A DNA stretch of 64,000 nt, from the NCBI GenBank assembly GCA_019752535.1, contig JAIEMA010000013.1, positions 1 to 64,000 of the forward strand, written 5' to 3'. A program made the position numbers and the translations under genes. A model generated the notes under the pieces. It was not told the DNA's origin. It ran no database searches and worked only from the letters and a program-made list of their open reading frames with translations. Within the stretch, counting starts at the first letter, position 1. Each line of letters opens with the position of its first letter. Shown here piece after piece: positions 1-64,000 of the stretch. The DNA comes from Bacteriovoracaceae bacterium. Lineage in GTDB: Bacteria > Bdellovibrionota > Bacteriovoracia > Bacteriovoracales > Bacteriovoracaceae.

Positions 1-81
1 CACGATACCAAAAAAGATAATCATGACGATTATGAGGAGGAAGTAGTTGCCTGTCTTTTCTAGTCCAGTATCTGTTTTCAT
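1..81 (-). CDS. ftsW: FtsW, N-terminal fragment (runs off window)
   Basis: Only the first ~27 codons are visible (MKTDTGLEKTGNYFLLIIV...), a short cytoplasmic stretch running into a hydrophobic segment. Family FtsW/RodA glycosyltransferases polymerise lipid II at the septum. The call rests mainly on position: it follows murD in a division/cell-wall cluster where ftsW is usual, and the N-terminus looks like the first membrane helix. I chose the inner ATG at 81 because AAGGA lies 7 bases upstream. An in-frame ATG at 111 would add ten residues but has no clear ribosome site. Identity is inferred from context; the fragment is too short for a motif. Confidence 0.6.
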   Translation of the reverse strand, partial: MKTDTGLEKTGNYFLLIIVMIIFFGIV

Positions 82-132
82 GGAAGCATCCTTGTTTCCG
101 GATACTTCCATTTTATGCGGTGTGGCCCTTAC

Positions 133-1515
133 TCACAACTGAAAGATGAGTTTTTTGAAGTAGTTTCCTTTTTCTTCAAAATCTCTGAACACATCTGTCG
201 CATCGTTTCCAGGACAAAGCAGAATGGTGTCCCCAGTTCTACTCTTCTGATAGGCCAAAAGAACTGACTCATCAAATGATCCAACCAGGAACGTTTGGGT
301 TGCCTCGCCTAAAATGCGGTTCATGCTTTCTTTGACTTCGCCCACCAAGACCAGGCAGCGAACTTTGTCATTAATCACGCCGAAATACTTATCGTATGGA
401 AAACCCTCAAGCTCTTTACCGCCAGCGATAAGAATTACTGGCTCCTTAAAAGCTTCGAGGCTGGTTTTAAGCTCATCCATCGTTTCACTTTTTGAATCGT
501 TGTAGAACTTCACACCATTCTTCTCGACCACGAATTCTAGTCTGTGCTGAATACCGGGGAAGTTTTCAATGCAGTATTGAATCGCTGCATCTGAACACTT
601 CAATGCCTTACAAGCCGTTATCGCTGAGAGAACATTCTCACGACTATTTTGTCCCACAATTCTCATATCAGTGACTTTAAACTCTGAATGGTAATGAATG
701 TTTGAGTGGATACGCTTGTCATGGAAATGCGTACCTTGAATTTCATTAATTACACCCATACTCACAAAGCTCTTTCTCGAATACCAGAAAGTCTGAGCTT
801 GGCAGTTACGAAGAATGCTATTTCCCGCCAATTTATCAAAATTAACAACCAAGAAATCATTCGGTCCGAGTTCTCTAGCAACCTTAAGAGCTGTGTCGAG
901 GAATTCACCTGGACCCTTAAATCTTCCTGGAATTACTTTTTCTTCAAGATTTGGATAAATGGCCATGACAGGCTTAAAATTATTTACAGTTTGTAATTGA
1001 AGCGGTGAAACCTCAACAACCACATAATCCATTTCATCACGATTGGGCATCATCAAGAAATTAATGAATGGCTCTTCGCTCGTTCCTCCCACAAATACAT
1101 TCTTCTTATCTACTTTGAGAGTATAAGCAATCATGTGCGCAATTGTTGTGCGTCCATAACTTCCACAGACGGCTATGATTGGCTTTTTACAGTTAGCGTA
1201 CGCAAAAGCGAAATCGCTGTAGACTTCTCTTCCTTGCTCACGTGCTACTTTTAACTGAGGAAGATTAGGGTCTACAGAGGAAGAATAAACAACAACATCA
1301 GCTTCAATAAAATCTTCTTCGCGGTGTTCACCTAAAGTCATTGTTGGATTTGGATTTATTTTCTTTAAGCGTTTGACCTGTTTATTCAAATCAAAGATGG
1401 GCTTAATATCAGTAACTTTAATTTCGCAACCGATTTGGTTGAATAAATTGATTAAGGCGAATCCTGTTTTACCAAGGCCCACGACAAGAACTTTTTTGCC
1501 TTTATACTGTTCCAT
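133..1515 (-). CDS. murD: MurD-like UDP-MurNAc-L-Ala:D-Glu ligase, motif-degenerate
   Basis: In the family, MurD adds D-glutamate to UDP-MurNAc-L-alanine in the cytoplasm, using ATP. The 460-residue length, the N-terminal Rossmann start (VLVVGLGKTGFA), the central HRLEFV...NDSKSE block and the C-terminal FEEKGNYFK all place it in MurD. Key motifs are altered. The P-loop reads GSYGRTT with Arg122 where Lys is expected. The usual DHLDRH region reads LEEKVIPGRF, and the LSPACAS-type C-terminal motif reads LCPGNDAT. The reading frame is intact, and it sits 10 bases after mraY and just before ftsW. It is either a highly diverged but working MurD or a pseudo-enzyme with the true enzyme elsewhere. 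Orthology is fairly sure; activity is uncertain. Confidence 0.8.
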   Translation of the reverse strand: MEQYKGKKVLVVGLGKTGFALINLFNQIGCEIKVTDIKPIFDLNKQVKRLKKINPNPTMTLGEHREEDFIEADVVVYSSSVDPNLPQLKVAREQGREVYSDFAFAYANCKKPIIAVCGSYGRTTIAHMIAYTLKVDKKNVFVGGTSEEPFINFLMMPNRDEMDYVVVEVSPLQLQTVNNFKPVMAIYPNLEEKVIPGRFKGPGEFLDTALKVARELGPNDFLVVNFDKLAGNSILRNCQAQTFWYSRKSFVSMGVINEIQGTHFHDKRIHSNIHYHSEFKVTDMRIVGQNSRENVLSAITACKALKCSDAAIQYCIENFPGIQHRLEFVVEKNGVKFYNDSKSETMDELKTSLEAFKEPVILIAGGKELEGFPYDKYFGVINDKVRCLVLVGEVKESMNRILGEATQTFLVGSFDESVLLAYQKSRTGDTILLCPGNDATDVFRDFEEKGNYFKKLIFQL

Positions 1516-1525
1516 AAATATCCTC

Positions 1526-2602
1526 TTAACGTAGTTTTAAAGATGCGAGCGCAAGGATTGCAAGCACGAGACTTATAATCCAAAAACGAACGATAACTTT
1601 AGTTTCGGGCCAACCAGCCAATTCAAAATGGTGGTGGATCGGGGCCATTCGGAAGATCCGTTTTTTTCTTGTTTTATAAGATGCGACCTGAAGAATTACT
1701 GAGACGGCTTCTATTACAAAAATGCCGCCAACAATCACAAATAAAAATTCATTCTTTGTTAAAACGGCCATCGTTCCAAGCACACCACCAAGAGAAAGTG
1801 AGCCCACATCGCCCATAAAAATTTCTGCAGGGTATGAATTATACCAAAGAAAGCCTGCACCGGCGCCAACGAGCGCACCGACTAGGACTAGGTTCTCACC
1901 AACATCAGGAACGTATGGAATGAGAAGGTACTGTGAAAACTCACTGTGGCCAGCCACATAAGCCAAAAGACCCAGAGTAGAAGCAGAAATGATAACTGGG
2001 CCAATAGCAAGTCCATCCAGTCCGTCAGTTAAATTCACAGCATTACTTGTTCCGACGATCACTAGTGCTGCGAAGGGTACGTACCACCAACCCAGATCAA
2101 TAACGGCGCCCTTAATGAAAGGGAGATACAAGTTTGAATCAGTCACATTCCACTTAATCATCACGTAAGCAGCAATTCCAGCTGTCGCAAATTGCCAGAC
2201 AAGTTTCTGTTTGGCAGAAACACCCTTTGAGTTTTTTAGCAAGACCTTGAGGTAATCATCCAACCAACCAAGAAAGAAATAGCTCATCATCACGAAGAGA
2301 CTGATGAGAAACGGAAAGCTTACAAAATTGCCACAAACCAAACAGGCGACGACAGTTGAGCCAATAATAAAAACGCCACCAAATGTAGGAGTGCCTTTTT
2401 TCTTTTTGTGTGACTCAGGTCCATCTTCACGAATACTTTGACCAAATTGACGTAACTTCATGAGCGCAATAAATCGCTTGCCCCAAAAAATAGAAACGAT
2501 AATTCCGACCAGAAATGCAATAAATGAACGAACCGTAATATAACGGAATAAATTCAAAATATGATGATTCTGACTCAGCGGATAAAGCCAGTGAAAAAGC
2601 AT
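1526..2602 (-). CDS. mraY: Phospho-MurNAc-pentapeptide transferase MraY
   Basis: Transfers phospho-MurNAc-pentapeptide from UDP to undecaprenyl phosphate at the inner membrane, giving lipid I. The 358-residue, ~10-helix protein has the family landmarks in order: GTPTFGG near residue 70, the Asp pair in LGWLDDYLKV with the following KGVSAKQK loop, NLTDGLDGLA near 190, GDVGSLSLGG near 265 and IHHHFEL near 325. All catalytic acidic residues look intact, unlike the neighbouring murD. It lies 25 bases after murF and 10 bases before murD, consistent with one transcript. Confidence 0.97.
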   Translation of the reverse strand: MLFHWLYPLSQNHHILNLFRYITVRSFIAFLVGIIVSIFWGKRFIALMKLRQFGQSIREDGPESHKKKKGTPTFGGVFIIGSTVVACLVCGNFVSFPFLISLFVMMSYFFLGWLDDYLKVLLKNSKGVSAKQKLVWQFATAGIAAYVMIKWNVTDSNLYLPFIKGAVIDLGWWYVPFAALVIVGTSNAVNLTDGLDGLAIGPVIISASTLGLLAYVAGHSEFSQYLLIPYVPDVGENLVLVGALVGAGAGFLWYNSYPAEIFMGDVGSLSLGGVLGTMAVLTKNEFLFVIVGGIFVIEAVSVILQVASYKTRKKRIFRMAPIHHHFELAGWPETKVIVRFWIISLVLAILALASLKLR

Positions 2603-2627
2603 GGTTAGACCTTGAAAGAGGGTAACC

Positions 2628-4016
2628 CTAAGTTATACCGAGAAGAGACTCTAATTGTAAAGAGCGACTACCCTTTATGAAGAGATAACTTTTTCCATGC
2701 GTGAGGTGATTCCACTCATCACCTTTAAATTTAGTGACTTCGGGGTAACAGGTTCCAGAACCTCGCCCCGCGAGATAATCAGATGCGTAGCGTCCTATAA
2801 AAACGCAATGCGCATGAGGCCACTGTTTAAGAAATTCTCCCACTTCTTTGTGATAGCGAGAAGCATTTGTGCCCAATTCATTCATATCACCAAGAACTAG
2901 CAATGAATCCGTCTCCGAAACTTTATGAGCTTGGAGCCACTCAAAGAAACCACTCACAGCTACTTTCATTGAGCTTGGATTTGCATTATATGCATCCAAG
3001 TAGATTTTCTTTCCATGGAAATCTTTCCACTCAGATCTATTGGGTGTTGGCCTAAAGAGGCTTGCGGCAGCCGTTAAAACACCGCGCTTATCGGGAAACA
3101 GACTGACTGCAATGGCCCACGCTGTCGCCATGTTCGTAAGATTATGGCTTCCTGTTAAAAATTTATTTCTTAAAATCTCATGTCCCAATACTCCATTAAT
3201 CTCAACCTCACCTTCGCTTGCAAGATAAGTCAAATCTGCCTTGGCCTTAGAGGAAAATGTTATCGTTCCATTTCTCTTGGGGAGCTTACTAAGAAAGACA
3301 TCATCCATATTTTGAAAAAACATACCTTGTGGATCCATTCCGTAATAGAGATATCCCTCTTCTTTAAAGACATTTTCTTCGGTTTCAAAAAATTCAAGAT
3401 GAGTGGCACCGATATTTGTCACCAACCCACAATCAGGATGTGAAAGATCACACAAAACTTTAATTTCACCTGGATGATTACTTCCAAGCTCAAGAACACA
3501 AACTTTTGTCTTTTCACTAATTCGAAGAAGTGTGAGTGGAACGCCGAGGTGATTATTATGATTCTTCTCAGTTGCAACGACCTCTTCTGGCATCACCGTT
3601 TTTAAAAGAAATGAAAGCATTTCTTTATGAGTTGTTTTCCCATTAGAGCCCGAGATGGCAAAGATCTTCCCCTGGTAGGATTTTTTCCATTGCTTAACAT
3701 GGGCCAGTGCGAGCTCTTGAGTAAAAGCAACCGCATCATTAACTTTTATAAAAAGAGTTGAAGGATATTTAGACTGCAGATTGATCGAAATCTTATTGTT
3801 CTCTTCACTTTCCTGGAACACAACGATGGGACATCCTTCGCTCAAAATTGAATCCAGATGATTCATCGGATTTGCTCTCTGACCAGGATAAGCAACAAAG
3901 AAAGAAGGATTTATATAAGATCGGGTATCCGCACAAATAGGGAGTTTAGTGTCAGGTATCTGCTTTGAAGCGCCCCTAAACGATGGACAACTTTCAGAAA
4001 GCTTCATATTAATCAT
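2628..4016 (-). CDS. murF: UDP-MurNAc-tripeptide:D-Ala-D-Ala ligase MurF
   Basis: Adds D-Ala-D-Ala to UDP-MurNAc-tripeptide, finishing the cytoplasmic stem peptide. The ATP site GSNGKTT is intact near residue 120, followed by EKNHNNHLGVPLTLL and ELGSNHPGEI, which are typical of MurF. A C-terminal ligase domain includes DAYNANPSSM. The 462-residue length is normal. The ATG overlaps the murE stop by four bases (ATGA), indicating translational coupling. A second Met four codons in is an alternative start. Confidence 0.95.
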   Translation of the reverse strand: MINMKLSESCPSFRGASKQIPDTKLPICADTRSYINPSFFVAYPGQRANPMNHLDSILSEGCPIVVFQESEENNKISINLQSKYPSTLFIKVNDAVAFTQELALAHVKQWKKSYQGKIFAISGSNGKTTHKEMLSFLLKTVMPEEVVATEKNHNNHLGVPLTLLRISEKTKVCVLELGSNHPGEIKVLCDLSHPDCGLVTNIGATHLEFFETEENVFKEEGYLYYGMDPQGMFFQNMDDVFLSKLPKRNGTITFSSKAKADLTYLASEGEVEINGVLGHEILRNKFLTGSHNLTNMATAWAIAVSLFPDKRGVLTAAASLFRPTPNRSEWKDFHGKKIYLDAYNANPSSMKVAVSGFFEWLQAHKVSETDSLLVLGDMNELGTNASRYHKEVGEFLKQWPHAHCVFIGRYASDYLAGRGSGTCYPEVTKFKGDEWNHLTHGKSYLFIKGSRSLQLESLLGIT

Positions 4017-5398
4017 GATTGACCCTTTGATTTTTCAGCAAACTTTTCAACTTCCTCAATATCACTATAGGAAATCTTATTCGTTCCTAAAATAATATAA
4101 TCCTCGTGACCTTTACCCGCGAGAAGCAATATCTCACCCTCTTGGAGATCACTTAAAGATTCATGAACTGCTTGTTTTCTCTCTACAATTTTAACAAATT
4201 TAACATTTTTATTTAAACCCGCAATGATGTCATCAATGATGAGGCTCGGATCCTCTGTCCTGGGATTATCACTTGTAATAATCAATTCATCAGCAAAACG
4301 AGAAGCCACTTCACCCATTAGTGGACGTTTCGTTTTATCTCTATCACCACCACAACCAAAGAGTACTTTTAATTTATCGTTCGGAAACGACTCTTTTATG
4401 GCTTTAATGATATTTTCTAAAGCATCTGGTGTGTGGGCAAAGTCGACTATGGCTTTCCTCTTATTCCATTCTTTAATAAAGAATCTTCCTGGTGGGGGAA
4501 GTAACTCTTCAAAACGAATTAATTGATCAGAGAAACCCAACTCTTTTATGATCGCAAGAGAGCAGGCGAGATTTTCCAGATTAAATTTGGATTTAAAGAA
4601 AGGTGGAAGCCTTTTTTTAATTTCTTCTTTAATGTCATCTGCAGGAAATACATTTTTGTATTTTGAGAGTTTTTTTAGAATTTCATTTTGCTCAGAAGGC
4701 ACATATAATTTCCCGTCTTTGCCGAGATGACTCAGTATTAACTCTTTCGAGCGGAAATATTCATCCATTGTTTTATGATAATCCAGGTGATCTTGAGTGA
4801 AGCTTGTCCAGGCCGCAACTGAATAATTAATGTTAAACAACCTTTCTTGCTGAAGCGCATGAGAGCTCGCCTCCATCACAATAACGTCACATTTATTTCC
4901 ATGATCAAAAATAATTTTTCTTAGTTGTATGTATCCTGGTGTTGTTAAACCAATTTCCTCAATGGTCAAATTGTTTTTTCTAACCCCCAGAGTGCCGATT
5001 GAAATAGCCTCTATATTTAGTTGCCTCAATATTTGAAGTGCCAAGTCAGCTGTGGTTGTCTTTCCATTTGTTCCAGTGATTCCAACAAACTTAATTTTTT
5101 CATTTTTTGGAAAAAACTGATCACAAAGCATTTCTTGGAATGCCATCCAAAATTCATTACGTATAACCAAATATGGGCAATTCACTTCAAAGGTGGGTTT
5201 GTTGTTCAAAACCAGAAGTCCTGGTTGATGAATTTGAAGTTGAGTTTGTAATTTTTTTTGCGCCTCTGAATTCAAACCGAGTTGATACACGATTATTTTC
5301 TGATTTGAACTTTGCTCGATTCTCCAGTCTAGAGACAGGCATCCATCAATTAAAGTGGGCTCACCAATAAGAATATATTTCGTATAATCATTCTTCAT
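4013..5398 (-). CDS. murE: UDP-MurNAc-dipeptide:meso-DAP ligase MurE
   Basis: Adds the third stem-peptide residue. The P-loop GTNGKTTT is intact, DFAHTPDAL marks the C-terminal domain, FGCGGDRDKTKRP follows, and the substrate signature DNPR (SDNPRTEDP) indicates meso-diaminopimelate rather than lysine. GKGHE near the C-terminus is also canonical. The ORF track starts at a TTG at 5443. I prefer the ATG at 5398, which gives MKNDYTKYILIG and reduces the overlap with ftsI to 11 bases. Neither start has a strong ribosome site. Expected length is about 461 residues. Confidence 0.95.
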   Translation of the reverse strand: MKNDYTKYILIGEPTLIDGCLSLDWRIEQSSNQKIIVYQLGLNSEAQKKLQTQLQIHQPGLLVLNNKPTFEVNCPYLVIRNEFWMAFQEMLCDQFFPKNEKIKFVGITGTNGKTTTADLALQILRQLNIEAISIGTLGVRKNNLTIEEIGLTTPGYIQLRKIIFDHGNKCDVIVMEASSHALQQERLFNINYSVAAWTSFTQDHLDYHKTMDEYFRSKELILSHLGKDGKLYVPSEQNEILKKLSKYKNVFPADDIKEEIKKRLPPFFKSKFNLENLACSLAIIKELGFSDQLIRFEELLPPPGRFFIKEWNKRKAIVDFAHTPDALENIIKAIKESFPNDKLKVLFGCGGDRDKTKRPLMGEVASRFADELIITSDNPRTEDPSLIIDDIIAGLNKNVKFVKIVERKQAVHESLSDLQEGEILLLAGKGHEDYIILGTNKISYSDIEEVEKFAEKSKGQS

Positions 5399-7313
5399 GC
5401 GAAGGTGGGTGAAACTGAAGTCTAATTTCTTTAGCCTCTGCAATTGACTCGCCTGCGGATGGTGTTTGTTTCGTCACAATACCAAAACCCGTGAGCTCAA
5501 TTTGTAGACGTAATTTTTCGGCCAACTCTATAGCTGAAGCTTTATCCATTCCTATAAAATTAGGCATTCTTCCCGAAGCAACACTTCTTCTCGTGTTAGA
5601 GGATTGCGCCATTGTGACAGAATCCAGATTCTTCTCATTAGATTCGGGATTATAGTGAGCAAACTTTGAGAAATCTTTTTTCTTATATAAAAGATATTGC
5701 GTAATTTTTTTGAATACTGGGGCCGCGGCAACACCACCATAATAGCCATTAGCCTTTGGGTTATCGACATAAACCAAGACCACAAATCTCTTATTCACAT
5801 TGACTGGAAAACCCGCAAAGCTCGCAATATATCCGTCATAGCCACCTTTAGGAGAAACTCTCTGTGCGGTACCCGTTTTACCAGCGATTGCATAATGGGG
5901 GATTTTAGCACTTGTACCAGTTCCGTCCTCAACCGCTTTATAGAGCATTGCTGTCATTTGTTCTGAAGTCTTCTGACTGATTACCCTGTTCTCTGGAACT
6001 ATCTGACTCTCTTCAGACTTAATAAATGTTGGATTAATTAAATATCCTCCATTTGCAAAAGCCGCATAAGCTCTTAGCATCTGAATCCCAGTCGTTGCTA
6101 CTCCGTGGCCAAAACTTATATTGGATAATCTTAACGGCTTAACCTCTTTAGCATTGGTCATAATGCCTTTTGATTCTCCAGCGTATTCAATTCCAGTTTT
6201 CTCTCCCACACCCAATTTTTGTAATGTGGATTGAAGCTTGGGAAACTTCATATCAAATGCGATCTTTGTGGTGCCTACATTTGACGAATACTTTAAAATT
6301 TCACTTACGGTAAGCCATTCAAACTTATGCTTGTGATCATTCTCAGCCTCACTAATTGTGTGGTTTTGCACTCGCATTTTTCCAAATTCACAAAAATATT
6401 TCTTATTAGGTGTAGCAACATTATTTTCAATAGCTGCTGCGATAGTGAGAGATTTGAAAATTGAGCCAGGCTCGAAGGGATCAGTGACAAATGCCAGTTT
6501 TCTATTTTCCACTGGTGATTGTTGAATTTCGTTGGGATCAAATGAGGGCCAATTCGCCATCGCAAGGATTTCTCCCGTTTCGACATCCATAACTCCAGCA
6601 CCGCCACGCAAAGCCTTGTGATGAAGGACTGCTTCTTTTAAGTATCTCTCTGTTACTGCTTGAAGCTCTTTATCAACAGAAAGCACGATGTCTTGAGCTG
6701 GGGCCGCAGTTGTTTCAATTTGCTCATATTTAACAGGTCTGCCTTTCGCGTCACGATGATATCTTACTAACTGAGCTTCACCCCTAAGCTCTTTGTTTTT
6801 TATTCTTTCAATTCCTGCCATACCGACATTATCAATACCGGTGAATCCTAGAATTTGTGAGGAGAGCTCATGATTCGGATAGACACGAGTGCTATGCTCT
6901 TCAAGGTGTATGACATCAAGTTTTTTAATTTTTTTCACTTGAACATCATCGAGCCTTACTCTTCTTGCAAGCCAAGTGTATTTGCTTCTATTTTTTACTT
7001 TTGACCAGAGACTTGTATAGCTCAATTCAGGAACAATTTTAGAGAGTTCTTTAATTTGATTTTGAAAGCCTGGCCCTTTCTTTTTTGGAAAAGTATAGAG
7101 ATTCCATGTTTGAACATTAATCGCCAAAGGATTGCCGTCTCTATCAGTGATGCTTCCTCGATTAGGATATTCACGAGTCTCCCTCATGAATTGACTTCTT
7201 GCATAGGCAAGCAATCTGTCTTTTTGAACTACCTGAACATAAAATGCTTTAGTGGCAACTAAGCCAAAGAGTATGAGGAATACAAAAAAAGTTGATTGAA
7301 TTCTAATTTTCAC
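5388..7313 (-). CDS. ftsI: Septal peptidoglycan transpeptidase FtsI (PBP3) with PASTA tail
   Basis: Cross-links septal peptidoglycan in the periplasm. A GTG start gives a short cytoplasmic tail and one N-terminal membrane helix (FFVFLILFGLVATKAFYVQVV). A PBP dimerisation domain and a transpeptidase domain follow, with the active-site serine in GSIFKS, SSN in YSSNVG and KTG in AGKTGTAQ. The last ~60 residues (MPNFIGMDKASAIELAEK...) form one PASTA domain, which is seen in some but not all FtsI proteins. A GGGGG run lies just before the GTG. The gene overlaps murE by 11 bases and follows ftsL by 30. Confidence 0.95.
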   Translation of the reverse strand: MKIRIQSTFFVFLILFGLVATKAFYVQVVQKDRLLAYARSQFMRETREYPNRGSITDRDGNPLAINVQTWNLYTFPKKKGPGFQNQIKELSKIVPELSYTSLWSKVKNRSKYTWLARRVRLDDVQVKKIKKLDVIHLEEHSTRVYPNHELSSQILGFTGIDNVGMAGIERIKNKELRGEAQLVRYHRDAKGRPVKYEQIETTAAPAQDIVLSVDKELQAVTERYLKEAVLHHKALRGGAGVMDVETGEILAMANWPSFDPNEIQQSPVENRKLAFVTDPFEPGSIFKSLTIAAAIENNVATPNKKYFCEFGKMRVQNHTISEAENDHKHKFEWLTVSEILKYSSNVGTTKIAFDMKFPKLQSTLQKLGVGEKTGIEYAGESKGIMTNAKEVKPLRLSNISFGHGVATTGIQMLRAYAAFANGGYLINPTFIKSEESQIVPENRVISQKTSEQMTAMLYKAVEDGTGTSAKIPHYAIAGKTGTAQRVSPKGGYDGYIASFAGFPVNVNKRFVVLVYVDNPKANGYYGGVAAAPVFKKITQYLLYKKKDFSKFAHYNPESNEKNLDSVTMAQSSNTRRSVASGRMPNFIGMDKASAIELAEKLRLQIELTGFGIVTKQTPSAGESIAEAKEIRLQFHPPSHEE

Positions 7314-7343
7314 AGGCCCCCTATACTAAGCACATCCATATGC

Positions 7344-7658
7344 TTAGGGAATAAGGATGATTTGCTCAGGGCCTGGTTCTTTCAGATTAAACTTCTCCGC
7401 ATATTCACGAAGTCGTTGCACTGAGAGCATCCGTGCCCTTTGCGCTTTAATTTCCTTGTTTTCAACAATCGCTTTATCCATGGCGTTTGCTAATCCGTCT
7501 AGCTGGTAAGCCTGCTCGATTGACTTCATCCTGATAGTCACGAACAAGACGGCCATACAAGAAAATGTTAATGTAAATGGTAATACGCGTGGCTGAATTA
7601 AAGTCTGTAATACTTTATTATCTTTCCACCCAAGGTTTTTTTTGTTTCTTAAAGCCAT
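7344..7658 (-). CDS. ftsL: FtsL-like division protein
   Basis: A 104-residue bitopic membrane protein with a basic cytoplasmic N-terminus, one helix (VLPFTLTFSCMAVLFVTIRM) and a periplasmic heptad-rich coiled coil (residues ~50-90). FtsL proteins bridge FtsB/FtsQ to FtsWI. Sequence conservation is poor in this family, so the call rests on topology, size and position between rsmH and ftsI. GGAGGG four bases upstream of the ATG, inside the end of rsmH, fixes the start and gives a 41-base overlap with rsmH. Confidence 0.85.
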   Translation of the reverse strand: MALRNKKNLGWKDNKVLQTLIQPRVLPFTLTFSCMAVLFVTIRMKSIEQAYQLDGLANAMDKAIVENKEIKAQRARMLSVQRLREYAEKFNLKEPGPEQIILIP

Positions 7659-8601
7659 CTAACCCTCCATGGTTTTCCATCCGTCGCAGAACCCTAAGCT
7701 TGGCACTCCTTGCCCTCGGGTTAATATCCACTTCGCGCTCGGTAGGAACAATAGGCTTCTTAGTTAATATCATAACGCGGTTCTGTTCATTCGCCACTAT
7801 TTCTTTATATGTATGCTTAACAATTCTATCTTCAAGAGAATGGAAACTAATAATCGCTCCAGTTCCACCATCCGCCAAAAGTTTAGGTAAAGCAGAAAGC
7901 ATTCTCTCCAATGATCCAAGCTCGTCGTTAACCGCAATTCTTAGGGCCTGAAAAGTTCTCGTCGCTGGGTGAGCACCCTTGTGTCTTTGCCCCGATGGAT
8001 AAGATAAAAAACAGATCTCTTCTAATTCGCCCGTTGTGCTCAACTTTTTAGTTTTTCTAAATTCACAAACGCGAGCAGCGATTCTTCTTGAAAGCCTCTC
8101 TTCACCAAACTTGAAAATCAAATTCGCCAAATCTTCCTCTGGGAGCGTGTTTAGAATATCCGCCGCCGTTTCCACGGAAGCATTAGTAGAATCCATTCGC
8201 ATGTCGAGAGGGGCGTCAGATCTGAAAGAGAAACCTCGCTCGGAGGCATCAAATTGGTGGGAAGAGACGCCAAGATCAGCAAGAATTCCGTTGAATTTTC
8301 CGGGATTATTGAGGTTAAACCAACTTTCCAGTTGATCGAAGTTAGCATGCACTAACATGGCACGATCACTCCAACCGTTTTTCTCAAGCAGCAATTTTCC
8401 GTTATTAATAGCTTCTATGTCTTGATCAAACGCGATGAGCTTTGCATTTGGAAATCGGCGAAGAATTTCAGAACTATGACCTCCGCCACCGAAAGTCAGG
8501 TCAGCAAACAGGGGGACCTCGATCCCCCCTGCCCCTACAGCAAGTGCATTGAGGCACTCCTCAAGCAATACTGAGACATGAGGCAGATAGGTTTCGCTCA
8601 C
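7618..8601 (-). CDS. rsmH: 16S rRNA (cytosine-1402-N4)-methyltransferase RsmH
   Basis: SAM-dependent methylation of C1402 in the ribosomal P site. The protein opens with HVSVLLEECLNAL. The SAM motif DLTFGGGGHS is near residue 33, and DLGVSSHQFD and GFSFRSDAPLDMRMD follow, all diagnostic of MraW/RsmH. The C-terminal PTEREVDINPRARSAKLRVLRR is also typical. The GTG start overlaps the mtnP stop as GTGA. mraZ, the usual upstream partner, is absent; mtnP takes its place. Confidence 0.97.
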   Translation of the reverse strand: MSETYLPHVSVLLEECLNALAVGAGGIEVPLFADLTFGGGGHSSEILRRFPNAKLIAFDQDIEAINNGKLLLEKNGWSDRAMLVHANFDQLESWFNLNNPGKFNGILADLGVSSHQFDASERGFSFRSDAPLDMRMDSTNASVETAADILNTLPEEDLANLIFKFGEERLSRRIAARVCEFRKTKKLSTTGELEEICFLSYPSGQRHKGAHPATRTFQALRIAVNDELGSLERMLSALPKLLADGGTGAIISFHSLEDRIVKHTYKEIVANEQNRVMILTKKPIVPTEREVDINPRARSAKLRVLRRMENHGGLDGFKKQKKPWVER

Positions 8602-9440
8602 TTTAATACTACTTCCAAAATTTTCTTGTGACGATCAGTGAGTTTTGAAGGATCAGTTATGACGGCATATTTGTTTTCAGGCACAAAACTGATTGGTTTT
8701 TTAACAAGACTTGGGATGAGCTTCGTTACAACTTTTTGAGCGCTCACATAGTTATCTTTCATGATGCTCATAATCTCAGAAACTTCACAATGCTCATCTT
8801 TCCAACAATCATAATCTGTAACCATGGCGATTGTGGCATAAGCGATTCCCGCCTCTTTGGCCAAATAAGCCTCAGGGACATTTGTCATTCCGATAATAGA
8901 GGCGCCGAATGATCTGTAAATCTGAGATTCAGCTCTTGATGAAAACTGTGGGCCCTCAATGCAAACATAACTTCCACCAAGATGCGTTTTAACTCGTGCC
9001 TCTGAGCAAATTTCATAAATGCGAGACTGAAGAGATTTCTCGATTGGGTATGCCGTAGACACATGCCCGACCATTCCCTCATCAAAAAATGTTCTCTTTC
9101 TTAAGCCCTTAGTCCAATCAATAAATTGATCAGGAAGCACAAAGTCTCTTGGAGCATATTGCTCTTGAAGTGAGCCAACAGCAGAAATGCTAACAATCGT
9201 ATCAACGCCAAGAGATTTTAAAGCATAAATATTGGCGCGATAATTAACCTCAGAAGGTGAAGTATGATGACCGATGCCATGTCTTGGAAGAAAGTAGAAA
9301 GAAGCTCCCTCGACTTCCATTTCCATAACTGCGGCGCTCGGATGACCAAAAGGTGTTTCCACATCTTTTTGGGCATTAAGCTTAATTCCATCAAGCTTAT
9401 AAATCCCACTTCCGCCTATGACTGCTAATTTCTTATTCAT
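8598..9440 (-). CDS. mtnP: S-methyl-5'-thioadenosine phosphorylase (MTAP/PNP family)
   Basis: Phosphorolysis of methylthioadenosine to adenine and methylthioribose-1-phosphate in the cytoplasm, salvaging polyamine-synthesis waste. Motifs include GGSGIYKLDGI, RHGIGHHTSPSEVNYRAN, SAVGSL, IEGPQFSSRAES and MTNVPEAYLAKEAG. The hexameric or trimeric MTAP family is clear; specificity for MTA rather than inosine or guanosine is inferred. The start overlaps the upstream stop by one base (TAATG) and its own stop overlaps rsmH. Lying inside a wall-synthesis operon is unusual. Confidence 0.9.
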   Translation of the reverse strand: MNKKLAVIGGSGIYKLDGIKLNAQKDVETPFGHPSAAVMEMEVEGASFYFLPRHGIGHHTSPSEVNYRANIYALKSLGVDTIVSISAVGSLQEQYAPRDFVLPDQFIDWTKGLRKRTFFDEGMVGHVSTAYPIEKSLQSRIYEICSEARVKTHLGGSYVCIEGPQFSSRAESQIYRSFGASIIGMTNVPEAYLAKEAGIAYATIAMVTDYDCWKDEHCEVSEIMSIMKDNYVSAQKVVTKLIPSLVKKPISFVPENKYAVITDPSKLTDRHKKILEVVLK

Positions 9441-9889
9441 TATCTAGCCGCTGCTCCAGAAGAGAGATCAATCGTTTTGCCCATGGATTTAGACATGCGA
9501 CCATAGATATTTGATGATTCCTCGCGCTCTGCCTCTTCTTTGCACTGAATGCAAAGATCTGCAGTTGGTCGTGCCAAGAGTCTTTCAAACTTAATCATTC
9601 CATCACACTCAGTGCACTCACCATATTCATTTGCATCAATCTTCTTTAGGGCTTTCTCAATTTTCTTTATGTAAAAGAGCTCACGATTTTTAAAACGTAA
9701 CATCTGTGAACCTTCATAGTCGGCTACAGCAGCATCAACTTCATCACTTACATCAACATTTGTAGTTAACCCTAACTCTTCGGCATTTACCGAAGCGCTT
9801 TGAATTAAAGTCTGTCTCTCTTCTAAGAGCTTCTCCTTTAATTGATCGAGTTGTTTCTTCGTTAACGGTTTGTTCTTAACGGGTGCCAT
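9440..9889 (-). CDS. dksA: DksA/TraR-family zinc-finger regulator
   Basis: A 149-residue protein that is coiled coil up to ~residue 90, followed by a four-cysteine zinc finger (ECTEC...CIQC). The coiled-coil tip carries DEVDAA, resembling the two aspartates with which DksA reaches the RNA polymerase secondary channel. DksA proteins adjust rRNA and stress transcription with ppGpp. AAGGAG lies 8 bases before the ATG. It sits between mglA and mtnP in the long minus-strand run. The family is sure; DksA rather than another TraR-like member is likely given the tip. Confidence 0.9.
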   Translation of the reverse strand: MAPVKNKPLTKKQLDQLKEKLLEERQTLIQSASVNAEELGLTTNVDVSDEVDAAVADYEGSQMLRFKNRELFYIKKIEKALKKIDANEYGECTECDGMIKFERLLARPTADLCIQCKEEAEREESSNIYGRMSKSMGKTIDLSSGAAAR

Positions 9890-9906
9890 TGGGCCACTCC
9901 TTTTTG

Positions 9907-10497
9907 TTATTCGAGTCCGCCCTTAATATTGAGCAGAACCATTTTGCTAATTGTTTTTAAAGTTTCAAAAACGCCCTCACCTTTGAATGCCACAGACTCA
10001 AACTCAGGAAGATGACGTTTGTTTAATTGTTTTGATAAATCACTAACTGGAACAATGTTTGGCAAATCTCTCTTATTCCATTGCATAACCATAGGCACTC
10101 GACCAGCATCGTAGCCTTGGTCGGAAAGATTTTTTTCTAAGCTTTGCAGAGACTCAAGATTAGCCTCCATTCTTTCAACCTGAGAGTCGGCAACAAAAAC
10201 AAGTCCATCAACACCTCTAAGAATGAGCTTTCTGCTCGCTTCGTAGAAGACTTGACCAGGAACTGTGTAAAGATGAAATCTCGTTTTGAAGCCACGAATC
10301 TCTCCAAGGTCTAAAGGAAGAAAATCAAAGAAAAGAGTTCTCTCATTTTCAGTATTTAATGAAACCATCTGACCTTTATTGCCAGCCGCTGTTTTCTGAT
10401 AAATCCACTGAATGTTTGTCGTTTTTCCACCTAGGCCCGGGCCATAGTAAACAATCTTACAGTTAATTTCCTTAGTATGATAATTTACAAAAGACAT
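9907..10497 (-). CDS. mglA: Ras-like polarity GTPase MglA
   Basis: Small GTPase that marks the leading pole and controls motility and type IV pili in Myxococcus, and prey invasion in Bdellovibrio. The 196 residues follow Myxococcus MglA closely as I recall it: [22 protein letters not shown]-loop GPGLGGKTT, switch [15 protein letters not shown], base-binding NKRDLPN. The track start at 10530 adds 11 residues; the ATG at 10497 matches the family N-terminus and lies 1 base after the mglB-like stop. Adjacent to an MglB-like gene, it likely forms a GTPase/GAP pair. Confidence 0.95.
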
Positions 10498-10498
10498 C

Positions 10499-10984
10499 TT
10501 ATATCCCAAATAAGCGATCCATTTCTGCATCAGAAATGTCGCTGAATAAATAACCTTCGCGCTTAATCGTTTTGACTTGCACGGATCTTTGCTGAGGAAG
10601 GCTGTCTAAGTAACGACAAAGCTTTTCCCCAAGTGAGTGAACTTGTCTTTTTAACAAAGCAGGATTCACACATCTCTCATAAATAGCAGCCAGATAAAAC
10701 GGCTGCTTTTTGTTGAACATTGGAAAAATAAAAACTCCACGATCTGTGCTGTCAAAAACGAATCGAAAATCTTGAAGTTCGCCTTGTCCCGCAACCTTGG
10801 CCATTGCTCCGGCCGCTTCCCACACACCACTACACAATGCCGCCAATGCTTGAGATTGTTGATCAGGGCGAGCATCCCAAACGAGAAGCCCATCTGTTCT
10901 TACAACAAACAATCTCAGTCCCACTGGTACTGAATGCTTATTCATAAAATCAGAGATATGAGCGTGTGTTTGTCCGTTAATCAT
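10499..10984 (-). CDS. mglB: MglB-like roadblock/LC7 protein, putative GAP for MglA
   Basis: A 161-residue single-domain Roadblock/LC7 protein, the same size as Myxococcus MglB (~159). Visible features are a core beta-strand ([18 protein letters not shown]), a central helix ([22 protein letters not shown]) and a C-terminus ending [12 protein letters not shown]. That tail resembles the MglB tail EISDxxIDxLF, which contacts MglA. It lies directly upstream of mglA and overlaps the recR stop by one base. Sequence identity to MglB is otherwise modest. It could be another roadblock regulator, but synteny and tail favour MglB. Confidence 0.75.
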
Positions 10985-11580
10985 TAAAAACTTTTCCTGT
11001 TTTCTAATGCTTTACCAATTGTCATCGGATCTAAGTATTCAAGGCTTCCACCAATCGGCATCCCAAAACCGATTCTTTCGACACTAATCTCATTTGGAAG
11101 AACATGCTTAATGTAGGCGCATGTCGCATCACCCTCAATACTTGGATTAAGAGCTAAAACAACCACTTGTGTCTTGTGTAATCCGACGATGTCCAACAAC
11201 TTATTGATTCTTAGTTGGTCGGGTCCAATTCCTAATAATGGATTTAGAACTCCACCCAAAACTAAAAACCTTCCTTTGAACTGACCGCTCTTCTCAATGG
11301 CCAACAAGTCAGAAACTTGCTCGACCACGCAAAGAACATTCGCATCAGCACGTTTAGGATCTAAACAGAGTGAGCAAATTTTCTCATCTGTCCACATCCC
11401 ACACTCTTCACATTCGTTGAGATTCACAAGGGAACCCGTGGCCTTTGAAAATTTCTGCAAATCCTCAAGACGCCATTTCGTCATGGCCGTAACCATGCGA
11501 AGAGCAGACTTTTCTCCAACTCCTGGCAACTTACCAAGAACTGAGACAGCCTCTTTTACAACTTGAGGTAAATCAATCAT
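10984..11580 (-). CDS. recR: Recombination mediator RecR
   Basis: RecR forms a DNA clamp and works with RecO/RecF to load RecA on gapped DNA. The 198 residues show a helix-hairpin-helix (GKLPGVGEKSALRM), a four-cysteine zinc finger (CEECGMW...CSLC), and a Toprim domain from VLCVVE through ALNPSIEGDAT. It overlaps ybaB by one base (TAATG). The dnaX-ybaB-recR order is widespread in bacteria. Confidence 0.97.
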   Translation of the reverse strand: MIDLPQVVKEAVSVLGKLPGVGEKSALRMVTAMTKWRLEDLQKFSKATGSLVNLNECEECGMWTDEKICSLCLDPKRADANVLCVVEQVSDLLAIEKSGQFKGRFLVLGGVLNPLLGIGPDQLRINKLLDIVGLHKTQVVVLALNPSIEGDATCAYIKHVLPNEISVERIGFGMPIGGSLEYLDPMTIGKALENRKSF

Positions 11581-11891
11581 TAAAACATTCCAGGCAATTT
11601 CATGCCGCCAGTAATTTTCGACATCGCATTTGTAACCATATCTTGAGATTGTTTTAAAGCTTGATTAACCGCCGTAAAAACAAGCTCTTCAAGTGTTTCA
11701 ACATCGTTAGGGTCTACAGCTTCTTTTAAAATTTTAATTGAGAGTAATTCTTGTTTTCCATTTACTCTCACCTTCACAGCGCCACCACCAGCAGAAGTTT
11801 CAACTTCTCTTTCTGCTAATTCATTTTGCAAGCTCGCCATTTTGGCTTGCATTTGTTGGGCTTGTTTCATCATTGCGCCTAAATCTTTCAT
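11580..11891 (-). CDS. ybaB: YbaB/EbfC nucleoid-associated protein
   Basis: A 103-residue DNA-binding dimer of the YbaB/EbfC family, thought to bind nucleoid DNA. Typical features are the N-terminal helix with MMKQAQQMQAKM, the glycine patch SAGGGAVKVRVNG, a central strand, and a C-terminal GGMKLPGMF. It is wedged between dnaX (ATGA overlap) and recR (1-base overlap), its classical position. Confidence 0.95.
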   Translation of the reverse strand: MKDLGAMMKQAQQMQAKMASLQNELAEREVETSAGGGAVKVRVNGKQELLSIKILKEAVDPNDVETLEELVFTAVNQALKQSQDMVTNAMSKITGGMKLPGMF

Positions 11892-13492
11892 AGCTTTTGA
11901 TCCTTTAAAATGACTTTATCCACTTTTGCATTAAACAAGCGCTCCGCTTCTTTAACAAAGGGATCATTTAAAATTTTTCCCCGACGATCTTCTAATTCAC
12001 TTTGTTGCTTTCTCATTTCTCGCTGATGAACAGTAGAGAAGCCAGTTCTCTCCATCTCCTCAGCTGTTACTTTTTCATACTTAATATTAATTTTAGTTTC
12101 TTCAACGCCATAAAACTTTGCAGCGTAATGACGAAGCTTTGGGGCCACTTCTAAGTCTTGAAGGTAATCCATTGGCATGCTTTCTTCTTCGGGAAAGCCA
12201 ATCGTTAAATAGACTGTACCCTCAACAAGCTCAGGCTTTTTTAAGAAATCACCTAACTCTAGGTTTGCCTTAATCGTTGGAGCATCACTCATTGCTTCGA
12301 TCAACATCTCAATTTTTGGACTTAATTCTTTAGGCTTTGAAACAACTTTGGCTGGCGCAATCTTAACTGATGGCTTTTCATTTTTAATAACAGCTCTATC
12401 CGGAGAGAGCATTTGTCTTCTTCTCGCTAATTTTTGCAAAACGAGATCGACCACCTTCTCAGGAGCAGGACTAGAAAGGGCCCAGCCACAATCTTTAGTG
12501 AAGGTTTCATATATCCAAAATAATTCTGAGTAGGTAATACCCGAGAGCGCATTTTCCGGAAGTAGATTTTCTTGATAAACTTCTGCAGAGTTATCAATCT
12601 TCTGGATAATTGAATAAAACGACTCAAGCATCTGATCGATGATTCTTTTAAGTTCAATATTTTCTTGAAGAAGATTTTGAAAAAGAGCCGAAGTTTCACT
12701 TGGGTTTTCACATAAGATAAATCCTATCAAATCTCTAATTGCACCAGTTTTCGCTAACCCGAGAGATTGATAAAAAACCGACTCGCTAATAGAATTCTCA
12801 CCCGCAAGACTCAACACTTGATCAAACAAGGATAATGTATCTCGAACTGAACCCTTGCCGTATTCTGCTAACTTTAAAACAAGAGAAGGATCCGTAAAAA
12901 CAATCTTCTCTTGGTCAGCGATAAATCTTATATGCTTAGCCAAAACATCAAGAGTGACATTCTTAAAATCAAATCGCTGGCATCTTGAAAGCACTGTACC
13001 CAATAGCTTATGGGCATCAGTTGTCGCAAAGACAAACAATGCGTGCGCTGGTGGCTCTTCAAGAGTTTTTAAGAGTGCATTGAAAGCTGCCGTTGAGAGC
13101 ATGTGCACTTCATCGATAACGTAAAGCTTATAAGCACCGCGAGCTGGTAGGTATCTTACGTTTTCAATAAGTTCGCGAATATTGTCGACGCTATTATTTG
13201 AGGCTCCATCGATTTCTAAATAATCGAGAGAATTTCCCGCTTCAATATCTTTGCATGAAATACATTGAAGACATGGGTTCATGTCGCTTGATCTATTTTC
13301 ACATCGAATAGCTTTCGCAAAGAGACGTGCGATAGATGTCTTTCCAACTCCTCGCGTACCTGTAAATAGATAGGCGTGAGCTAGTTTTCCAGATTTAAGT
13401 GAGTTCTGCAGAGAGCGCGTAACATGCTCTTGGCCAACCACTTCTTCGAAACGTTTAGGTCGCCATTTTCTGGCAAGGACCTGATATGACAT
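11888..13492 (-). CDS. dnaX: DNA polymerase III clamp-loader subunit DnaX (tau/gamma)
   Basis: AAA+ ATPase that loads the sliding clamp and couples polymerase to helicase. Walker A GTRGVGKTS is near residue 45, followed by a zinc module (CENRSS...CLQCISC), Walker B VIDEVHMLS, and sensor 1 region FVFATTDAHKL. The C-terminal third (residues ~340-534) is the diverged tau region. GGAG four bases before the ATG fixes the start. Codons 418-419 are AAA AAG within an A-AAA-AAG heptamer that could give a ~420-residue gamma form (separate entry). A good promoter lies upstream. Confidence 0.97.
   Translation of the reverse strand: MSYQVLARKWRPKRFEEVVGQEHVTRSLQNSLKSGKLAHAYLFTGTRGVGKTSIARLFAKAIRCENRSSDMNPCLQCISCKDIEAGNSLDYLEIDGASNNSVDNIRELIENVRYLPARGAYKLYVIDEVHMLSTAAFNALLKTLEEPPAHALFVFATTDAHKLLGTVLSRCQRFDFKNVTLDVLAKHIRFIADQEKIVFTDPSLVLKLAEYGKGSVRDTLSLFDQVLSLAGENSISESVFYQSLGLAKTGAIRDLIGFILCENPSETSALFQNLLQENIELKRIIDQMLESFYSIIQKIDNSAEVYQENLLPENALSGITYSELFWIYETFTKDCGWALSSPAPEKVVDLVLQKLARRRQMLSPDRAVIKNEKPSVKIAPAKVVSKPKELSPKIEMLIEAMSDAPTIKANLELGDFLKKPELVEGTVYLTIGFPEEESMPMDYLQDLEVAPKLRHYAAKFYGVEETKINIKYEKVTAEEMERTGFSTVHQREMRKQQSELEDRRGKILNDPFVKEAERLFNAKVDKVILKDQKL
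12231..12242 (-). other. Candidate programmed -1 frameshift site in dnaX
   Basis: The minus strand reads TTA AAA AAG CCT GA within dnaX. The heptamer A-AAA-AAG is in the same register as the E. coli dnaX slippery site. A one-base backward slip gives AAA AAA GCC TGA, a stop one codon later, so the short product would be ~420 residues (E. coli gamma is 431). A Shine-Dalgarno-like AGGTGA lies 6 bases upstream, as in stimulated sites. I see no strong downstream hairpin. Confidence 0.65.
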
Positions 13493-13527
13493 AAGTCTCC
13501 AAAATCACAGGACGTCAAAGAGGCCAC

Positions 13528-13556
13528 AAAATAGGGGAGTGTGGTGCTAGCGTCAA
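13528..13556 (-). promoter_or_regulatory. Sigma-70-type promoter for dnaX
   Basis: On the minus strand TTGACG, 17 bases, TATTTT, placing a start near 13521, about 30 bases before the dnaX ATG. This may drive much of the long run down to ftsW, since I see no other terminator or long gap within it. Confidence 0.6.
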
Positions 13557-13634
13557 TGCGCGACTGCACAATAATAGAGAGAAAAGAGCGAAAGTAAGAT
13601 GATTTTAGAGAGACTAAACAATCATTGTGACATT

Positions 13635-13731
13635 AGTGGCCTGGAACCAAACACAACCAACCAATCCACTACCGTTGCTTCGTTCCCGACCTGGCGGAGT
13701 TTATGGCAGCTGGATCATCTGGCCCAGACCG
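13635..13731 (-). ncRNA. ffs: Signal recognition particle RNA (4.5S type)
   Basis: The minus strand contains GCCAGGTCGGGAACGAAGCA, matching the conserved SRP domain IV internal loop and apical region where Ffh and FtsY bind. Flanks GGTCTGGGCC and GGTTCCAGGCC can pair with one bulge, closing a ~95-base hairpin of bacterial 4.5S size. A strong promoter ends just upstream. ffs next to dnaX is a common arrangement. The exact 3' end is uncertain because no clear terminator is visible. Confidence 0.9.
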
Positions 13732-13736
13732 AGGAC

Positions 13737-13766
13737 ATCCTAAAGTGTCTCAGAGGTTTATGTCAA
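13737..13766 (-). promoter_or_regulatory. Promoter of the SRP RNA gene
   Basis: Minus strand TTGACA, 18 bases, TAGGAT; the predicted start near 13730 coincides with the 5' strand of the SRP RNA stem. The -35 element lies within ~15 bases of the -10 of the divergent amidohydrolase gene, so the two transcripts face away from a shared control region. Confidence 0.7.
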
Positions 13767-13780
13767 AGGCACACTTGCGA

Positions 13781-13786
13781 TATAAT
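13781..13786 (+). promoter_or_regulatory. -10 element for the lipoprotein amidohydrolase
   Basis: A perfect TATAAT sits about 30 bases before the SD (GGAG) and ATG of the downstream gene. The -35 position (TTATGT, 17 bases upstream) is weak, so it may need an activator. Confidence 0.5.
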
Positions 13787-13821
13787 AGTCTCTCATTCTA
13801 ACGCGCACGATCGGAGACGTG

Positions 13822-14715
13822 ATGAAATTATTAATATTTGTATTTCTTTTTACACTTGGGGCTTGCGCCTCGAGTCACGCAACAAATAAACAATTAATCA
13901 CTGTTGCTTCACTAAATTTAAAAATTAGCGGAGACAACCACATTATTGAACACACTCAACACTTGGGCAAAGTAATGGCCGAGGCTCGCAAGAAAGGTGC
14001 GGATTACCTTCTTTTGCCGGAGCTCGTAGTGCTAGATATGTTTCCGGGAAATCCCAAGGATGAGAACATCCCCATGCTCCTTGATGCTGCTGCAAAATAT
14101 AGTGACTCGTTTGTGAAGCGAGTTGCAGATTATGCAAAAGAAAATTCTATCAATGTCATTGGCGCAAGTTTTATCGTGACAGAAAAAAACTCTTACAAAA
14201 ATCGCGCTCTCTTCATATCAAATAAAGGCAAGGTCCATTTCCAAGACAAAATCCAACCCACCCCTTGGGAGAAAAAGCATTCTTTTGTAGGAGGCAAGGA
14301 AATCACTCTTTATAAGACAGATGATTTCAACTTTGTGATCCTCACCTGTCACGATGCCGAGTTTCCGGGAATCAGTCTTAAAATTTCAAAAATGAATCCA
14401 GAGGTGATATTCGTTCCCTCACAAACAGATGACGTAGAAGGAATGAATCGCGTTCGCATCACTTCACATGCAAGGGCCATTGAAAATATGTCTTATGTGG
14501 TTATGACTGGGGCCTCAAGCAAGAAAGATGCTCCCTGGCACTCATATGTGGGAAGAAATTATCTTTTCACTCCGGAAAATAGATATTTTCCTCACAAAGA
14601 AGAGACTCTTAGCTCCCTTGATGAGGAGCTCACTCTATATAAAATCGATTTGGCTAAACTAAGAGAAGCAAGAAAAGATATAAAGCAGGTTTATCCAGCG
14701 AGAGATCAAATATAA
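13822..14715 (+). CDS. Lipoprotein carbon-nitrogen hydrolase (nitrilase superfamily)
   Basis: The N-terminus is a signal sequence with lipobox LGAC (cysteine ~residue 15), so the enzyme is probably anchored in the envelope. The nitrilase triad is visible: Glu in LLPELV, Lys in QDKIQPTP, Cys in ILTCHDAEFP. This superfamily cleaves amides or nitriles. The substrate cannot be told; Lnt-like acyl transfer is unlikely because there are no extra membrane helices. GGAG five bases upstream supports the ATG at 13822 over the GTG at 13819. It is a single gene convergent with tRNA-Ser, which starts one base past its stop. Confidence 0.85.
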   Translation: MKLLIFVFLFTLGACASSHATNKQLITVASLNLKISGDNHIIEHTQHLGKVMAEARKKGADYLLLPELVVLDMFPGNPKDENIPMLLDAAAKYSDSFVKRVADYAKENSINVIGASFIVTEKNSYKNRALFISNKGKVHFQDKIQPTPWEKKHSFVGGKEITLYKTDDFNFVILTCHDAEFPGISLKISKMNPEVIFVPSQTDDVEGMNRVRITSHARAIENMSYVVMTGASSKKDAPWHSYVGRNYLFTPENRYFPHKEETLSSLDEELTLYKIDLAKLREARKDIKQVYPARDQI

Positions 14716-14716
14716 A

Positions 14717-14807
14717 TGGCGGAGAATGAGAGATTCGAACTCTCGAACGGCTTTTGACCGTTACACGCTTTCCAAGCGTGCTCCATCAACCACTCGGACA
14801 ATTCTCC
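14717..14807 (-). tRNA. tRNA-Ser(GGA)
   Basis: Cloverleaf on the minus strand: acceptor GGAGAAT/ATTCTCC, discriminator G and encoded CCA. The anticodon stem CACGC/GCGTG encloses TTGGAAA (anticodon GGA). A long variable arm (ACGGTCAAAAGCCGT) and T-loop GTTCGAATC complete it. It reads UCC/UCU. Its 3' end abuts the stop of the convergent amidohydrolase gene. Confidence 0.97.
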
Positions 14808-14846
14808 GCAAAAGAACAAGATGAGATGGATAATTTTTTTAACATG

Positions 14847-14864
14847 TAGACATAAAAATGTCTA
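14847..14864 (-). terminator. Possible hairpin terminator after tadA
   Basis: A perfect 7-bp inverted repeat TAGACAT/ATGTCTA around a four-base loop begins just beyond the tadA stop; on the minus strand an A-rich rather than T-rich stretch follows. It may pause or stabilise ends rather than terminate efficiently. Confidence 0.35.
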
Positions 14865-14865
14865 T

Positions 14866-15390
14866 TTAGACTGAGCCGTGAGAAGCCCTTCGCTGTTTAA
14901 AAAAATCTGATAACTGTTTAGAACATTCGAAATGCATCACTCCACCCATCACAGAGAAGCGATGATTAAGTCTTTGATCATTATGGAGAGGGTAGCCCAA
15001 GCTTATAGCGCCACCTTTTCTATCATAAGCTCCAAATATAACTTGAGACAGTCGCGCTTGACCGATCGCAGAGAGACACATGGGGCATGGCTCTAGAGTG
15101 ACATAAAGTCGACAATCGTTTAGTCGCCAAGAATTTAATTTTTTTGAAGCTTCTTGGATTGCAAGAATTTCTGCATGCCCGCAGGCATCGTGCGCTGTCT
15201 CTTTTAAGTTATGTGTCCTCGCAAGAATTTCTCCCTTGCTATCCACAATGACGGCACCGATAGGTACCTCTTGCAGCTTCCATGCAAGATCGGCCTGCTC
15301 CAAAGAGAGCTTCATAAACCACAAATGGTCCTCAAGTTTTTCACTGAAGGGCATCAAATTTTGATCTAATTTTGAGTTTTTTACTTTCAT
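14866..15390 (-). CDS. tadA: tRNA-specific adenosine deaminase TadA
   Basis: Converts A34 to inosine in the wobble position of tRNA-Arg(ACG), whose gene is also in this window. The deaminase motifs are present: HAEI with catalytic Glu near residue 73, and the zinc-ligand TLEPCPMC near 97. The 174-residue length matches the family with a short N-terminal extension. The ATG at 15390 overlaps the PilZ-like gene by 50 bases and lacks a clear ribosome site. A TTG near 15320 after GAGGA, or an ATG at 15354, could be the true start. Confidence 0.93.
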   Translation of the reverse strand: MKVKNSKLDQNLMPFSEKLEDHLWFMKLSLEQADLAWKLQEVPIGAVIVDSKGEILARTHNLKETAHDACGHAEILAIQEASKKLNSWRLNDCRLYVTLEPCPMCLSAIGQARLSQVIFGAYDRKGGAISLGYPLHNDQRLNHRFSVMGGVMHFECSKQLSDFFKQRRASHGSV

Positions 15391-16069
15391 TCCAATAATT
15401 TGAAAGAAGTTTAAGTCTTTGCCTCTGTTCTAGATCATTGCTGTCGAAACGGACACCATAAATAAAAGCTCGACCCAAAATAGGCTCTTTTCGGCTCACG
15501 ACCTGGGCTTTCATGCCGAATTTTTGTGACATTACATCAGTAGAAATATTAATCCATGAGCCTATTGGAATAGCAGAAAACATCACCACACAACCAGCAC
15601 CACGCCTTAGATCTGTGAGACGTGCTTTGTGACCTGAATCCCCAAGCTCGACCCAAATTCTGATGTCAGGACGAAATCTAAAATCATATTCCCACCATTG
15701 CACCATTGGATAATAGAGGGGTGAAGAGATTTGCCAAGCCGCTAAAGCGAGAGACAGGATAGCAAAGAAATACCAAATGGCAGTCAGAGAATTATCCAGA
15801 ATTAAAGCATTTCTAAAAAAAGCAACGCTATAAAACAAAAGCAAAATGATAGTGAGGCTCCAAAAAGTATTCAAAAGATTTTTGAGTGCTCTTAAATGAA
15901 AATTCAGCGTCACAATCAATAATGCGAACTGGGCCACAAATGTTAAGTTCAGGACAAAACGTCCCGCTAAGGATTCGCCCCAAAAACCAAATACCGCAAA
16001 GAGACTTTGCAAAATACAGAGTAGCCAAACTCGATTAAAGGTATCTTTTAAATTCAGCTGAAGTTTCAT
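15341..16069 (-). CDS. Membrane protein with a degenerate PilZ-like domain
   Basis: A 242-residue protein with about four N-terminal membrane helices (residues ~10-115) and a soluble C-terminal domain (~120-235). This domain looks PilZ-like: RPDIR fits RxxxR and TDLRRGAG sits where D/N-x-S-x-x-G is expected. The Ser is Arg and the last Gly is Ala, so c-di-GMP binding is doubtful. The start overlaps the glycosyltransferase stop (ATGA). Function is unknown; a c-di-GMP-related envelope regulator is only a guess. Confidence 0.6.
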   Translation of the reverse strand: MKLQLNLKDTFNRVWLLCILQSLFAVFGFWGESLAGRFVLNLTFVAQFALLIVTLNFHLRALKNLLNTFWSLTIILLLFYSVAFFRNALILDNSLTAIWYFFAILSLALAAWQISSPLYYPMVQWWEYDFRFRPDIRIWVELGDSGHKARLTDLRRGAGCVVMFSAIPIGSWINISTDVMSQKFGMKAQVVSRKEPILGRAFIYGVRFDSNDLEQRQRLKLLSNYWNESKKLKIRSKFDALQ

Positions 16070-17418
16070 AACTCAATTGTCTTATGTGAAAGGATTTCAC
16101 TCAATGAAATTCCTCTTACAATAATAAATTTATTTTCTCCAGGTGCGACCGTCTCCTCACCATTATAGAGCGCTGAATTCGTGATCCAGCATACGTTATC
16201 GTTTGGTAGACTCTTATCCCAGTCCCAGTATTCAAACTGATTCAGTCGGGACCCTACATTCAGAGAAGGCACGTTTTTCTTAAGGTAAAAACTCAACTTT
16301 GAGGCAAATTGATATCTATTCGCGGCCAAATGACATCCAGGTGTTTTTTCCTCAATAGATTGAGCCCATCTCTCCCATCCGTGAAATTCATTCACTCTCT
16401 TTATTAATTTTGAGCTCGCTGGAATGGTTATTATCACCTTTGAAAGAACGACGATAAATATTCCAATTCCAGCCAATATTCTAAAGCTCCTCGCTTTAGC
16501 CCATTCTAGATTTCTTAGGGCCAAAAATAATATGAGGGGAATACCTGCAGCGACAGTCCAGTTGGCTTCCACTTTTTTACTGAAGGTCGAAAGAAAAAAG
16601 AAGGCCGGAACAAAAATGGCCATAAACTTAAGACTTCTTTCAAACTCACTCTTTGATTTAAGTGAAACTAGTTTTTTCCACAGCCAAGGTCCAACAAATA
16701 TTCCAGGAAGAAATATTTGGAGGGCGATATATTCAAGGGGCTGCTTCCAACCCAAACCGACTTTGGGGCGATCTATAACATGATATTTAAAAGTCGAAAA
16801 CCCATGATCCCATTGCCAATAGACATGAGGCAAGAAGAGGGCTCCTCCGAAAATTGCAGCAATCCAGAACCGGTAATCTTTGAGAAGCCTTGGAAGCGCA
16901 AGCACTGTGGCCACAACAAAAAGTATTCCGTGATATTTGCTATAGAGTAGGGCAGAGGTGGTAAAAGCAATAAGTGATATGGACTTAGCATTCTCATTTT
17001 TCAAAAACTGAAAAAGACTCCAAAGCCAAAGGCAGCTAAGTATGACAAGTGGTCCGTCGGGAATGGCAAAAACTCCACTGAAGGCGAGGAGTGGAAATGC
17101 ATTAAAGCCGTACCACACAAACCAACTATTTTCTTTTGGAACAAGTTTAGAGATGAGCCAAGCTGAAAACTGAACGAGGACAATATACCCTAAGCGAACA
17201 CCAATTTCGCCAGGTATCCATGAGGTTAAAGCAATTATCCAGGCAGTCATAGGCGGATGATCGAAATAGCCCCAAGCAAGATTCTTGGAAAAAAGCCAGT
17301 AATAGGCTTCATCGTGGGCCAACTCAGTTCCAAACGCAACGAGGAGATTGCTCACCAAGAGAAGTATGGGATAGAAGTGAGCTTGAATCTTGTCAAAAAC
17401 TTTAGTGCGTGAAATCAT
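16066..17418 (-). CDS. PMT/ArnT-type membrane glycosyltransferase
   Basis: Such enzymes use a polyprenyl-phosphate sugar as donor and modify proteins or lipid A on the outer face of the inner membrane. The catalytic first loop ELAHDEAYYW...GYFDHPPM is characteristic of the PMT_2/ArnT group, with the acidic DE motif ~residues 36-37. About ten membrane helices follow. The track start at 17514 runs antisense through the divergent dpm gene; ATG 17418 gives a normal N-terminus of 450 residues. The neighbouring Dpm1-like enzyme could supply its donor and PAP2 could recycle the carrier lipid. The acceptor is unknown. Confidence 0.85.
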   Translation of the reverse strand: MISRTKVFDKIQAHFYPILLLVSNLLVAFGTELAHDEAYYWLFSKNLAWGYFDHPPMTAWIIALTSWIPGEIGVRLGYIVLVQFSAWLISKLVPKENSWFVWYGFNAFPLLAFSGVFAIPDGPLVILSCLWLWSLFQFLKNENAKSISLIAFTTSALLYSKYHGILFVVATVLALPRLLKDYRFWIAAIFGGALFLPHVYWQWDHGFSTFKYHVIDRPKVGLGWKQPLEYIALQIFLPGIFVGPWLWKKLVSLKSKSEFERSLKFMAIFVPAFFFLSTFSKKVEANWTVAAGIPLILFLALRNLEWAKARSFRILAGIGIFIVVLSKVIITIPASSKLIKRVNEFHGWERWAQSIEEKTPGCHLAANRYQFASKLSFYLKKNVPSLNVGSRLNQFEYWDWDKSLPNDNVCWITNSALYNGEETVAPGENKFIIVRGISLSEILSHKTIEL

Positions 17419-17448
17419 GTGCCAGTATTCTCTCAAAAGGACCCACTC

Positions 17449-18165
17449 TTGTCTCGTAATCTTGTCATCATTCCCACTTATAATGAACGCGGGAATATAA
17501 ATAAAATGATTCACGAGATCGAACGTACTGCGCCAGGCACCGAGCTTCTTATTATTGATGACGGCTCTCCTGATGGCACTGCTTCAATTGTTAAAGAACT
17601 TCAAGCGTCGAAATCATTTATTCATTTGCATGAAAGAAAGGGAAAGCTCGGACTAGGAACGGCTTACATCATGGGGTTTGGTTGGGCCCTAGAAAACAAG
17701 TTTGATAAAGTTGTAACCATGGACTGCGATTTCTCGCATGACCCAGAAAACTTAGCGATGATGTTTTCTACTCTCGATGACAATGAATTGGTTGTGGGTT
17801 CAAGATACGTCAATGGCATTAGAATTATGAATTGGCCATTTAGTCGCTTACTGCTCTCTTATGGAGCTTCTCTTTACACTCGAATCATAACAGGAATTCC
17901 GTTTTATGACCCAACCGGTGGTTTTAATGGCTACACAGCTAGAGCCTTACAGAATTTAAATTTAAAAAAGATTTTCTCTGTTGGTTATGCTTTTCAAATT
18001 GAACTTAAATATAAAGTTTGGAGCAAGGGATTTAGATGCAAGGAAGTTCCTATCGTTTTCTGGGAGCGTACTGAAGGAGCATCAAAGATGGGGAAAAATA
18101 TTATTTTTGAAGCCGTCATCAATGTGATTCGTCTTCGTTTAAAAAAATCTCTAGGAAGTCTTTAG
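17449..18165 (+). CDS. Polyprenyl-phosphate sugar synthase (Dpm1-like GT2)
   Basis: GT2 enzyme expected to make polyprenyl-phosphate-mannose or a related sugar from an NDP-sugar. Motifs include NLVIIPTYNERGNI, DDGSPDGT, the metal-binding MDCDFSHDP (DxD), GSRYVNG, DPTGGFNGY and TEGASKM. At 239 residues it lacks the C-terminal membrane domain of larger homologues. I prefer TTG 17449, with AAAAGGA 7 bases upstream and the family motif starting at once. The track's GTG at 17419 leaves no gap to the divergent gene. It is followed two bases later by PAP2. Confidence 0.85.
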   Translation: MSRNLVIIPTYNERGNINKMIHEIERTAPGTELLIIDDGSPDGTASIVKELQASKSFIHLHERKGKLGLGTAYIMGFGWALENKFDKVVTMDCDFSHDPENLAMMFSTLDDNELVVGSRYVNGIRIMNWPFSRLLLSYGASLYTRIITGIPFYDPTGGFNGYTARALQNLNLKKIFSVGYAFQIELKYKVWSKGFRCKEVPIVFWERTEGASKMGKNIIFEAVINVIRLRLKKSLGSL

Positions 18166-18167
18166 TT

Positions 18168-18734
18168 ATGGGTGTTCATCCCATCGAAAGAGATGTCTTC
18201 CTTTTTTTGAATGGCTTGAATTTCTCACTTCTCAATCCTGTGATGGTTTTCTTTTCTAGCTTTCTACCCTGGATTCCACTTTCAGTTATTCTTATGTGGA
18301 TCGTCACAAAGAAGCTTGGGAGAAAGAGTTTTTTTCCCGTTTTCATTTTAGCCCTCTTGCTTCTAGCTGTTGTGGATACATCCACTTCACATATATTTAA
18401 GATTTTCTTTCAAAGATTGAGACCTTGCAGAATGCCCGAATTTGACTCTCTCATCAATAATTTTGGGCAACGCTGTGGTGGAAAATATGGCTTCTTCTCC
18501 TCCCATGCAGCGAACTCAATGGCCCTTACTTATTTTTTAATGGGATTTGTAAAAGATCAAAAGAGAATATGCTTCACTGTTTATTTTATCGTTTTCCTCG
18601 TGGCCTATAGTCGCATTTATCTTGCTGTCCATTTCCCTTTGGATATTATTGTTGGGATTCTCTGGGGCGCCTCAATCGCTCATGCTTGGAGATGGGTGGC
18701 CAGGCATTCACCTATGGTGCCAAGCGCTCCTTAA
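18168..18734 (+). CDS. PAP2-family membrane phosphatase
   Basis: Type 2 phosphatidic acid phosphatase fold. The three signature blocks are visible: KIFFQRLRP, FSSHAANS (a PSGH variant) and SRIYLAVHFPLD with the catalytic His and Asp. About five membrane helices. In this context it may dephosphorylate undecaprenyl pyrophosphate or a polyprenyl carrier released by the neighbouring sugar transferases. That role is inferred from synteny. The 3' end overlaps pdxH convergently by 23 bases. Confidence 0.85.
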   Translation: MGVHPIERDVFLFLNGLNFSLLNPVMVFFSSFLPWIPLSVILMWIVTKKLGRKSFFPVFILALLLLAVVDTSTSHIFKIFFQRLRPCRMPEFDSLINNFGQRCGGKYGFFSSHAANSMALTYFLMGFVKDQKRICFTVYFIVFLVAYSRIYLAVHFPLDIIVGILWGASIAHAWRWVARHSPMVPSAP

Positions 18735-19359
18735 TCCAATCGCTACCCACTTTTCGATAACAGATACGATCATGCATCCTGTTTTCTCTACCTTGCCAGA
18801 ACTCCCAGAGTGTCGGCTTAATAATAAATCCACCCCAATTGCTAGGACGTGGAATTTCAAGACCCTGATATTTTAATTCACAGCTTTTAAATTTCTCCTC
18901 GAGTTCTTCACGGTTTTTCACCACACTCCCTTGAGGAGAAGCGATGGCCCCAATCTGACTTCCTCGAGGGCGAGATTTAAAGTATTCATCAGATAATTGA
19001 GCTGAGGCTTTTTCAATTATTCCTTGAATTCGAACTTGTCTTTGAAGGGGAAGCCAAAGAAAGTTTGCGGCGACTTTTGCACTTGATTGCATCTGTTTTG
19101 CCTTAGGTGAATCATAATTAGAGTAAAAAATTAGGCCTTCTTCTTGGATGCCTTTAAAGAGCACAACCCTAGATGAGATTTCGTCACCCAAAGAGGTTGA
19201 AAGAACAAATGCATTGGGCTCATCACATTCTGCCTTAACAGCTTCGTGAAACCAGACATCAAACTGCTCGATCGGCCTTGGGGCCGTGTCAGATCGTCTA
19301 AGTTCTCCTAATTTATAGGAAATTCTCAGGTTTTGTAGATCTTCTTGGCTCATTCCCAT
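18712..19359 (-). CDS. pdxH: Pyridoxamine 5'-phosphate oxidase PdxH
   Basis: FMN enzyme that makes pyridoxal 5'-phosphate from PNP or PMP. Features include ECDEPNAFVLSTSL, SSRVVLFKGI, FYSNYDSPKAKQ, FLWLPLQRQVRI, SRPRGSQIGAIASPQG, WGGF and the C-terminal PTLWEFWQGRENRMHDR. Length 215 is normal. AGGAGATAGCC precedes the ATG. pdxA is also in this window, about 24 kb away, but not in the same operon. The final codons overlap the convergent PAP2 gene. Confidence 0.97.
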   Translation of the reverse strand: MGMSQEDLQNLRISYKLGELRRSDTAPRPIEQFDVWFHEAVKAECDEPNAFVLSTSLGDEISSRVVLFKGIQEEGLIFYSNYDSPKAKQMQSSAKVAANFLWLPLQRQVRIQGIIEKASAQLSDEYFKSRPRGSQIGAIASPQGSVVKNREELEEKFKSCELKYQGLEIPRPSNWGGFIIKPTLWEFWQGRENRMHDRICYRKVGSDWIKERLAP

Positions 19360-19412
19360 GGCTATCTCCTGTCATTATTACTCAAAGGCTATCTATGATA
19401 ATTAAAATTTAA

Positions 19413-19418
19413 TATAAT
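19413..19418 (+). promoter_or_regulatory. -10 element for the small secreted protein
   Basis: TATAAT in a very AT-rich stretch, 29 bases before the ATG, with CGGAG as ribosome site between. No good -35 is visible, and TATATA at 19424 is an alternative. Confidence 0.35.
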
Positions 19419-19446
19419 CAATCTATATAAAGATACGGAGTTATTC

Positions 19447-19695
19447 ATGAAAGCTTTTGCTCTAAGCTTCATCATTTTGTCGACACCACTCACTTCATAC
19501 GCCAAGTGCGTAGTGGAAATCATGAATAGCAGTGGCGATCCGTTGGGTTACATCTTCCAAGATAAGACTTGCCCCAATCCAATGGCAAAATGCAAAGCCA
19601 AGCTTGCAACACTTAATGACTCATCAGCAAAATGTGAAATAACTCTCGATATACCTGGCAACAAAGTTACACTCACAAGCATTCCACTGCCCTAA
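19447..19695 (+). CDS. Small secreted cysteine-containing protein, unknown
   Basis: An 82-residue protein with a clear signal peptide (MKAFALSFIILSTPLTSYAK, cleavage after SYA) and a ~63-residue mature part. The mature part contains four cysteines, which suggests two disulfides in the periplasm or outside. I recognise no family. The gene has its own SD (CGGAG) and an AT-rich promoter region. Its last four bases overlap the convergent M28 peptidase gene. Coding is supported by the signal peptide, SD and compact convergent packing. Confidence 0.75.
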   Translation: MKAFALSFIILSTPLTSYAKCVVEIMNSSGDPLGYIFQDKTCPNPMAKCKAKLATLNDSSAKCEITLDIPGNKVTLTSIPLP

Positions 19696-20747
19696 TTCAA
19701 ATCATGTTTTAAAACGGCTGCAATATTTAACTTTGTAATTTCTGTTGCATACAAATAGTTAACAGTATCCGGTTTATCACAACTGGCGTGATAACAAGGT
19801 GTCTTGGTACTCCAATCTTCTATCGTTAAAAGAGTAGGAATATCCTTTTCTAAAAAAGGAACATGATCACTTCCCCAAGCTCCAATCGTTACTTTTGTTT
19901 TAAGGGTTGTGTAGGTAGCCGCTAAGTCTACAAACTCTTTTGCCAGGCCCTCAAATGGTGAGTCCGTTTCTAGCTCCACGACTCCATTAGAGTTATAGCC
20001 AACCATATCCATATTAATGACTAGCTTGATAAATCTAAGTTCATTGCGAGAATCAAGTTGCTTCACATAATGTTTCGCACCCTCAAGACCGCTCTCTTCA
20101 CCATTAGTAATAAAAAATCGAAGATTAGAATTTAAAGATATTCCAGACAAAACCCTGGCCATCTCTAAAAGGGAGGCCGTTCCGCTTGCATTATCATCTG
20201 CTCCCGCAAAATCTTTACCCACGGAATCTAGATGTGCCTCAACGAGAATCACCTCACTAGAGTTTGAATTTATCTTGTCAGCTATCACACTACACTTGGA
20301 AGGCTCAAAGCAAATTTGCTTTGTTTTATATCCCATCGCTTTTAATTTTTGCTCACTCCAATTGATCGCAAGTTTATTATCAGCAGAGCCTACAATTCTT
20401 GTCTTATAAGAACTTAATTTCTCAACGTCACTTTTTAATAAATTTGTTTCAACTAATTTAATTGCATGAATAATCGTGGGATTGATTTCAAGCACTACAG
20501 GCTCATAACTCTTTTGTTCGATTTCATGACTCTGAATTTTTTTAACTATGCCCCTTAGCGAGGCAGGAAAAGACTTCTTGAGCGTGACGGCCCAGAACCT
20601 TCCGTCTCTTTTAAGTGTGTTTACATGAGGAGTTAGTCGCTCCAAATCATGCGGATGAGCGGTGATCACTTGATAAATACCTTCCTCGACTGGCATAAAT
20701 CCCGAGGACAAAATGAAGCAAAGCACCGAAAGTAATAGGTTTTTCAT
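19692..20747 (-). CDS. Secreted M28-family zinc aminopeptidase
   Basis: Signal peptide (MKNLLLSVLCFILSSGF) followed by a ~110-residue N-terminal region and an M28 domain. Metal and catalytic residues are visible: His-Asp in VEAHLDS, Asp in GADDNASGT, Glu pair in TNGEESGLEG, Asp in INMDMVGY and His in GSDHVPF. M28 enzymes remove N-terminal residues from peptides; this one is likely periplasmic or secreted and could help digest protein during scavenging or predation (inference). 351 residues, monocistronic. Confidence 0.88.
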   Translation of the reverse strand: MKNLLLSVLCFILSSGFMPVEEGIYQVITAHPHDLERLTPHVNTLKRDGRFWAVTLKKSFPASLRGIVKKIQSHEIEQKSYEPVVLEINPTIIHAIKLVETNLLKSDVEKLSSYKTRIVGSADNKLAINWSEQKLKAMGYKTKQICFEPSKCSVIADKINSNSSEVILVEAHLDSVGKDFAGADDNASGTASLLEMARVLSGISLNSNLRFFITNGEESGLEGAKHYVKQLDSRNELRFIKLVINMDMVGYNSNGVVELETDSPFEGLAKEFVDLAATYTTLKTKVTIGAWGSDHVPFLEKDIPTLLTIEDWSTKTPCYHASCDKPDTVNYLYATEITKLNIAAVLKHDLN

Positions 20748-20902
20748 AGAATAAGGCTAGGCGCAAGTTCATCACATGGAAAGAGCTAGACGGGGGCTTG
20801 TATATTAAATCTGACCCTGGTAATCTGCGCCCGAACTGTCCGCGTTAAGATCGGTGTCATAAGACTTCTTCTTTAGCGGCCCCAATGCCTTTAGGAGGAA
20901 TT

Positions 20903-21241
20903 ATGGGTAAGAAATTGTATGTTGGTAACCTTCCATTCTCTGTAAACGACAAAACTCTTCAAGAGAAATTCGCTTCAGTCGGCTCTGTCGACTCTGCGAA
21001 AGTAATCACTGATCGTGATACTGGCCGTAGCAAAGGTTTCGGATTCGTAGAAATGTCTACAGATGACGAAGCTCAAGCTGCTATCTCAAAGTTTGACGGC
21101 ACTGACTTCGAAGGTCGCGCTATGACTGTTAACGAAGCTAAGCCAATGGCTCCTCGCGAAGATCGCGGCTTCGGCGGCGGCGGCGGACGTGGTGGTGATC
21201 GCGGCGGCTTCGGCGGCGGCGGCGGACGCGGTCGTTACTAG
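20903..21241 (+). CDS. Single-RRM RNA-binding protein with Gly/Arg-rich tail
   Basis: One RNA recognition motif: RNP2 LYVGNLPF near residue 5, RNP1 KGFGFVEM near 44. A ~28-residue tail of glycine, arginine and aspartate follows, resembling cold-inducible bacterial RBPs. AGGAGG four bases before ATG 20903 sets the start; the track start at 20885 is too early. A 155-base upstream gap and strong terminator make it a single-gene unit, and the start context suggests high expression. The RNA target is unknown. Confidence 0.92.
   Translation: MGKKLYVGNLPFSVNDKTLQEKFASVGSVDSAKVITDRDTGRSKGFGFVEMSTDDEAQAAISKFDGTDFEGRAMTVNEAKPMAPREDRGFGGGGGRGGDRGGFGGGGGRGRY
21166..21228 (+). repeat. 24-bp perfect direct repeat in RRM tail
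   Basis: CGGCTTCGGCGGCGGCGG... occurs twice (21166-21189 and 21205-21228), encoding GFGGGGGR each time. It is a GC-rich patch in an otherwise AT-leaning region, and probably grows or shrinks by slippage. Confidence 0.9.
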
Positions 21242-21266
21242 TTTTTATTGATTTTTAAAATCATAG

Positions 21267-21295
21267 AGGGCCGTCGCAAGATGGCCCTTTTTTTT
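21267..21295 (+). terminator. Intrinsic terminator after the RRM gene
   Basis: AGGGCCGTC, GCAA tetraloop, GATGGCCCT, then eight T: a 9-bp stem with one G-U pair and a GNRA loop, a classic Rho-independent terminator. Confidence 0.92.
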
Positions 21296-21308
21296 GTACA
21301 AAGTTTAA

Positions 21309-22109
21309 ATGAAGTTAATTCCAGAAATTCGCGACGGACAATCCATTGAACTCTTAAAAGAGCTTCATATTCTCACTCGTGATGGAAAATTGAATCAAGA
21401 CACTCGCAGAAAACTAAAACAGGTTTATCACCTTTTTCAATTTATCGAACCTATTCTCACGGATGATACCAATTTAGTTGATATGGGTGCAGGGAAGTCC
21501 TACTTGGGATTCATCATATATGACCTCTTTTTTAAAGCAAAGAGCGAGGGAAGAGTCATTGGTATTGAAACAAGAGAAGAGCTTGTTGAAAAATCTAAAA
21601 AATTAGCCGAGAAACTCCAATTTAAGAGAATGAATTTTCTTCCCTTATCTGTTGAAGACTCCATTCACTCCAATCTTCTTCCTGAAAAAATTGATGTGGT
21701 TACTGCGCTTCATGCGTGTGACACGGCCACTGACGATGCCATTCGCTTCGGACTTGAAAAGAAGGCTCAACACATGGTTTTGGTTCCATGCTGTCAGGCA
21801 GAAGTCGCTTCACAATTAAAAAAGCACAAGGGCCCGCAACTTGGGAGCAATGTGCTCACAGAAATTTGGCGCCATCCTATCCATACGCGTGAGTTTGGCA
21901 GCCATATCACCAACGTCCTGCGATGTCTCCAGCTTGAGTCTCATGGCTATCAAGTGAGAGTGACAGAGCTGGTGGGGTGGGAGCACTCAATGAAGAACGA
22001 ATTGATTGTAGCGACCTTCAAGGACCTGCCAACGAGACATCCCAAGGAGCGCTTAGATAAACTTATTGAAGAGCTTGGAGTCGAAGAATTAAAAAATCGA
22101 TTTAATTAG
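21309..22109 (+). CDS. SAM-dependent methyltransferase (Methyltransf_32-like)
   Basis: 266 residues with a Rossmann SAM site VDMGAGKSYLGF near residue 59. An acidic strand end (VIGIETREE) and the block TALHACDTATDDAI...VLVPCCQ follow, resembling Methyltransf_32/GSTCD-type enzymes. The CCQ motif is distinctive of that group. Substrate unknown, possibly RNA. It starts about 14 bases after the RRM terminator, so it needs its own promoter or read-through. Convergent 8-base overlap with the next small gene. Confidence 0.8.
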   Translation: MKLIPEIRDGQSIELLKELHILTRDGKLNQDTRRKLKQVYHLFQFIEPILTDDTNLVDMGAGKSYLGFIIYDLFFKAKSEGRVIGIETREELVEKSKKLAEKLQFKRMNFLPLSVEDSIHSNLLPEKIDVVTALHACDTATDDAIRFGLEKKAQHMVLVPCCQAEVASQLKKHKGPQLGSNVLTEIWRHPIHTREFGSHITNVLRCLQLESHGYQVRVTELVGWEHSMKNELIVATFKDLPTRHPKERLDKLIEELGVEELKNRFN

Positions 22110-22317
22110 TTTTATCTTCTTTGGTTTCATCGTTCTTTTCTGGCACACATTTTTTATTTTTCAAAAGTTTACAACCCTTCTCTCTTAAAGAGCCTAAATC
22201 CTTAAGAACGCCTTTTTCAACTCTTTGAGCATTTTTAACTAATTTATCACGCAATACTTCTTCCTCAGCACAGACCAAAAATGGAAGTATAAATATGAAG
22301 CCAATTAAATATTTCAT
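22102..22317 (-). CDS. Small secreted charged protein, unknown
   Basis: A 71-residue protein with a signal peptide (MKYLIGFIFILPFLVCAEE) and a short, lysine/glutamate-rich mature region with two cysteines. The Cys at VCAEE could be either a lipobox variant or inside the signal. AGGATC before the ATG gives a ribosome site. It is downstream of the tRNA-Arg gene and may be read from the tRNA promoter. No family recognised. Confidence 0.6.
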   Translation of the reverse strand: MKYLIGFIFILPFLVCAEEEVLRDKLVKNAQRVEKGVLKDLGSLREKGCKLLKNKKCVPEKNDETKEDKTN

Positions 22318-22371
22318 GATCCTGTTCTCCAGAATTTAAATTTTAAACAAGAAATTTGTAGATTGAAAAAG

Positions 22372-22448
22372 TGGCGCAACCGTAGGGAGTCGAACCCCAA
22401 ACCTTCTGATCCGTAGTCAGATGCTCTATCCAATTGAGCTACGGCTGC
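22372..22448 (-). tRNA. tRNA-Arg(ACG)
   Basis: Minus-strand cloverleaf: acceptor GCAGCCG/CGGTTGC with one G-U, anticodon loop CTACGGA (ACG), T-loop GTTCGACTC, discriminator G and encoded CCA. A34 needs TadA, encoded in this window, to read all three CGU/C/A codons. Confidence 0.97.
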
Positions 22449-22497
22449 GCAGAGAAAACCATTTATAGCTACCGTGATTATATTCGTCAATTTCGAA

Positions 22498-22588
22498 TGG
22501 CGGAGACGGTGAGATTCGAACTCACGGTACCCTTTTGAGGTACGCACCCTTAGCAAGGGTGTGGTTTAGGCCACTCACCCACGTCTCC
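22498..22588 (-). tRNA. tRNA-Ser(GCT)
   Basis: Acceptor GGAGACG/CGTCTCC, anticodon loop TTGCTAA (GCT), long variable arm, discriminator G, encoded CCA. Reads AGC/AGU. Second gene in a three-tRNA unit downstream of serS. Confidence 0.97.
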
Positions 22589-22614
22589 AATAACCAAGGT
22601 CGCAAACAAAAATA

Positions 22615-22704
22615 TGGCGGAGGACTAGGGATTCGAACCCCAGGAGGGCTTTGACCCTCGGCAGTTTTCAAAACTGCTGCCTTAAACCACTCGGCCAGTC
22701 CTCC
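22615..22704 (-). tRNA. tRNA-Ser(TGA)
   Basis: Acceptor GGAGGAC/GTCCTCC, anticodon loop TTTGAAA (TGA), long variable arm, discriminator G, encoded CCA. Reads UCA/UCG. Starts about 7 bases after the predicted transcription start and 45 bases after the serS stop. Confidence 0.97.
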
Positions 22705-22717
22705 GAACGAGCATCCA

Positions 22718-22746
22718 AATATAAGAGAAGCAGATCATCAGGGCAA
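22718..22746 (-). promoter_or_regulatory. Promoter of the serS-linked tRNA unit
   Basis: Minus strand TTGCCC, 17 bases, TATATT just after serS. The predicted start is near 22711, close to the tRNA 5' end, allowing separate control from serS. Confidence 0.6.
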
Positions 22747-22749
22747 TTA

Positions 22750-24027
22750 CTATTTAAGCGGTATGAGCTCTTTAATTCCGCCCATATAATTATGAAGCAC
22801 AGCGGGAAGCATTACTCTTCCGTCTTTCTGTTGAAAATTCTCTAAAATGGCTAAAAGTGTCCTGCCAACGGCCAACCCTGAGCCATTGAGAGTGTGAGCA
22901 AATTCCATTTTTCCTTGCGCGTTGCGGAATCTAATATTGGCCCTGCGAGCTTGAAAATCGCCGCAATTAGAGATTGAAGAGATCTCTCTATATTTGCCCT
23001 GTGTAGGAAGCCAAACTTCCAAGTCAGTCGTTTTTTGGGAAGCAAAGCCCGTATCACCAGAGCAAAGCTGAACGGCCCGATAGGGTAGCTCCAACTTTTC
23101 TAAAATGGTGCAGGCACTTTGTATCATGGCTTTATGAATTTCATCCGATTGAGACGGGGCAGTGATGCAAACCATTTCCACTTTATTGAATTGGTGCATT
23201 CGAATCAAACCCTTCACGTCTCTTCCGTGAGAGCCAGCCTCTGAGCGAAAACACGGACTGTAGGCTGTGTATCGGTAAGGAAGCTCTTTTTCTTCCATCG
23301 TAGAATCACGCTTAATATTCGTTACAGTGACTTCTGAAGTTGGAATCAGGTACCAATCAGTGCCTTCAAGCTTAAACAATTGGTCTTTAAACTTAGGAAG
23401 ATTTCCTGTGCCCACCAGACTTCTTTCATGAGCAATAAATGGAGGAAGAACTTCTTCAAATCCATTGGCCAGATGATGATCAAGCATGAAGTTTATAAGT
23501 GCTCTCTCGAGACGAGCTAAATTGTTTTTCAAGAAAACAAATCTTGCCCCCGTCACCTTGGCCGCAGATTCAAAATCAAGCATCCCTAGTTTTTCACCCA
23601 CGTCTGCATGATCTGCAGGTGTAAAATCAAACGCTCGAGGAACTCCCCACTTCTTATATTCTACGTTTTGTTCTTCATCTTTTCCCACAGGAACTGATGA
23701 ATCGAGTAAATTAGGAATGGTTAAAAGAATGGCATTCTGTTCAGCTAAAACTTCAGAAAGAGTTGCCTCATCTGATGCCATTGAAGCCTTAAGGGCCACA
23801 ACTTGATCCATTAAGCCTTGAGCGTCCTGCTTATTTTTTTTAAGTTCTCCCACTTCACGTGAAAGCTTATTCGCTTCTGCTTTTTTAGTCTCAACAGAGG
23901 TAGTAAGAGATTTTCTTTTGGCATTTAGGGTCAAGACTTGGTCAACAAGTCCAGGATCCGAATTACGATTCGTGAGACATTTTTTTACCAGTTCTGATGA
24001 TTCTTCAATTTTCTTGATGTCGAGCAT
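22750..24027 (-). CDS. serS: Seryl-tRNA synthetase
   Basis: Class II synthetase that charges tRNA-Ser. The N-terminal ~110 residues form the long coiled-coil arm that grips the extra arm of tRNA-Ser. Class II motifs follow: FEEVLPPFI, FRSEAGSHGRDVKGLIRMHQF (motif 2) and LNGSGLAVGRTLLAILE (motif 3). TSEVTVTN is also typical. GGAG seven bases before the ATG lies inside the upstream TPR stop region. Two tRNA-Ser genes follow directly, so enzyme and substrates are clustered. Confidence 0.97.
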   Translation of the reverse strand: MLDIKKIEESSELVKKCLTNRNSDPGLVDQVLTLNAKRKSLTTSVETKKAEANKLSREVGELKKNKQDAQGLMDQVVALKASMASDEATLSEVLAEQNAILLTIPNLLDSSVPVGKDEEQNVEYKKWGVPRAFDFTPADHADVGEKLGMLDFESAAKVTGARFVFLKNNLARLERALINFMLDHHLANGFEEVLPPFIAHERSLVGTGNLPKFKDQLFKLEGTDWYLIPTSEVTVTNIKRDSTMEEKELPYRYTAYSPCFRSEAGSHGRDVKGLIRMHQFNKVEMVCITAPSQSDEIHKAMIQSACTILEKLELPYRAVQLCSGDTGFASQKTTDLEVWLPTQGKYREISSISNCGDFQARRANIRFRNAQGKMEFAHTLNGSGLAVGRTLLAILENFQQKDGRVMLPAVLHNYMGGIKELIPLK

Positions 24028-24030
24028 GAC

Positions 24031-27000
24031 TTACTCCATCACTCTAATGTGTTGCTCAATTTCGCTTTTTTCCGGAGCGTCCGGAACGAGCTTAAGATAC
24101 ACATTGTAGCTCTCAATGGCCAGGGAGCCCTGTCCCATGAGGCGATAAACATCACCTAGCTTTCTATGAATTTGTGGCTCTTCTGATGACTTCAAGTCAC
24201 TAACGGCACGCTTATAGAGATCAAGGGCAATGTCTAAATTTCCCCTCTTAAAGGCTATGTCAGCTAATCCACGGAGTGCACCATAAGAGCGGGTGTTAAT
24301 TCGCAGCGCTTTTTTATATTCGGCTTCAGAGGGGACGTATTGATCAGTCATGAAAAGAATATCGCCAACAAGGTTTAGACCCTCTTCATACTCGCCATTC
24401 ATTTTCATGTCTTCTTTCACGTCGACAAGCGCCTGCTCTTTATTATTTACGTAAAGTTCAATTTTGGCTTTGTAGTAACCCACACGTGGATATGTGGGAA
24501 GCTTTGCTCTGACTTTTACAAACCAGCCGGCCGCTTCCTGATAACGCTTAAGCTTCATCAACATTTTCCCGGTTTCCATCATCGAGTTCAGGTCACCCGG
24601 CTCTAGCTTAACAAGCTCTTCTGTGTATTTAATTGCATCCTCAATCTTCTCATCTAACATTGAGGATCTAATCAGGAATCGATAGACACGGGGATCTTTC
24701 ACGGGGAGCGCCTCAATGTCCTTTTTTGTATCTAAGAATTGCTGATTTTTGCCGGCCTTGTGGTAATAAATGGCAATATCCCCAAGAATTGAAGGGTTAT
24801 CGGGAAATTGTTTTAATAGTCCAAAGAGGTAATCTACTGCTTTATCTGCACCATCAATCTCATAAATGATTTCCGCATAAGCCAATTTATACTCGATATA
24901 TCTAGGATTGAGCTCCATCGCTTTAAACAAGTTGTTCTTCGCTTGATCAAATCTTTTAGCGCGAGTGAAGAGTTTTGAAAGCTTATAAAGATTTTTGTCC
25001 TCAAGAGGATTTTGATTGATGGCCTTTTGTAGCCATAAGATCGATTGGTTGAGATCACCCAATTTTTCATACATTTCAGCATTAAGCGAAGAATATCTCC
25101 AGTCTTCTCTCATTTCTGATGCGGCCATAATGGCAAACATTCTTTTTGCATCATTGAATTTATAGGTATCGATATAAGCGGCTACGAGTGCAAAGTTCGC
25201 CGCTTTATCTGTTGCATTTTCTTTTTGAATTTTTTCAAGTGTCTCGATTGCCTCTTTTGTCATTCCAAGACGCATTTGAATTTCTGCCAACATTAAGTCA
25301 GCTTTGATATAGCCAGATGAGAGATTCGTCGCCTTGAGGGATTTTAGCAATGCAGATTCAAAATCAAATTTTTCCATATCAAGAGCTGCTTCTTTAGAAA
25401 GTTCTCTCGCTTGAACTTGCTTAATAAGCTTTGAAGCTTCATCGCTGGCCGTGGGATCTATGTTTTTTATATTTGTTAATTTGTCGCGAAGAGATTCTGA
25501 ATCATTGAACTTAAGTGCTTCGGTGAATTTTTTTGCAGCTTCACCTGTTTTATTTTGAAATGCTAAAATAAAGCCCTGAAACTCAAGAAGTTTACCATAA
25601 TAAAGCTTTGATTTTTCTGCCAATTGCTCTGTAATTTTTTTGGACGTTTCAACAAGCCCCTTCATATCTAAGGCTTCTACTTGAAACTCACCCTTATGAA
25701 TAAGCAGAGGGACAGATGTTGGATTTTCTTTTAATCCAAAGTCTAAGGCTTCTCTCGCTTTATCTGGGTAGTTTTTATATCTGAAATAACTGACCAAGGC
25801 ATCAGTAACTTCAATTCCTCTTTTATCTATTTTTAAAAGTGAAGCTGCAACATCATCTGCTTTTTTCTCTAAGTTTTTTTCGGATAGACCTATCAGATAG
25901 GTGGCAAAGAGCTCTTTTGTTGGATTATTAGATCCTGCGTTTACAAATCTGTCCAAGACTTCATGTCCTGCATCGATTTTTGAAATTGAGCGATAAAACA
26001 AGCTCGCACCAAGAGCAACATCGGGATCAATATCTTGCAAAATTCTGTTTGCTTGAAGCAGTTTAAAGACAGTATTTCCATCTTTTTCAAAAGCCGATGA
26101 GTGAGGCAAGAGTTCACCATAAAGTCTTACTATTCTCGACAACGCTTCTTTCTTGGTCGTGTCGTTTTCATAAGCTTGTCTAGCTAATATAGCCGCATCA
26201 ATTTTTTCTGGATAAGTTCCCTTAGATAGCATTTCTTTACTCTTTGCATAGAGTTCATTTGATTTAGCCGGGTCTTTAACATCAAAGGGGACAGGGAAAT
26301 CAATCACTGGATCGATGGGTACTATTTTAAATTCTTGTTTAGGCTTTTTATCCTCCTCAGGGAACAGGACCGCGGCCATAACGCCAAGAAGAATCACAAT
26401 AAGAATCAGCTTCTTTCTCTTGGCCTGATTGTTTTCTTTTTTCTCAATGGCAGCTTCTGCGGCTATTTTAGCCGCTTCTTCCATTTTGATTTTTTTCTCT
26501 TTTTTTCTTTTCTCTTCATCTAGAAGTTCTTCTTGTTCAAGAATTTCTACTTCTGTTCTCTTCGCCTCTAGCTCCACCTTGTTGCGTATTTCTGTAAGTG
26601 ATATGGCCTGTGTGGCATCAGCGTTAAAATCAACTTTGTTTTTTTCTGCTTCTGCTTTTCTTATTTTGGATTCTTCCTCCAACTTAAGTCTTATTTCTTC
26701 TTTTCTTCTTTTTTCTTCTTCAAGCTCTTTTTTCCACTTCTTTGCATCGGGAGTAACGACTGTTTTATCTGCGTTATCTGCAACGGGAGCGACTTTTTTT
26801 GATTTGGTTGGCATTGATCGAACGACAGTCTTTTCACTTACATCTTCGTCAATTGATTCCTTGAGACTCACTTCCTTCTCTGGACCAATATCGAGCTGAA
26901 TGTCTTCCGTCTTAACGACAATTGATTTACTTTTTTCAAGTTGAGATTGACGATAATCAAACTCACGAAAGTTTTTCTTCTCTTCTTCGCTAACGGTCGG

Positions 27001-27321
27001 TTCGAAGGATTCTGGCTTCGTGACTTGAATTTCCTTTACCTCTTCAGGCGACTCTTGAATGGATTCAACTTCAGGGGAGTGAGGCTGATCTTTTTTTAAG
27101 ACATCAAGATCCAGGACAAAAGTCCCTTCACCAACAGCAGCAGCTTGTGCCGACTCATTCCAAAATTCAAAAGTTTTTAACGTGAGCCAATCACCTGTTG
27201 GAAAGAGTTGGCATTCTTCTTCGCCATTAATATGTTCCTTATCCTTCATCTCGAGGATTTGCTGCGAAAGAAATGGACCAACAACTCGTCCCGTTTTGAG
27301 ACGAACCCTATACTTTTCCAT
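24031..27321 (-). CDS. Large membrane-anchored TPR protein with N-terminal GYF_2-like domain
   Basis: 1096 residues. The first ~55 (VRLKTGRVVGPFLSQQILEM...) resemble a GYF_2/DUF4339 domain. An acidic, Lys/Glu-rich coiled coil follows to ~300, then one membrane helix (LILIVILLGVMAAVLFP, ~305-322). About 15 TPR-like repeats fill the rest, probably in the periplasm. It may be a scaffold, perhaps comparable to TPR proteins that partner polarity factors in predators (inference). It ends three bases before serS. No SD precedes the ATG; TATAAT ends 8 bases upstream of it, so the mRNA could be leaderless. Confidence 0.8.
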   Translation of the reverse strand: MEKYRVRLKTGRVVGPFLSQQILEMKDKEHINGEEECQLFPTGDWLTLKTFEFWNESAQAAAVGEGTFVLDLDVLKKDQPHSPEVESIQESPEEVKEIQVTKPESFEPTVSEEEKKNFREFDYRQSQLEKSKSIVVKTEDIQLDIGPEKEVSLKESIDEDVSEKTVVRSMPTKSKKVAPVADNADKTVVTPDAKKWKKELEEEKRRKEEIRLKLEEESKIRKAEAEKNKVDFNADATQAISLTEIRNKVELEAKRTEVEILEQEELLDEEKRKKEKKIKMEEAAKIAAEAAIEKKENNQAKRKKLILIVILLGVMAAVLFPEEDKKPKQEFKIVPIDPVIDFPVPFDVKDPAKSNELYAKSKEMLSKGTYPEKIDAAILARQAYENDTTKKEALSRIVRLYGELLPHSSAFEKDGNTVFKLLQANRILQDIDPDVALGASLFYRSISKIDAGHEVLDRFVNAGSNNPTKELFATYLIGLSEKNLEKKADDVAASLLKIDKRGIEVTDALVSYFRYKNYPDKAREALDFGLKENPTSVPLLIHKGEFQVEALDMKGLVETSKKITEQLAEKSKLYYGKLLEFQGFILAFQNKTGEAAKKFTEALKFNDSESLRDKLTNIKNIDPTASDEASKLIKQVQARELSKEAALDMEKFDFESALLKSLKATNLSSGYIKADLMLAEIQMRLGMTKEAIETLEKIQKENATDKAANFALVAAYIDTYKFNDAKRMFAIMAASEMREDWRYSSLNAEMYEKLGDLNQSILWLQKAINQNPLEDKNLYKLSKLFTRAKRFDQAKNNLFKAMELNPRYIEYKLAYAEIIYEIDGADKAVDYLFGLLKQFPDNPSILGDIAIYYHKAGKNQQFLDTKKDIEALPVKDPRVYRFLIRSSMLDEKIEDAIKYTEELVKLEPGDLNSMMETGKMLMKLKRYQEAAGWFVKVRAKLPTYPRVGYYKAKIELYVNNKEQALVDVKEDMKMNGEYEEGLNLVGDILFMTDQYVPSEAEYKKALRINTRSYGALRGLADIAFKRGNLDIALDLYKRAVSDLKSSEEPQIHRKLGDVYRLMGQGSLAIESYNVYLKLVPDAPEKSEIEQHIRVME

Positions 27322-27382
27322 ACATACTAATTATATGTCTTTTATTTTAGCGCAGGGAGAAAATGTTAAAAAAGTAAATTGC

Positions 27383-28027
27383 TCAAATATTGTTTTTGAA
27401 GACATCGGCGACTAGTTTATCAACCATCATGATTCCATAAACCAAATAGGCGATTAAAAATATCCATGTGTGCGACTGACTTCTCTTGGCCCGAATCAAA
27501 ATCTTTAAGAATGAGATTACATAAAAAATGAATAGGAGAATTGTAAGTATCTCACCGGCCCACATAGGTCTTGCCTGCATAAACAGATTTTCAAATACAA
27601 AGAACTGGAAAATAAATAGCAATCTCAATAGACCATACTTGAAATAGTCAGATCTTGGATCCATCAATTGATAAGCAAAAAGAAGCAAGAATTCAGCAGC
27701 AATCATGGCCAACCAAGGCCCAAGATTATCTGGGGCATAAATCAAAGGAAGGGTTGGCCAAATGAGTATGAGGGGCCAATAGAGTTCCCAGTTTTTCTTT
27801 CGGATAACCAGTATAACGACGCTTAGAGAAAACCCTATGAGATAGCTATAATTTATCCATTTTTTGCTCAATGAAGGCATGATAAATATAGCAACCAGAG
27901 GCAAAAGCACAATTATTAAACTACCCAGAGCACTTAGGGTAAACCTGGAGTAGCGGCCAATCACAACTGTTTGAGCGCGAAGCAAGGTGGCCAGCAATAT
28001 TGCAAATACAAAACTAGTCATTATCAT
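27383..28027 (-). CDS. Unassigned polytopic membrane protein after the NuoK-like gene
   Basis: 214 residues with about seven predicted helices. It is the last gene of the nuo unit, overlapping the NuoK-like gene by 4 bases (ATGA). I recognise no motif and cannot align it convincingly to NuoL, M or N, although a heavily trimmed antiporter-like subunit would fit the gene order. The M1 or M3 ATG (six bases apart) could start it. Intact frame and coupling indicate it is expressed. Confidence 0.7.
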   Translation of the reverse strand: MIMTSFVFAILLATLLRAQTVVIGRYSRFTLSALGSLIIVLLPLVAIFIMPSLSKKWINYSYLIGFSLSVVILVIRKKNWELYWPLILIWPTLPLIYAPDNLGPWLAMIAAEFLLLFAYQLMDPRSDYFKYGLLRLLFIFQFFVFENLFMQARPMWAGEILTILLFIFYVISFLKILIRAKRSQSHTWIFLIAYLVYGIMMVDKLVADVFKNNI

Positions 28028-28278
28028 TCTTGTCGCCTTCTCTTTTTAAGAAGAAAGGAGAGAACAATAGCAAAACAGAAAACCAAAACCAAAAGGCAAA
28101 CAAATGTAATTTTTTCTCTCTCTGCAGAACCAAACATTGGTCTGTGAGTAGACGTCACAATTACGCTTTGGAGCCAAACCATAATGGCTAAATACATACA
28201 AAAGATGTTTCTTCGCGTGAATAAACATATCATTGCAAACAGTGTAGGAACAAAAAGAAGAAGATTTAGATCAATCAT
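28024..28278 (-). CDS. NuoK-like degenerate membrane protein
   Basis: 84 residues with three helices and the NuoK layout. FTRRNIFCMYLAIMVWLQS lines up with the ARKNIVAILLGIELILNA of the real NuoK nearby, and total span matches. The NuoK proton-path glutamates are missing: GIEL becomes AIMV and AAAEAAVG becomes LVLVFCFA. ATG 28278, with GGGAAAG upstream, overlaps the previous stop by 8 bases; the track start at 28338 would add 20 residues and a 68-base overlap. Probably an eroded paralog with a structural role. Homology needs a profile search. Confidence 0.6.
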   Translation of the reverse strand: MIDLNLLLFVPTLFAMICLFTRRNIFCMYLAIMVWLQSVIVTSTHRPMFGSAEREKITFVCLLVLVFCFAIVLSFLLKKRRRQE

Positions 28279-28705
28279 ATAAATTCTTTCCCACCATCCA
28301 TAAGACAACAATAGAGAGCAACATAAAAGATTCGCCATTTATCAATGAAATCGAATTCACTGGCGATAGGGTCTGAACTGACTGACCTGAGTGCATCGAG
28401 AGCAACCACTGTCCAAAGAAAAAAGCAATTACGAGTCCCCAGCCAAGTAGATGAATACTTGCTCTCTTTTTTTGGTGGGTTAAAACCTGATCTCTACTGT
28501 GTGCGCTGAGTGAGGCATAAACAGCAAGTGTGCTAAGAATCATAATTGTAAAAAAAACGGGATCAATATCGGTCATATTCCCTTGAAAGAGAAAGAAAAT
28601 GTTGAGTGAGGTATACGCCAGAAAACTAATTAATGAGATTAGTCTATCGTTTGTAAATAAGGCACCTAGGGCCAATAGGTTAAGAATTAATAAAAGCAAA
28701 GGCAT
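28271..28705 (-). CDS. NuoJ-like degenerate membrane protein
   Basis: 144 residues. The first two helices (LLALGALFTNDRLISLISFLAYTSLNIFFLF) parallel NuoJ ILGAVLVLTTKNIMHSCVFLL. The last segment (SISLINGESFMLLSIVVLWMVGK) parallels the NuoJ C-terminal LVKDHILAFEISSVLLLGALVG. The conserved glycine-rich helix YVGGVVILMLF has no counterpart; IMILSTLAVYASL stands there. 26-base overlap with the preceding gene. Same position as nuoJ in the first set. A degenerate paralog is the best reading, not certain. Confidence 0.6.
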   Translation of the reverse strand: MPLLLLILNLLALGALFTNDRLISLISFLAYTSLNIFFLFQGNMTDIDPVFFTIMILSTLAVYASLSAHSRDQVLTHQKKRASIHLLGWGLVIAFFFGQWLLSMHSGQSVQTLSPVNSISLINGESFMLLSIVVLWMVGKNLYD

Positions 28706-29453
28706 TTAAAACCACCAAGGATTTAATGATTAACGAGGTCATCAGACAGAACTGTGCAACCCACCAAAATCTTCTTCTTATCCAGGCACGTCCCGTAAAA
28801 ACACGAACGACTCCCCTGAGTGACAAAACGAAAACAAGCAAAATAATAAAATTCTGAAGAGATTCAATTTGATAGTTAAGCAGAAAGAGCAAAGCAACAA
28901 TTGACCAAGAGCAAGAAACAACATCATCAATTGCTGATAGGAGCGATGGCTTAGATTCGCCTGCAAACATTATGTAAAAAAGGATGAGTGAACAGAGCCC
29001 GTAAGGCTTTCCGCCGCCGAGCTGAAGTTCTGCCACTCCAAGAACGACAAGATGGATTAACCAGAAATGTTCACTATCTAACTTTAAAGAAACATTTTCC
29101 CATTTAAGTGGAATATAGAACTGAGCCGCTTTCCTAAGAACCTCAATCACTAAAAGCAAAACCCACATGAGTAGAACAAAATGAAGAGATATCTTTTCTT
29201 GATTTAAAATGGCCCAAGCGACCACTCCGTACTTAATGAGCACGGATGCCAGTCTTGATACTCTCGTTATAAATGACTCGGGTTCAATTCCCAATCTCGT
29301 TTGGATTTGATCTGCAAACCACATAATCCATTTTTGTGAAGACAGCCCACCACGGCCGATTGACCACGGCATCGTGCGAATAAAGAACACAAAAAATGAA
29401 ATTGAGGCAATAAAGAAAAAATAAAATGATGAAAATTGAATTGTATTATTCAT
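28680..29453 (-). CDS. NuoH-like degenerate membrane protein
   Basis: 257 residues with about seven helices. Near residue 30, GRGGLSSQKWIMWFADQI recalls the NuoH segment GPYGLLQFLADGVK, and the charged tail RVFTGRAWIRRRFWWVAQ recalls the NuoH end WTFPRLRVDHLMSICWK. The quinone-channel motif AETNRAPFDLPEAESELVSG is not recognisable; GESKPSLLSAIDDVV is the nearest. It is shorter than the 370-residue NuoH. ATG 29453 overlaps the previous stop by 8 bases; the track's earlier start is TTG. Weak homology supported by gene order. Confidence 0.5.
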   Translation of the reverse strand: MNNTIQFSSFYFFFIASISFFVFFIRTMPWSIGRGGLSSQKWIMWFADQIQTRLGIEPESFITRVSRLASVLIKYGVVAWAILNQEKISLHFVLLMWVLLLVIEVLRKAAQFYIPLKWENVSLKLDSEHFWLIHLVVLGVAELQLGGGKPYGLCSLILFYIMFAGESKPSLLSAIDDVVSCSWSIVALLFLLNYQIESLQNFIILLVFVLSLRGVVRVFTGRAWIRRRFWWVAQFCLMTSLIIKSLVVLNAFAFINS

Positions 29454-29736
29454 CGCCAAGCTTCTTAAATCGCACAAGTAGCGAAACAATAATTATAAAC
29501 AAAATTCCAAGGGCAATTGGTTGTCCCCAAGCGCCTGCAAGGCGCCCACCGACGGGTACCAACAAAAGAACAAAATAGATAATGAAGTGAAGAGTTAACT
29601 GATTGAGGGCTTCAGTGGTCGTAATTGGGCCTTGATGATCTGTGCTCAGTCTAGACTTAGATTTTATGCGTATAAAAGCTGTTGGAAGCAGGAAAACCAA
29701 CATGGGGAGAATGAGAACGATAATATCGGCTCCCAT
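29446..29736 (-). CDS. NuoA-like degenerate membrane protein
   Basis: 96 residues with three helices. EALNQLTLHFIIYFVLLLV parallels TAWSAFNVRFYVVGLIFII of NuoA, and it ends FKKLGDE where NuoA has WKKGDLDW. The NuoA motifs YECG and FDVE are lost (here HQGP and VPVGG). It follows nuoN by 11 bases. ATG 29736 has GGG six bases upstream; the track ATG at 29742 is two codons earlier. First gene of the second set, as nuoA is first of the real set. Confidence 0.5.
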   Translation of the reverse strand: MGADIIVLILPMLVFLLPTAFIRIKSKSRLSTDHQGPITTTEALNQLTLHFIIYFVLLLVPVGGRLAGAWGQPIALGILFIIIVSLLVRFKKLGDE

Positions 29737-29747
29737 TCCCATCCCTT

Positions 29748-31214
29748 TTATTGGATAAATAATTTTGCGCCACCAGAAAGACTCATTAGTCCTTCCCAGA
29801 AGATTCCCATAAATAGAACAGGAAGAGTGAGTGCGACCACTAAAACTCTTGTTCCATCAGTAAAGCCGGGAACCATTTCGGTTGACTCTGGTTTTGAGAA
29901 GACCATCTCTTTGATGAGCTTCATATAATAATAGAGGCCAATAACGGAGTTAATGGCAGCAATGAATGCCAATCCGTAATATTTTTTCTCAATAACTACA
30001 GAAAGAATGTTGAACTTGGCCACAAAACCACTAAATGGTGGCATTCCCGCAAGGGAGAACAGGACCACAGTCATCATAATCGCCATTGAAGGATGTCTAT
30101 GAATCAAACCTCTAAAGATTGCCTGGCTATCTGTCCCGTATGTGTCATTGAGAACTGATGTAATCCAGAAAGCAACAAGAGTCATAAATAGATAAGCCAT
30201 TCCGTAATAGAGAATCGCTCTTGTTCCGACTTCATCGAGAACAACAATACCAAGTATCATCATCCCGACGTGGCCAATTGAAGAGAAGGCTAAAAGTCTT
30301 TTAACTGAATCTTGTCCAATCGCAGTGACGTTACCAACTGTCATTGTTAATGCGGCAACGATATGGAGTAATCCAATCCATACAGTTGAAAGTGGTGAGC
30401 TGACTGAGAAGAAGAGATTTGAAAATCTAATCAATACAGCGATACCTGCCATTTTTGGAACAATGGCAAAGAATGCAGTAACTGGAATAGGTGCGCCTTG
30501 ATAAACGTCTGGACTCCACATGTGAAAGGGGAAGGCGCTGATCTTGTATCCTAGGCCTGCGAAGAATAATAGAAAGGCAGCCATCAAGAAAACTAAGTCA
30601 GTACCTTGGACAGAAGCAATTTTTGGAGCAAGCTCAGTAAATTGAATTGAACCTAAGAGGCCATAAATGTGGCTCATTCCAAAAAGCATGATCCCTGCTG
30701 TAAGACCACCGTAGAGCGCATACTTCATTCCGGCTTCAGTAGAGGTTGAATCCTCTCTCTTGAGAGATGTCATCACATAACTCAGGATAGAGAGAATTTC
30801 GATACCAAGATAGACCGTTAACATATTATTGGCCGAAGCAAGAAGCATTCCACCGATAAGAGTTCCGATCGCTAAAACGACAAATTCAGACTTGAGATCT
30901 GAGTAAATATCGTTTGAAGATTTCGAAAGCCAAAGACTTCCAAGTGTTCCAAAGACCAAGATGAGTTTTATAAGTGTGCTGAACTGATCAATCACAACTG
31001 CATTATAGAAACCAAGAGTTGGTTTGATGTGGAGATTCATCATTAGTGCACAGGCCGTAGCAAGAAGACCCGCTGTCGCCAAAATATAAATTTTTGAGCG
31101 ATCAGTGCCTTCATCCTTATGCATGGCTTCGGCAACCAACAAAAGACACATCAAGCCCACGCAAATGAGCTCGGGCAAGTACATTTGGACAGAAATTTTT
31201 AAAATATCGAGCAC
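29748..31214 (-). CDS. nuoN: NADH-quinone oxidoreductase subunit N
   Basis: Antiporter-like membrane subunit of complex I. 488 residues with ~14 helices; YLGIEILSILSYV carries the conserved Glu, EAGMKYALYGGL the lysine helix, FPFHMWSPDVYQGAPIPVTAF and KRLLAFSSIGHVGMM are family hallmarks. GTG start with GAGAGG six bases upstream. It lies 10 bases after nuoM. Translocates ions across the inner membrane as electrons pass to quinone. Confidence 0.96.
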   Translation of the reverse strand: MLDILKISVQMYLPELICVGLMCLLLVAEAMHKDEGTDRSKIYILATAGLLATACALMMNLHIKPTLGFYNAVVIDQFSTLIKLILVFGTLGSLWLSKSSNDIYSDLKSEFVVLAIGTLIGGMLLASANNMLTVYLGIEILSILSYVMTSLKREDSTSTEAGMKYALYGGLTAGIMLFGMSHIYGLLGSIQFTELAPKIASVQGTDLVFLMAAFLLFFAGLGYKISAFPFHMWSPDVYQGAPIPVTAFFAIVPKMAGIAVLIRFSNLFFSVSSPLSTVWIGLLHIVAALTMTVGNVTAIGQDSVKRLLAFSSIGHVGMMILGIVVLDEVGTRAILYYGMAYLFMTLVAFWITSVLNDTYGTDSQAIFRGLIHRHPSMAIMMTVVLFSLAGMPPFSGFVAKFNILSVVIEKKYYGLAFIAAINSVIGLYYYMKLIKEMVFSKPESTEMVPGFTDGTRVLVVALTLPVLFMGIFWEGLMSLSGGAKLFIQ

Positions 31215-31224
31215 AAAAAACCTC

Positions 31225-32748
31225 TCAGTATTTAGCTAACAAATCTACCAATTGCCCAACAGAAGCTTTCATGATGTTCAAAATTGGGGCAGGGAAAATT
31301 CCGAAAACAATCACTGCCGCACAAAGTGGCAACATGTAAGCGACTTCTCTAAGATTCATGTCATCATATTCTTTAACTGACTCAGCGACTTCACCGAAGA
31401 ACATACGCTTGAATGCCCAAAGAAGGTAGGCCGCTCCAAGAAGAAGTCCGATGAGTGCAAGAACAGTCATTGTTGTGAACTTAGCGTAGATACCTAGGAA
31501 GATAAGGGCTTCAGAGATAAACCCTGAGAGACCCGGAAGTCCCATTGAAGCAAACATACCAATAATAAAAATGATCGAATATTTTGGCATTTGAGTATAG
31601 AGACCTCCAAAACCTTTAGATCCATCTGGGCGAACGATCCAACGGTGATGTGAACGCTCATAAAGCACACCGATTAACAAGAACATCATGGCCGTTGAGG
31701 TACCATGATTAAACATTTGAAGAACTGCTCCATTCATTCCTGTCGTCGTCATGGCAGAGAGTCCCATCATCACAAAGCCCATGTGGGAAACTGAAGAATA
31801 CGCGATGAGTTTTTTGATATCATCTTGAGCCATTGCACAGAGCGCTCCGTAGATAACAGATATCAAACCGAGGGTTCCAATAATTCCAGAATATTCAACC
31901 GAAGCGGCTGGAAAAATGGGGAATGAGAATCGCAAGAAGCCATAAGTTCCCATTTTCAAGAGAACGCCGGCGAGGATAACAGACACCGCTGTAGGAGCTT
32001 GCACGTGGGCGTGTGGCAGCCAAGTGTGGAACGGGAAAACTGGAACTTTAATAGCAAAACCAAGGAACATGGCCCAGAAGAAAAGTTTCTCGAATGAGAA
32101 ATCATGGCCAAAAATGTTTACTTGAAGATCAGAGAATTTACCACCGTGCATCGCTAGAATATTGAAAGAATCAACACCTTTTCCAGTTGCATAGTAGAGA
32201 GCGATAATACCAACCAACATGACTATTGAGCCGAAGAATGTATAAAGGAAGAACTTAACTGCTGCATACTCACGGTTCTCGCCGCCCCAAACGCCAATGA
32301 GGAAGAACATTGGAATAAGCATGACTTCCCAGTAAACGTAAAAGAGGAAGAAATCGAGAGAGAAGAAAACGCCAAAGACAGTTGATTGCAACATAAGGAT
32401 AAGGGCAAAGTAGCCTTTAATGTTTTTTTCAACAGTCCATGAGGCCGGAACGCAGAGGAAGAAGAGAAGCCCGTTAAGGATCGTCATCGGTAGAGAGATA
32501 CCATCAATACCTAGACTATAAAAGATATGGAATTGCTCAATCCAAGGCATCTTCACCAAGAAGTCTGGTTGCATCCCTGGAATACTTTGATCAAACTTCG
32601 CATACAACACGAGAGTCAGAATAAAAGTAAAGGCCGTCGAAACTAGTGCAGTCCAACGAATGGCATTGTCGTTTCCTTTCGGGATAACCAACAAGGCAAT
32701 TAATCCAACTATCGGTGACCAAAGAATCCAATTTAATAGACCGTTCAC
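31225..32748 (-). CDS. nuoM: NADH-quinone oxidoreductase subunit M
   Basis: 507 residues with ~14 helices. FFLFYVYWEVMLIPMFFLIGVWGG contains the essential Glu, KFFLYTFFGS the helix-broken lysine region, PFHTWLPHAHVQAPTAVSVILAGVLLKMG and KKLIAYSSVSHMGF are canonical. GTG start, GAGGAG seven bases upstream. Middle antiporter-like subunit of the membrane arm, between L and N. Confidence 0.97.
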   Translation of the reverse strand: MNGLLNWILWSPIVGLIALLVIPKGNDNAIRWTALVSTAFTFILTLVLYAKFDQSIPGMQPDFLVKMPWIEQFHIFYSLGIDGISLPMTILNGLLFFLCVPASWTVEKNIKGYFALILMLQSTVFGVFFSLDFFLFYVYWEVMLIPMFFLIGVWGGENREYAAVKFFLYTFFGSIVMLVGIIALYYATGKGVDSFNILAMHGGKFSDLQVNIFGHDFSFEKLFFWAMFLGFAIKVPVFPFHTWLPHAHVQAPTAVSVILAGVLLKMGTYGFLRFSFPIFPAASVEYSGIIGTLGLISVIYGALCAMAQDDIKKLIAYSSVSHMGFVMMGLSAMTTTGMNGAVLQMFNHGTSTAMMFLLIGVLYERSHHRWIVRPDGSKGFGGLYTQMPKYSIIFIIGMFASMGLPGLSGFISEALIFLGIYAKFTTMTVLALIGLLLGAAYLLWAFKRMFFGEVAESVKEYDDMNLREVAYMLPLCAAVIVFGIFPAPILNIMKASVGQLVDLLAKY

Positions 32749-32779
32749 GTTATTCTCCTCGCTAAAACCACAGCGTTAT

Positions 32780-34939
32780 TTATAAATTTACCGACCAAAC
32801 GTAACTTGCCAGCGTGATAACCAAAACAATGAAATAGAATTGGATTTTACCAGACTGAACAATTCGTAATACTAAGTTAAACAAATTAACGGCAACGCCC
32901 GTTCCATCAACACCAACTGCATCGACGATAACGTCATCAAACCATCTCGAAGCTTTAAAGGCGACTCTATTCACTTTCGCCCAGCCATCAATGGCGAAGC
33001 GATCATAGATTCCCATATCAAAACTAGAAAGCGCCCGATTGAATGGAATCATTGCCTTCTGAATTAAGACACCTACGTAGAGATCATCAAAGTAGTAACG
33101 ATTCTGAAGAGCCTTCGTCCAACCCTTGAAGGTATCGGCCATCGGCTTCACAGAGCCCTTGATGTACATGAGGAACGCCAAAAATATTCCGGAAAAAGCG
33201 ATGATAATTGAACCAATCGCACCGTATGTGTGAGCTGAGTGGAGTCCATGCTCATTGTTCGCAGATGGACCCGAGTAACCAGACTGATGATGATAAACTG
33301 CTTTTGGCAACTCAGTCTTGATTCTCGTATCTACGGAAGAGAACTCTTGATTCGAGCGACCTACAAATTTTTCAACCTTCGGTGCTTCAATAAGAATTTT
33401 AAACCACTCTGTCTTCGCTCCAAAAACCTTCCCGAAAGATTGACCAGTGAGGGTACCGCAGTACCAGAAGCCTAGGGTGAAGACCGTAAGAATAAGAAGA
33501 GGAACGTTGCTGTTAAAGCCAATGTGCTCATGGTGACAGTGATCATATAAATGATGGTCGCGTGGTTTTCCGAAGAAAATTAGGAACATCATTCTGAACA
33601 TATAGAACGCCGTGAGGAAAGCACCGGCAAAGCCAAGAATTGGTACAATCATCCAGACTTTGTTTTGTCCCGCAAACACACCCCAGAAAAGAGCGTCGCC
33701 TAAAATTCTGTCTTTCGAAACAAATCCTGCAAAGAATGGAACGCCAGCAATGGCTAAAGTACAACACATCATTGCGAGGAAGGTGAAAGGAAGTTTTTTT
33801 CTTAATCCACCAAGGCGTGGCATTTCTTGCTCATGAACGGAGTGGATGACAGATCCTGCCGAAAGGAAGAGGCATGCTTTAAATACAGCGTGAGTGATCA
33901 AATGCATGAATGCCGCATTGTAAGAGCCAACACCAACTCCTATAACCATGTACCCGAGCTGTGAAATCGTCGAGAAAGCAAGAACGGCTTTAAGATCGGT
34001 TTGAACAAGCGCAATAGTGGCCGCTCCAAATGCGGTGATCGCTCCTATGAGTGCAATGAAGTGAGTTAAGTCGCCCGCAACCATAAGTGGATAAGTACGA
34101 AGTGATAAATAAACACCAGCGGCAACCATTGTGGCAGCGTGGATGAGAGCTGAACATGGAGTAGGCCCCATCATGGCATCAGGTAGCCAGACTTGCAGTG
34201 GAAACTGAGCAGATTTACCAATTGTGCCCATAAAGACACAGAAGCCCGCAAATGTAGCAAGACCAATTCCCAAAACTTGCTGGTTCGCAAATTTGCCATC
34301 AGCAATCGCTGCATAAATGTCTACAAAACTTACTGAGCCCACAACTTGCCAAATTGCGACGATACCAAGGAGGAAGAAAACATCTCCCGCTCGTGTCGTC
34401 ATGAAAGCTTTAAGGGAGGCATTTCCAGCTTTTTCTTTTTCGTAATAAAAACCGATAAGAGAGTATGAGCAAAAGCCCATAAGCTCCCAAAAAATAAATA
34501 CTGAAAGTAAGTTATCCGATAAAACGAGACCAATCATTGCACTCGTAAAGAGAGAGACGTAGACAAAAAATCTTCCGTATCGTGGGTCATCGTGCATGTA
34601 CCAAGTAGAAAAAAGATGAATGAGAGTAGCGACACCTGTAACCATGAGCAACATAACAGCCGTCATGTTGTCTATATATATGCCCATGTTAACTTTGAAG
34701 ACTTGTGTGCCCGCTGAGAGATCAAACCAGTTAAAAACTTTGTGAATATAGTAATCAGTGGCAAATGTGCCAGTGAAATCAAAGAAGATTCTCAAGGCAA
34801 AAAGGAATGAGATAAAAATGGCAATGACGGAGAGCCAGTCCCCGTGGCGTGGAAGTTTTCTTCCAATAAATGCATTTATAACAAATGCAAAAAATGGAAA
34901 GAGAAAAATCGGCGCAATCGATCCAATTGTGTATTCCAT
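32780..34939 (-). CDS. nuoL: NADH-quinone oxidoreductase subunit L
   Basis: 719 residues: ~16 helices plus the long lateral helix region at the C-terminus (FKGWTKALQNRYYFDDLYVGV onward). VFIFWELMGFCSYSLIGFYYE holds the key Glu; MGPTPCSALIHAATMVAAGVYL and KAVLAFSTISQLGYM are family motifs. A histidine-rich loop (DHHLYDHCHHEHIG) precedes the last domain. GAGGAATTAAT before the ATG. Distal pump subunit of complex I. Confidence 0.97.
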   Translation of the reverse strand: MEYTIGSIAPIFLFPFFAFVINAFIGRKLPRHGDWLSVIAIFISFLFALRIFFDFTGTFATDYYIHKVFNWFDLSAGTQVFKVNMGIYIDNMTAVMLLMVTGVATLIHLFSTWYMHDDPRYGRFFVYVSLFTSAMIGLVLSDNLLSVFIFWELMGFCSYSLIGFYYEKEKAGNASLKAFMTTRAGDVFFLLGIVAIWQVVGSVSFVDIYAAIADGKFANQQVLGIGLATFAGFCVFMGTIGKSAQFPLQVWLPDAMMGPTPCSALIHAATMVAAGVYLSLRTYPLMVAGDLTHFIALIGAITAFGAATIALVQTDLKAVLAFSTISQLGYMVIGVGVGSYNAAFMHLITHAVFKACLFLSAGSVIHSVHEQEMPRLGGLRKKLPFTFLAMMCCTLAIAGVPFFAGFVSKDRILGDALFWGVFAGQNKVWMIVPILGFAGAFLTAFYMFRMMFLIFFGKPRDHHLYDHCHHEHIGFNSNVPLLILTVFTLGFWYCGTLTGQSFGKVFGAKTEWFKILIEAPKVEKFVGRSNQEFSSVDTRIKTELPKAVYHHQSGYSGPSANNEHGLHSAHTYGAIGSIIIAFSGIFLAFLMYIKGSVKPMADTFKGWTKALQNRYYFDDLYVGVLIQKAMIPFNRALSSFDMGIYDRFAIDGWAKVNRVAFKASRWFDDVIVDAVGVDGTGVAVNLFNLVLRIVQSGKIQFYFIVLVITLASYVWSVNL

Positions 34940-34940
34940 A

Positions 34941-35246
34941 TTAATTCCTCAACTGTGTAGCTTCATCAATGTGAATCGTTTCTTTCAATTGGAAGAAACG
35001 AATGACAATTGCGAGCCCAACAGCAGCTTCTGCAGCCGCAACAACTATTATAAATAATGCGAAAATGTGCCCGTCGAGGTTGTTGGTCACAAACTTTGAG
35101 TAGGCAACAAAGTTAAGTGCCGCTGCATTAAGAATCAACTCAATACCCAAGAGAATGGCCACAATGTTTTTTCTTGCAATCATGACCATAAGGCCAATGA
35201 CAAAAAGAATGATCGAAATAATTAAATAAGACGCCAGACTAATCAT
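34941..35246 (-). CDS. nuoK: NADH-quinone oxidoreductase subunit K
   Basis: 101 residues and three helices, with both membrane glutamates present (LLGIELILNAAALNF and AAAEAAVGLA) and the C-terminal basic segment. ATG 35246, with GGGAG six bases upstream, gives the family length; the track start 35297 only reflects an open frame. One base before nuoL. Intact, in contrast to the NuoK-like gene at 28024. Confidence 0.96.
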   Translation of the reverse strand: MISLASYLIISIILFVIGLMVMIARKNIVAILLGIELILNAAALNFVAYSKFVTNNLDGHIFALFIIVVAAAEAAVGLAIVIRFFQLKETIHIDEATQLRN

Positions 35247-35256
35247 GACGGTCTCC

Positions 35257-35787
35257 CTATTGCTTTCTTGGGCGAGCAATAATTGCTGCACCAACAAGAG
35301 CGCCTAATAATAATACTGATGAAATTTCGAAAGCCAGGATGTGATCCTTAACAAGCAACATCCCGAGCTCGTTAACAGTACTCACAAATGATCCATTGTT
35401 CTTAAGTTTTGAAAATTCGCCCAATCTCTTAATCAATTGGATATTTGTCAGAATAAATACAACTCCAACAAACGAAGCCATCACATAAGTGAATGCGTTG
35501 CCCATTGTTGGGGCCAATCCTAAAAGATTTTGAGCTTTAGACACAAAGTCTTTTCCACCAGTTAACATAACGGCAAAAAGCATCAAGATTACAACTCCAC
35601 CCACATAAACCATCACCTGGGTGACGGCCACAAAATCAGCACCAAGAGTTGCGTAGAGACCTGCAATCCCGATGAGTGAAGTAAGAAGAAACACACATGA
35701 ATGCATGATGTTTTTTGTCGTTAAAACTAAAACAGCGCCCAAAATAGTAAGTATCGCAGAGGCAATAAATAATAGGTTTAAAAACAT
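35257..35787 (-). CDS. nuoJ: NADH-quinone oxidoreductase subunit J
   Basis: 176 residues and five helices. ADFVAVTQVMVYVGGVVILMLFAVML is the defining pi-bulge helix linked to proton coupling; the end HILAFEISSVLLLGALVGAAI is typical. GAGGAATT before the ATG. Lies 6 bases after nuoH and 10 before nuoK. Confidence 0.96.
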   Translation of the reverse strand: MFLNLLFIASAILTILGAVLVLTTKNIMHSCVFLLTSLIGIAGLYATLGADFVAVTQVMVYVGGVVILMLFAVMLTGGKDFVSKAQNLLGLAPTMGNAFTYVMASFVGVVFILTNIQLIKRLGEFSKLKNNGSFVSTVNELGMLLVKDHILAFEISSVLLLGALVGAAIIARPRKQ

Positions 35788-35793
35788 AATTCC

Positions 35794-36906
35794 TCAGTGT
35801 CCTAAAATTTGAACGATTGATTGGCCCCTGAATGCAACCATCCATATCGCCGACCCAATCAAATTAAAAATTGCAATTGGTGTTAAGTATTTCCAGCAAA
35901 TTGACATTAGATGATCCACGCGCAGACGTGGGAACGTCCAACGCACCCAAATAATGACGTAATAAAGAGCAAGCGCCTTACCAACCAAAATTGTTACTTG
36001 GATAAATTGAATAGGAAGAATATCAATTGAAACATGGACAGGCAGATTGTAGCCGCCCAAAAATAAAGCAGCAGCCACACCACTGACAACAAAGACCTCA
36101 ATGTATTCCGCTAGGGCAAAAAATCCAAAGCGCATACCTGTATATTCAGTGTGGTATCCAGACACGAGCTCTGATTCAGCTTCAGGCAAGTCGAATGGAG
36201 CTCTATTTGTTTCGGCCATTGCTCCTACGAAATAGATAAAAAATGCGAGGAAGCTGAATGGATTATGAAAAATGAACCAGTTTGTAATGAAGCCTTCTTG
36301 CTGACTTACTATATTTCCAAACGACATGCTCCCGGCAGTAAGCGTGATCGCTAACACAGAAAGAGTCACTGGAATTTCATAGGAAATAATTTGCGAAGCC
36401 CCGCGCATCCCACCCAACATAGACCACTTTGAGTTTGAGGCATAACCACCCAAAAACACACCAAGTCCAACAAGCGAAGAAATTGCAATTAGATAAAATA
36501 CACCAACGTTAAGATCAACAAGCGTAAATCCGCTTGAAATCGGAAGGACGGCCAGTGTGGCAAAGACCCCAACAAGGCACAACATAGGAGCTAAATAGAA
36601 AAGAAATTTGTCAGCCGAATTGGGCATAACATCTTCTTTAGTTATCATTTTCACGCCATCGGCTAAAAACTGAAGCAAGCCATAGGGTCCAACACGGTTA
36701 GGCCCCAAGCGCATTTGAATATCGGCCGAAATTTTTCTTTCAGCATAAGTACCAAGGCCACCAATGGTTGCAGCGACAGCAACAAAGACACCAGCTGCGA
36801 TGGCAAATATTAAAGTGGTGAGAAGAAGTGAATTCTCACCAAAAATCTTGATTAAAAAATCAAAAAACTCATACTGAGCTAGATAACTTACAATTGTTTG
36901 ATTCAT
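35794..36906 (-). CDS. nuoH: NADH-quinone oxidoreductase subunit H
   Basis: 370 residues with eight helices; forms the quinone chamber at the arm junction. Motifs ERKISADIQMRLGPNRVGPYGLLQ and AETNRAPFDLPEAESELVSG are complete. The ATG overlaps the nuoA stop (ATGA). nuoB, C, D and I, normally between A and H, are missing here. Confidence 0.97.
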   Translation of the reverse strand: MNQTIVSYLAQYEFFDFLIKIFGENSLLLTTLIFAIAAGVFVAVAATIGGLGTYAERKISADIQMRLGPNRVGPYGLLQFLADGVKMITKEDVMPNSADKFLFYLAPMLCLVGVFATLAVLPISSGFTLVDLNVGVFYLIAISSLVGLGVFLGGYASNSKWSMLGGMRGASQIISYEIPVTLSVLAITLTAGSMSFGNIVSQQEGFITNWFIFHNPFSFLAFFIYFVGAMAETNRAPFDLPEAESELVSGYHTEYTGMRFGFFALAEYIEVFVVSGVAAALFLGGYNLPVHVSIDILPIQFIQVTILVGKALALYYVIIWVRWTFPRLRVDHLMSICWKYLTPIAIFNLIGSAIWMVAFRGQSIVQILGH

Positions 36907-37346
36907 GCAGACACCTTCTTAGCCTTGCTTGCCACTTGCTTTTGTGATGACACTTGATAACTGCGTACCCAATCAAGATCACCTTTCTTCCAACAGTAAA
37001 CAATTCCTGTAATTAAAATCACGATGAAGACTAAAAACTCGACGAGGATAAAGATTCCATTTCCTTCTTTCACCAATTGATTGAAAACAGTGGCTACGGG
37101 AAACATCAAAACCGATTCAACATCAAAAATAATAAATATTAAGCCAACAACGTAGAAGCGAACGTTAAATGCGGACCAGGCCGTCCCTACAGGAACCTCA
37201 CCACACTCATAGGGTGTATTTTTTTGAAGCGTTGGCTTCTTGGGGCTTAACAAGACAGAAGCAAAGTGTCCGCCTACAAACAAAACAACTGCAGCTATCA
37301 TCATGATAACAACGGGCATCAATCCATCGATTTGTGTGGATGTCAT
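36903..37346 (-). CDS. nuoA: NADH-quinone oxidoreductase subunit A
   Basis: 147 residues, three helices, with NTPYECGEVPVGTAWSAFNVRFY and the acidic IFDVESV motif intact. ATG 37346 has GGAG six bases upstream; the track start adds 17 residues. First gene of the nuo unit, divergent from mfd. It ends in a lysine-rich tail (SSQKQVASKAKKVSA). Confidence 0.96.
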   Translation of the reverse strand: MTSTQIDGLMPVVIMMIAAVVLFVGGHFASVLLSPKKPTLQKNTPYECGEVPVGTAWSAFNVRFYVVGLIFIIFDVESVLMFPVATVFNQLVKEGNGIFILVEFLVFIVILITGIVYCWKKGDLDWVRSYQVSSQKQVASKAKKVSA

Positions 37347-37494
37347 GGGGATCTCCAGGGAGAAAAACTTTAATGAAAAAACCTCTTTACGATACAAAAG
37401 ATGTTGAAAAGAGCAAAGATGTTATTTTGGATTGCTTAAGGTAGATTGCTTAAAAAATTTGCAACAAATTAAACACTGCTTTCCAGATGACACC

Positions 37495-40400
37495 ATGAAT
37501 CCATTTATAAACCTGAGTCAGCGTATACAACATTGGCTAGAGCAAAAGCCTAGTGAGATGTTCGTTCGCGGCGTGTCTTCGAGCTCTTGGTCTTTCATTT
37601 ATTCTCAAACAATTGAGAAGAATTTTGCTTCGCGAAATGTTGTGATTATCACTCCCACAACTGAAGAGGCTGAACGTATTTGGGATGAGACAAAACATAA
37701 CGAAAATACCCATTTTTTTCCAGGCCTAGGCCATTCACCCTACACCAGTATTCTTTCATCTGAGTCTGCGCTAATGCAGCGCTTTAATGTTTTATCCCTA
37801 CTTTCTAAGTCGGAGAATCCACTCACAATTATTACGTCACTCGACGCGTCACTGCTTTATTGTCCACCAAGAAAATTTTTTGAAATAAACGGCCTTAAGC
37901 TTGCCACAGACGATATTGTTGCACCACAGCTTCTATCCGAGAAACTTGTAGAGCTCGGTTATCGATCAACACCCTCTATTGAAGAGCCCGGAACATTTAC
38001 GAGAAAGGGTGAAGTTTTTGATATTTTTCCTATTAGTAACAATCCCATTCGTCTTCATTATTTTGATGATCTTATTGAGTCTATTCACGAGATGGATCCA
38101 GAAACTCAAAAAACAATTCAAAGTATTAAAATCGAAAAAATCCTCATTTCACCTGCGCCTGGGTTACTCGCCAAAGATGAGTTCTCAACAACACTAAGAG
38201 CTAATCTTCCTCAACCACAGCCACAATTCAAAAATCGTTACGACACAAGAAAGTCTATTTTTCAGCAGCTCTCGCAAGGACTTCTTTTTGAAAACTATCC
38301 CGTGTATGCGCCACTTTTTTTTGAAAAACCAGAAACACTTATAGATTACCTACCTTCTAATTCAATCATTATTGAAATAGATAGAAACAATGCCACCCAG
38401 GAATGGGACAGTTTTCTAAGTGTTTGGAGAGATGAGTTTGAGCTTGAGTCACAAAGAATTGATTCTTCCATCACACTACCTGGTCCAGAGAAACTAACAA
38501 AAATAGATTTGAGCACGCAGAAATTTCATCATCTGGTCGTTGAGTCGCTCGACATTACCGTCGATCTAGATAATAAAATTAAAAATGATATTCACCTCAG
38601 TGTGAATACTCTTCGCACACAAATTTTACCAAAAATCCAGGCCAGGATAGGAACTGTTCCGGATAACAAATTTGCCTATATTAAAGCCTTGATGGCCGTG
38701 CTGCGGGACGAAGTGAAAAAGGGAGCCAATCTTCTCATTTCAACTCGAACAGAGATCTCTCGCCAAGAATTTGAATATCTACTCAGAGAAAACGATATTC
38801 CTCTTAATGAAAATAAAATCTCATGGACAACAGCTGTTCTGACAGAGGGTTTTTACTATAAAGCCGAAAACCTTTGGGTAATCTCAGAAGCTGATTTATT
38901 TTCTTCAAAGCAGCGAAAGGCTAAGAAAACACAAGCGACAAATCCCGACTTATTTGCCGATCAACTCGCCACTCTTAAGGCCGGAGACTTTGTTGTTCAT
39001 CGTGATTTTGGTATTGGTATTTATAGAGGACTTGAAACTCTTAAGGTTGGAGATCAAGAGTCTGATTTTCTGGTTTTAGAATATGAAAAAAAGGATAAGG
39101 TTTACGTCCCGGTTTATCGATTAAATCTTGTTCAAAAGCATGCTGACGCTAATTCGCATGCAAAGGTTGCAAGCCTCCAATCAAAGAAGTTTTCAGAACA
39201 AAAAGCCAAAGCACGTCAATCTGTTAAAAAACTCGCATTTGATCTTTTAAGAATGCAAGCAGAGAGAAAGCTTGAAGGTGGCTTTCCATTTAGTGAACCA
39301 GATCATTTATTTAAGGAATTTGAACTTTCATTCCCATTTGAAGAAACGCCTGATCAGATGAAGGCTATCGCCGACGTGTTAGAGGATATGCAAGCCCAGT
39401 ATCCGATGGATCGACTTGTCTGTGGCGATGTTGGTTTCGGCAAAACGGAAGTCGCCATGAGAGGGGCATTCAAGGCCGTTCTTGATAAAAAACAAGTTGT
39501 TGTTTTAGTTCCAACAACTGTTTTAGCGCTCCAACACTATCATTCATTCAAACGCAGGTTTAACGCATTTCCCGTCAACATCGAGATGCTTTCTCGCTTT
39601 AAAACGGCCAAAGAATCTGCACAAGTTATAGCAAACCTTAAAGAAGGAACTGTCGACATTCTTATTGGGACACATGCAGTCCTTTCGGAAAAAGTGGAGT
39701 TCTTTGACTTGGGCCTTGTCGTTATTGATGAAGAACATCGCTTTGGGGTGAATCACAAAGAAAAATTAAAACTACTCAGAAAGGGAGTCGATGTCTTAAC
39801 GATGACAGCCACTCCCATTCCTAGAACAATGCAGATGGCATTTCTGGGAGTAAGAGACATGTCTATAATTCAAACTGCTCCGCCAAGAAGACAGGCCATC
39901 AAGTCTTATATTATTAAAGAAGATGATGTGACCCTTCGATCCGCTATTGAAAAAGAACTCTCTCGCGGTGGACAGATTTTTTATGTTCACAATCGCGTGC
40001 ACGACATTGAAGAGCATGAAATATATCTCAAGAAACTCGTTCCTAAAGCCAAAATCACAGTCACTCATGGGCAAATGCCTGAGAAGGAATTGGAAAAAAG
40101 AATTAATGATTTTATTGAACACAAAAGTGATATTTTGCTTTCAACAACGATCATTGAATCAGGAATTGATATTCCCAACGCAAACACCATGATTATTGAT
40201 CGAGCAGACACCTATGGTCTCGCTCAGCTCCATCAACTGCGCGGCAGAATCGGTCGCTCGGACAGAAAAGCCTATGCTTACTTCATGGTGCCAGAGAATC
40301 GAATTCTATCTGAGATTGCCACTCGCCGCCTTCAGGCCCTACAGACCTATGCAGAGATGGGTTCGGGTTTCTCTTTGGCATCTGCTGATTTAGAAATTCG

Positions 40401-40977
40401 TGGAGCAGGAGATATTCTCGGAGCAGAACAACATGGACACGTAGACCAGATAGGCCTTGAACTCTATATGGATCTATTGCAAGAAGCTGTATTAGAAATA
40501 AAAGGGGAGAAGACTCTCTCTGCGAGAAATATCGAAATCCAAGCTCCATTCAATGCCTTTATTCCAAACAATTATATAACCGACCACTCCGCTCGACTTA
40601 AATATTATAAAAGGCTTTCAAACTCTCAAAGCCATGAAAAAATTGATGAACTTTCCTCTGAAATAGCAGACTCTTTTGGTTTGATTCCTCGCGAGCTTGA
40701 AACCTTGCTCATAATTCTTCGCACACGGCTTTGGTTCAGACCGGCCGGCATCAGGCTGGCAAAAGTTTCATTATCCACAATCACATTGTTCTTTGACCAA
40801 GAGGTTCTCTCAAATGATGAAGACCTGAGAGACAAAATATTCTCAGTTTTCATTGGTAAACCCAAGCTCTACAAGATTAATCCGGACTCTTCAGTACAGT
40901 GCTTTTTTAAAGATACTGTGAGTCAACACACGCTCTTGGAATTTGCGAAACATGTTGCGGGGCAAATCGGGGCGTGA
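37495..40977 (+). CDS. mfd: Transcription-repair coupling factor Mfd
   Basis: Removes stalled RNA polymerase and recruits UvrA. About 1160 residues: UvrB-like N-terminal module, polymerase-interaction domain (DFVVHRDFGIGIYRGLETL...), helicase motifs GDVGFGKTE, DEEHRFGV, TATPIPRTM, QLRGRIGRSDR, then the TRCF C-terminal domain. The track begins at a TTG; ATG 37495 is my choice but its ribosome site is weak. It heads a plus-strand run ending with uvrA. Confidence 0.96.
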   Translation: MNPFINLSQRIQHWLEQKPSEMFVRGVSSSSWSFIYSQTIEKNFASRNVVIITPTTEEAERIWDETKHNENTHFFPGLGHSPYTSILSSESALMQRFNVLSLLSKSENPLTIITSLDASLLYCPPRKFFEINGLKLATDDIVAPQLLSEKLVELGYRSTPSIEEPGTFTRKGEVFDIFPISNNPIRLHYFDDLIESIHEMDPETQKTIQSIKIEKILISPAPGLLAKDEFSTTLRANLPQPQPQFKNRYDTRKSIFQQLSQGLLFENYPVYAPLFFEKPETLIDYLPSNSIIIEIDRNNATQEWDSFLSVWRDEFELESQRIDSSITLPGPEKLTKIDLSTQKFHHLVVESLDITVDLDNKIKNDIHLSVNTLRTQILPKIQARIGTVPDNKFAYIKALMAVLRDEVKKGANLLISTRTEISRQEFEYLLRENDIPLNENKISWTTAVLTEGFYYKAENLWVISEADLFSSKQRKAKKTQATNPDLFADQLATLKAGDFVVHRDFGIGIYRGLETLKVGDQESDFLVLEYEKKDKVYVPVYRLNLVQKHADANSHAKVASLQSKKFSEQKAKARQSVKKLAFDLLRMQAERKLEGGFPFSEPDHLFKEFELSFPFEETPDQMKAIADVLEDMQAQYPMDRLVCGDVGFGKTEVAMRGAFKAVLDKKQVVVLVPTTVLALQHYHSFKRRFNAFPVNIEMLSRFKTAKESAQVIANLKEGTVDILIGTHAVLSEKVEFFDLGLVVIDEEHRFGVNHKEKLKLLRKGVDVLTMTATPIPRTMQMAFLGVRDMSIIQTAPPRRQAIKSYIIKEDDVTLRSAIEKELSRGGQIFYVHNRVHDIEEHEIYLKKLVPKAKITVTHGQMPEKELEKRINDFIEHKSDILLSTTIIESGIDIPNANTMIIDRADTYGLAQLHQLRGRIGRSDRKAYAYFMVPENRILSEIATRRLQALQTYAEMGSGFSLASADLEIRGAGDILGAEQHGHVDQIGLELYMDLLQEAVLEIKGEKTLSARNIEIQAPFNAFIPNNYITDHSARLKYYKRLSNSQSHEKIDELSSEIADSFGLIPRELETLLIILRTRLWFRPAGIRLAKVSLSTITLFFDQEVLSNDEDLRDKIFSVFIGKPKLYKINPDSSVQCFFKDTVSQHTLLEFAKHVAGQIGA

Positions 40978-41014
40978 TAGCGTTTTTTTAAGCACTTTAT
41001 CGAAGAGGATCCTC

Positions 41015-41821
41015 ATGAAATTTGTATTTCTTGCCCTTGTTATTCTTTTTTCAACAAACCTCGCTTTTTCACAAAACGATGTGGTCGCAACGGTTAATGG
41101 AAAAAAAATTACTAAGTCTCAACTTGAAGATTACCACCAACAGAATTTGAGATTTATTTCGCAAAGAAAAATTAATCGCGAAGTCTCCCTAGATGACCTA
41201 ATCAATCGTGAGTTGGGCATTCAAAAAGCTCGCAAGACCGGAATCGACAAAGACCCTCTTGTTATCTCAAAAATGGAAGAAATTCTTTATCATGCACAAA
41301 TCTCTAAAGACCTAGAGGGTGAGTTGAAGAAAATTACCGTTTCTGATGATGAGGTCAGAAAGTACTACTCTGATAACAAGGAATACAGAACGGCTCACAT
41401 TCTATACCGTGTTCGCGTTCAGCCAACACCAGAAGAAGCTAAAAAAGCCTTAGAGCAATCTCTTTCCATTTATGAGGAAGTCAGCAAAAACCCAGATGCT
41501 TTTGCCTCACTTGCTAACAAATACTCTCAATCAACTGCTGCACCAGTCGGAGGCGATCTAGGTTTTCAACCGCCAACCAGACTTGCCCCGGAATACTATG
41601 AGGCGATTAAGGGACAAAAAGTGGGCTTCATCACGCGTCCAGTTCGCACACAGATGGGCTACCACATCATTAAAGTTTTGGGCGTGAAGGAATTTGAACA
41701 GATTGATAAGAATCTATACAAGAAAGTTATTTACGATCAAAAGCGTGATTCAATTCTTGCTTCATACTTTAAGACCCTCCAAAAGGGCGCAGACATCAAA
41801 ATAAATAAAAACATGCTGTAA
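41015..41821 (+). CDS. Periplasmic peptidyl-prolyl isomerase (PpiC/SurA type)
   Basis: Signal peptide (MKFVFLALVILFSTNLAFSQ), a SurA_N-like helical region starting VVATVNGKKITKSQLEDY, and one parvulin domain (TAHILYRVRV...GGDLGFQPPTRLAPEY...GYHIIKVLGV). It folds outer-membrane or secreted proteins. GAGGATC before ATG 41015; the track start 40943 lies in mfd. The stop overlaps the next start by one base. Confidence 0.9.
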   Translation: MKFVFLALVILFSTNLAFSQNDVVATVNGKKITKSQLEDYHQQNLRFISQRKINREVSLDDLINRELGIQKARKTGIDKDPLVISKMEEILYHAQISKDLEGELKKITVSDDEVRKYYSDNKEYRTAHILYRVRVQPTPEEAKKALEQSLSIYEEVSKNPDAFASLANKYSQSTAAPVGGDLGFQPPTRLAPEYYEAIKGQKVGFITRPVRTQMGYHIIKVLGVKEFEQIDKNLYKKVIYDQKRDSILASYFKTLQKGADIKINKNML

Positions 41822-42735
41822 TGTTATTTTTCATATTTTCATTTATCCTGAGCTCGGTTGATTCCGTTGCTCAGGATAAACTTCTCGACAAGATTGTGGC
41901 GGTTGTTAATAGCAGAGTTTACTCACTGTCTGAACTTGATCGTGTCGAAATCACGCTTCCTGCAAGAAAAGAAATTTCTCCCTTCCTCTACACTTCTTTA
42001 AAAATTTCTAAGCCTGAGCTTTTAGACCTCATGATTAAAACTCAAGTGATTCGCGATAAATTGGGTGGCCAAGGTTATGTCGTGGGTGATGATGCTGTTG
42101 AATCTCGTATTAAAATGACAGAAGAGAAATTAGGTTTAAATAGAGACAGTTTGTTGGAGTTTTTGAAAAGCAAGGGAGTCACTTACGAAGAATATTTTGA
42201 AATTATTCGCGAAGCAATGGAATACAATTTATTTACCACTCGTATAATCGGGCCTCTTGTTACTGTGACTGAACAGGAATTAAAAAACGAATTTTACAAA
42301 CGCCACAGCAGTGACAAAGCATTAAGCTTTACCTACCACCTTGTAGACTTCTCAGTTCCCTCGGCTCAGGCAACCGGCAAGGACACCTCTCTGTTTGTTC
42401 AAGCTTTGAAGGATTATCAACTTACGGGTCGTTTGGGTTTTGGCTTCTCGGATCTCGATGCCTCTCCAATTGAAGGGGTTAGGGAGGATGGACTTAACAA
42501 GGATATTGCAAAAGCCCTTTCACAAACTCCTGAAGGAAATTTTACTCCCTCTGTGGTTTTAGGTGATCGAATTCATAGTTTCTATGTCAAAACAAAAGAC
42601 CTTGTTGAATCAACCGCCTATCAGAAAACGAAAGAAAGACTCGAAGAAGAGTTATTCAACTCAAAGAGCCAGTCACTGACGAAAAATTGGTTTGATCGCG
42701 AGTACGGTAATTACTACATCAAAAAGAGTCTATGA
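41821..42735 (+). CDS. SurA-like periplasmic chaperone with eroded parvulin region
   Basis: 304 residues with a signal peptide (MLFFIFSFILSSVDSVAQ) and a SurA_N domain (DKLLDKIVAVVNSRVYSLSELD...). The region beyond ~170 has the outline of a parvulin domain (RLGFGFSD...IHSFYVK) without its clear HIL and GG motifs, so isomerase activity is doubtful. surA next to pdxA is a known order in Gram-negatives, which supports SurA identity. TAATG start overlap. Confidence 0.8.
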   Translation: MLFFIFSFILSSVDSVAQDKLLDKIVAVVNSRVYSLSELDRVEITLPARKEISPFLYTSLKISKPELLDLMIKTQVIRDKLGGQGYVVGDDAVESRIKMTEEKLGLNRDSLLEFLKSKGVTYEEYFEIIREAMEYNLFTTRIIGPLVTVTEQELKNEFYKRHSSDKALSFTYHLVDFSVPSAQATGKDTSLFVQALKDYQLTGRLGFGFSDLDASPIEGVREDGLNKDIAKALSQTPEGNFTPSVVLGDRIHSFYVKTKDLVESTAYQKTKERLEEELFNSKSQSLTKNWFDREYGNYYIKKSL

Positions 42736-43700
42736 TCCTTGTTACTCAGGGGCATGAGGTAGGAATCGGTCTTGAGGTTTACTTCAAATCTCTGCTACTG
42801 GGCCCATCGTCTTGGACCACTCACTCAGCGCTCTATTGTTATAAAACTTCAGTAAAAAAAACGATCAGTCGTCTAGGGCTTCCTGCTGAAATTTCAGGTG
42901 AGGGTATTCATTTACCCACGGGCTTATTGAAATGCAGATGGCTGTCGCCCTCCAAGTTTCCTGAATCAAGCGTGGCCATGTATGAAGCCCTAGGCGAGAT
43001 TGAGTTGAACACAAAAAACGTCTTGTTCACACTCCCTACGACAAAAAGCGATTTGGTTAATCCTAAAAATGCGAAGACGTTTTATTTAGGTCATACGGAG
43101 CTATTGAGACATCATTATAAAAACAATGATCTGGCCATGTATTTTACATCTCCCCATCTTGATGTCTTGCTGCTGACTGATCACATTCCACTAAAGAGTG
43201 TTTGCAAACAGGTCACTAAGAAAGCATTGCTTTCAAAGATGAAGCTTTCACTCCAATCTTTAAAAGAAATTGAGCCGCGTTTAAAAAATATCTATTTTTC
43301 AGGAATTAATCCTCACGCAGGTGAAGATGGGCTTCTTGGGACAGAAGAACAGAAATTAAAAAATGTTTTTGATTCACTGATTAGCAAAAAGTTTAATATT
43401 CAAGGGCCCTTTCCGGGAGATTCATTATTTGTAAATCGCAAAGACCATCATGATCTTCTGGTTTACATGTTCCATGATCAGGGCCTTGCACCCTTTAAAG
43501 CCATGATGGGCACTGTTGGGGCCAACATAACGCTAGGCTTACCATTTATTCGTCTGAGTGTTGATCATGGGACGGCCTTCTCTCTCTATGGTAAAAATAT
43601 TGCCAATAGTTCCGGTGCCTATTTTTGTATGAGAAAGGCAATGGACTACTTGGAGATTACCAATGGACAAAATAGTCATATCAAAAGCAAGAGTTCATAA
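42732..43700 (+). CDS. pdxA: 4-Hydroxythreonine-4-phosphate dehydrogenase (PdxA)
   Basis: Oxidises 4-phosphohydroxy-threonine in the DXP-dependent vitamin B6 route. GHTELLRHH, SGINPHAGEDGLLG, FHDQGLAPFKAM and SVDHGTAFSLYGK carry the metal-binding His residues of the family. The N-terminal substrate motif PGEPAGIG reads QGHEVGIG. 322 residues. ATGA overlap with the upstream gene and 38-base overlap with uvrA. Confidence 0.92.
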   Translation: MILVTQGHEVGIGLEVYFKSLLLGPSSWTTHSALYCYKTSVKKTISRLGLPAEISGEGIHLPTGLLKCRWLSPSKFPESSVAMYEALGEIELNTKNVLFTLPTTKSDLVNPKNAKTFYLGHTELLRHHYKNNDLAMYFTSPHLDVLLLTDHIPLKSVCKQVTKKALLSKMKLSLQSLKEIEPRLKNIYFSGINPHAGEDGLLGTEEQKLKNVFDSLISKKFNIQGPFPGDSLFVNRKDHHDLLVYMFHDQGLAPFKAMMGTVGANITLGLPFIRLSVDHGTAFSLYGKNIANSSGAYFCMRKAMDYLEITNGQNSHIKSKSS

Positions 43701-46461
43701 CCTCAAAGCCGTTGATGTTAGTATTCCCAGAAATACATTAACTGTAATTACAGGCCCATCAGGATCTGGGAAGTCCTCTCTGGCCTTTGATACAATCTAT
43801 GCAGAAGGACAAAGAAGATATATTGAGTCTCTCTCTTCATATGCAAGACAATTTATTGGTCAAATAGAAGCTCCTGACGTTGAAAGCATCACGGGACTTT
43901 CTCCAGCTATCGCCATAGATCAAAAAAGTACAAACAAGAATCCGAGATCAACCGTTGGAACAATTACCGAAATTTACGACTACATGAGACTTCTGTGGGC
44001 GAGGCTTGGAACTCCACATTGTCCAGAAACTGGGGAAGAGGTTCAAAGACAAACGGCTCAGCAAATGATTGAGCGCTTGTTAAAATTAAAAGAGGGAACC
44101 AAGCTTCAATTACTCGCTCCAGTGATAAGACAAAAGAAGGGTGAACACAAAGAAGAGATGGCAAAATATATGTCTCTTGGATTTTCACGCATTCGCCTTA
44201 ATGGTGAAATGTTGAATCTTGATGATTCACTTTCAATTCCCAAGGCTAAATTTAATGACATTGATCTTGTCGTCGACAGAATTGTATTAAAAACAGGTGT
44301 CCGCTCGCGATTGGCAGACTCTGTTGAATACTCCCTTAAACTCTCTGGTGGATATCTCGTCGTTCTTGCCGACGAGAAGGAAATATTTTTCTCTGAGAAA
44401 AACTTCAGCTTCAAAACGAATAAAAGCTATCCGGACTTAGAGCCGCGCTTATTTTCATTTAATTCCCCACTTGGTGCCTGCCCACTTTGCAACGGTCTTG
44501 GTGTGACCAAGAACTTTGATCTGGAGAGCATGATAACTGATGAAAACCTCTCAATTCCTGAAGGGGCGATTGCACCTCTTAAGAAGAGCTCATTTCTTCT
44601 TAACATGGTCAGAAGCATTGCAGAGGCAGAAAAAGTAGATTTTGATAAGCCACTCAAAAAGCATACAGAGGCATTCAAAAAAATCCTTTTTCAAGGTTCA
44701 GACAAGGTTTATACCTATAAATTCGAATCCGAAAACTCTGTCTTTAATTTCAAAAAAGAATTTCCCGGGATAAAAGCTTGGCTAGAAAAAAAATATCATG
44801 AGTCTGACTCAGACAAGGTAAAACTTGATCTTGAAGAGTTCATGATTATAAAGAAGTGTGATTCGTGTCACGGCAAAAAGCTCAATCCTTTCGCACTGGC
44901 CGCAACCATTGATAAAAAAAATATAATGGAAATTTGTGATCTTTCTGTAAGCGAAGGGTTTGAATTTTTTAATCAACTTCAATTTACAGGTAGCGAAGCG
45001 GTTATCTCTCAGAAGCTCCTTAAGGAAATTCGAGAACGACTTAAATTTCTCCTTAATGTGGGCCTTGATTATCTCACCCTTAATCGAGATGCCATGACCC
45101 TCTCTGGTGGGGAGTCTCAAAGAATAAGACTAGCGACACAAATAGGATCAGCTCTCTCAGGTGTTCTTTATGTTCTTGATGAGCCAAGCATTGGACTTCA
45201 TCAGCGTGATAATGAAAAACTCATTAAAACACTTATTAATCTCAGAGACATTGGGAACACTGTAATCGTTGTCGAACATGATGAAGACACGATGCGATCT
45301 GCTGACTGGCTAATTGATATGGGCCCAGCTGCGGGAATTCATGGGGGAGAAATCGTTTCTGAGGGCACACCGCAAGAGGTGATGAAGAATAAAAACTCAC
45401 TCACAGGAAAATATCTTTCCGGAAAAGAGATGATTGTTGTTCCGAAAGAAAGAAGAAAAAGTGCAGACAAACTTGTTCTGATTGACGCCAAAGAGCACAA
45501 TTTGAAAAACGTGACTTTAGAGATCCCTGTTGGCTCACTCACGTGCCTCACAGGTGTTTCGGGCTCCGGCAAATCAACACTTGTTCACAGAATTCTCATT
45601 CCTGCCTTTAAGAATTATCTCTCAAGGGGAAGAAAAAATAATTTAAAGAACTATAAAGCCATCACCGGTGTTGATAAATTTCAGGGCGTGATTGAGTTAG
45701 ACCAAGCTCCTATTGGTAGAACACCTCACTCAAACCCGGCCACCTACACAGGTCTCTTTGATGACATTCGCACGATTTATTCAAAGACAAATGAATCCAA
45801 AGTTAGAGGTTACAAGCCAGGGCGCTTTAGCTTCAACGTTAAAGGTGGTCGATGTGAAACCTGTGAAGGCAATGGAAGTCTAAAGATTGAAATGCACTTT
45901 CTTCCTGATGTTTATGTTCAATGCCAAGAATGTGGAGGGAAGAGATATAATCCGGAAACACTCAGCATTCTCTATCGCGGAAAAAACATTGCGGATGTGT
46001 TAGATATGTCTATTGAGGAAGCCGTAGGATTTTTTGAAAATTATCCCAAGGTCGCAAGAACTCTTAAGGTTTTAAATGATGTTGGTCTTGGCTACATAAA
46101 GCTGGGCCAGCCAGCAACGACTCTCTCGGGCGGAGAAGCTCAACGTATGAAGCTTTCTCGCGAGCTTTCAAAATCCACCAAGGGCAACACTCTCTACGTT
46201 CTAGATGAGCCGACTACGGGCCTTCATTTTAATGATATTCGAATCCTTCTCGTGGCGCTTAATCGCTTGGTTGATATGGGTCACACGCTTCTTGTGATTG
46301 AGCATAATCTTGATGTCATCAAAACGGCAGATTGGGTGGTAGATCTAGGCCCTGAGGGTGGAAAAGGCGGTGGAGAGATTGTGGCCGCTGGTACACCTGA
46401 GCAAGTGGCCAAATCTAAACGCTCACACACTGGCAGATTTTTATCAAAGTTATTGCAATAA
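43663..46461 (+). CDS. uvrA: Excinuclease ABC subunit A
   Basis: Damage-recognition ATPase of nucleotide excision repair. 932 residues with two ABC modules: GPSGSGKSS and GVSGSGKST P-loops, LSGGESQRIRLA and LSGGEAQRMKLS signatures, and zinc motifs CDSCHG and CETCEG...CQECGG. The first pair reads CPETGE rather than CPxCG. It shares a transcript with mfd, its coupling factor, and ends at a strong terminator. Confidence 0.97.
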   Translation: MDKIVISKARVHNLKAVDVSIPRNTLTVITGPSGSGKSSLAFDTIYAEGQRRYIESLSSYARQFIGQIEAPDVESITGLSPAIAIDQKSTNKNPRSTVGTITEIYDYMRLLWARLGTPHCPETGEEVQRQTAQQMIERLLKLKEGTKLQLLAPVIRQKKGEHKEEMAKYMSLGFSRIRLNGEMLNLDDSLSIPKAKFNDIDLVVDRIVLKTGVRSRLADSVEYSLKLSGGYLVVLADEKEIFFSEKNFSFKTNKSYPDLEPRLFSFNSPLGACPLCNGLGVTKNFDLESMITDENLSIPEGAIAPLKKSSFLLNMVRSIAEAEKVDFDKPLKKHTEAFKKILFQGSDKVYTYKFESENSVFNFKKEFPGIKAWLEKKYHESDSDKVKLDLEEFMIIKKCDSCHGKKLNPFALAATIDKKNIMEICDLSVSEGFEFFNQLQFTGSEAVISQKLLKEIRERLKFLLNVGLDYLTLNRDAMTLSGGESQRIRLATQIGSALSGVLYVLDEPSIGLHQRDNEKLIKTLINLRDIGNTVIVVEHDEDTMRSADWLIDMGPAAGIHGGEIVSEGTPQEVMKNKNSLTGKYLSGKEMIVVPKERRKSADKLVLIDAKEHNLKNVTLEIPVGSLTCLTGVSGSGKSTLVHRILIPAFKNYLSRGRKNNLKNYKAITGVDKFQGVIELDQAPIGRTPHSNPATYTGLFDDIRTIYSKTNESKVRGYKPGRFSFNVKGGRCETCEGNGSLKIEMHFLPDVYVQCQECGGKRYNPETLSILYRGKNIADVLDMSIEEAVGFFENYPKVARTLKVLNDVGLGYIKLGQPATTLSGGEAQRMKLSRELSKSTKGNTLYVLDEPTTGLHFNDIRILLVALNRLVDMGHTLLVIEHNLDVIKTADWVVDLGPEGGKGGGEIVAAGTPEQVAKSKRSHTGRFLSKLLQ

Positions 46462-46492
46462 AAAAGGGCCCCAAAAGGGCCCTTCTTATTTT
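46459..46492. terminator. Bidirectional terminator between uvrA and atpE
   Basis: AAGGGCCC, CAAAA, GGGCCCTT with A-rich and T-rich flanks on both sides, so it can stop the plus-strand uvrA transcript and the minus-strand atpE transcript. Confidence 0.92.
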
Positions 46493-46514
46493 AGCTCTTT
46501 TGACAGAGTAAAAA

Positions 46515-46745
46515 TTAAAGAGTCGGCTTGATCAAGAACGCGATAACGAACGCGTAAATTACCAATGATTCGATTAGAGCAAGAGCAATAATCATTGGAG
46601 TGAAAAGCTTATCAGCAGCAGCTGGGTTACGAGCGATGCCTTCTAGAGCAACAGAAGCTGCCTTAGATTGAGCGATAGCTCCACCGATAGAAGCTGAAGA
46701 GATAGCGATACCAGAAGCAATTGCGAGCCAAGCGTTTAATTCCAT
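46515..46745 (-). CDS. atpE: ATP synthase F0 subunit c
   Basis: 76-residue helical hairpin with polar loop ARNP. The ion-binding Glu is in LIESLVIY, and a Gln in helix 1 (AIAQSKAA) lies 15 residues before the loop Pro. Gln, Glu-Ser and Tyr together match the ligand set of Na+-type c subunits. AAAGGATC before the ATG. Last gene before the terminator; the F1 genes and atpF/H are not here. Confidence 0.96.
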   Translation of the reverse strand: MELNAWLAIASGIAISSASIGGAIAQSKAASVALEGIARNPAAADKLFTPMIIALALIESLVIYAFVIAFLIKPTL

Positions 46746-46803
46746 GACGGATCCTTTTTTATGATCACAACAGTGATCGTTAGTTAATTCCTCAATGCTC
46801 TAC

Positions 46804-47571
46804 TTAGTGATGAGCGTGCTCTTCATGATCGTGATGAGCCGTCGCCAGACTAATGTAAACCATAGTCAGAAGTGTAAATACGAATGCTTGCATAAAACAC
46901 ACGAACAATCCGATCACATAGAATGGAATCGGAACGATATAAGGCACAAGGTTCGAGAAGATAGAAAGAACCAAGTGATCACCTTCCATGTTTCCTTTGA
47001 GACGAAGTCCCAATGAAAGTGGACGAACGGCGTGTGAAATTAATTCAATAGGGAAAATCAAAATCGCGAGATACCAAACTGGGCCCATAAAGTGCTTTAT
47101 GTGGCCAACGATCCCTTGCTCTTTAATGCCTTGGTAGTTGTAGTACAAGAAAACAAAAATTCCCAAAGCAAGAGTCGTATTGAAATTGTCAGTAGGAGGT
47201 AAAAAGCCAGGAATCAATCCAATGACGTTGTTGATGAAAATGAAAGAGAACAAAAGAACGATAACGATATAGTAACGTTTCGCCTGCTCTTCTCCCATGA
47301 TGTTACGTGCAAGATTGTAAACAAACTGTCCGAGAGCTTCGACTAAGTTTCTAAAACTAATTCCACGATCAGGTATCGCAATATTTTTAACGGCCGCACT
47401 TTTTGAGCGGTAAAGAACACCAATGAGAAGAAATAAAATTCCCACTGCCGTGAAAGTCATTACGTGTTGAGGAATATGAAGTGAGTGCTCTAGTTCTCCA
47501 AAAAAAGAAAATCCACTCGCATGAGCGAGGGCAGGAAAAAGAGCAGCAAGAATTAGACCTATACGTGTCAT
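46804..47571 (-). CDS. atpB: ATP synthase F0 subunit a
   Basis: 255 residues, five to six helices. RLKGNMEGDHLVL contains the essential Arg facing the c-ring, with PIELISHAVRPLSLGLR before it. N-terminus resembles a signal (MTRIGLILAALFPALAHA). The C-terminus ends in a His-rich patch (HHDHEEHAHH). ATGA overlap with atpI. 58 bases before atpE. Confidence 0.96.
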   Translation of the reverse strand: MTRIGLILAALFPALAHASGFSFFGELEHSLHIPQHVMTFTAVGILFLLIGVLYRSKSAAVKNIAIPDRGISFRNLVEALGQFVYNLARNIMGEEQAKRYYIVIVLLFSFIFINNVIGLIPGFLPPTDNFNTTLALGIFVFLYYNYQGIKEQGIVGHIKHFMGPVWYLAILIFPIELISHAVRPLSLGLRLKGNMEGDHLVLSIFSNLVPYIVPIPFYVIGLFVCFMQAFVFTLLTMVYISLATAHHDHEEHAHH

Positions 47572-47972
47572 TCTGAAGAACCTTTTTTAATGAAAGCGCC
47601 TATGTTTTTAATACTCAGAACGAGGATAATCAATTGAAATGTGTAGAGAATTAAGCCATGTGCCACGAGGTGTCGAGAATAGGAAATCAGATAGTAAAAC
47701 ACTCCACCCAAAAGAGAAAACTTTAAGGCGATCTGAAGCCACAGCTTTAACCTAGTCACAAGGGTTGGCCTAATACTTTCAGCGGTCATTTGCTTGAGAA
47801 GCTTGCCTAATATCAGGAACATAAGCCATTGATTAAGGGCTGAACAGACTATGACTCCCACCAAAGTGAGCGCGTCTCTGCTCTCAGCTTTCGTCAGAGT
47901 GGTCGCAATCACAACAGAGGCGAGGGTCCCTGTAAAATATTTCTTATTTTCTATTTTTTCCGACCAATCCAT
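47568..47972 (-). CDS. atpI: AtpI-like F0 accessory membrane protein
   Basis: 134 residues with four helices; AtpI proteins help assemble the c-ring. The call rests on topology and location just before atpB. ATG 47972 (MDWSEKIENKKY) replaces the track's TTG at 48002 and overlaps the previous gene by 29 bases. Confidence 0.75.
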   Translation of the reverse strand: MDWSEKIENKKYFTGTLASVVIATTLTKAESRDALTLVGVIVCSALNQWLMFLILGKLLKQMTAESIRPTLVTRLKLWLQIALKFSLLGGVFYYLISYSRHLVAHGLILYTFQLIILVLSIKNIGAFIKKGSSE

Positions 47973-48156
47973 AACGCACCATAAAAAAGAATGTATTACC
48001 AATAACCAGCAGTAGAACGATGAGTAGGGTGACCCAGCCTATAATGTTTTTTTGAACCAAAACATACAAGCCAAAAAATGTTCCGACGATCAGAGAGGGA
48101 AGCCCCATGGCCAGGGCCATCACTTTCCACCACGGTGAGCCCTCGCCAGGACTCAT
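47944..48156 (-). CDS. AtpZ-like small membrane protein
   Basis: 70 residues with two helices, resembling AtpZ/AtpQ proteins found before atpI. GAGG five bases before the ATG; start overlaps the TPR lipoprotein stop (ATGA). Function is inferred from position and size. Confidence 0.65.
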   Translation of the reverse strand: MSPGEGSPWWKVMALAMGLPSLIVGTFFGLYVLVQKNIIGWVTLLIVLLLVIGNTFFFMVRYGLVGKNRK

Positions 48157-48959
48157 CTCTTCCTCGATACCCTGCGGGCGTATAGGGCCTTAAGTCGATC
48201 CTTAATGATTTGAGGATTCGGATAATCACTTAAAAGTGAATAATAGATATTGTACGCCTCTTTGAGTTTTTCTCCTGACTCATAGGCATTAGCAATCAAG
48301 AATTTAGTTTTAACGATCAAATCTTTTCTTTTTTCGCGCTTAATGTATTCAAGCCATCTCTCAACTGCTAAATCCCATCTTTGTTGATAAAAGCGAATGA
48401 GGCCTTGATAGTAAAAACTCTCAATATGATGAGCGTGGTTAGTATTAAATGCTAACTTAGAAAATAGTGTATCGGCTTTTTCAAGCTGGCCATCTTCAAA
48501 TAGTGACTCGGCTACTCTGAAATCATAAAAGTCGGCATTCTGAAGCCGGGGCTTAAAGCTCAAGAGAGTAGTGTAAGCCTTGATTGCATCTTTATATTTT
48601 TTTGAAAATGAAAAATTAATATCAGCAATTTTCTCAAGTGAGCGGACCTGATTTCTGGGGTCATCGTCGTTATCTACTATGTATTTATAGTGTGAAAGGG
48701 CGCGAGTTTGTTGAGTTAAATAAAGGTAATAAATTTCAGCTAACTGATAATGAATTTTTGTTTGAATGTTCTTAGTCGGATTTTGTCTCAAAAGCCTTTC
48801 ATAGGCTTCTGCTGCTTTTTGGTAGTCTTGCTTCTCAACGTAATCTTGAGCCGTAAGAATTTCGCGATTTAGACCGGAGGTAAAATCACAGCCATTCAAA
48901 AAAAAGAGCCCCGCCATCAGCGGGGCCCAAATCAATTTATTGTAACTCTGGCGTTTCAT
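48153..48959 (-). CDS. TPR lipoprotein, unknown
   Basis: 268 residues: signal with lipobox LFFLNGC, then several TPRs ([40 protein letters not shown]). BamD is a TPR lipoprotein of similar size, so a BamD-like role is possible but unproven. ATG 48959 (MKRQSYNKL), with AAGGCG upstream, overlaps gyrA by 23 bases. It lies between gyrA and the F0 genes. Confidence 0.75.
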
Positions 48960-51432
48960 TTTCGCCTTCGCCGCCCTCGACTGGCTCATCATCAGGATCA
49001 ACGATTTTTTCAATCGCAATGACCTTCTCATCTGCTTTTACGTTAATGAGACGGACGCCTTGAGTGTTTCTTCCTAAGAGGGAGATCCCAGAGATCTTGG
49101 TGCGAATCACTTGACCCTTGTCAGTGATAATCATCAAATCGTCTCTCTCGTTCACCGGCTTAATAGAAACAATATTACCCGTTTTATCTGTCAGCTTCAT
49201 GGCCAAAATACCTTTGCCACCACGAGTCTGTGTTCTGTACTCAGATTCTTCAGAGCGTTTGCCATATCCTCTCTCTGTTACGGAGAGAATTTCAATTCCC
49301 GGCTCAAGAATAGACATACCGATAACTTTTTCACCCTCTTCAAGGGTCATCCCTTTTACACCCTGAGAGACGCGACCCATCGCTCTTGCGTCTTCTTCTT
49401 TAAAGCGAATAGATTTGCCGCCTGAAGAGCAAAGAAGAACATCTTTTTTGCCATCCGTAATTCTGACTGCATTCACAGAATCACCTTCAACAACCTTGAT
49501 GGCTTTAATCCCGCTAGATTTCACATTTTTATATTCTTCAAGCTCAGATCTCTTCACGATTCCATGCTCTGTAGAAATAATGAGGAATTTACCAGCTCTT
49601 TCACTCTCTTTTGGAAGAGTGATAATTTGCTGAACTTTTTCACCAGTAGGGATACTGAGTAGGTTTACTACGTTTCTTCCCTTGGTCGTTCTTGGTCCTT
49701 CAGGGATTTGGTAAACCTTAAGTGTGAAGACCGTGCCCTTGTCAGTGAAAATCATCAACGTATCATGTGTTTCGGCGGTAAAGATTGATGTATAGAAGTC
49801 ATCATCAAGGTCTGCACCCTTCACACCCTTACCGCCACGCTTTTGTGAACGATAGGTGTCGATTGCCATGCGCTTTAAGTAACCCTTGTGAGTAATTGTG
49901 ACGATCACCTCTTCATTGGCTATGAGATCTTCCATTTGGAATTCATCAGCTTGCGCAACAATTTCTGTTCTTCTTTCATCGCCATAGAGCTCACGAATTG
50001 TTTCAAATTCAGTGCGAATAATACCAGCAATGAGAACTTCACTTCCAAGAATTTCTTCCAAGCGAGCGATCTCTTTCATAACGGCTTGGTAGTCTGCAAT
50101 GATCTTATCTCTTTCAAGGCCGGTAAGGCGCTGAAGACGCATATCAAGGACGGCCTGTGCTTGAATTGTTGATAATTCAAACTTGGTCATCAACTGCTCT
50201 TTAGCCTGTTGTGGACCTTCTGCTTTTTTAATCAGCTCTACTATTGCATCGATATTTTCAACCGCAATTTTCAAGCCTTCTAAAATGTGTGCGCGCTCTT
50301 TGGCTTTCTTTAATTCATAATTTGTTCTGCGAATAATAACTTCGCGGCGGTGTTCAATAAAACACTGAAGCATTTCTTTAAGATTCATTACCTTCGGCTG
50401 ACCATTTGAAATGGACAGGAAAATAATACCGAAAGAAACCTGCATTTGAGTTTGTTTATAAAGTCTATTTAAGAGAACAGACGAGTTCTCTCCGCGTTTA
50501 ACGTCAATCACAACGCGAATACCTTCTCTCGAAGATTCGTCACGAATATCAGATATTCCTTCAATCTCTTTGGCGTGAACAAGTTCCGCAATTCTTTCGA
50601 TAAGCTTTGACTTGTTTACCTGATAAGGAATTTCAGTAATAACAATTTTTTCACGGTCATTCTTACCAACTTCAACTTCAGCCTTCGCACGGATTTGAAT
50701 TACGCCCTTGCCCGTTAAAAAGGCTTGGTGAATCCCAGAAGTTCCATGAATTGATCCCGCGGTTGGAAAATCCGGACCTGGGATAATTTTCATTAACTCA
50801 TGAATTGAAATATTTGGATTATCAATCAAGGCCGTTAGGCCGTTTGAAATTTCTGTCAAGTTATGGGGAGGAATATTTGTCGCCATACCCACAGCAATAC
50901 CAGCAGAACCATTGATAAGAAGATTTGGAATTTTTGTAGGAATGACTGTCGGCTCTTCGAGTGATCCGTCGTAGTTTTCCTGCCAATCGACAGTTTCCTT
51001 GTCGATGTCATCCATCATGTCGTTGGCCATCTTCTGCATACGTACTTCTGTGTAACGCATGGCCGCTGCATTATCTCCATCGATTGAACCAAAATTTCCT
51101 TGGCCATCGATGATGGTGTATCTCATAGAAAAATCTTGCGCGAGACGAACCATGGCTCCATAAACAGCAGTGTCACCGTGCGGGTGATATTTACCAATAA
51201 CATCACCGACCACACGGGCCGATTTCATGTAAGGTCTACCTGCATAGTTATTTAACATATGCATGGCATATAAAATTCTTCTGTGAACAGGCTTAAATCC
51301 GTCACGGACATCTGGAAGGGCGCGGCCAACAATAACAGACATCGCGTAGTCGAGATAACAGCTCTTCATCTCATCTTGAATGAGTAGGGGAGCAATTTTT
51401 CCGTGGTTTGGTTCGTTCGTATCGTTACTCAT
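48937..51432 (-). CDS. gyrA: DNA gyrase subunit A
   Basis: Cuts and rejoins DNA to introduce negative supercoils. 831 residues; catalytic Tyr in [32 protein letters not shown], GyrA box QKRGGKG in the C-terminal beta-pinwheel, acidic tail. QRDR positions equal to E. coli 83 and 87 are Thr88 and Gly92. Two bases after gyrB. Confidence 0.98.
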
Positions 51433-51434
51433 GT

Positions 51435-54999
<3,565 letters not shown>

Positions 55000-55006
55000 A
55001 ATCGGA

Positions 55007-56122
55007 TTATAACTTAAGCGGCATAATGATGCCGAGGAAGTCTGGAAGATCCGCTCCCTTAATAACTACTGGGCTTAATTCATTATTAAATTCAAAAATC
55101 ACTTCACTGCCATCGCTTAGAACATTAAGCGAATCCATAAGGTATTTAGCATTGAATCCAATTTCCATTGCTTTTCCAGAATAGGAAATAGGAAGTTTTT
55201 CTACAGCTTCTCCCATGGCGGGGTGTTTTGTAGAAATAACTAATTCATTTTCAGTAATTGAAAATTTAATTCCATTTGTTTTTTCATTTGAAAGAATTCT
55301 AATCCGCTTAACAGCATTTAAAATTGAATTCCTGTCCATGGCAAACATAAAAGCTGTTTTGCTTGGAATGACAGTTTGGTACTTAGGGTACTCTCTTGCA
55401 ATTAATCGAATAGACAAAAAGTAATCATCGTTTGAATTTACAAACATAAATGATTCATCAAGAGAGATAGTGAGATCTTTCTCGACATTGCTGTCAGCAA
55501 TTTTCTTAAGTTCGTTTACGCCCTTTCTAGGAATAATAACGCCATCAGAGAGGTGTTTGTTGCTTCCGATAAATTCAGCAGTATCTAAAAGTGCTAAGCG
55601 ATGACCATCAATAGCAACAGATCTTAGTTTTCCATCCATCTGTTGCATATAAATACCATTTAAGTACAAACGAGTTTCATCTGTTGAAATGGCATGAGAG
55701 GTCTTATCGATAATCTGGCTGACTTGCTTAGATTTAAGTTTGAACTCACTAGAGTTATTGGAAAAAGTTAATTGTGGAAATTCATCGGAGCTACTTACCA
55801 TCAATTGGTAATCAATATTTTTACAACTTAAATTTAATTGATTTCCACCTTCAACCGCCAACTTAACCTCATCGCTTGGTAACTCTCTGAGGATATCTGC
55901 AATATTTTTTGTATTGATACATACACTGCCTTCGGTTTCAATTTTAGCAGGTAGGATTATCTTGGCCGATACTTCTAGGTCAGTTGCAATTAACTCTAAA
56001 GTTGATTTATTAGCTCTCACCAAACAATTCGTAAGGATTGGACGCGTATTTTTCTTATCAACAACTGTTAATAATTTACCAATAGCATCTCTAAGCACTG
56101 CTGAATGAATTACGAATTTCAT
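55007..56122 (-). CDS. dnaN: DNA polymerase III sliding clamp (beta)
   Basis: Ring clamp holding polymerase on DNA. 371 residues in three repeats; MKFVIHSAVLRDAIGKLLTVVDKK...LTNCLV start, and the C-terminal PVVIKG...LGIIMPLKL is typical. GAGGAAGT directly before the ATG. The origin-like gap lies upstream. Confidence 0.97.
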   Translation of the reverse strand: MKFVIHSAVLRDAIGKLLTVVDKKNTRPILTNCLVRANKSTLELIATDLEVSAKIILPAKIETEGSVCINTKNIADILRELPSDEVKLAVEGGNQLNLSCKNIDYQLMVSSSDEFPQLTFSNNSSEFKLKSKQVSQIIDKTSHAISTDETRLYLNGIYMQQMDGKLRSVAIDGHRLALLDTAEFIGSNKHLSDGVIIPRKGVNELKKIADSNVEKDLTISLDESFMFVNSNDDYFLSIRLIAREYPKYQTVIPSKTAFMFAMDRNSILNAVKRIRILSNEKTNGIKFSITENELVISTKHPAMGEAVEKLPISYSGKAMEIGFNAKYLMDSLNVLSDGSEVIFEFNNELSPVVIKGADLPDFLGIIMPLKL

Positions 56123-56478
56123 ACTTCCTCACTCTAAAAGAATCGACACTAAACCACTCTCTGACGCATTTTTCAAGGGAAGGTGCCTTAGCTTTTTCTT
56201 ACGAGTTATCCCTTCTTATATGTTTTATTAATTAAAAGAATAATGATGATAGAGTGAGGAAAGAGGGGAAATGCCTAATCTCTATAAATTCTAGCAGGTT
56301 AACGCAATCTCAATTCCACGCTCATCCTCTGGTGCGTTGAATTAGTTTTTTTTTAGTTCGTATATATCTTTATCTTTCCTCATTTTTGGCAGCGATAATA
56401 TTTTTTTAGACACGATTTACACGAGCTTAACTTAATTCTTTTGAGATGCTTTGTTCTATTTAGCTTTTTTCAAATATT

Positions 56479-56487
56479 TTATCCACA
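56479..56487 (+). promoter_or_regulatory. Perfect DnaA box TTATCCACA
   Basis: Exact match to the E. coli-type consensus TTATNCACA, the only one in the gap. It also fits the Bdellovibrio consensus as I recall it. Confidence 0.85.
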
Positions 56488-56494
56488 TTTACAC

Positions 56495-56563
56495 TGTGTA
56501 TCTCTGTGTATTCTATGTGTGCATACGGATTTGCACCCTTTATCGTGTGTAAACTGTGTAATG
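56495..56563 (-). promoter_or_regulatory. Cluster of DnaA-box-like TGTGTA elements
   Basis: TGTGTATCT, TGTGTATTC, TGTGTGCAT, TGTGTAAAC and TGTGTAATG start at 56495, 56505, 56516, 56546 and 56555. Four match NNWTNCACA on the minus strand. The spacing of 10, 11, 30 and 9 bases is close to helical phase, suggesting cooperative DnaA binding. Confidence 0.6.
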
Positions 56564-56572
56564 AGTTGAAAA

Positions 56573-58174
56573 TTAGAGAAGATTTTCTATTTCTAAAAGA
56601 TGTTGTGCGAACTGTTGATCGGTCTTTAAACGTTTTTTGACTACTTCCAAGCTGTACATTGGTGTTGTGTGATCTTTTTTCCCGAAGAAATAGGCGATCT
56701 CTAATAAGGTCTTACGTAGGTGTTGGTGAATCAAATACATTGCGACCTGACGGGCCAAAACGATCTCTTTGGTCTTGGATTTGCCTCTAATATCTCCAAG
56801 AGGGATTTTATAAAACTGTGCAACGGCTTTTGTGATTGAATCAACCGTGACAAGCTTCTGGCTCTCAATATGCTCATCCAGCTTTAGATACTCTCTTGCA
56901 ATCTCTAGGTCGATGTCGACGTGAGTAATATCGTAATAAGCCTTGAGTTGAACTAGATACCCCTCAAGGTCTCTCACGCTATTTTTAACACATTTAGCAA
57001 TTAGATTAACGACCTCGTCACCAATATAGAAATCTCTTTCTTGAGCCTTAGTCTTTAATATAGCAATTCTTGTTTCAAGGTCTGGCTGCTGAATTTCAAC
57101 GGCCAGAGCCGAGCTCAGTCTTGTCCTAATTCTATCTTCAATCCCAGCAATTTCTTTGGGAGTTTTATCTGAAGTGAAAATAAGTTGTTTTTTACGATTA
57201 CTTAAATCGTTAAAAATATGGAAAAACTGCTCTTGTGTTCCCGTTTTTCCAGCTAAATCGTGAATATCATCAATAATTAAAACATCGAGATCTTGTGTGT
57301 ATCGTTTGATGAAATGGGGGCGAGTGTTTGACTGAGTTGCATCCACATACTCATTCACCATGTTATTACAGGTGGTGATACATATTCTTAAATGTGGTCT
57401 TTGCTCTAGAATATGATTAGCTATGGCATGTATTAAATGAGTTTTTCCAAGGCCAGAGTTTCCATAAACATAGAGTGAGGGATAGGTCTGGCCAGGATCT
57501 CTGGCAACAGCTAGGGCTGAGGCGTTGGCTAAATTATTTGAAGGACCAACGACAAAATTTGAAAATTTCTTTTGTGAATCGATATAACCATGAGCAGGCT
57601 TGCTATCAAGCTGTTCCATCGCTCTGCTATTTACTGCATTTTCTTTGTCTGAAGCCGATAGTTTCAAATCTTGAATGATAAAAGTGTTGGCCGCAGGAGA
57701 TTTTTTAAAACTTTCTTCGCTTTGATTTTGCTTAAGAATGTTTTCAAGATTTGAACTGAGACTGGTTGTTCTCGCTCCAAAAGTCTTAAAATCAATTTGA
57801 TACTCTCGCCCAAGTGTCTCGTTAATCGCTTTTTTAATAATAGTTAAGTACTGAGTCTCGATTACTTTTTTAATAAAGTTTGTCGTGACAGTGAACTCTA
57901 TTGTGGAAGCCCCTAAATCTGAAACACTAAAAGTGTCAGAAAAGTAAGCTGAAAACTGACCAGGATTTACGTAGTTTCTAATTGATTCTTTTATTTCATG
58001 ACCAAGAAGCTTGAGCTCTTCTTGCTGAACAACGGGCGCTCCCACAGAGGGCTGAGATGGAAGAGCTGTTTTTTGCACAGCGTCCACCCTTAAAGGGCTC
58101 TGTATTGGATTTGGGACGATTTCTTTCTCGTCATCCCACTTTAAAAATTGTTCGAAAGGGAATTTTTGGGTCAT
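56573..58174 (-). CDS. dnaA: Replication initiator DnaA
   Basis: Binds DnaA boxes and opens the origin. Walker A GNSGLGKTH, Walker B LIIDDIHDLAGK, arginine finger region RIRTRLSSALAVEI, and domain IV FGKKDHTTPMYS that reads the box. Domain I begins only after ~50 residues of low-complexity, proline-containing sequence. ATG 58174 (MTQKFPFEQF, GGA upstream) is preferred over the track ATG at 58216, though neither is strong. Confidence 0.96.
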   Translation of the reverse strand: MTQKFPFEQFLKWDDEKEIVPNPIQSPLRVDAVQKTALPSQPSVGAPVVQQEELKLLGHEIKESIRNYVNPGQFSAYFSDTFSVSDLGASTIEFTVTTNFIKKVIETQYLTIIKKAINETLGREYQIDFKTFGARTTSLSSNLENILKQNQSEESFKKSPAANTFIIQDLKLSASDKENAVNSRAMEQLDSKPAHGYIDSQKKFSNFVVGPSNNLANASALAVARDPGQTYPSLYVYGNSGLGKTHLIHAIANHILEQRPHLRICITTCNNMVNEYVDATQSNTRPHFIKRYTQDLDVLIIDDIHDLAGKTGTQEQFFHIFNDLSNRKKQLIFTSDKTPKEIAGIEDRIRTRLSSALAVEIQQPDLETRIAILKTKAQERDFYIGDEVVNLIAKCVKNSVRDLEGYLVQLKAYYDITHVDIDLEIAREYLKLDEHIESQKLVTVDSITKAVAQFYKIPLGDIRGKSKTKEIVLARQVAMYLIHQHLRKTLLEIAYFFGKKDHTTPMYSLEVVKKRLKTDQQFAQHLLEIENLL

Positions 58175-58353
58175 GCATCCAACGGCTGAATTTTTTTTGT
58201 GCCGGTTAGGTAACATTGTGCTGGCCGATTTTCAACAGAACCCGTAAACATTTCTCACTCGCATAGAGTCACTAAATACAAAAATTATTGACCGGTACTC
58301 AGATTTCCGGTACCTGTAGAAACCTTAATTGTTCGCCCCCTGGAAGGATTACC
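58175..58353. other. Divergent control region dnaA/rpmH with CCGGTAC direct repeat
   Basis: A 179-base gap holding both promoters, which I cannot assign firmly (TTGACC at 58288 is the best -35 for rpmH). CCGGTAC occurs at 58292 and 58307, a 15-base direct repeat. Confidence 0.4.
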
Positions 58354-58509
58354 ATGAAGAGAATTAGAACTTGGCAGCCAAAGAAAAAGAAACGTCTCCG
58401 TGATCACGGATTTTTAACTCGTATGGCGACTAAGGGTGGCCGTGACGTGATTAACCGTCGTCGTGCTAAAGGTCGCAAGCGCTTAACCGTGGCAACTGGC
58501 ACGAAGTGA
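58354..58509 (+). CDS. rpmH: Ribosomal protein L34
   Basis: 51 residues, very basic, with [29 protein letters not shown]. Compared with the usual ~44 it has a slightly longer N-terminus ([17 protein letters not shown]) and end. ATG 58354 has GGAAGGA upstream; the track start 58288 is a TTG. GTGA overlap with rnpA. Confidence 0.97.
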
Positions 58510-58868
58510 TTGTTAAGCACAAGTCCTTAGGTTTCACTAAGGCTTGTCGTGTTCACCTTAAGAAAGATTTTGAATATCTAAAGGAGCAAAGCCGTAAAGG
58601 TTTTGTTCCTCCTTTAGTTTTATACTCAAAGAAATCAAGACTCGACTATCCTCATGCTCGTTTAGGACTTAGTGTTTCTACCAAACAGGGTAATGCTGTT
58701 AGACGCAATAGAATTAAGCGTATTCTTAGAGAGCAATTTCGACTCTCACCCTTAAGGCACAACATTCCTTTAGATCTTTTGTTTGTTGCTGCTCAAAAAG
58801 TCACTGATGAAGAAAAACTGAAAAGTTCGTTTCAAGCTCTTTTGTTGGGTCTACGAGATTCAAAATGA
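58506..58868 (+). CDS. rnpA: Ribonuclease P protein component
   Basis: Protein partner of RNase P RNA in tRNA 5' processing. 120 residues; the RNR motif region [27 protein letters not shown] is clear. GTG start overlaps the rpmH stop. The RNA partner rnpB is not in this window. Confidence 0.95.
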
Positions 58869-59095
58869 GATTTTTGGCGATTTTTTTTATTCAGCTCTAC
58901 CGCTATCTTATTTCACCTTTTTTGGGGCCGAACTGTCGCTTCACCCCGAGTTGCTCACATTATGCACTTAGTTGTTTTGAACGGTTTTCACCACCGAGGG
59001 CCATGTGGTACACAACTAGACGAATTTTAAGATGTCACCCTTGGAACGCTGGCGGATATGATCCCGCCCCAGACTGTACACACGAAGGAAATTAA
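58865..59095 (+). CDS. yidD: Membrane insertion efficiency factor YidD
   Basis: 76 residues; LYRYLISPFLGPNCRFTPSCSHYA and RCHPWNAGGYDP are diagnostic. Assists YidC in membrane insertion. ATGA overlap with rnpA and five bases before yidC. Confidence 0.96.
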   Translation: MRFLAIFFIQLYRYLISPFLGPNCRFTPSCSHYALSCFERFSPPRAMWYTTRRILRCHPWNAGGYDPAPDCTHEGN

Positions 59096-59100
59096 CTTTT

Positions 59101-60561
59101 ATGCCATCAGATCAAAAAAATGCACTTTTTGCTGTCGTTCTATCCGGATTAATCCTTTTTGGCTGGCAGTATTTTTTCGCTCCAAAGGCTCCTGCTCCAG
59201 TGGCTGACTTGCCTCCATCAGATACAAAAATCGTTAATGAGAATACTCCTGCTCAAGCCAATGACTCTCAGCCTGTTATGGTTGGTTCAAAAATTGAGCT
59301 TCGAGAGAAGAATGTCTCTGTAGACGTTAGTTCGAATTTAATTTTCTCTGCTTTCTCTCATAATCAGGCTCGCTTTCCTTTTGCAGAAGTTGTTGGATCA
59401 GAATCTCCTTTGCAAATTGAGATCGCTCCAGAGGGTCAAAAATTCGTAGCCCTTAATCTTGTTACTACTCAATCTACTGAGACAAGCTGGGAAGGTGAGG
59501 ATCTTGCTGCAGGAGTTAAAGCGTCTCTCTCTTTTACGGGAGAAGAGATGGTCGGGCTGAAGGTGACTTCTGCCAAACCTTTTAAATACCGTCTCACTTT
59601 TAAGTCTGAAGATAAAAAGCTCGAGAATGGGCAAGTTCGTTATTTTTCTTACTATGATGACAGTCTAAACCACTGGAAGGTGGGATCTGACGAGCTTGAC
59701 GACACGACAGTGAGTTGGGCCGGAATTGATTTTAACTATCATTTGTTTGCAGTCAGTTTTGATAAAGCTCCTGGACTTGTTTTACGAAGCCTGGCCGATG
59801 GGCGCTTCCAAATGTTCCCTAACTATACTGTGCCAGAGCTTTCCTTTAATGTTCTCTATGTTAAAAAAGAATACAACTATCTTTCTAGCCTCGGGCGCAA
59901 TCTAAAACATGCTGTTGATTTTGGAATTTGGGGCTTTTTTGCAGAGATTATTCTCAAGGGACTTCAGTTCTTTTATAGTCTTGTTCCAAACTACGGAATT
60001 GCCATCATTTTCCTCACATTTGTCGTTCGCTTTATTACTTTCCCTCTTCAATATAAGAGCTTTGTCAGCATGAAGCGTATGCAGCTTGTGCAGCCGGAAA
60101 TGACAAAAATAAAAGAGAAATTTAAAGACGATCCAATGCGTATGCAGAAGGAAACAATGGAGCTGTTTAAACGCTCTGGTGCTAATCCTCTGGGGGGATG
60201 TCTTCCTATGATTCTTCAGCTTCCCGTCTTTTTTGCCTTTTATAAGGTTCTTTATTCGGCCGTTGAGCTCGTTGATGCTCCATTTATCTTGTGGCTTCAT
60301 GATCTCTCAAATAAGGATCCTTATTTTGTCCTTCCTGTTCTTATGGCGGGAGCTATGTTCCTTCAGCAAAAACTCACTCCTTCCACTGTAACTGATCCTG
60401 TTCAGAAGAAAATTTTCATGTTCATGCCACTTATTTTTGGATTTATTATGAAAGATCTTCCGTCTGGATTATCTCTTTATATTTTCGTTTCAACACTCTT
60501 GGGTATTGGACAACAACTTTTAGTGTTCAAAATCTCGGGTAATAAACCTGTTGTTGTATGA
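59101..60561 (+). CDS. yidC: Membrane protein insertase YidC
   Basis: 486 residues: first helix (FAVVLSGLILFGWQYFF), large periplasmic domain (~60-280), five core helices with YGIAIIFLTFVVRFITFPLQYKS holding the conserved Arg, then GANPLGGCLPMILQLPVFFAFYKVL. Inserts membrane proteins with SecYEG or alone, likely including F0 c. ATGA overlap with mnmE. Confidence 0.97.
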   Translation: MPSDQKNALFAVVLSGLILFGWQYFFAPKAPAPVADLPPSDTKIVNENTPAQANDSQPVMVGSKIELREKNVSVDVSSNLIFSAFSHNQARFPFAEVVGSESPLQIEIAPEGQKFVALNLVTTQSTETSWEGEDLAAGVKASLSFTGEEMVGLKVTSAKPFKYRLTFKSEDKKLENGQVRYFSYYDDSLNHWKVGSDELDDTTVSWAGIDFNYHLFAVSFDKAPGLVLRSLADGRFQMFPNYTVPELSFNVLYVKKEYNYLSSLGRNLKHAVDFGIWGFFAEIILKGLQFFYSLVPNYGIAIIFLTFVVRFITFPLQYKSFVSMKRMQLVQPEMTKIKEKFKDDPMRMQKETMELFKRSGANPLGGCLPMILQLPVFFAFYKVLYSAVELVDAPFILWLHDLSNKDPYFVLPVLMAGAMFLQQKLTPSTVTDPVQKKIFMFMPLIFGFIMKDLPSGLSLYIFVSTLLGIGQQLLVFKISGNKPVVV

Positions 60562-61913
60562 TTCATGATGGAAAGACGGTTATTGCTTGTGCCACTGGGG
60601 CGCAGGTAAATTCTGCGATTGCGATAATTCGTCTTTCTGGCCCCTTTAATCTTTCTGATTTCTCTTCAATTCTTTCTCGCACAACCCTTACTCCCATGCA
60701 GATGGAGAGAGGGAAGTTGTTTGATAATGGCATTGAGATTGATGATATTTGTCTCTGCTATTTTAAAAACCCCAAGAGCTATACCGGTGAGAATCTGCTT
60801 GAGCTCTATGTGCATGGAAATATTCTCAATGTCTCTCGTATTATCAAATTATTCACTCGCCTAGATTTTATTCGTGAGGCAACTCCTGGTGAATTTTCGT
60901 TGCGAGCTCTTCAGAATAAAAAACTGACCCTCGCTCAAGTTGAAGGCCTCGACCTTTTCTTGAATGCCAACACACCACTTGCTCTAGAGCAGGGAATGTC
61001 TCTGCTCCACGGAGAGCTTCATCAGGCTTATCTCGATCTTTTAACTCTCTATAAGAATCACAAAGCGAACCTTGAACTTCTCCTCGATTTTCATGAAGAC
61101 GTTGGCGAGCAAGAAGCGAAGGATAATTTGCATTCTAGTTGGGATCTTCTTTTTAAATGTATTGAGTCTCTTAACTCTCGCCTTGATCCTGATTCATCTC
61201 GACTTCTAAAGCCAGAGATCGTGCTCGCGGGTCTTCCGAATGCTGGAAAATCGACTCTTTTTAATAAACTTCTTGGTGAAAAGAGGGCCATTGTCTCTTC
61301 AGTTCCAGGAACAACACGCGACTATATTGCTGAGAATTTAAAAATAGGTGACTGTGTTTTTCGTTTGATCGATACGGCGGGGATTCGATTGACCGTTGAT
61401 GACATTGAGTCACAGGGAATACATCTTTCCCGCGAGCGTCTCTCAAACGCATTTTTTTCACTCCTTCTTATTAATCCCTTTGAGGTGGAGACAGATCAAC
61501 TGGCCGATTTATTGGCCGGAACTTTTGATCTCATATTGTTCACCCATCAAGATGTTTCTGGTTTTGAGCAAAAATGCCAAAACCTTGTTGAACAATTTCC
61601 GGTCCTATCGGGGCACTCCCAACTCAATACGAATAATCTAAGTGATATCAGTGCCTTAAGAGACTCTGTCAATAAAAAATACTTAGCTGCCACGAGTTCA
61701 AAGCCTCTCTTGCTTAAGAGGCATTTTGATGTGATTTCAGAGGTTTACGGGTCAGCCATTCGCTACCAAAATACCATACGGGCGCAGTCAGATATAGGCA
61801 TTTTATCACATGAATTAAATACCTTAGGCCATTGTCTTCAGGCTCTTTTAGGAATAGTTTCCCCGGACGAGGTTTTGGATCATATCTTTGCAAATTTCTG
61901 TATCGGCAAATGA
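60558..61913 (+). CDS. mnmE: tRNA modification GTPase MnmE
   Basis: With MnmG it makes cmnm5U at tRNA wobble U34. 451 residues: N-terminal THF-binding domain, G domain GLPNAGKSTLFNKLLG and DTAGIR, C-terminal FCIGK with the catalytic Cys. The base-binding segment reads THQD rather than NKxD, a notable deviation. Confidence 0.96.
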   Translation: MIHDGKTVIACATGAQVNSAIAIIRLSGPFNLSDFSSILSRTTLTPMQMERGKLFDNGIEIDDICLCYFKNPKSYTGENLLELYVHGNILNVSRIIKLFTRLDFIREATPGEFSLRALQNKKLTLAQVEGLDLFLNANTPLALEQGMSLLHGELHQAYLDLLTLYKNHKANLELLLDFHEDVGEQEAKDNLHSSWDLLFKCIESLNSRLDPDSSRLLKPEIVLAGLPNAGKSTLFNKLLGEKRAIVSSVPGTTRDYIAENLKIGDCVFRLIDTAGIRLTVDDIESQGIHLSRERLSNAFFSLLLINPFEVETDQLADLLAGTFDLILFTHQDVSGFEQKCQNLVEQFPVLSGHSQLNTNNLSDISALRDSVNKKYLAATSSKPLLLKRHFDVISEVYGSAIRYQNTIRAQSDIGILSHELNTLGHCLQALLGIVSPDEVLDHIFANFCIGK

Positions 61914-61915
61914 TA

Positions 61916-61931
61916 TGTTCCACGTGGAACA
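61916..61931. promoter_or_regulatory. parS-like partition site
   Basis: TGTTCCACGTGGAACA, a perfect 16-bp palindrome matching the ParB-binding parS consensus TGTTNCACGTGNAACA. It fills all but two bases of the mnmE-mnmG gap and also supplies the GTGGA that serves as mnmG ribosome site. Confidence 0.93.
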
Positions 61932-63779
61932 ATGAATAAATTTGATCTCATAGTTGTTGGTGGCGGACACGCAGGCGTTGAGGCTGCGTGGATTGCATCG
62001 CAGTTCGATTTAGATGTCGCCATTGTTACTCTTCCCGATGTTGGTCTTGCCTCAGCTCCTTGCAACCCCTCAGTGGGTGGAGTGGGTAAGGGACAAGTGG
62101 TCCGCGAGCTTGATGCTCTTGGTGGTTTGATGGGTCGCCTTGCGGATTTGGCTGGAATTCAATACCGCACCCTGAATGATTCAAAGGGCCTCGCCGTTCA
62201 ATCGACACGTGTTCAGATTGATAAGTCTCGCTACTCTGCCTTTGCAGAAGATATCGTTTCAAAGACCAAAAATATCACAGTGATTAGAGCCAAGATGCTT
62301 GGGGCTTCCTCTCTAGAAGGTGGCTTTTTAGTGTCGACTTCACAGGGTGATTACGGTTCAAAGAAGCTTGTGATGACAGTGGGAACATTTCTTAACGGAA
62401 AGCTTCACCAAGGAATGAATCAATGCTCTGGTGGTCGAGTAGGTGTTGAATCCTCTGATTCGCTTTTGAGCCTATTCTCTTCTATCAAAAAGAGACCTTC
62501 TCGATTTAAGACGGGAACTCCTTCTCGTCTTCTGAAGGGCTCAATTGATACTACAAAAATGGTAGAGCAGCCCTCTGATCCTCAAACGAGAAACTTTCAT
62601 TGTATGGGGGAGTATAGTGCAAGAAATCTTCCTCAGGTGAGTTGCTTTCTCACGCACACAAATGAAAAAACCCTCGAGATCATCAGGGACAATAAAGAAA
62701 AATCTCCGATGTATAACGGCCAAATTCAAGGCGTGGGGGCCAGATACTGTCCTTCAATTGAAGATAAGGCCTATCGCTACCCTGATCGTAACTCTCACCA
62801 CGTTTTTGTCGAACCCGAGGGTCTAGACCTTGATACCGTTTATCCTTCAGGGATTAGCTCTAGCCTTCCGGCAGAGATACAAGAAGCCTTCATTCATACG
62901 ATTGAAGGACTTGAGAGTGCAGTGATTTCTATTCCGGGATACGCTGTTGAATATGATGTTGTTGATACAACGGAGCTTAATCTCGCTTTGGAGTATAAAG
63001 ATATTCCAGGTCTTTATTTTGCCGGTCAGGTAAACGGAACATCTGGCTATGAGGAAGCGGCCGGACAAGGTTGGGTTGCTGGTGTCAACGCCGCACTTTC
63101 TTGTTTTAACCGCGCCCCTGTATTTCTCTCAAGACATGATTCATATATTGGAGTGATGATTGAAGACCTCATTTCCAATACTCGTGACGAACCTTACCGA
63201 TTATTTACTTCTAGATCAGAAAATAGACTTTTTATTCGTGAAGACAACGCAATAATTCGTATGCACCCCTACCGTTCATACCTATTGCTCCAAAATGGCT
63301 TAGACGCCTTTTTAGAGCGTTTTGTGCAAAAAACACAGATTTTGAGTAAAATTTGTGACGAATTTATATTTCCTGAGAACTCACCCGATATTTTAGAGTT
63401 TTTTGAAAATCAATTATCGACAATGTCTCGCTCACTCACGCTTTCAGAGCTTTTGAAACAAGCTTGGCTTGATCCAGTTCGAACTCTTGAGAGAGTTCTA
63501 ATCAAATTTGATATTGTTTTTTCAAAAGACGTTATCAGAACAGTCGCGATCGAAAAAAAATACGCTGGCTACATCACTCGTTTTGATGAACAGTTTGAAA
63601 AAATCAAGAAAATGGACGGAACTCATATAGATTGGGAGAAAATCAGCAAATCCCAGAATGTTTCATTTGAGTGTCGATCACGAATTGAGAAAATTAAGCC
63701 CTCTACGTTTGGTCAACTCAAGCGTATTGAGGGAATCAGACCTGCCACGTTAGCTGTAGTCGCTTCACAGGCCCTCTAA
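61932..63779 (+). CDS. mnmG: tRNA uridine-5-carboxymethylaminomethyl enzyme MnmG
   Basis: FAD-dependent partner of MnmE. 615 residues: FAD motif VVGGGHAGVEAA, SVGGVGKGQVVRELDALGG, GTFLNGKLHQG, FKTGTPSRL, GQVNGTSGYEEAAGQG and SRSENRLFIREDNA. Start directly after parS. rsmG follows by one base. Confidence 0.97.
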   Translation: MNKFDLIVVGGGHAGVEAAWIASQFDLDVAIVTLPDVGLASAPCNPSVGGVGKGQVVRELDALGGLMGRLADLAGIQYRTLNDSKGLAVQSTRVQIDKSRYSAFAEDIVSKTKNITVIRAKMLGASSLEGGFLVSTSQGDYGSKKLVMTVGTFLNGKLHQGMNQCSGGRVGVESSDSLLSLFSSIKKRPSRFKTGTPSRLLKGSIDTTKMVEQPSDPQTRNFHCMGEYSARNLPQVSCFLTHTNEKTLEIIRDNKEKSPMYNGQIQGVGARYCPSIEDKAYRYPDRNSHHVFVEPEGLDLDTVYPSGISSSLPAEIQEAFIHTIEGLESAVISIPGYAVEYDVVDTTELNLALEYKDIPGLYFAGQVNGTSGYEEAAGQGWVAGVNAALSCFNRAPVFLSRHDSYIGVMIEDLISNTRDEPYRLFTSRSENRLFIREDNAIIRMHPYRSYLLLQNGLDAFLERFVQKTQILSKICDEFIFPENSPDILEFFENQLSTMSRSLTLSELLKQAWLDPVRTLERVLIKFDIVFSKDVIRTVAIEKKYAGYITRFDEQFEKIKKMDGTHIDWEKISKSQNVSFECRSRIEKIKPSTFGQLKRIEGIRPATLAVVASQAL

Positions 63780-63780
63780 A

Positions 63781-64000
63781 ATGATGAATTTCTCCCTAAA
63801 ATACCTCAATCTCCTTAAAACAAAGTTTGAAGGGTTAAATTTGACTCGGATTCTCGATGAGCAGGAGTTCTACGACAAACAGATTCTCGACTCTATTCTT
63901 CCTTATGAGCAATGTGAGGAGTTTAAGAATCTCATTGAATCGAGAAAATTGGTTGTTGATGTTGGCTTTGGGGGAGGCTTTCCCATCCTTCCCTTGGCTC
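63781..64000 (+). CDS. rsmG: 16S rRNA m7G527 methyltransferase RsmG, N-terminal fragment
   Basis: 73 codons visible before the window ends. DVGFGGGFPILPLA matches the RsmG SAM motif DxGSGxGFPG with the first Ser and last Gly changed. Gene order mnmG-rsmG is standard; parA and parB are expected next. Confidence 0.88.
   Translation, partial: MMNFSLKYLNLLKTKFEGLNLTRILDEQEFYDKQILDSILPYEQCEEFKNLIESRKLVVDVGFGGGFPILPLA

Follow-up and report, generated by a model that had tools for sequence, protein, structure and literature searches.

A conserved MurD homologue in the dcw cluster of Bacteriovoracaceae, predicted to be a non-catalytic pseudo-ligase

The dcw cluster of Bacteriovoracaceae contains a MurD homologue, here called MurD*, that is predicted to be non-catalytic. 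Our preferred reading, to which we assign a probability of about 0.62, is that a second MurD encoded elsewhere in the genome (MurD2) adds D-glutamate and that MurD*, a conserved pseudo-ligase, scaffolds or regulates the synthesis of precursors. MurC to MurF are textbook essential enzymes and drug targets that are judged by catalysis alone. The non-catalytic nature of MurD* is well supported at the level of sequence, and from there we infer a scaffolding or regulatory role, the binding of ligands, and partners for the protein.

The stretch of DNA analyzed here (the window) comprises 64,000 nucleotides of a Bacteriovoracaceae genome, and its dcw cluster is encoded on the minus strand in the order rsmH/mraW, an ftsL-like gene, ftsI, murE, murF, mraY, murD*, and (ftsW). 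The murD* gene (133 to 1515) starts with ATG, contains zero internal stops, and encodes 460 residues. Directly upstream lies an ordinary mraY (1526 to 2602), preceded by canonical murF (2628 to 4016) and murE (4013 to 5443) genes and by ftsI (5388 to 7313), a PBP3-like transpeptidase identified by sequence and gene order. Beyond murD*, positions 1 to 81 hold the first 27 codons (MKTDTGLEKTGNYFLL...) of a gene that is cut by the contig end and is taken to be ftsW by synteny with relatives, as ftsW lies 3' of murD* in the related locus L139. An initial annotation of this DNA had described an open frame with canonical MurE, MurF, and MraY alongside, and the stop-free frame and three ordinary neighbors agree with that description. 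MurD* is a full-length, three-domain MurD homologue with matches to each of a MurD's three Pfam domains, and its full-length match to the NCBIfam MurD equivalog TIGR01087 scores 246.5 bits against a cut-off of 211.95. Passing this curated cut-off makes MurD* an annotation trap, as the protein would be named MurD in these predators.

The residues that MurD* has lost are best read against the known ligase site, and were counted in an alignment of 81 MurD* sequences, drawn from independent genomes, using E. coli MurD numbering. The P-loop Lys of the Mur ligases serves the triphosphate, the His serves the second Mg, and other positions serve the adenine, the ribose, and the phosphate (PMC3060825); Mg is stabilized by a carbamylated Lys (PMC4816537). 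The P-loop of the window's MurD* reads VCGSYGRTT, in which Lys115 is replaced by Arg122 (codon at 1150 to 1152, minus strand, as are all codons below), and Arg is found here in 81 of 81 sequences. None of the canonical MurDs examined (other families' dcw copies, MurD2, E. coli, and S. agalactiae) has Arg at this position. Asn138 has become Thr145 (1081 to 1083; Thr in 80/81). The ..DHxxRY.. block of canonical MurD is replaced by NLEEKVIPGRFKGPGEFLDTALK, in which V194 (934 to 936) occupies the site of the Mg-binding His183 and A209 (889 to 891) that of the carbamylated Lys198. His is present in 0 of 81 sequences, with eight different residues in its place, while Lys198 is lost in the window's branch and kept in 39/81. 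The D-Glu site (Thr321/Lys348/Ser415/Phe422) is not intact in the window's MurD*. Thr321 is replaced by E344 (484 to 486; Glu in 74/81), the Lys348 position is L369 in an uncertain stretch of the alignment and is freely variable among the 81 sequences, and Ser415 aligns with A439 (199 to 201) in LCPGNDATDVF, where canonical MurD reads LSPACASLDQF and of which Phe422 is retained. In total, 15 canonical MurD invariants are lost.

Other parts of the site are nearly untouched. Glu157 (E168, 1012 to 1014) is kept in 80/81 sequences, the adenine-site Asn271 (N294, 634 to 636) in 81/81, Asp317 and Lys319 of the nucleotide site (D340-S341-K342, 490 to 498) in 81/81, and the phosphate-site Arg302 (R325, 541 to 543) in 80/81, together with Ser159 (81/81), Gln162 (80/81), and Asp35 of the UDP site (81/81). 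By sequence, the residues of the transfer chemistry are gone and much of the nucleotide site is retained. The Arg in the P-loop, the absent DH-containing central motif, and the LCPGNDAT reading for LSPACAS had all been noticed in the initial annotation, and each is borne out. Its broader phrase, missing catalytic blocks, holds for the DH block, but the C-terminal block is altered rather than missing, and E157, S159, N271, R302, D317, and K319 remain in place.

A search of the window's genome for a second murD, which had been suggested as a check, returned one that is fully canonical. Six genes in this genome contain a Mur-ligase middle domain, namely those for MurE, MurF, MurC (whose gene adjoins murG and murB), an Mpl-like protein, MurD*, and MurD2. 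MurD2 is a protein of 446 residues encoded on contig C27, away from murD*, and has every canonical residue, including the motifs GTNGKTT and FSPAHPSFDQF, the His (LNHSERY), and the Lys that is carbamylated in MurD. It scores 329 bits with the MurD model, against 246 for MurD*, and the catalytic residues are retained in all complete MurD2 copies examined. With a threshold that excludes MurC, two MurDs were found in 33 of 36 sampled family members, and a MurD2 profile added G080, giving 34 of 36; outside this sample, G067 has a MurD2 fragment at a contig end. The MurD2 profile detected no MurD2 in two draft genomes with MurD* (G025 and G036), whose residual Mur_ligase_M matches were rejected as hidden MurD2 copies as they read like folate-ligase (FolC-type) proteins. 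The neighbors of MurD2, an opposite-strand gene and an M24-type peptidase-like gene (both named by sequence reading), recur in several genera (L229-L233), which argues that MurD2 is old in the family. The Mpl-like murein tripeptide ligase homologue (L005, 985 to 2436) falls short of the mpl equivalog cut-off (275 bits against 389); with it, the genome may recycle precursors in addition to making them de novo.

MurD* was found in 120 of the 129 family genomes searched and in all 73 of good quality, always as stop-free matches; the nine genomes without it are 66 to 88% complete. A single-genome oddity is rejected by the family-wide occurrence of the changes. The named records with MurD* are Bacteriovoracaceae (Bacteriovorax, Halobacteriovorax, and relatives), which are predatory bacteria, and K115R is also present in records that carry no MAG label (Bacteriovorax DB6_IX and BSW11_IV, and Halobacteriovorax marinus). 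In 80 of 80 named loci MurD* belongs to the dcw cluster, where its place throughout the family is between mraY and ftsW, and in Halobacteriovorax (L139) the order past murD* continues with ftsW, murC, murB, ftsA, and ftsZ. At this locus murG is absent from the 20-base gap between ftsW and murC (12672-12692), with a similar arrangement in L128-L172; murG was not detected in the cluster of many Bacteriovoracaceae, and the window's branch retains it. Two different full-length MurD* genes occur in one draft (G117; the DFXY01 records L104 and L113), which probably represents mixed strains.

The conservation of MurD* is that of a protein under tight constraint. Median pairwise identity across the family is 65% for MurD*, close to that of MraY (68%) and above those of FtsI and MurC (51% each), MurB (47%), MurE (39%), and MurF (38%), and MurD* is more conserved than the MurD2 of the same genomes in 378 of 378 genome pairs (median 65% vs 36%). 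This slow-down is specific to MurD*, since in other families' dcw clusters the ordinary MurD (44%) falls clearly below MraY (58%) and lies near MurE and MurC. The median dN/dS of MurD* is 0.033, from simple Nei-Gojobori counts on 16 pairs only. In addition, 71 positions are near-invariant in MurD* and variable in canonical MurDs, spread over the three domains as 18, 24, and 29. All MurD* sequences group in one clade on the tree (100/100), which arises within the phylum's vertically inherited dcw MurDs; its stem is long (0.79) and its inner branches are short. MurD2 forms a separate clade. Together with the new invariants, this shape is what would be expected if rapid change had given way to a new and tight constraint. 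Judging from these comparisons, MurD* is under strong purifying selection with fixed orthology. A copy that appears dead and is still more tightly conserved than the working MurD suggests a second function, either newly acquired or present all along.

An AlphaFold2 model of MurD* is confident (pLDDT 86, pTM 0.84), and its best Foldseek matches in the PDB are all MurD, with the top TM-scores to unliganded forms (7sy9, 0.77 to 0.82). Domain closure differs among MurDs, and the preference for unliganded forms is for that reason not read further. When set beside the canonical MurDs of E. coli (2jfg) and S. agalactiae (3lk7), MurD* shares full-length homology, the three domains, the predicted fold, the dcw position, and the nucleotide-site residues, but it is without the P-loop Lys, the Mg-binding His, N138, and Thr321, as well as the carbamylated Lys in the window's branch, and the 71 near-invariant positions are its own. 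The features of a pseudoenzyme thus appear to be present, in that catalytic residues are lost, the fold is predicted to be retained, and a paralogue that appears active covers the reaction, aside from the two drafts where MurD2 was not detected. A pseudoenzyme derived from a wall enzyme is a known kind of protein. Of the options raised in the initial annotation, that of a pseudo-enzyme is strongly supported by the intact MurD2, the family-wide loss of catalytic residues, and the strong purifying selection. An adaptation in how D-Glu is added, also raised there, is unneeded because MurD2 is canonical at every residue. The initial annotation named active MurDs of relatives with the same residues as a refutation. 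The comparison does not bear this out: the residues are shared by every relative within the family, but nearly all of these also have a canonical MurD2.

Taken in order, the proposed events would begin in the ancestor of Bacteriovoracaceae, where MurD2 at another chromosomal locus would have taken over D-glutamate addition. Transfer chemistry would then have been lost from the original dcw MurD (Arg for the P-loop Lys, no Mg-binding His, N138T, and an altered D-Glu site), and the changed protein would have been fixed as the conserved pseudo-ligase MurD*, most likely binding rather than catalyzing. MurD* may bind nucleotide and/or UDP-MurNAc-peptide, as it keeps the three-domain Mur fold and the residues of the adenine, ribose, and phosphate sites and of the Rossmann UDP site. 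Its role would be to scaffold or regulate the cytoplasmic precursor machinery whose genes surround murD* (MurE, MurF, MraY, FtsW, MurG, and MurC), a proposal that follows from its place between MraY and FtsW and its MraY-like constraint. Slow evolution by itself does not identify a scaffold. Very probably, to judge by its residues, MurD* is without D-Glu ligase activity; granted that, a scaffolding or regulatory role is likely, and the narrower idea that it senses nucleotide or a precursor is tentative.

The most substantial alternative, and an unlikely one, is that MurD* remains active as a ligase but with altered chemistry or on a new substrate. Arg122 would then stand in for Lys, and the changes at T321 (to Glu) and K348 would adapt the acceptor site to a compound other than D-Glu. 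This is close to the catalytically changed ligase raised in the initial annotation, which is less likely than a pseudo-enzyme. An Arg that is invariant in 81/81 sequences is not random, and its fixation, set against the wide variation at the former His site, argues for a role of its own; with E157, N271, R302, D317, and K319 retained, some chemistry could remain in MurD*. The Glu found at Thr321 in 74/81 suggests a specific new contact, and the 71 new invariants also fit a new function. However, in Mur ligases Lys115 lies at the ATP-phosphate site and His183 at the Mg site, and no member retains the His, whose position is taken by eight different residues. The loss of the carbamylated Lys in half of the sequences and the free variation at K348 are likewise unlike a working transfer site. 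That MurD* is a specific partner or activator of MurD2, forming a catalytic and regulatory pair with it rather than serving a wider Mur complex, is improbable. The co-occurrence of the two copies across the family would fit such a pair, but MurD2 evolves fast (median 36% identity), which is a poor match to a nearly frozen partner, and the two genes lie apart.

It is also conceivable, and very improbable, that MurD* still adds D-Glu with its unusual residues and that MurD2 does something else, such as recycling. The canonical dcw position and the passed TIGR01087 cut-off would be expected of such an enzyme; against this, MurD2 has the higher score (329 vs 246 bits), all of its complete copies examined keep their catalytic residues, and a separate Mpl-like protein is present in the genome for recycling. 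A decaying pseudogene or a sequencing or assembly artefact, for which only the lost catalytic motifs would speak, is contradicted by the strong purifying selection and refuted by the stop-free matches in 120 family genomes, including records that are not marked as MAGs.

For a non-catalytic MurD* there are precedents for the kind of role, though not for MurD* itself. CwlM of mycobacteria, an amidase homologue, activates MurA, and its enzymatic function is not essential (PMC4946905). As proposed for MurD*, a homologue of a wall enzyme is retained there to regulate cytoplasmic precursor synthesis without catalysis, but the fold and partner of CwlM are unrelated, and it was characterized by experiment whereas MurD* is known from sequence. 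MurG of Bordetella pertussis has been proposed as an oligomeric scaffold (PMC6420597) and is thus another protein of the Mur pathway thought to hold the cytoplasmic Mur enzymes together, although MurG is an active glycosyltransferase and MurD* appears inactive. No report of a conserved, catalytically dead dcw Mur ligase was found in the open-access literature searched, and the main text of a study of lineage-specific proteins of Bdellovibrionota predators (PMC11656739) does not mention murD. If the preferred reading of MurD* as a scaffold or regulator is true, a broken dcw MurD that is nearly frozen across a family would be a natural separation of function in which a Mur ligase matters beyond ligation, and MurD* would offer a way to find what a Mur ligase binds. 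The finding is also relevant to the question of why the dcw genes keep their order.

Similar arrangements are seen in other Bdellovibrionota families. A canonical MurD off the cluster accompanies a dcw MurD without catalytic residues in f7 (four genera; L220-L223), f17 (L264-L265), and f24 (L267), and f6, f15, and f22 also have two copies, of which the dcw one is more mildly changed. Bacteriovoracaceae (f1) thus resemble f6, f7, f17, and f24 ('GSVGKST' type) and the f15 and f22 type in having an off-cluster canonical MurD beside a changed dcw copy. Of the two MurDs of f7, the broken dcw one is again better conserved, in 6/6 pairs. Among the families sampled, those with one MurD are canonical at the lost sites. 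In f2 (L208, L209, L210, and L212), the dcw MurD carries Lys at the site of His183, Tyr at that of Lys198, and Arg at that of Lys319 (where read), and a second MurD was not found in these incomplete genomes of 1.3 to 1.7 Mb. Unlike the MurD2 of Bacteriovoracaceae, the second copies of f6, f7, f17, f24, f15, and f22 belong to other clades, and second copies form at least three groups on the tree. The dcw copies of these families have also lost different residues than MurD*, which points to repeated loss of dcw MurD catalysis, a reading that rests on this difference and not on a decisive tree test. A single origin of the degenerate dcw MurDs with f1 and f7 held together is disfavored (AU p = 0.033, post hoc), while constraints joining f1 with f17/f24 (p = 0.34) or all together (p = 0.19) are not rejected. 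It is possible, if somewhat doubtful, that the dcw MurD of Bdellovibrionota has an old second role in the wall or in division that is independent of catalysis, and that it was demoted repeatedly when a second MurD was acquired, with the gene kept in place under selection. The demotions would then have come through different residues, K115/H183 in f1, E157/K198/K319 in f7, and H183/K198/K319 in f17 and f24. Were such an old role true, the ordinary MurD of other bacteria may share a structural role. As a separate observation, one genome of f8 (G217; L274) has a second Mur-ligase-like ORF at a contig end, with the P-loop GTKGKGT and Lys319 replaced by Phe.
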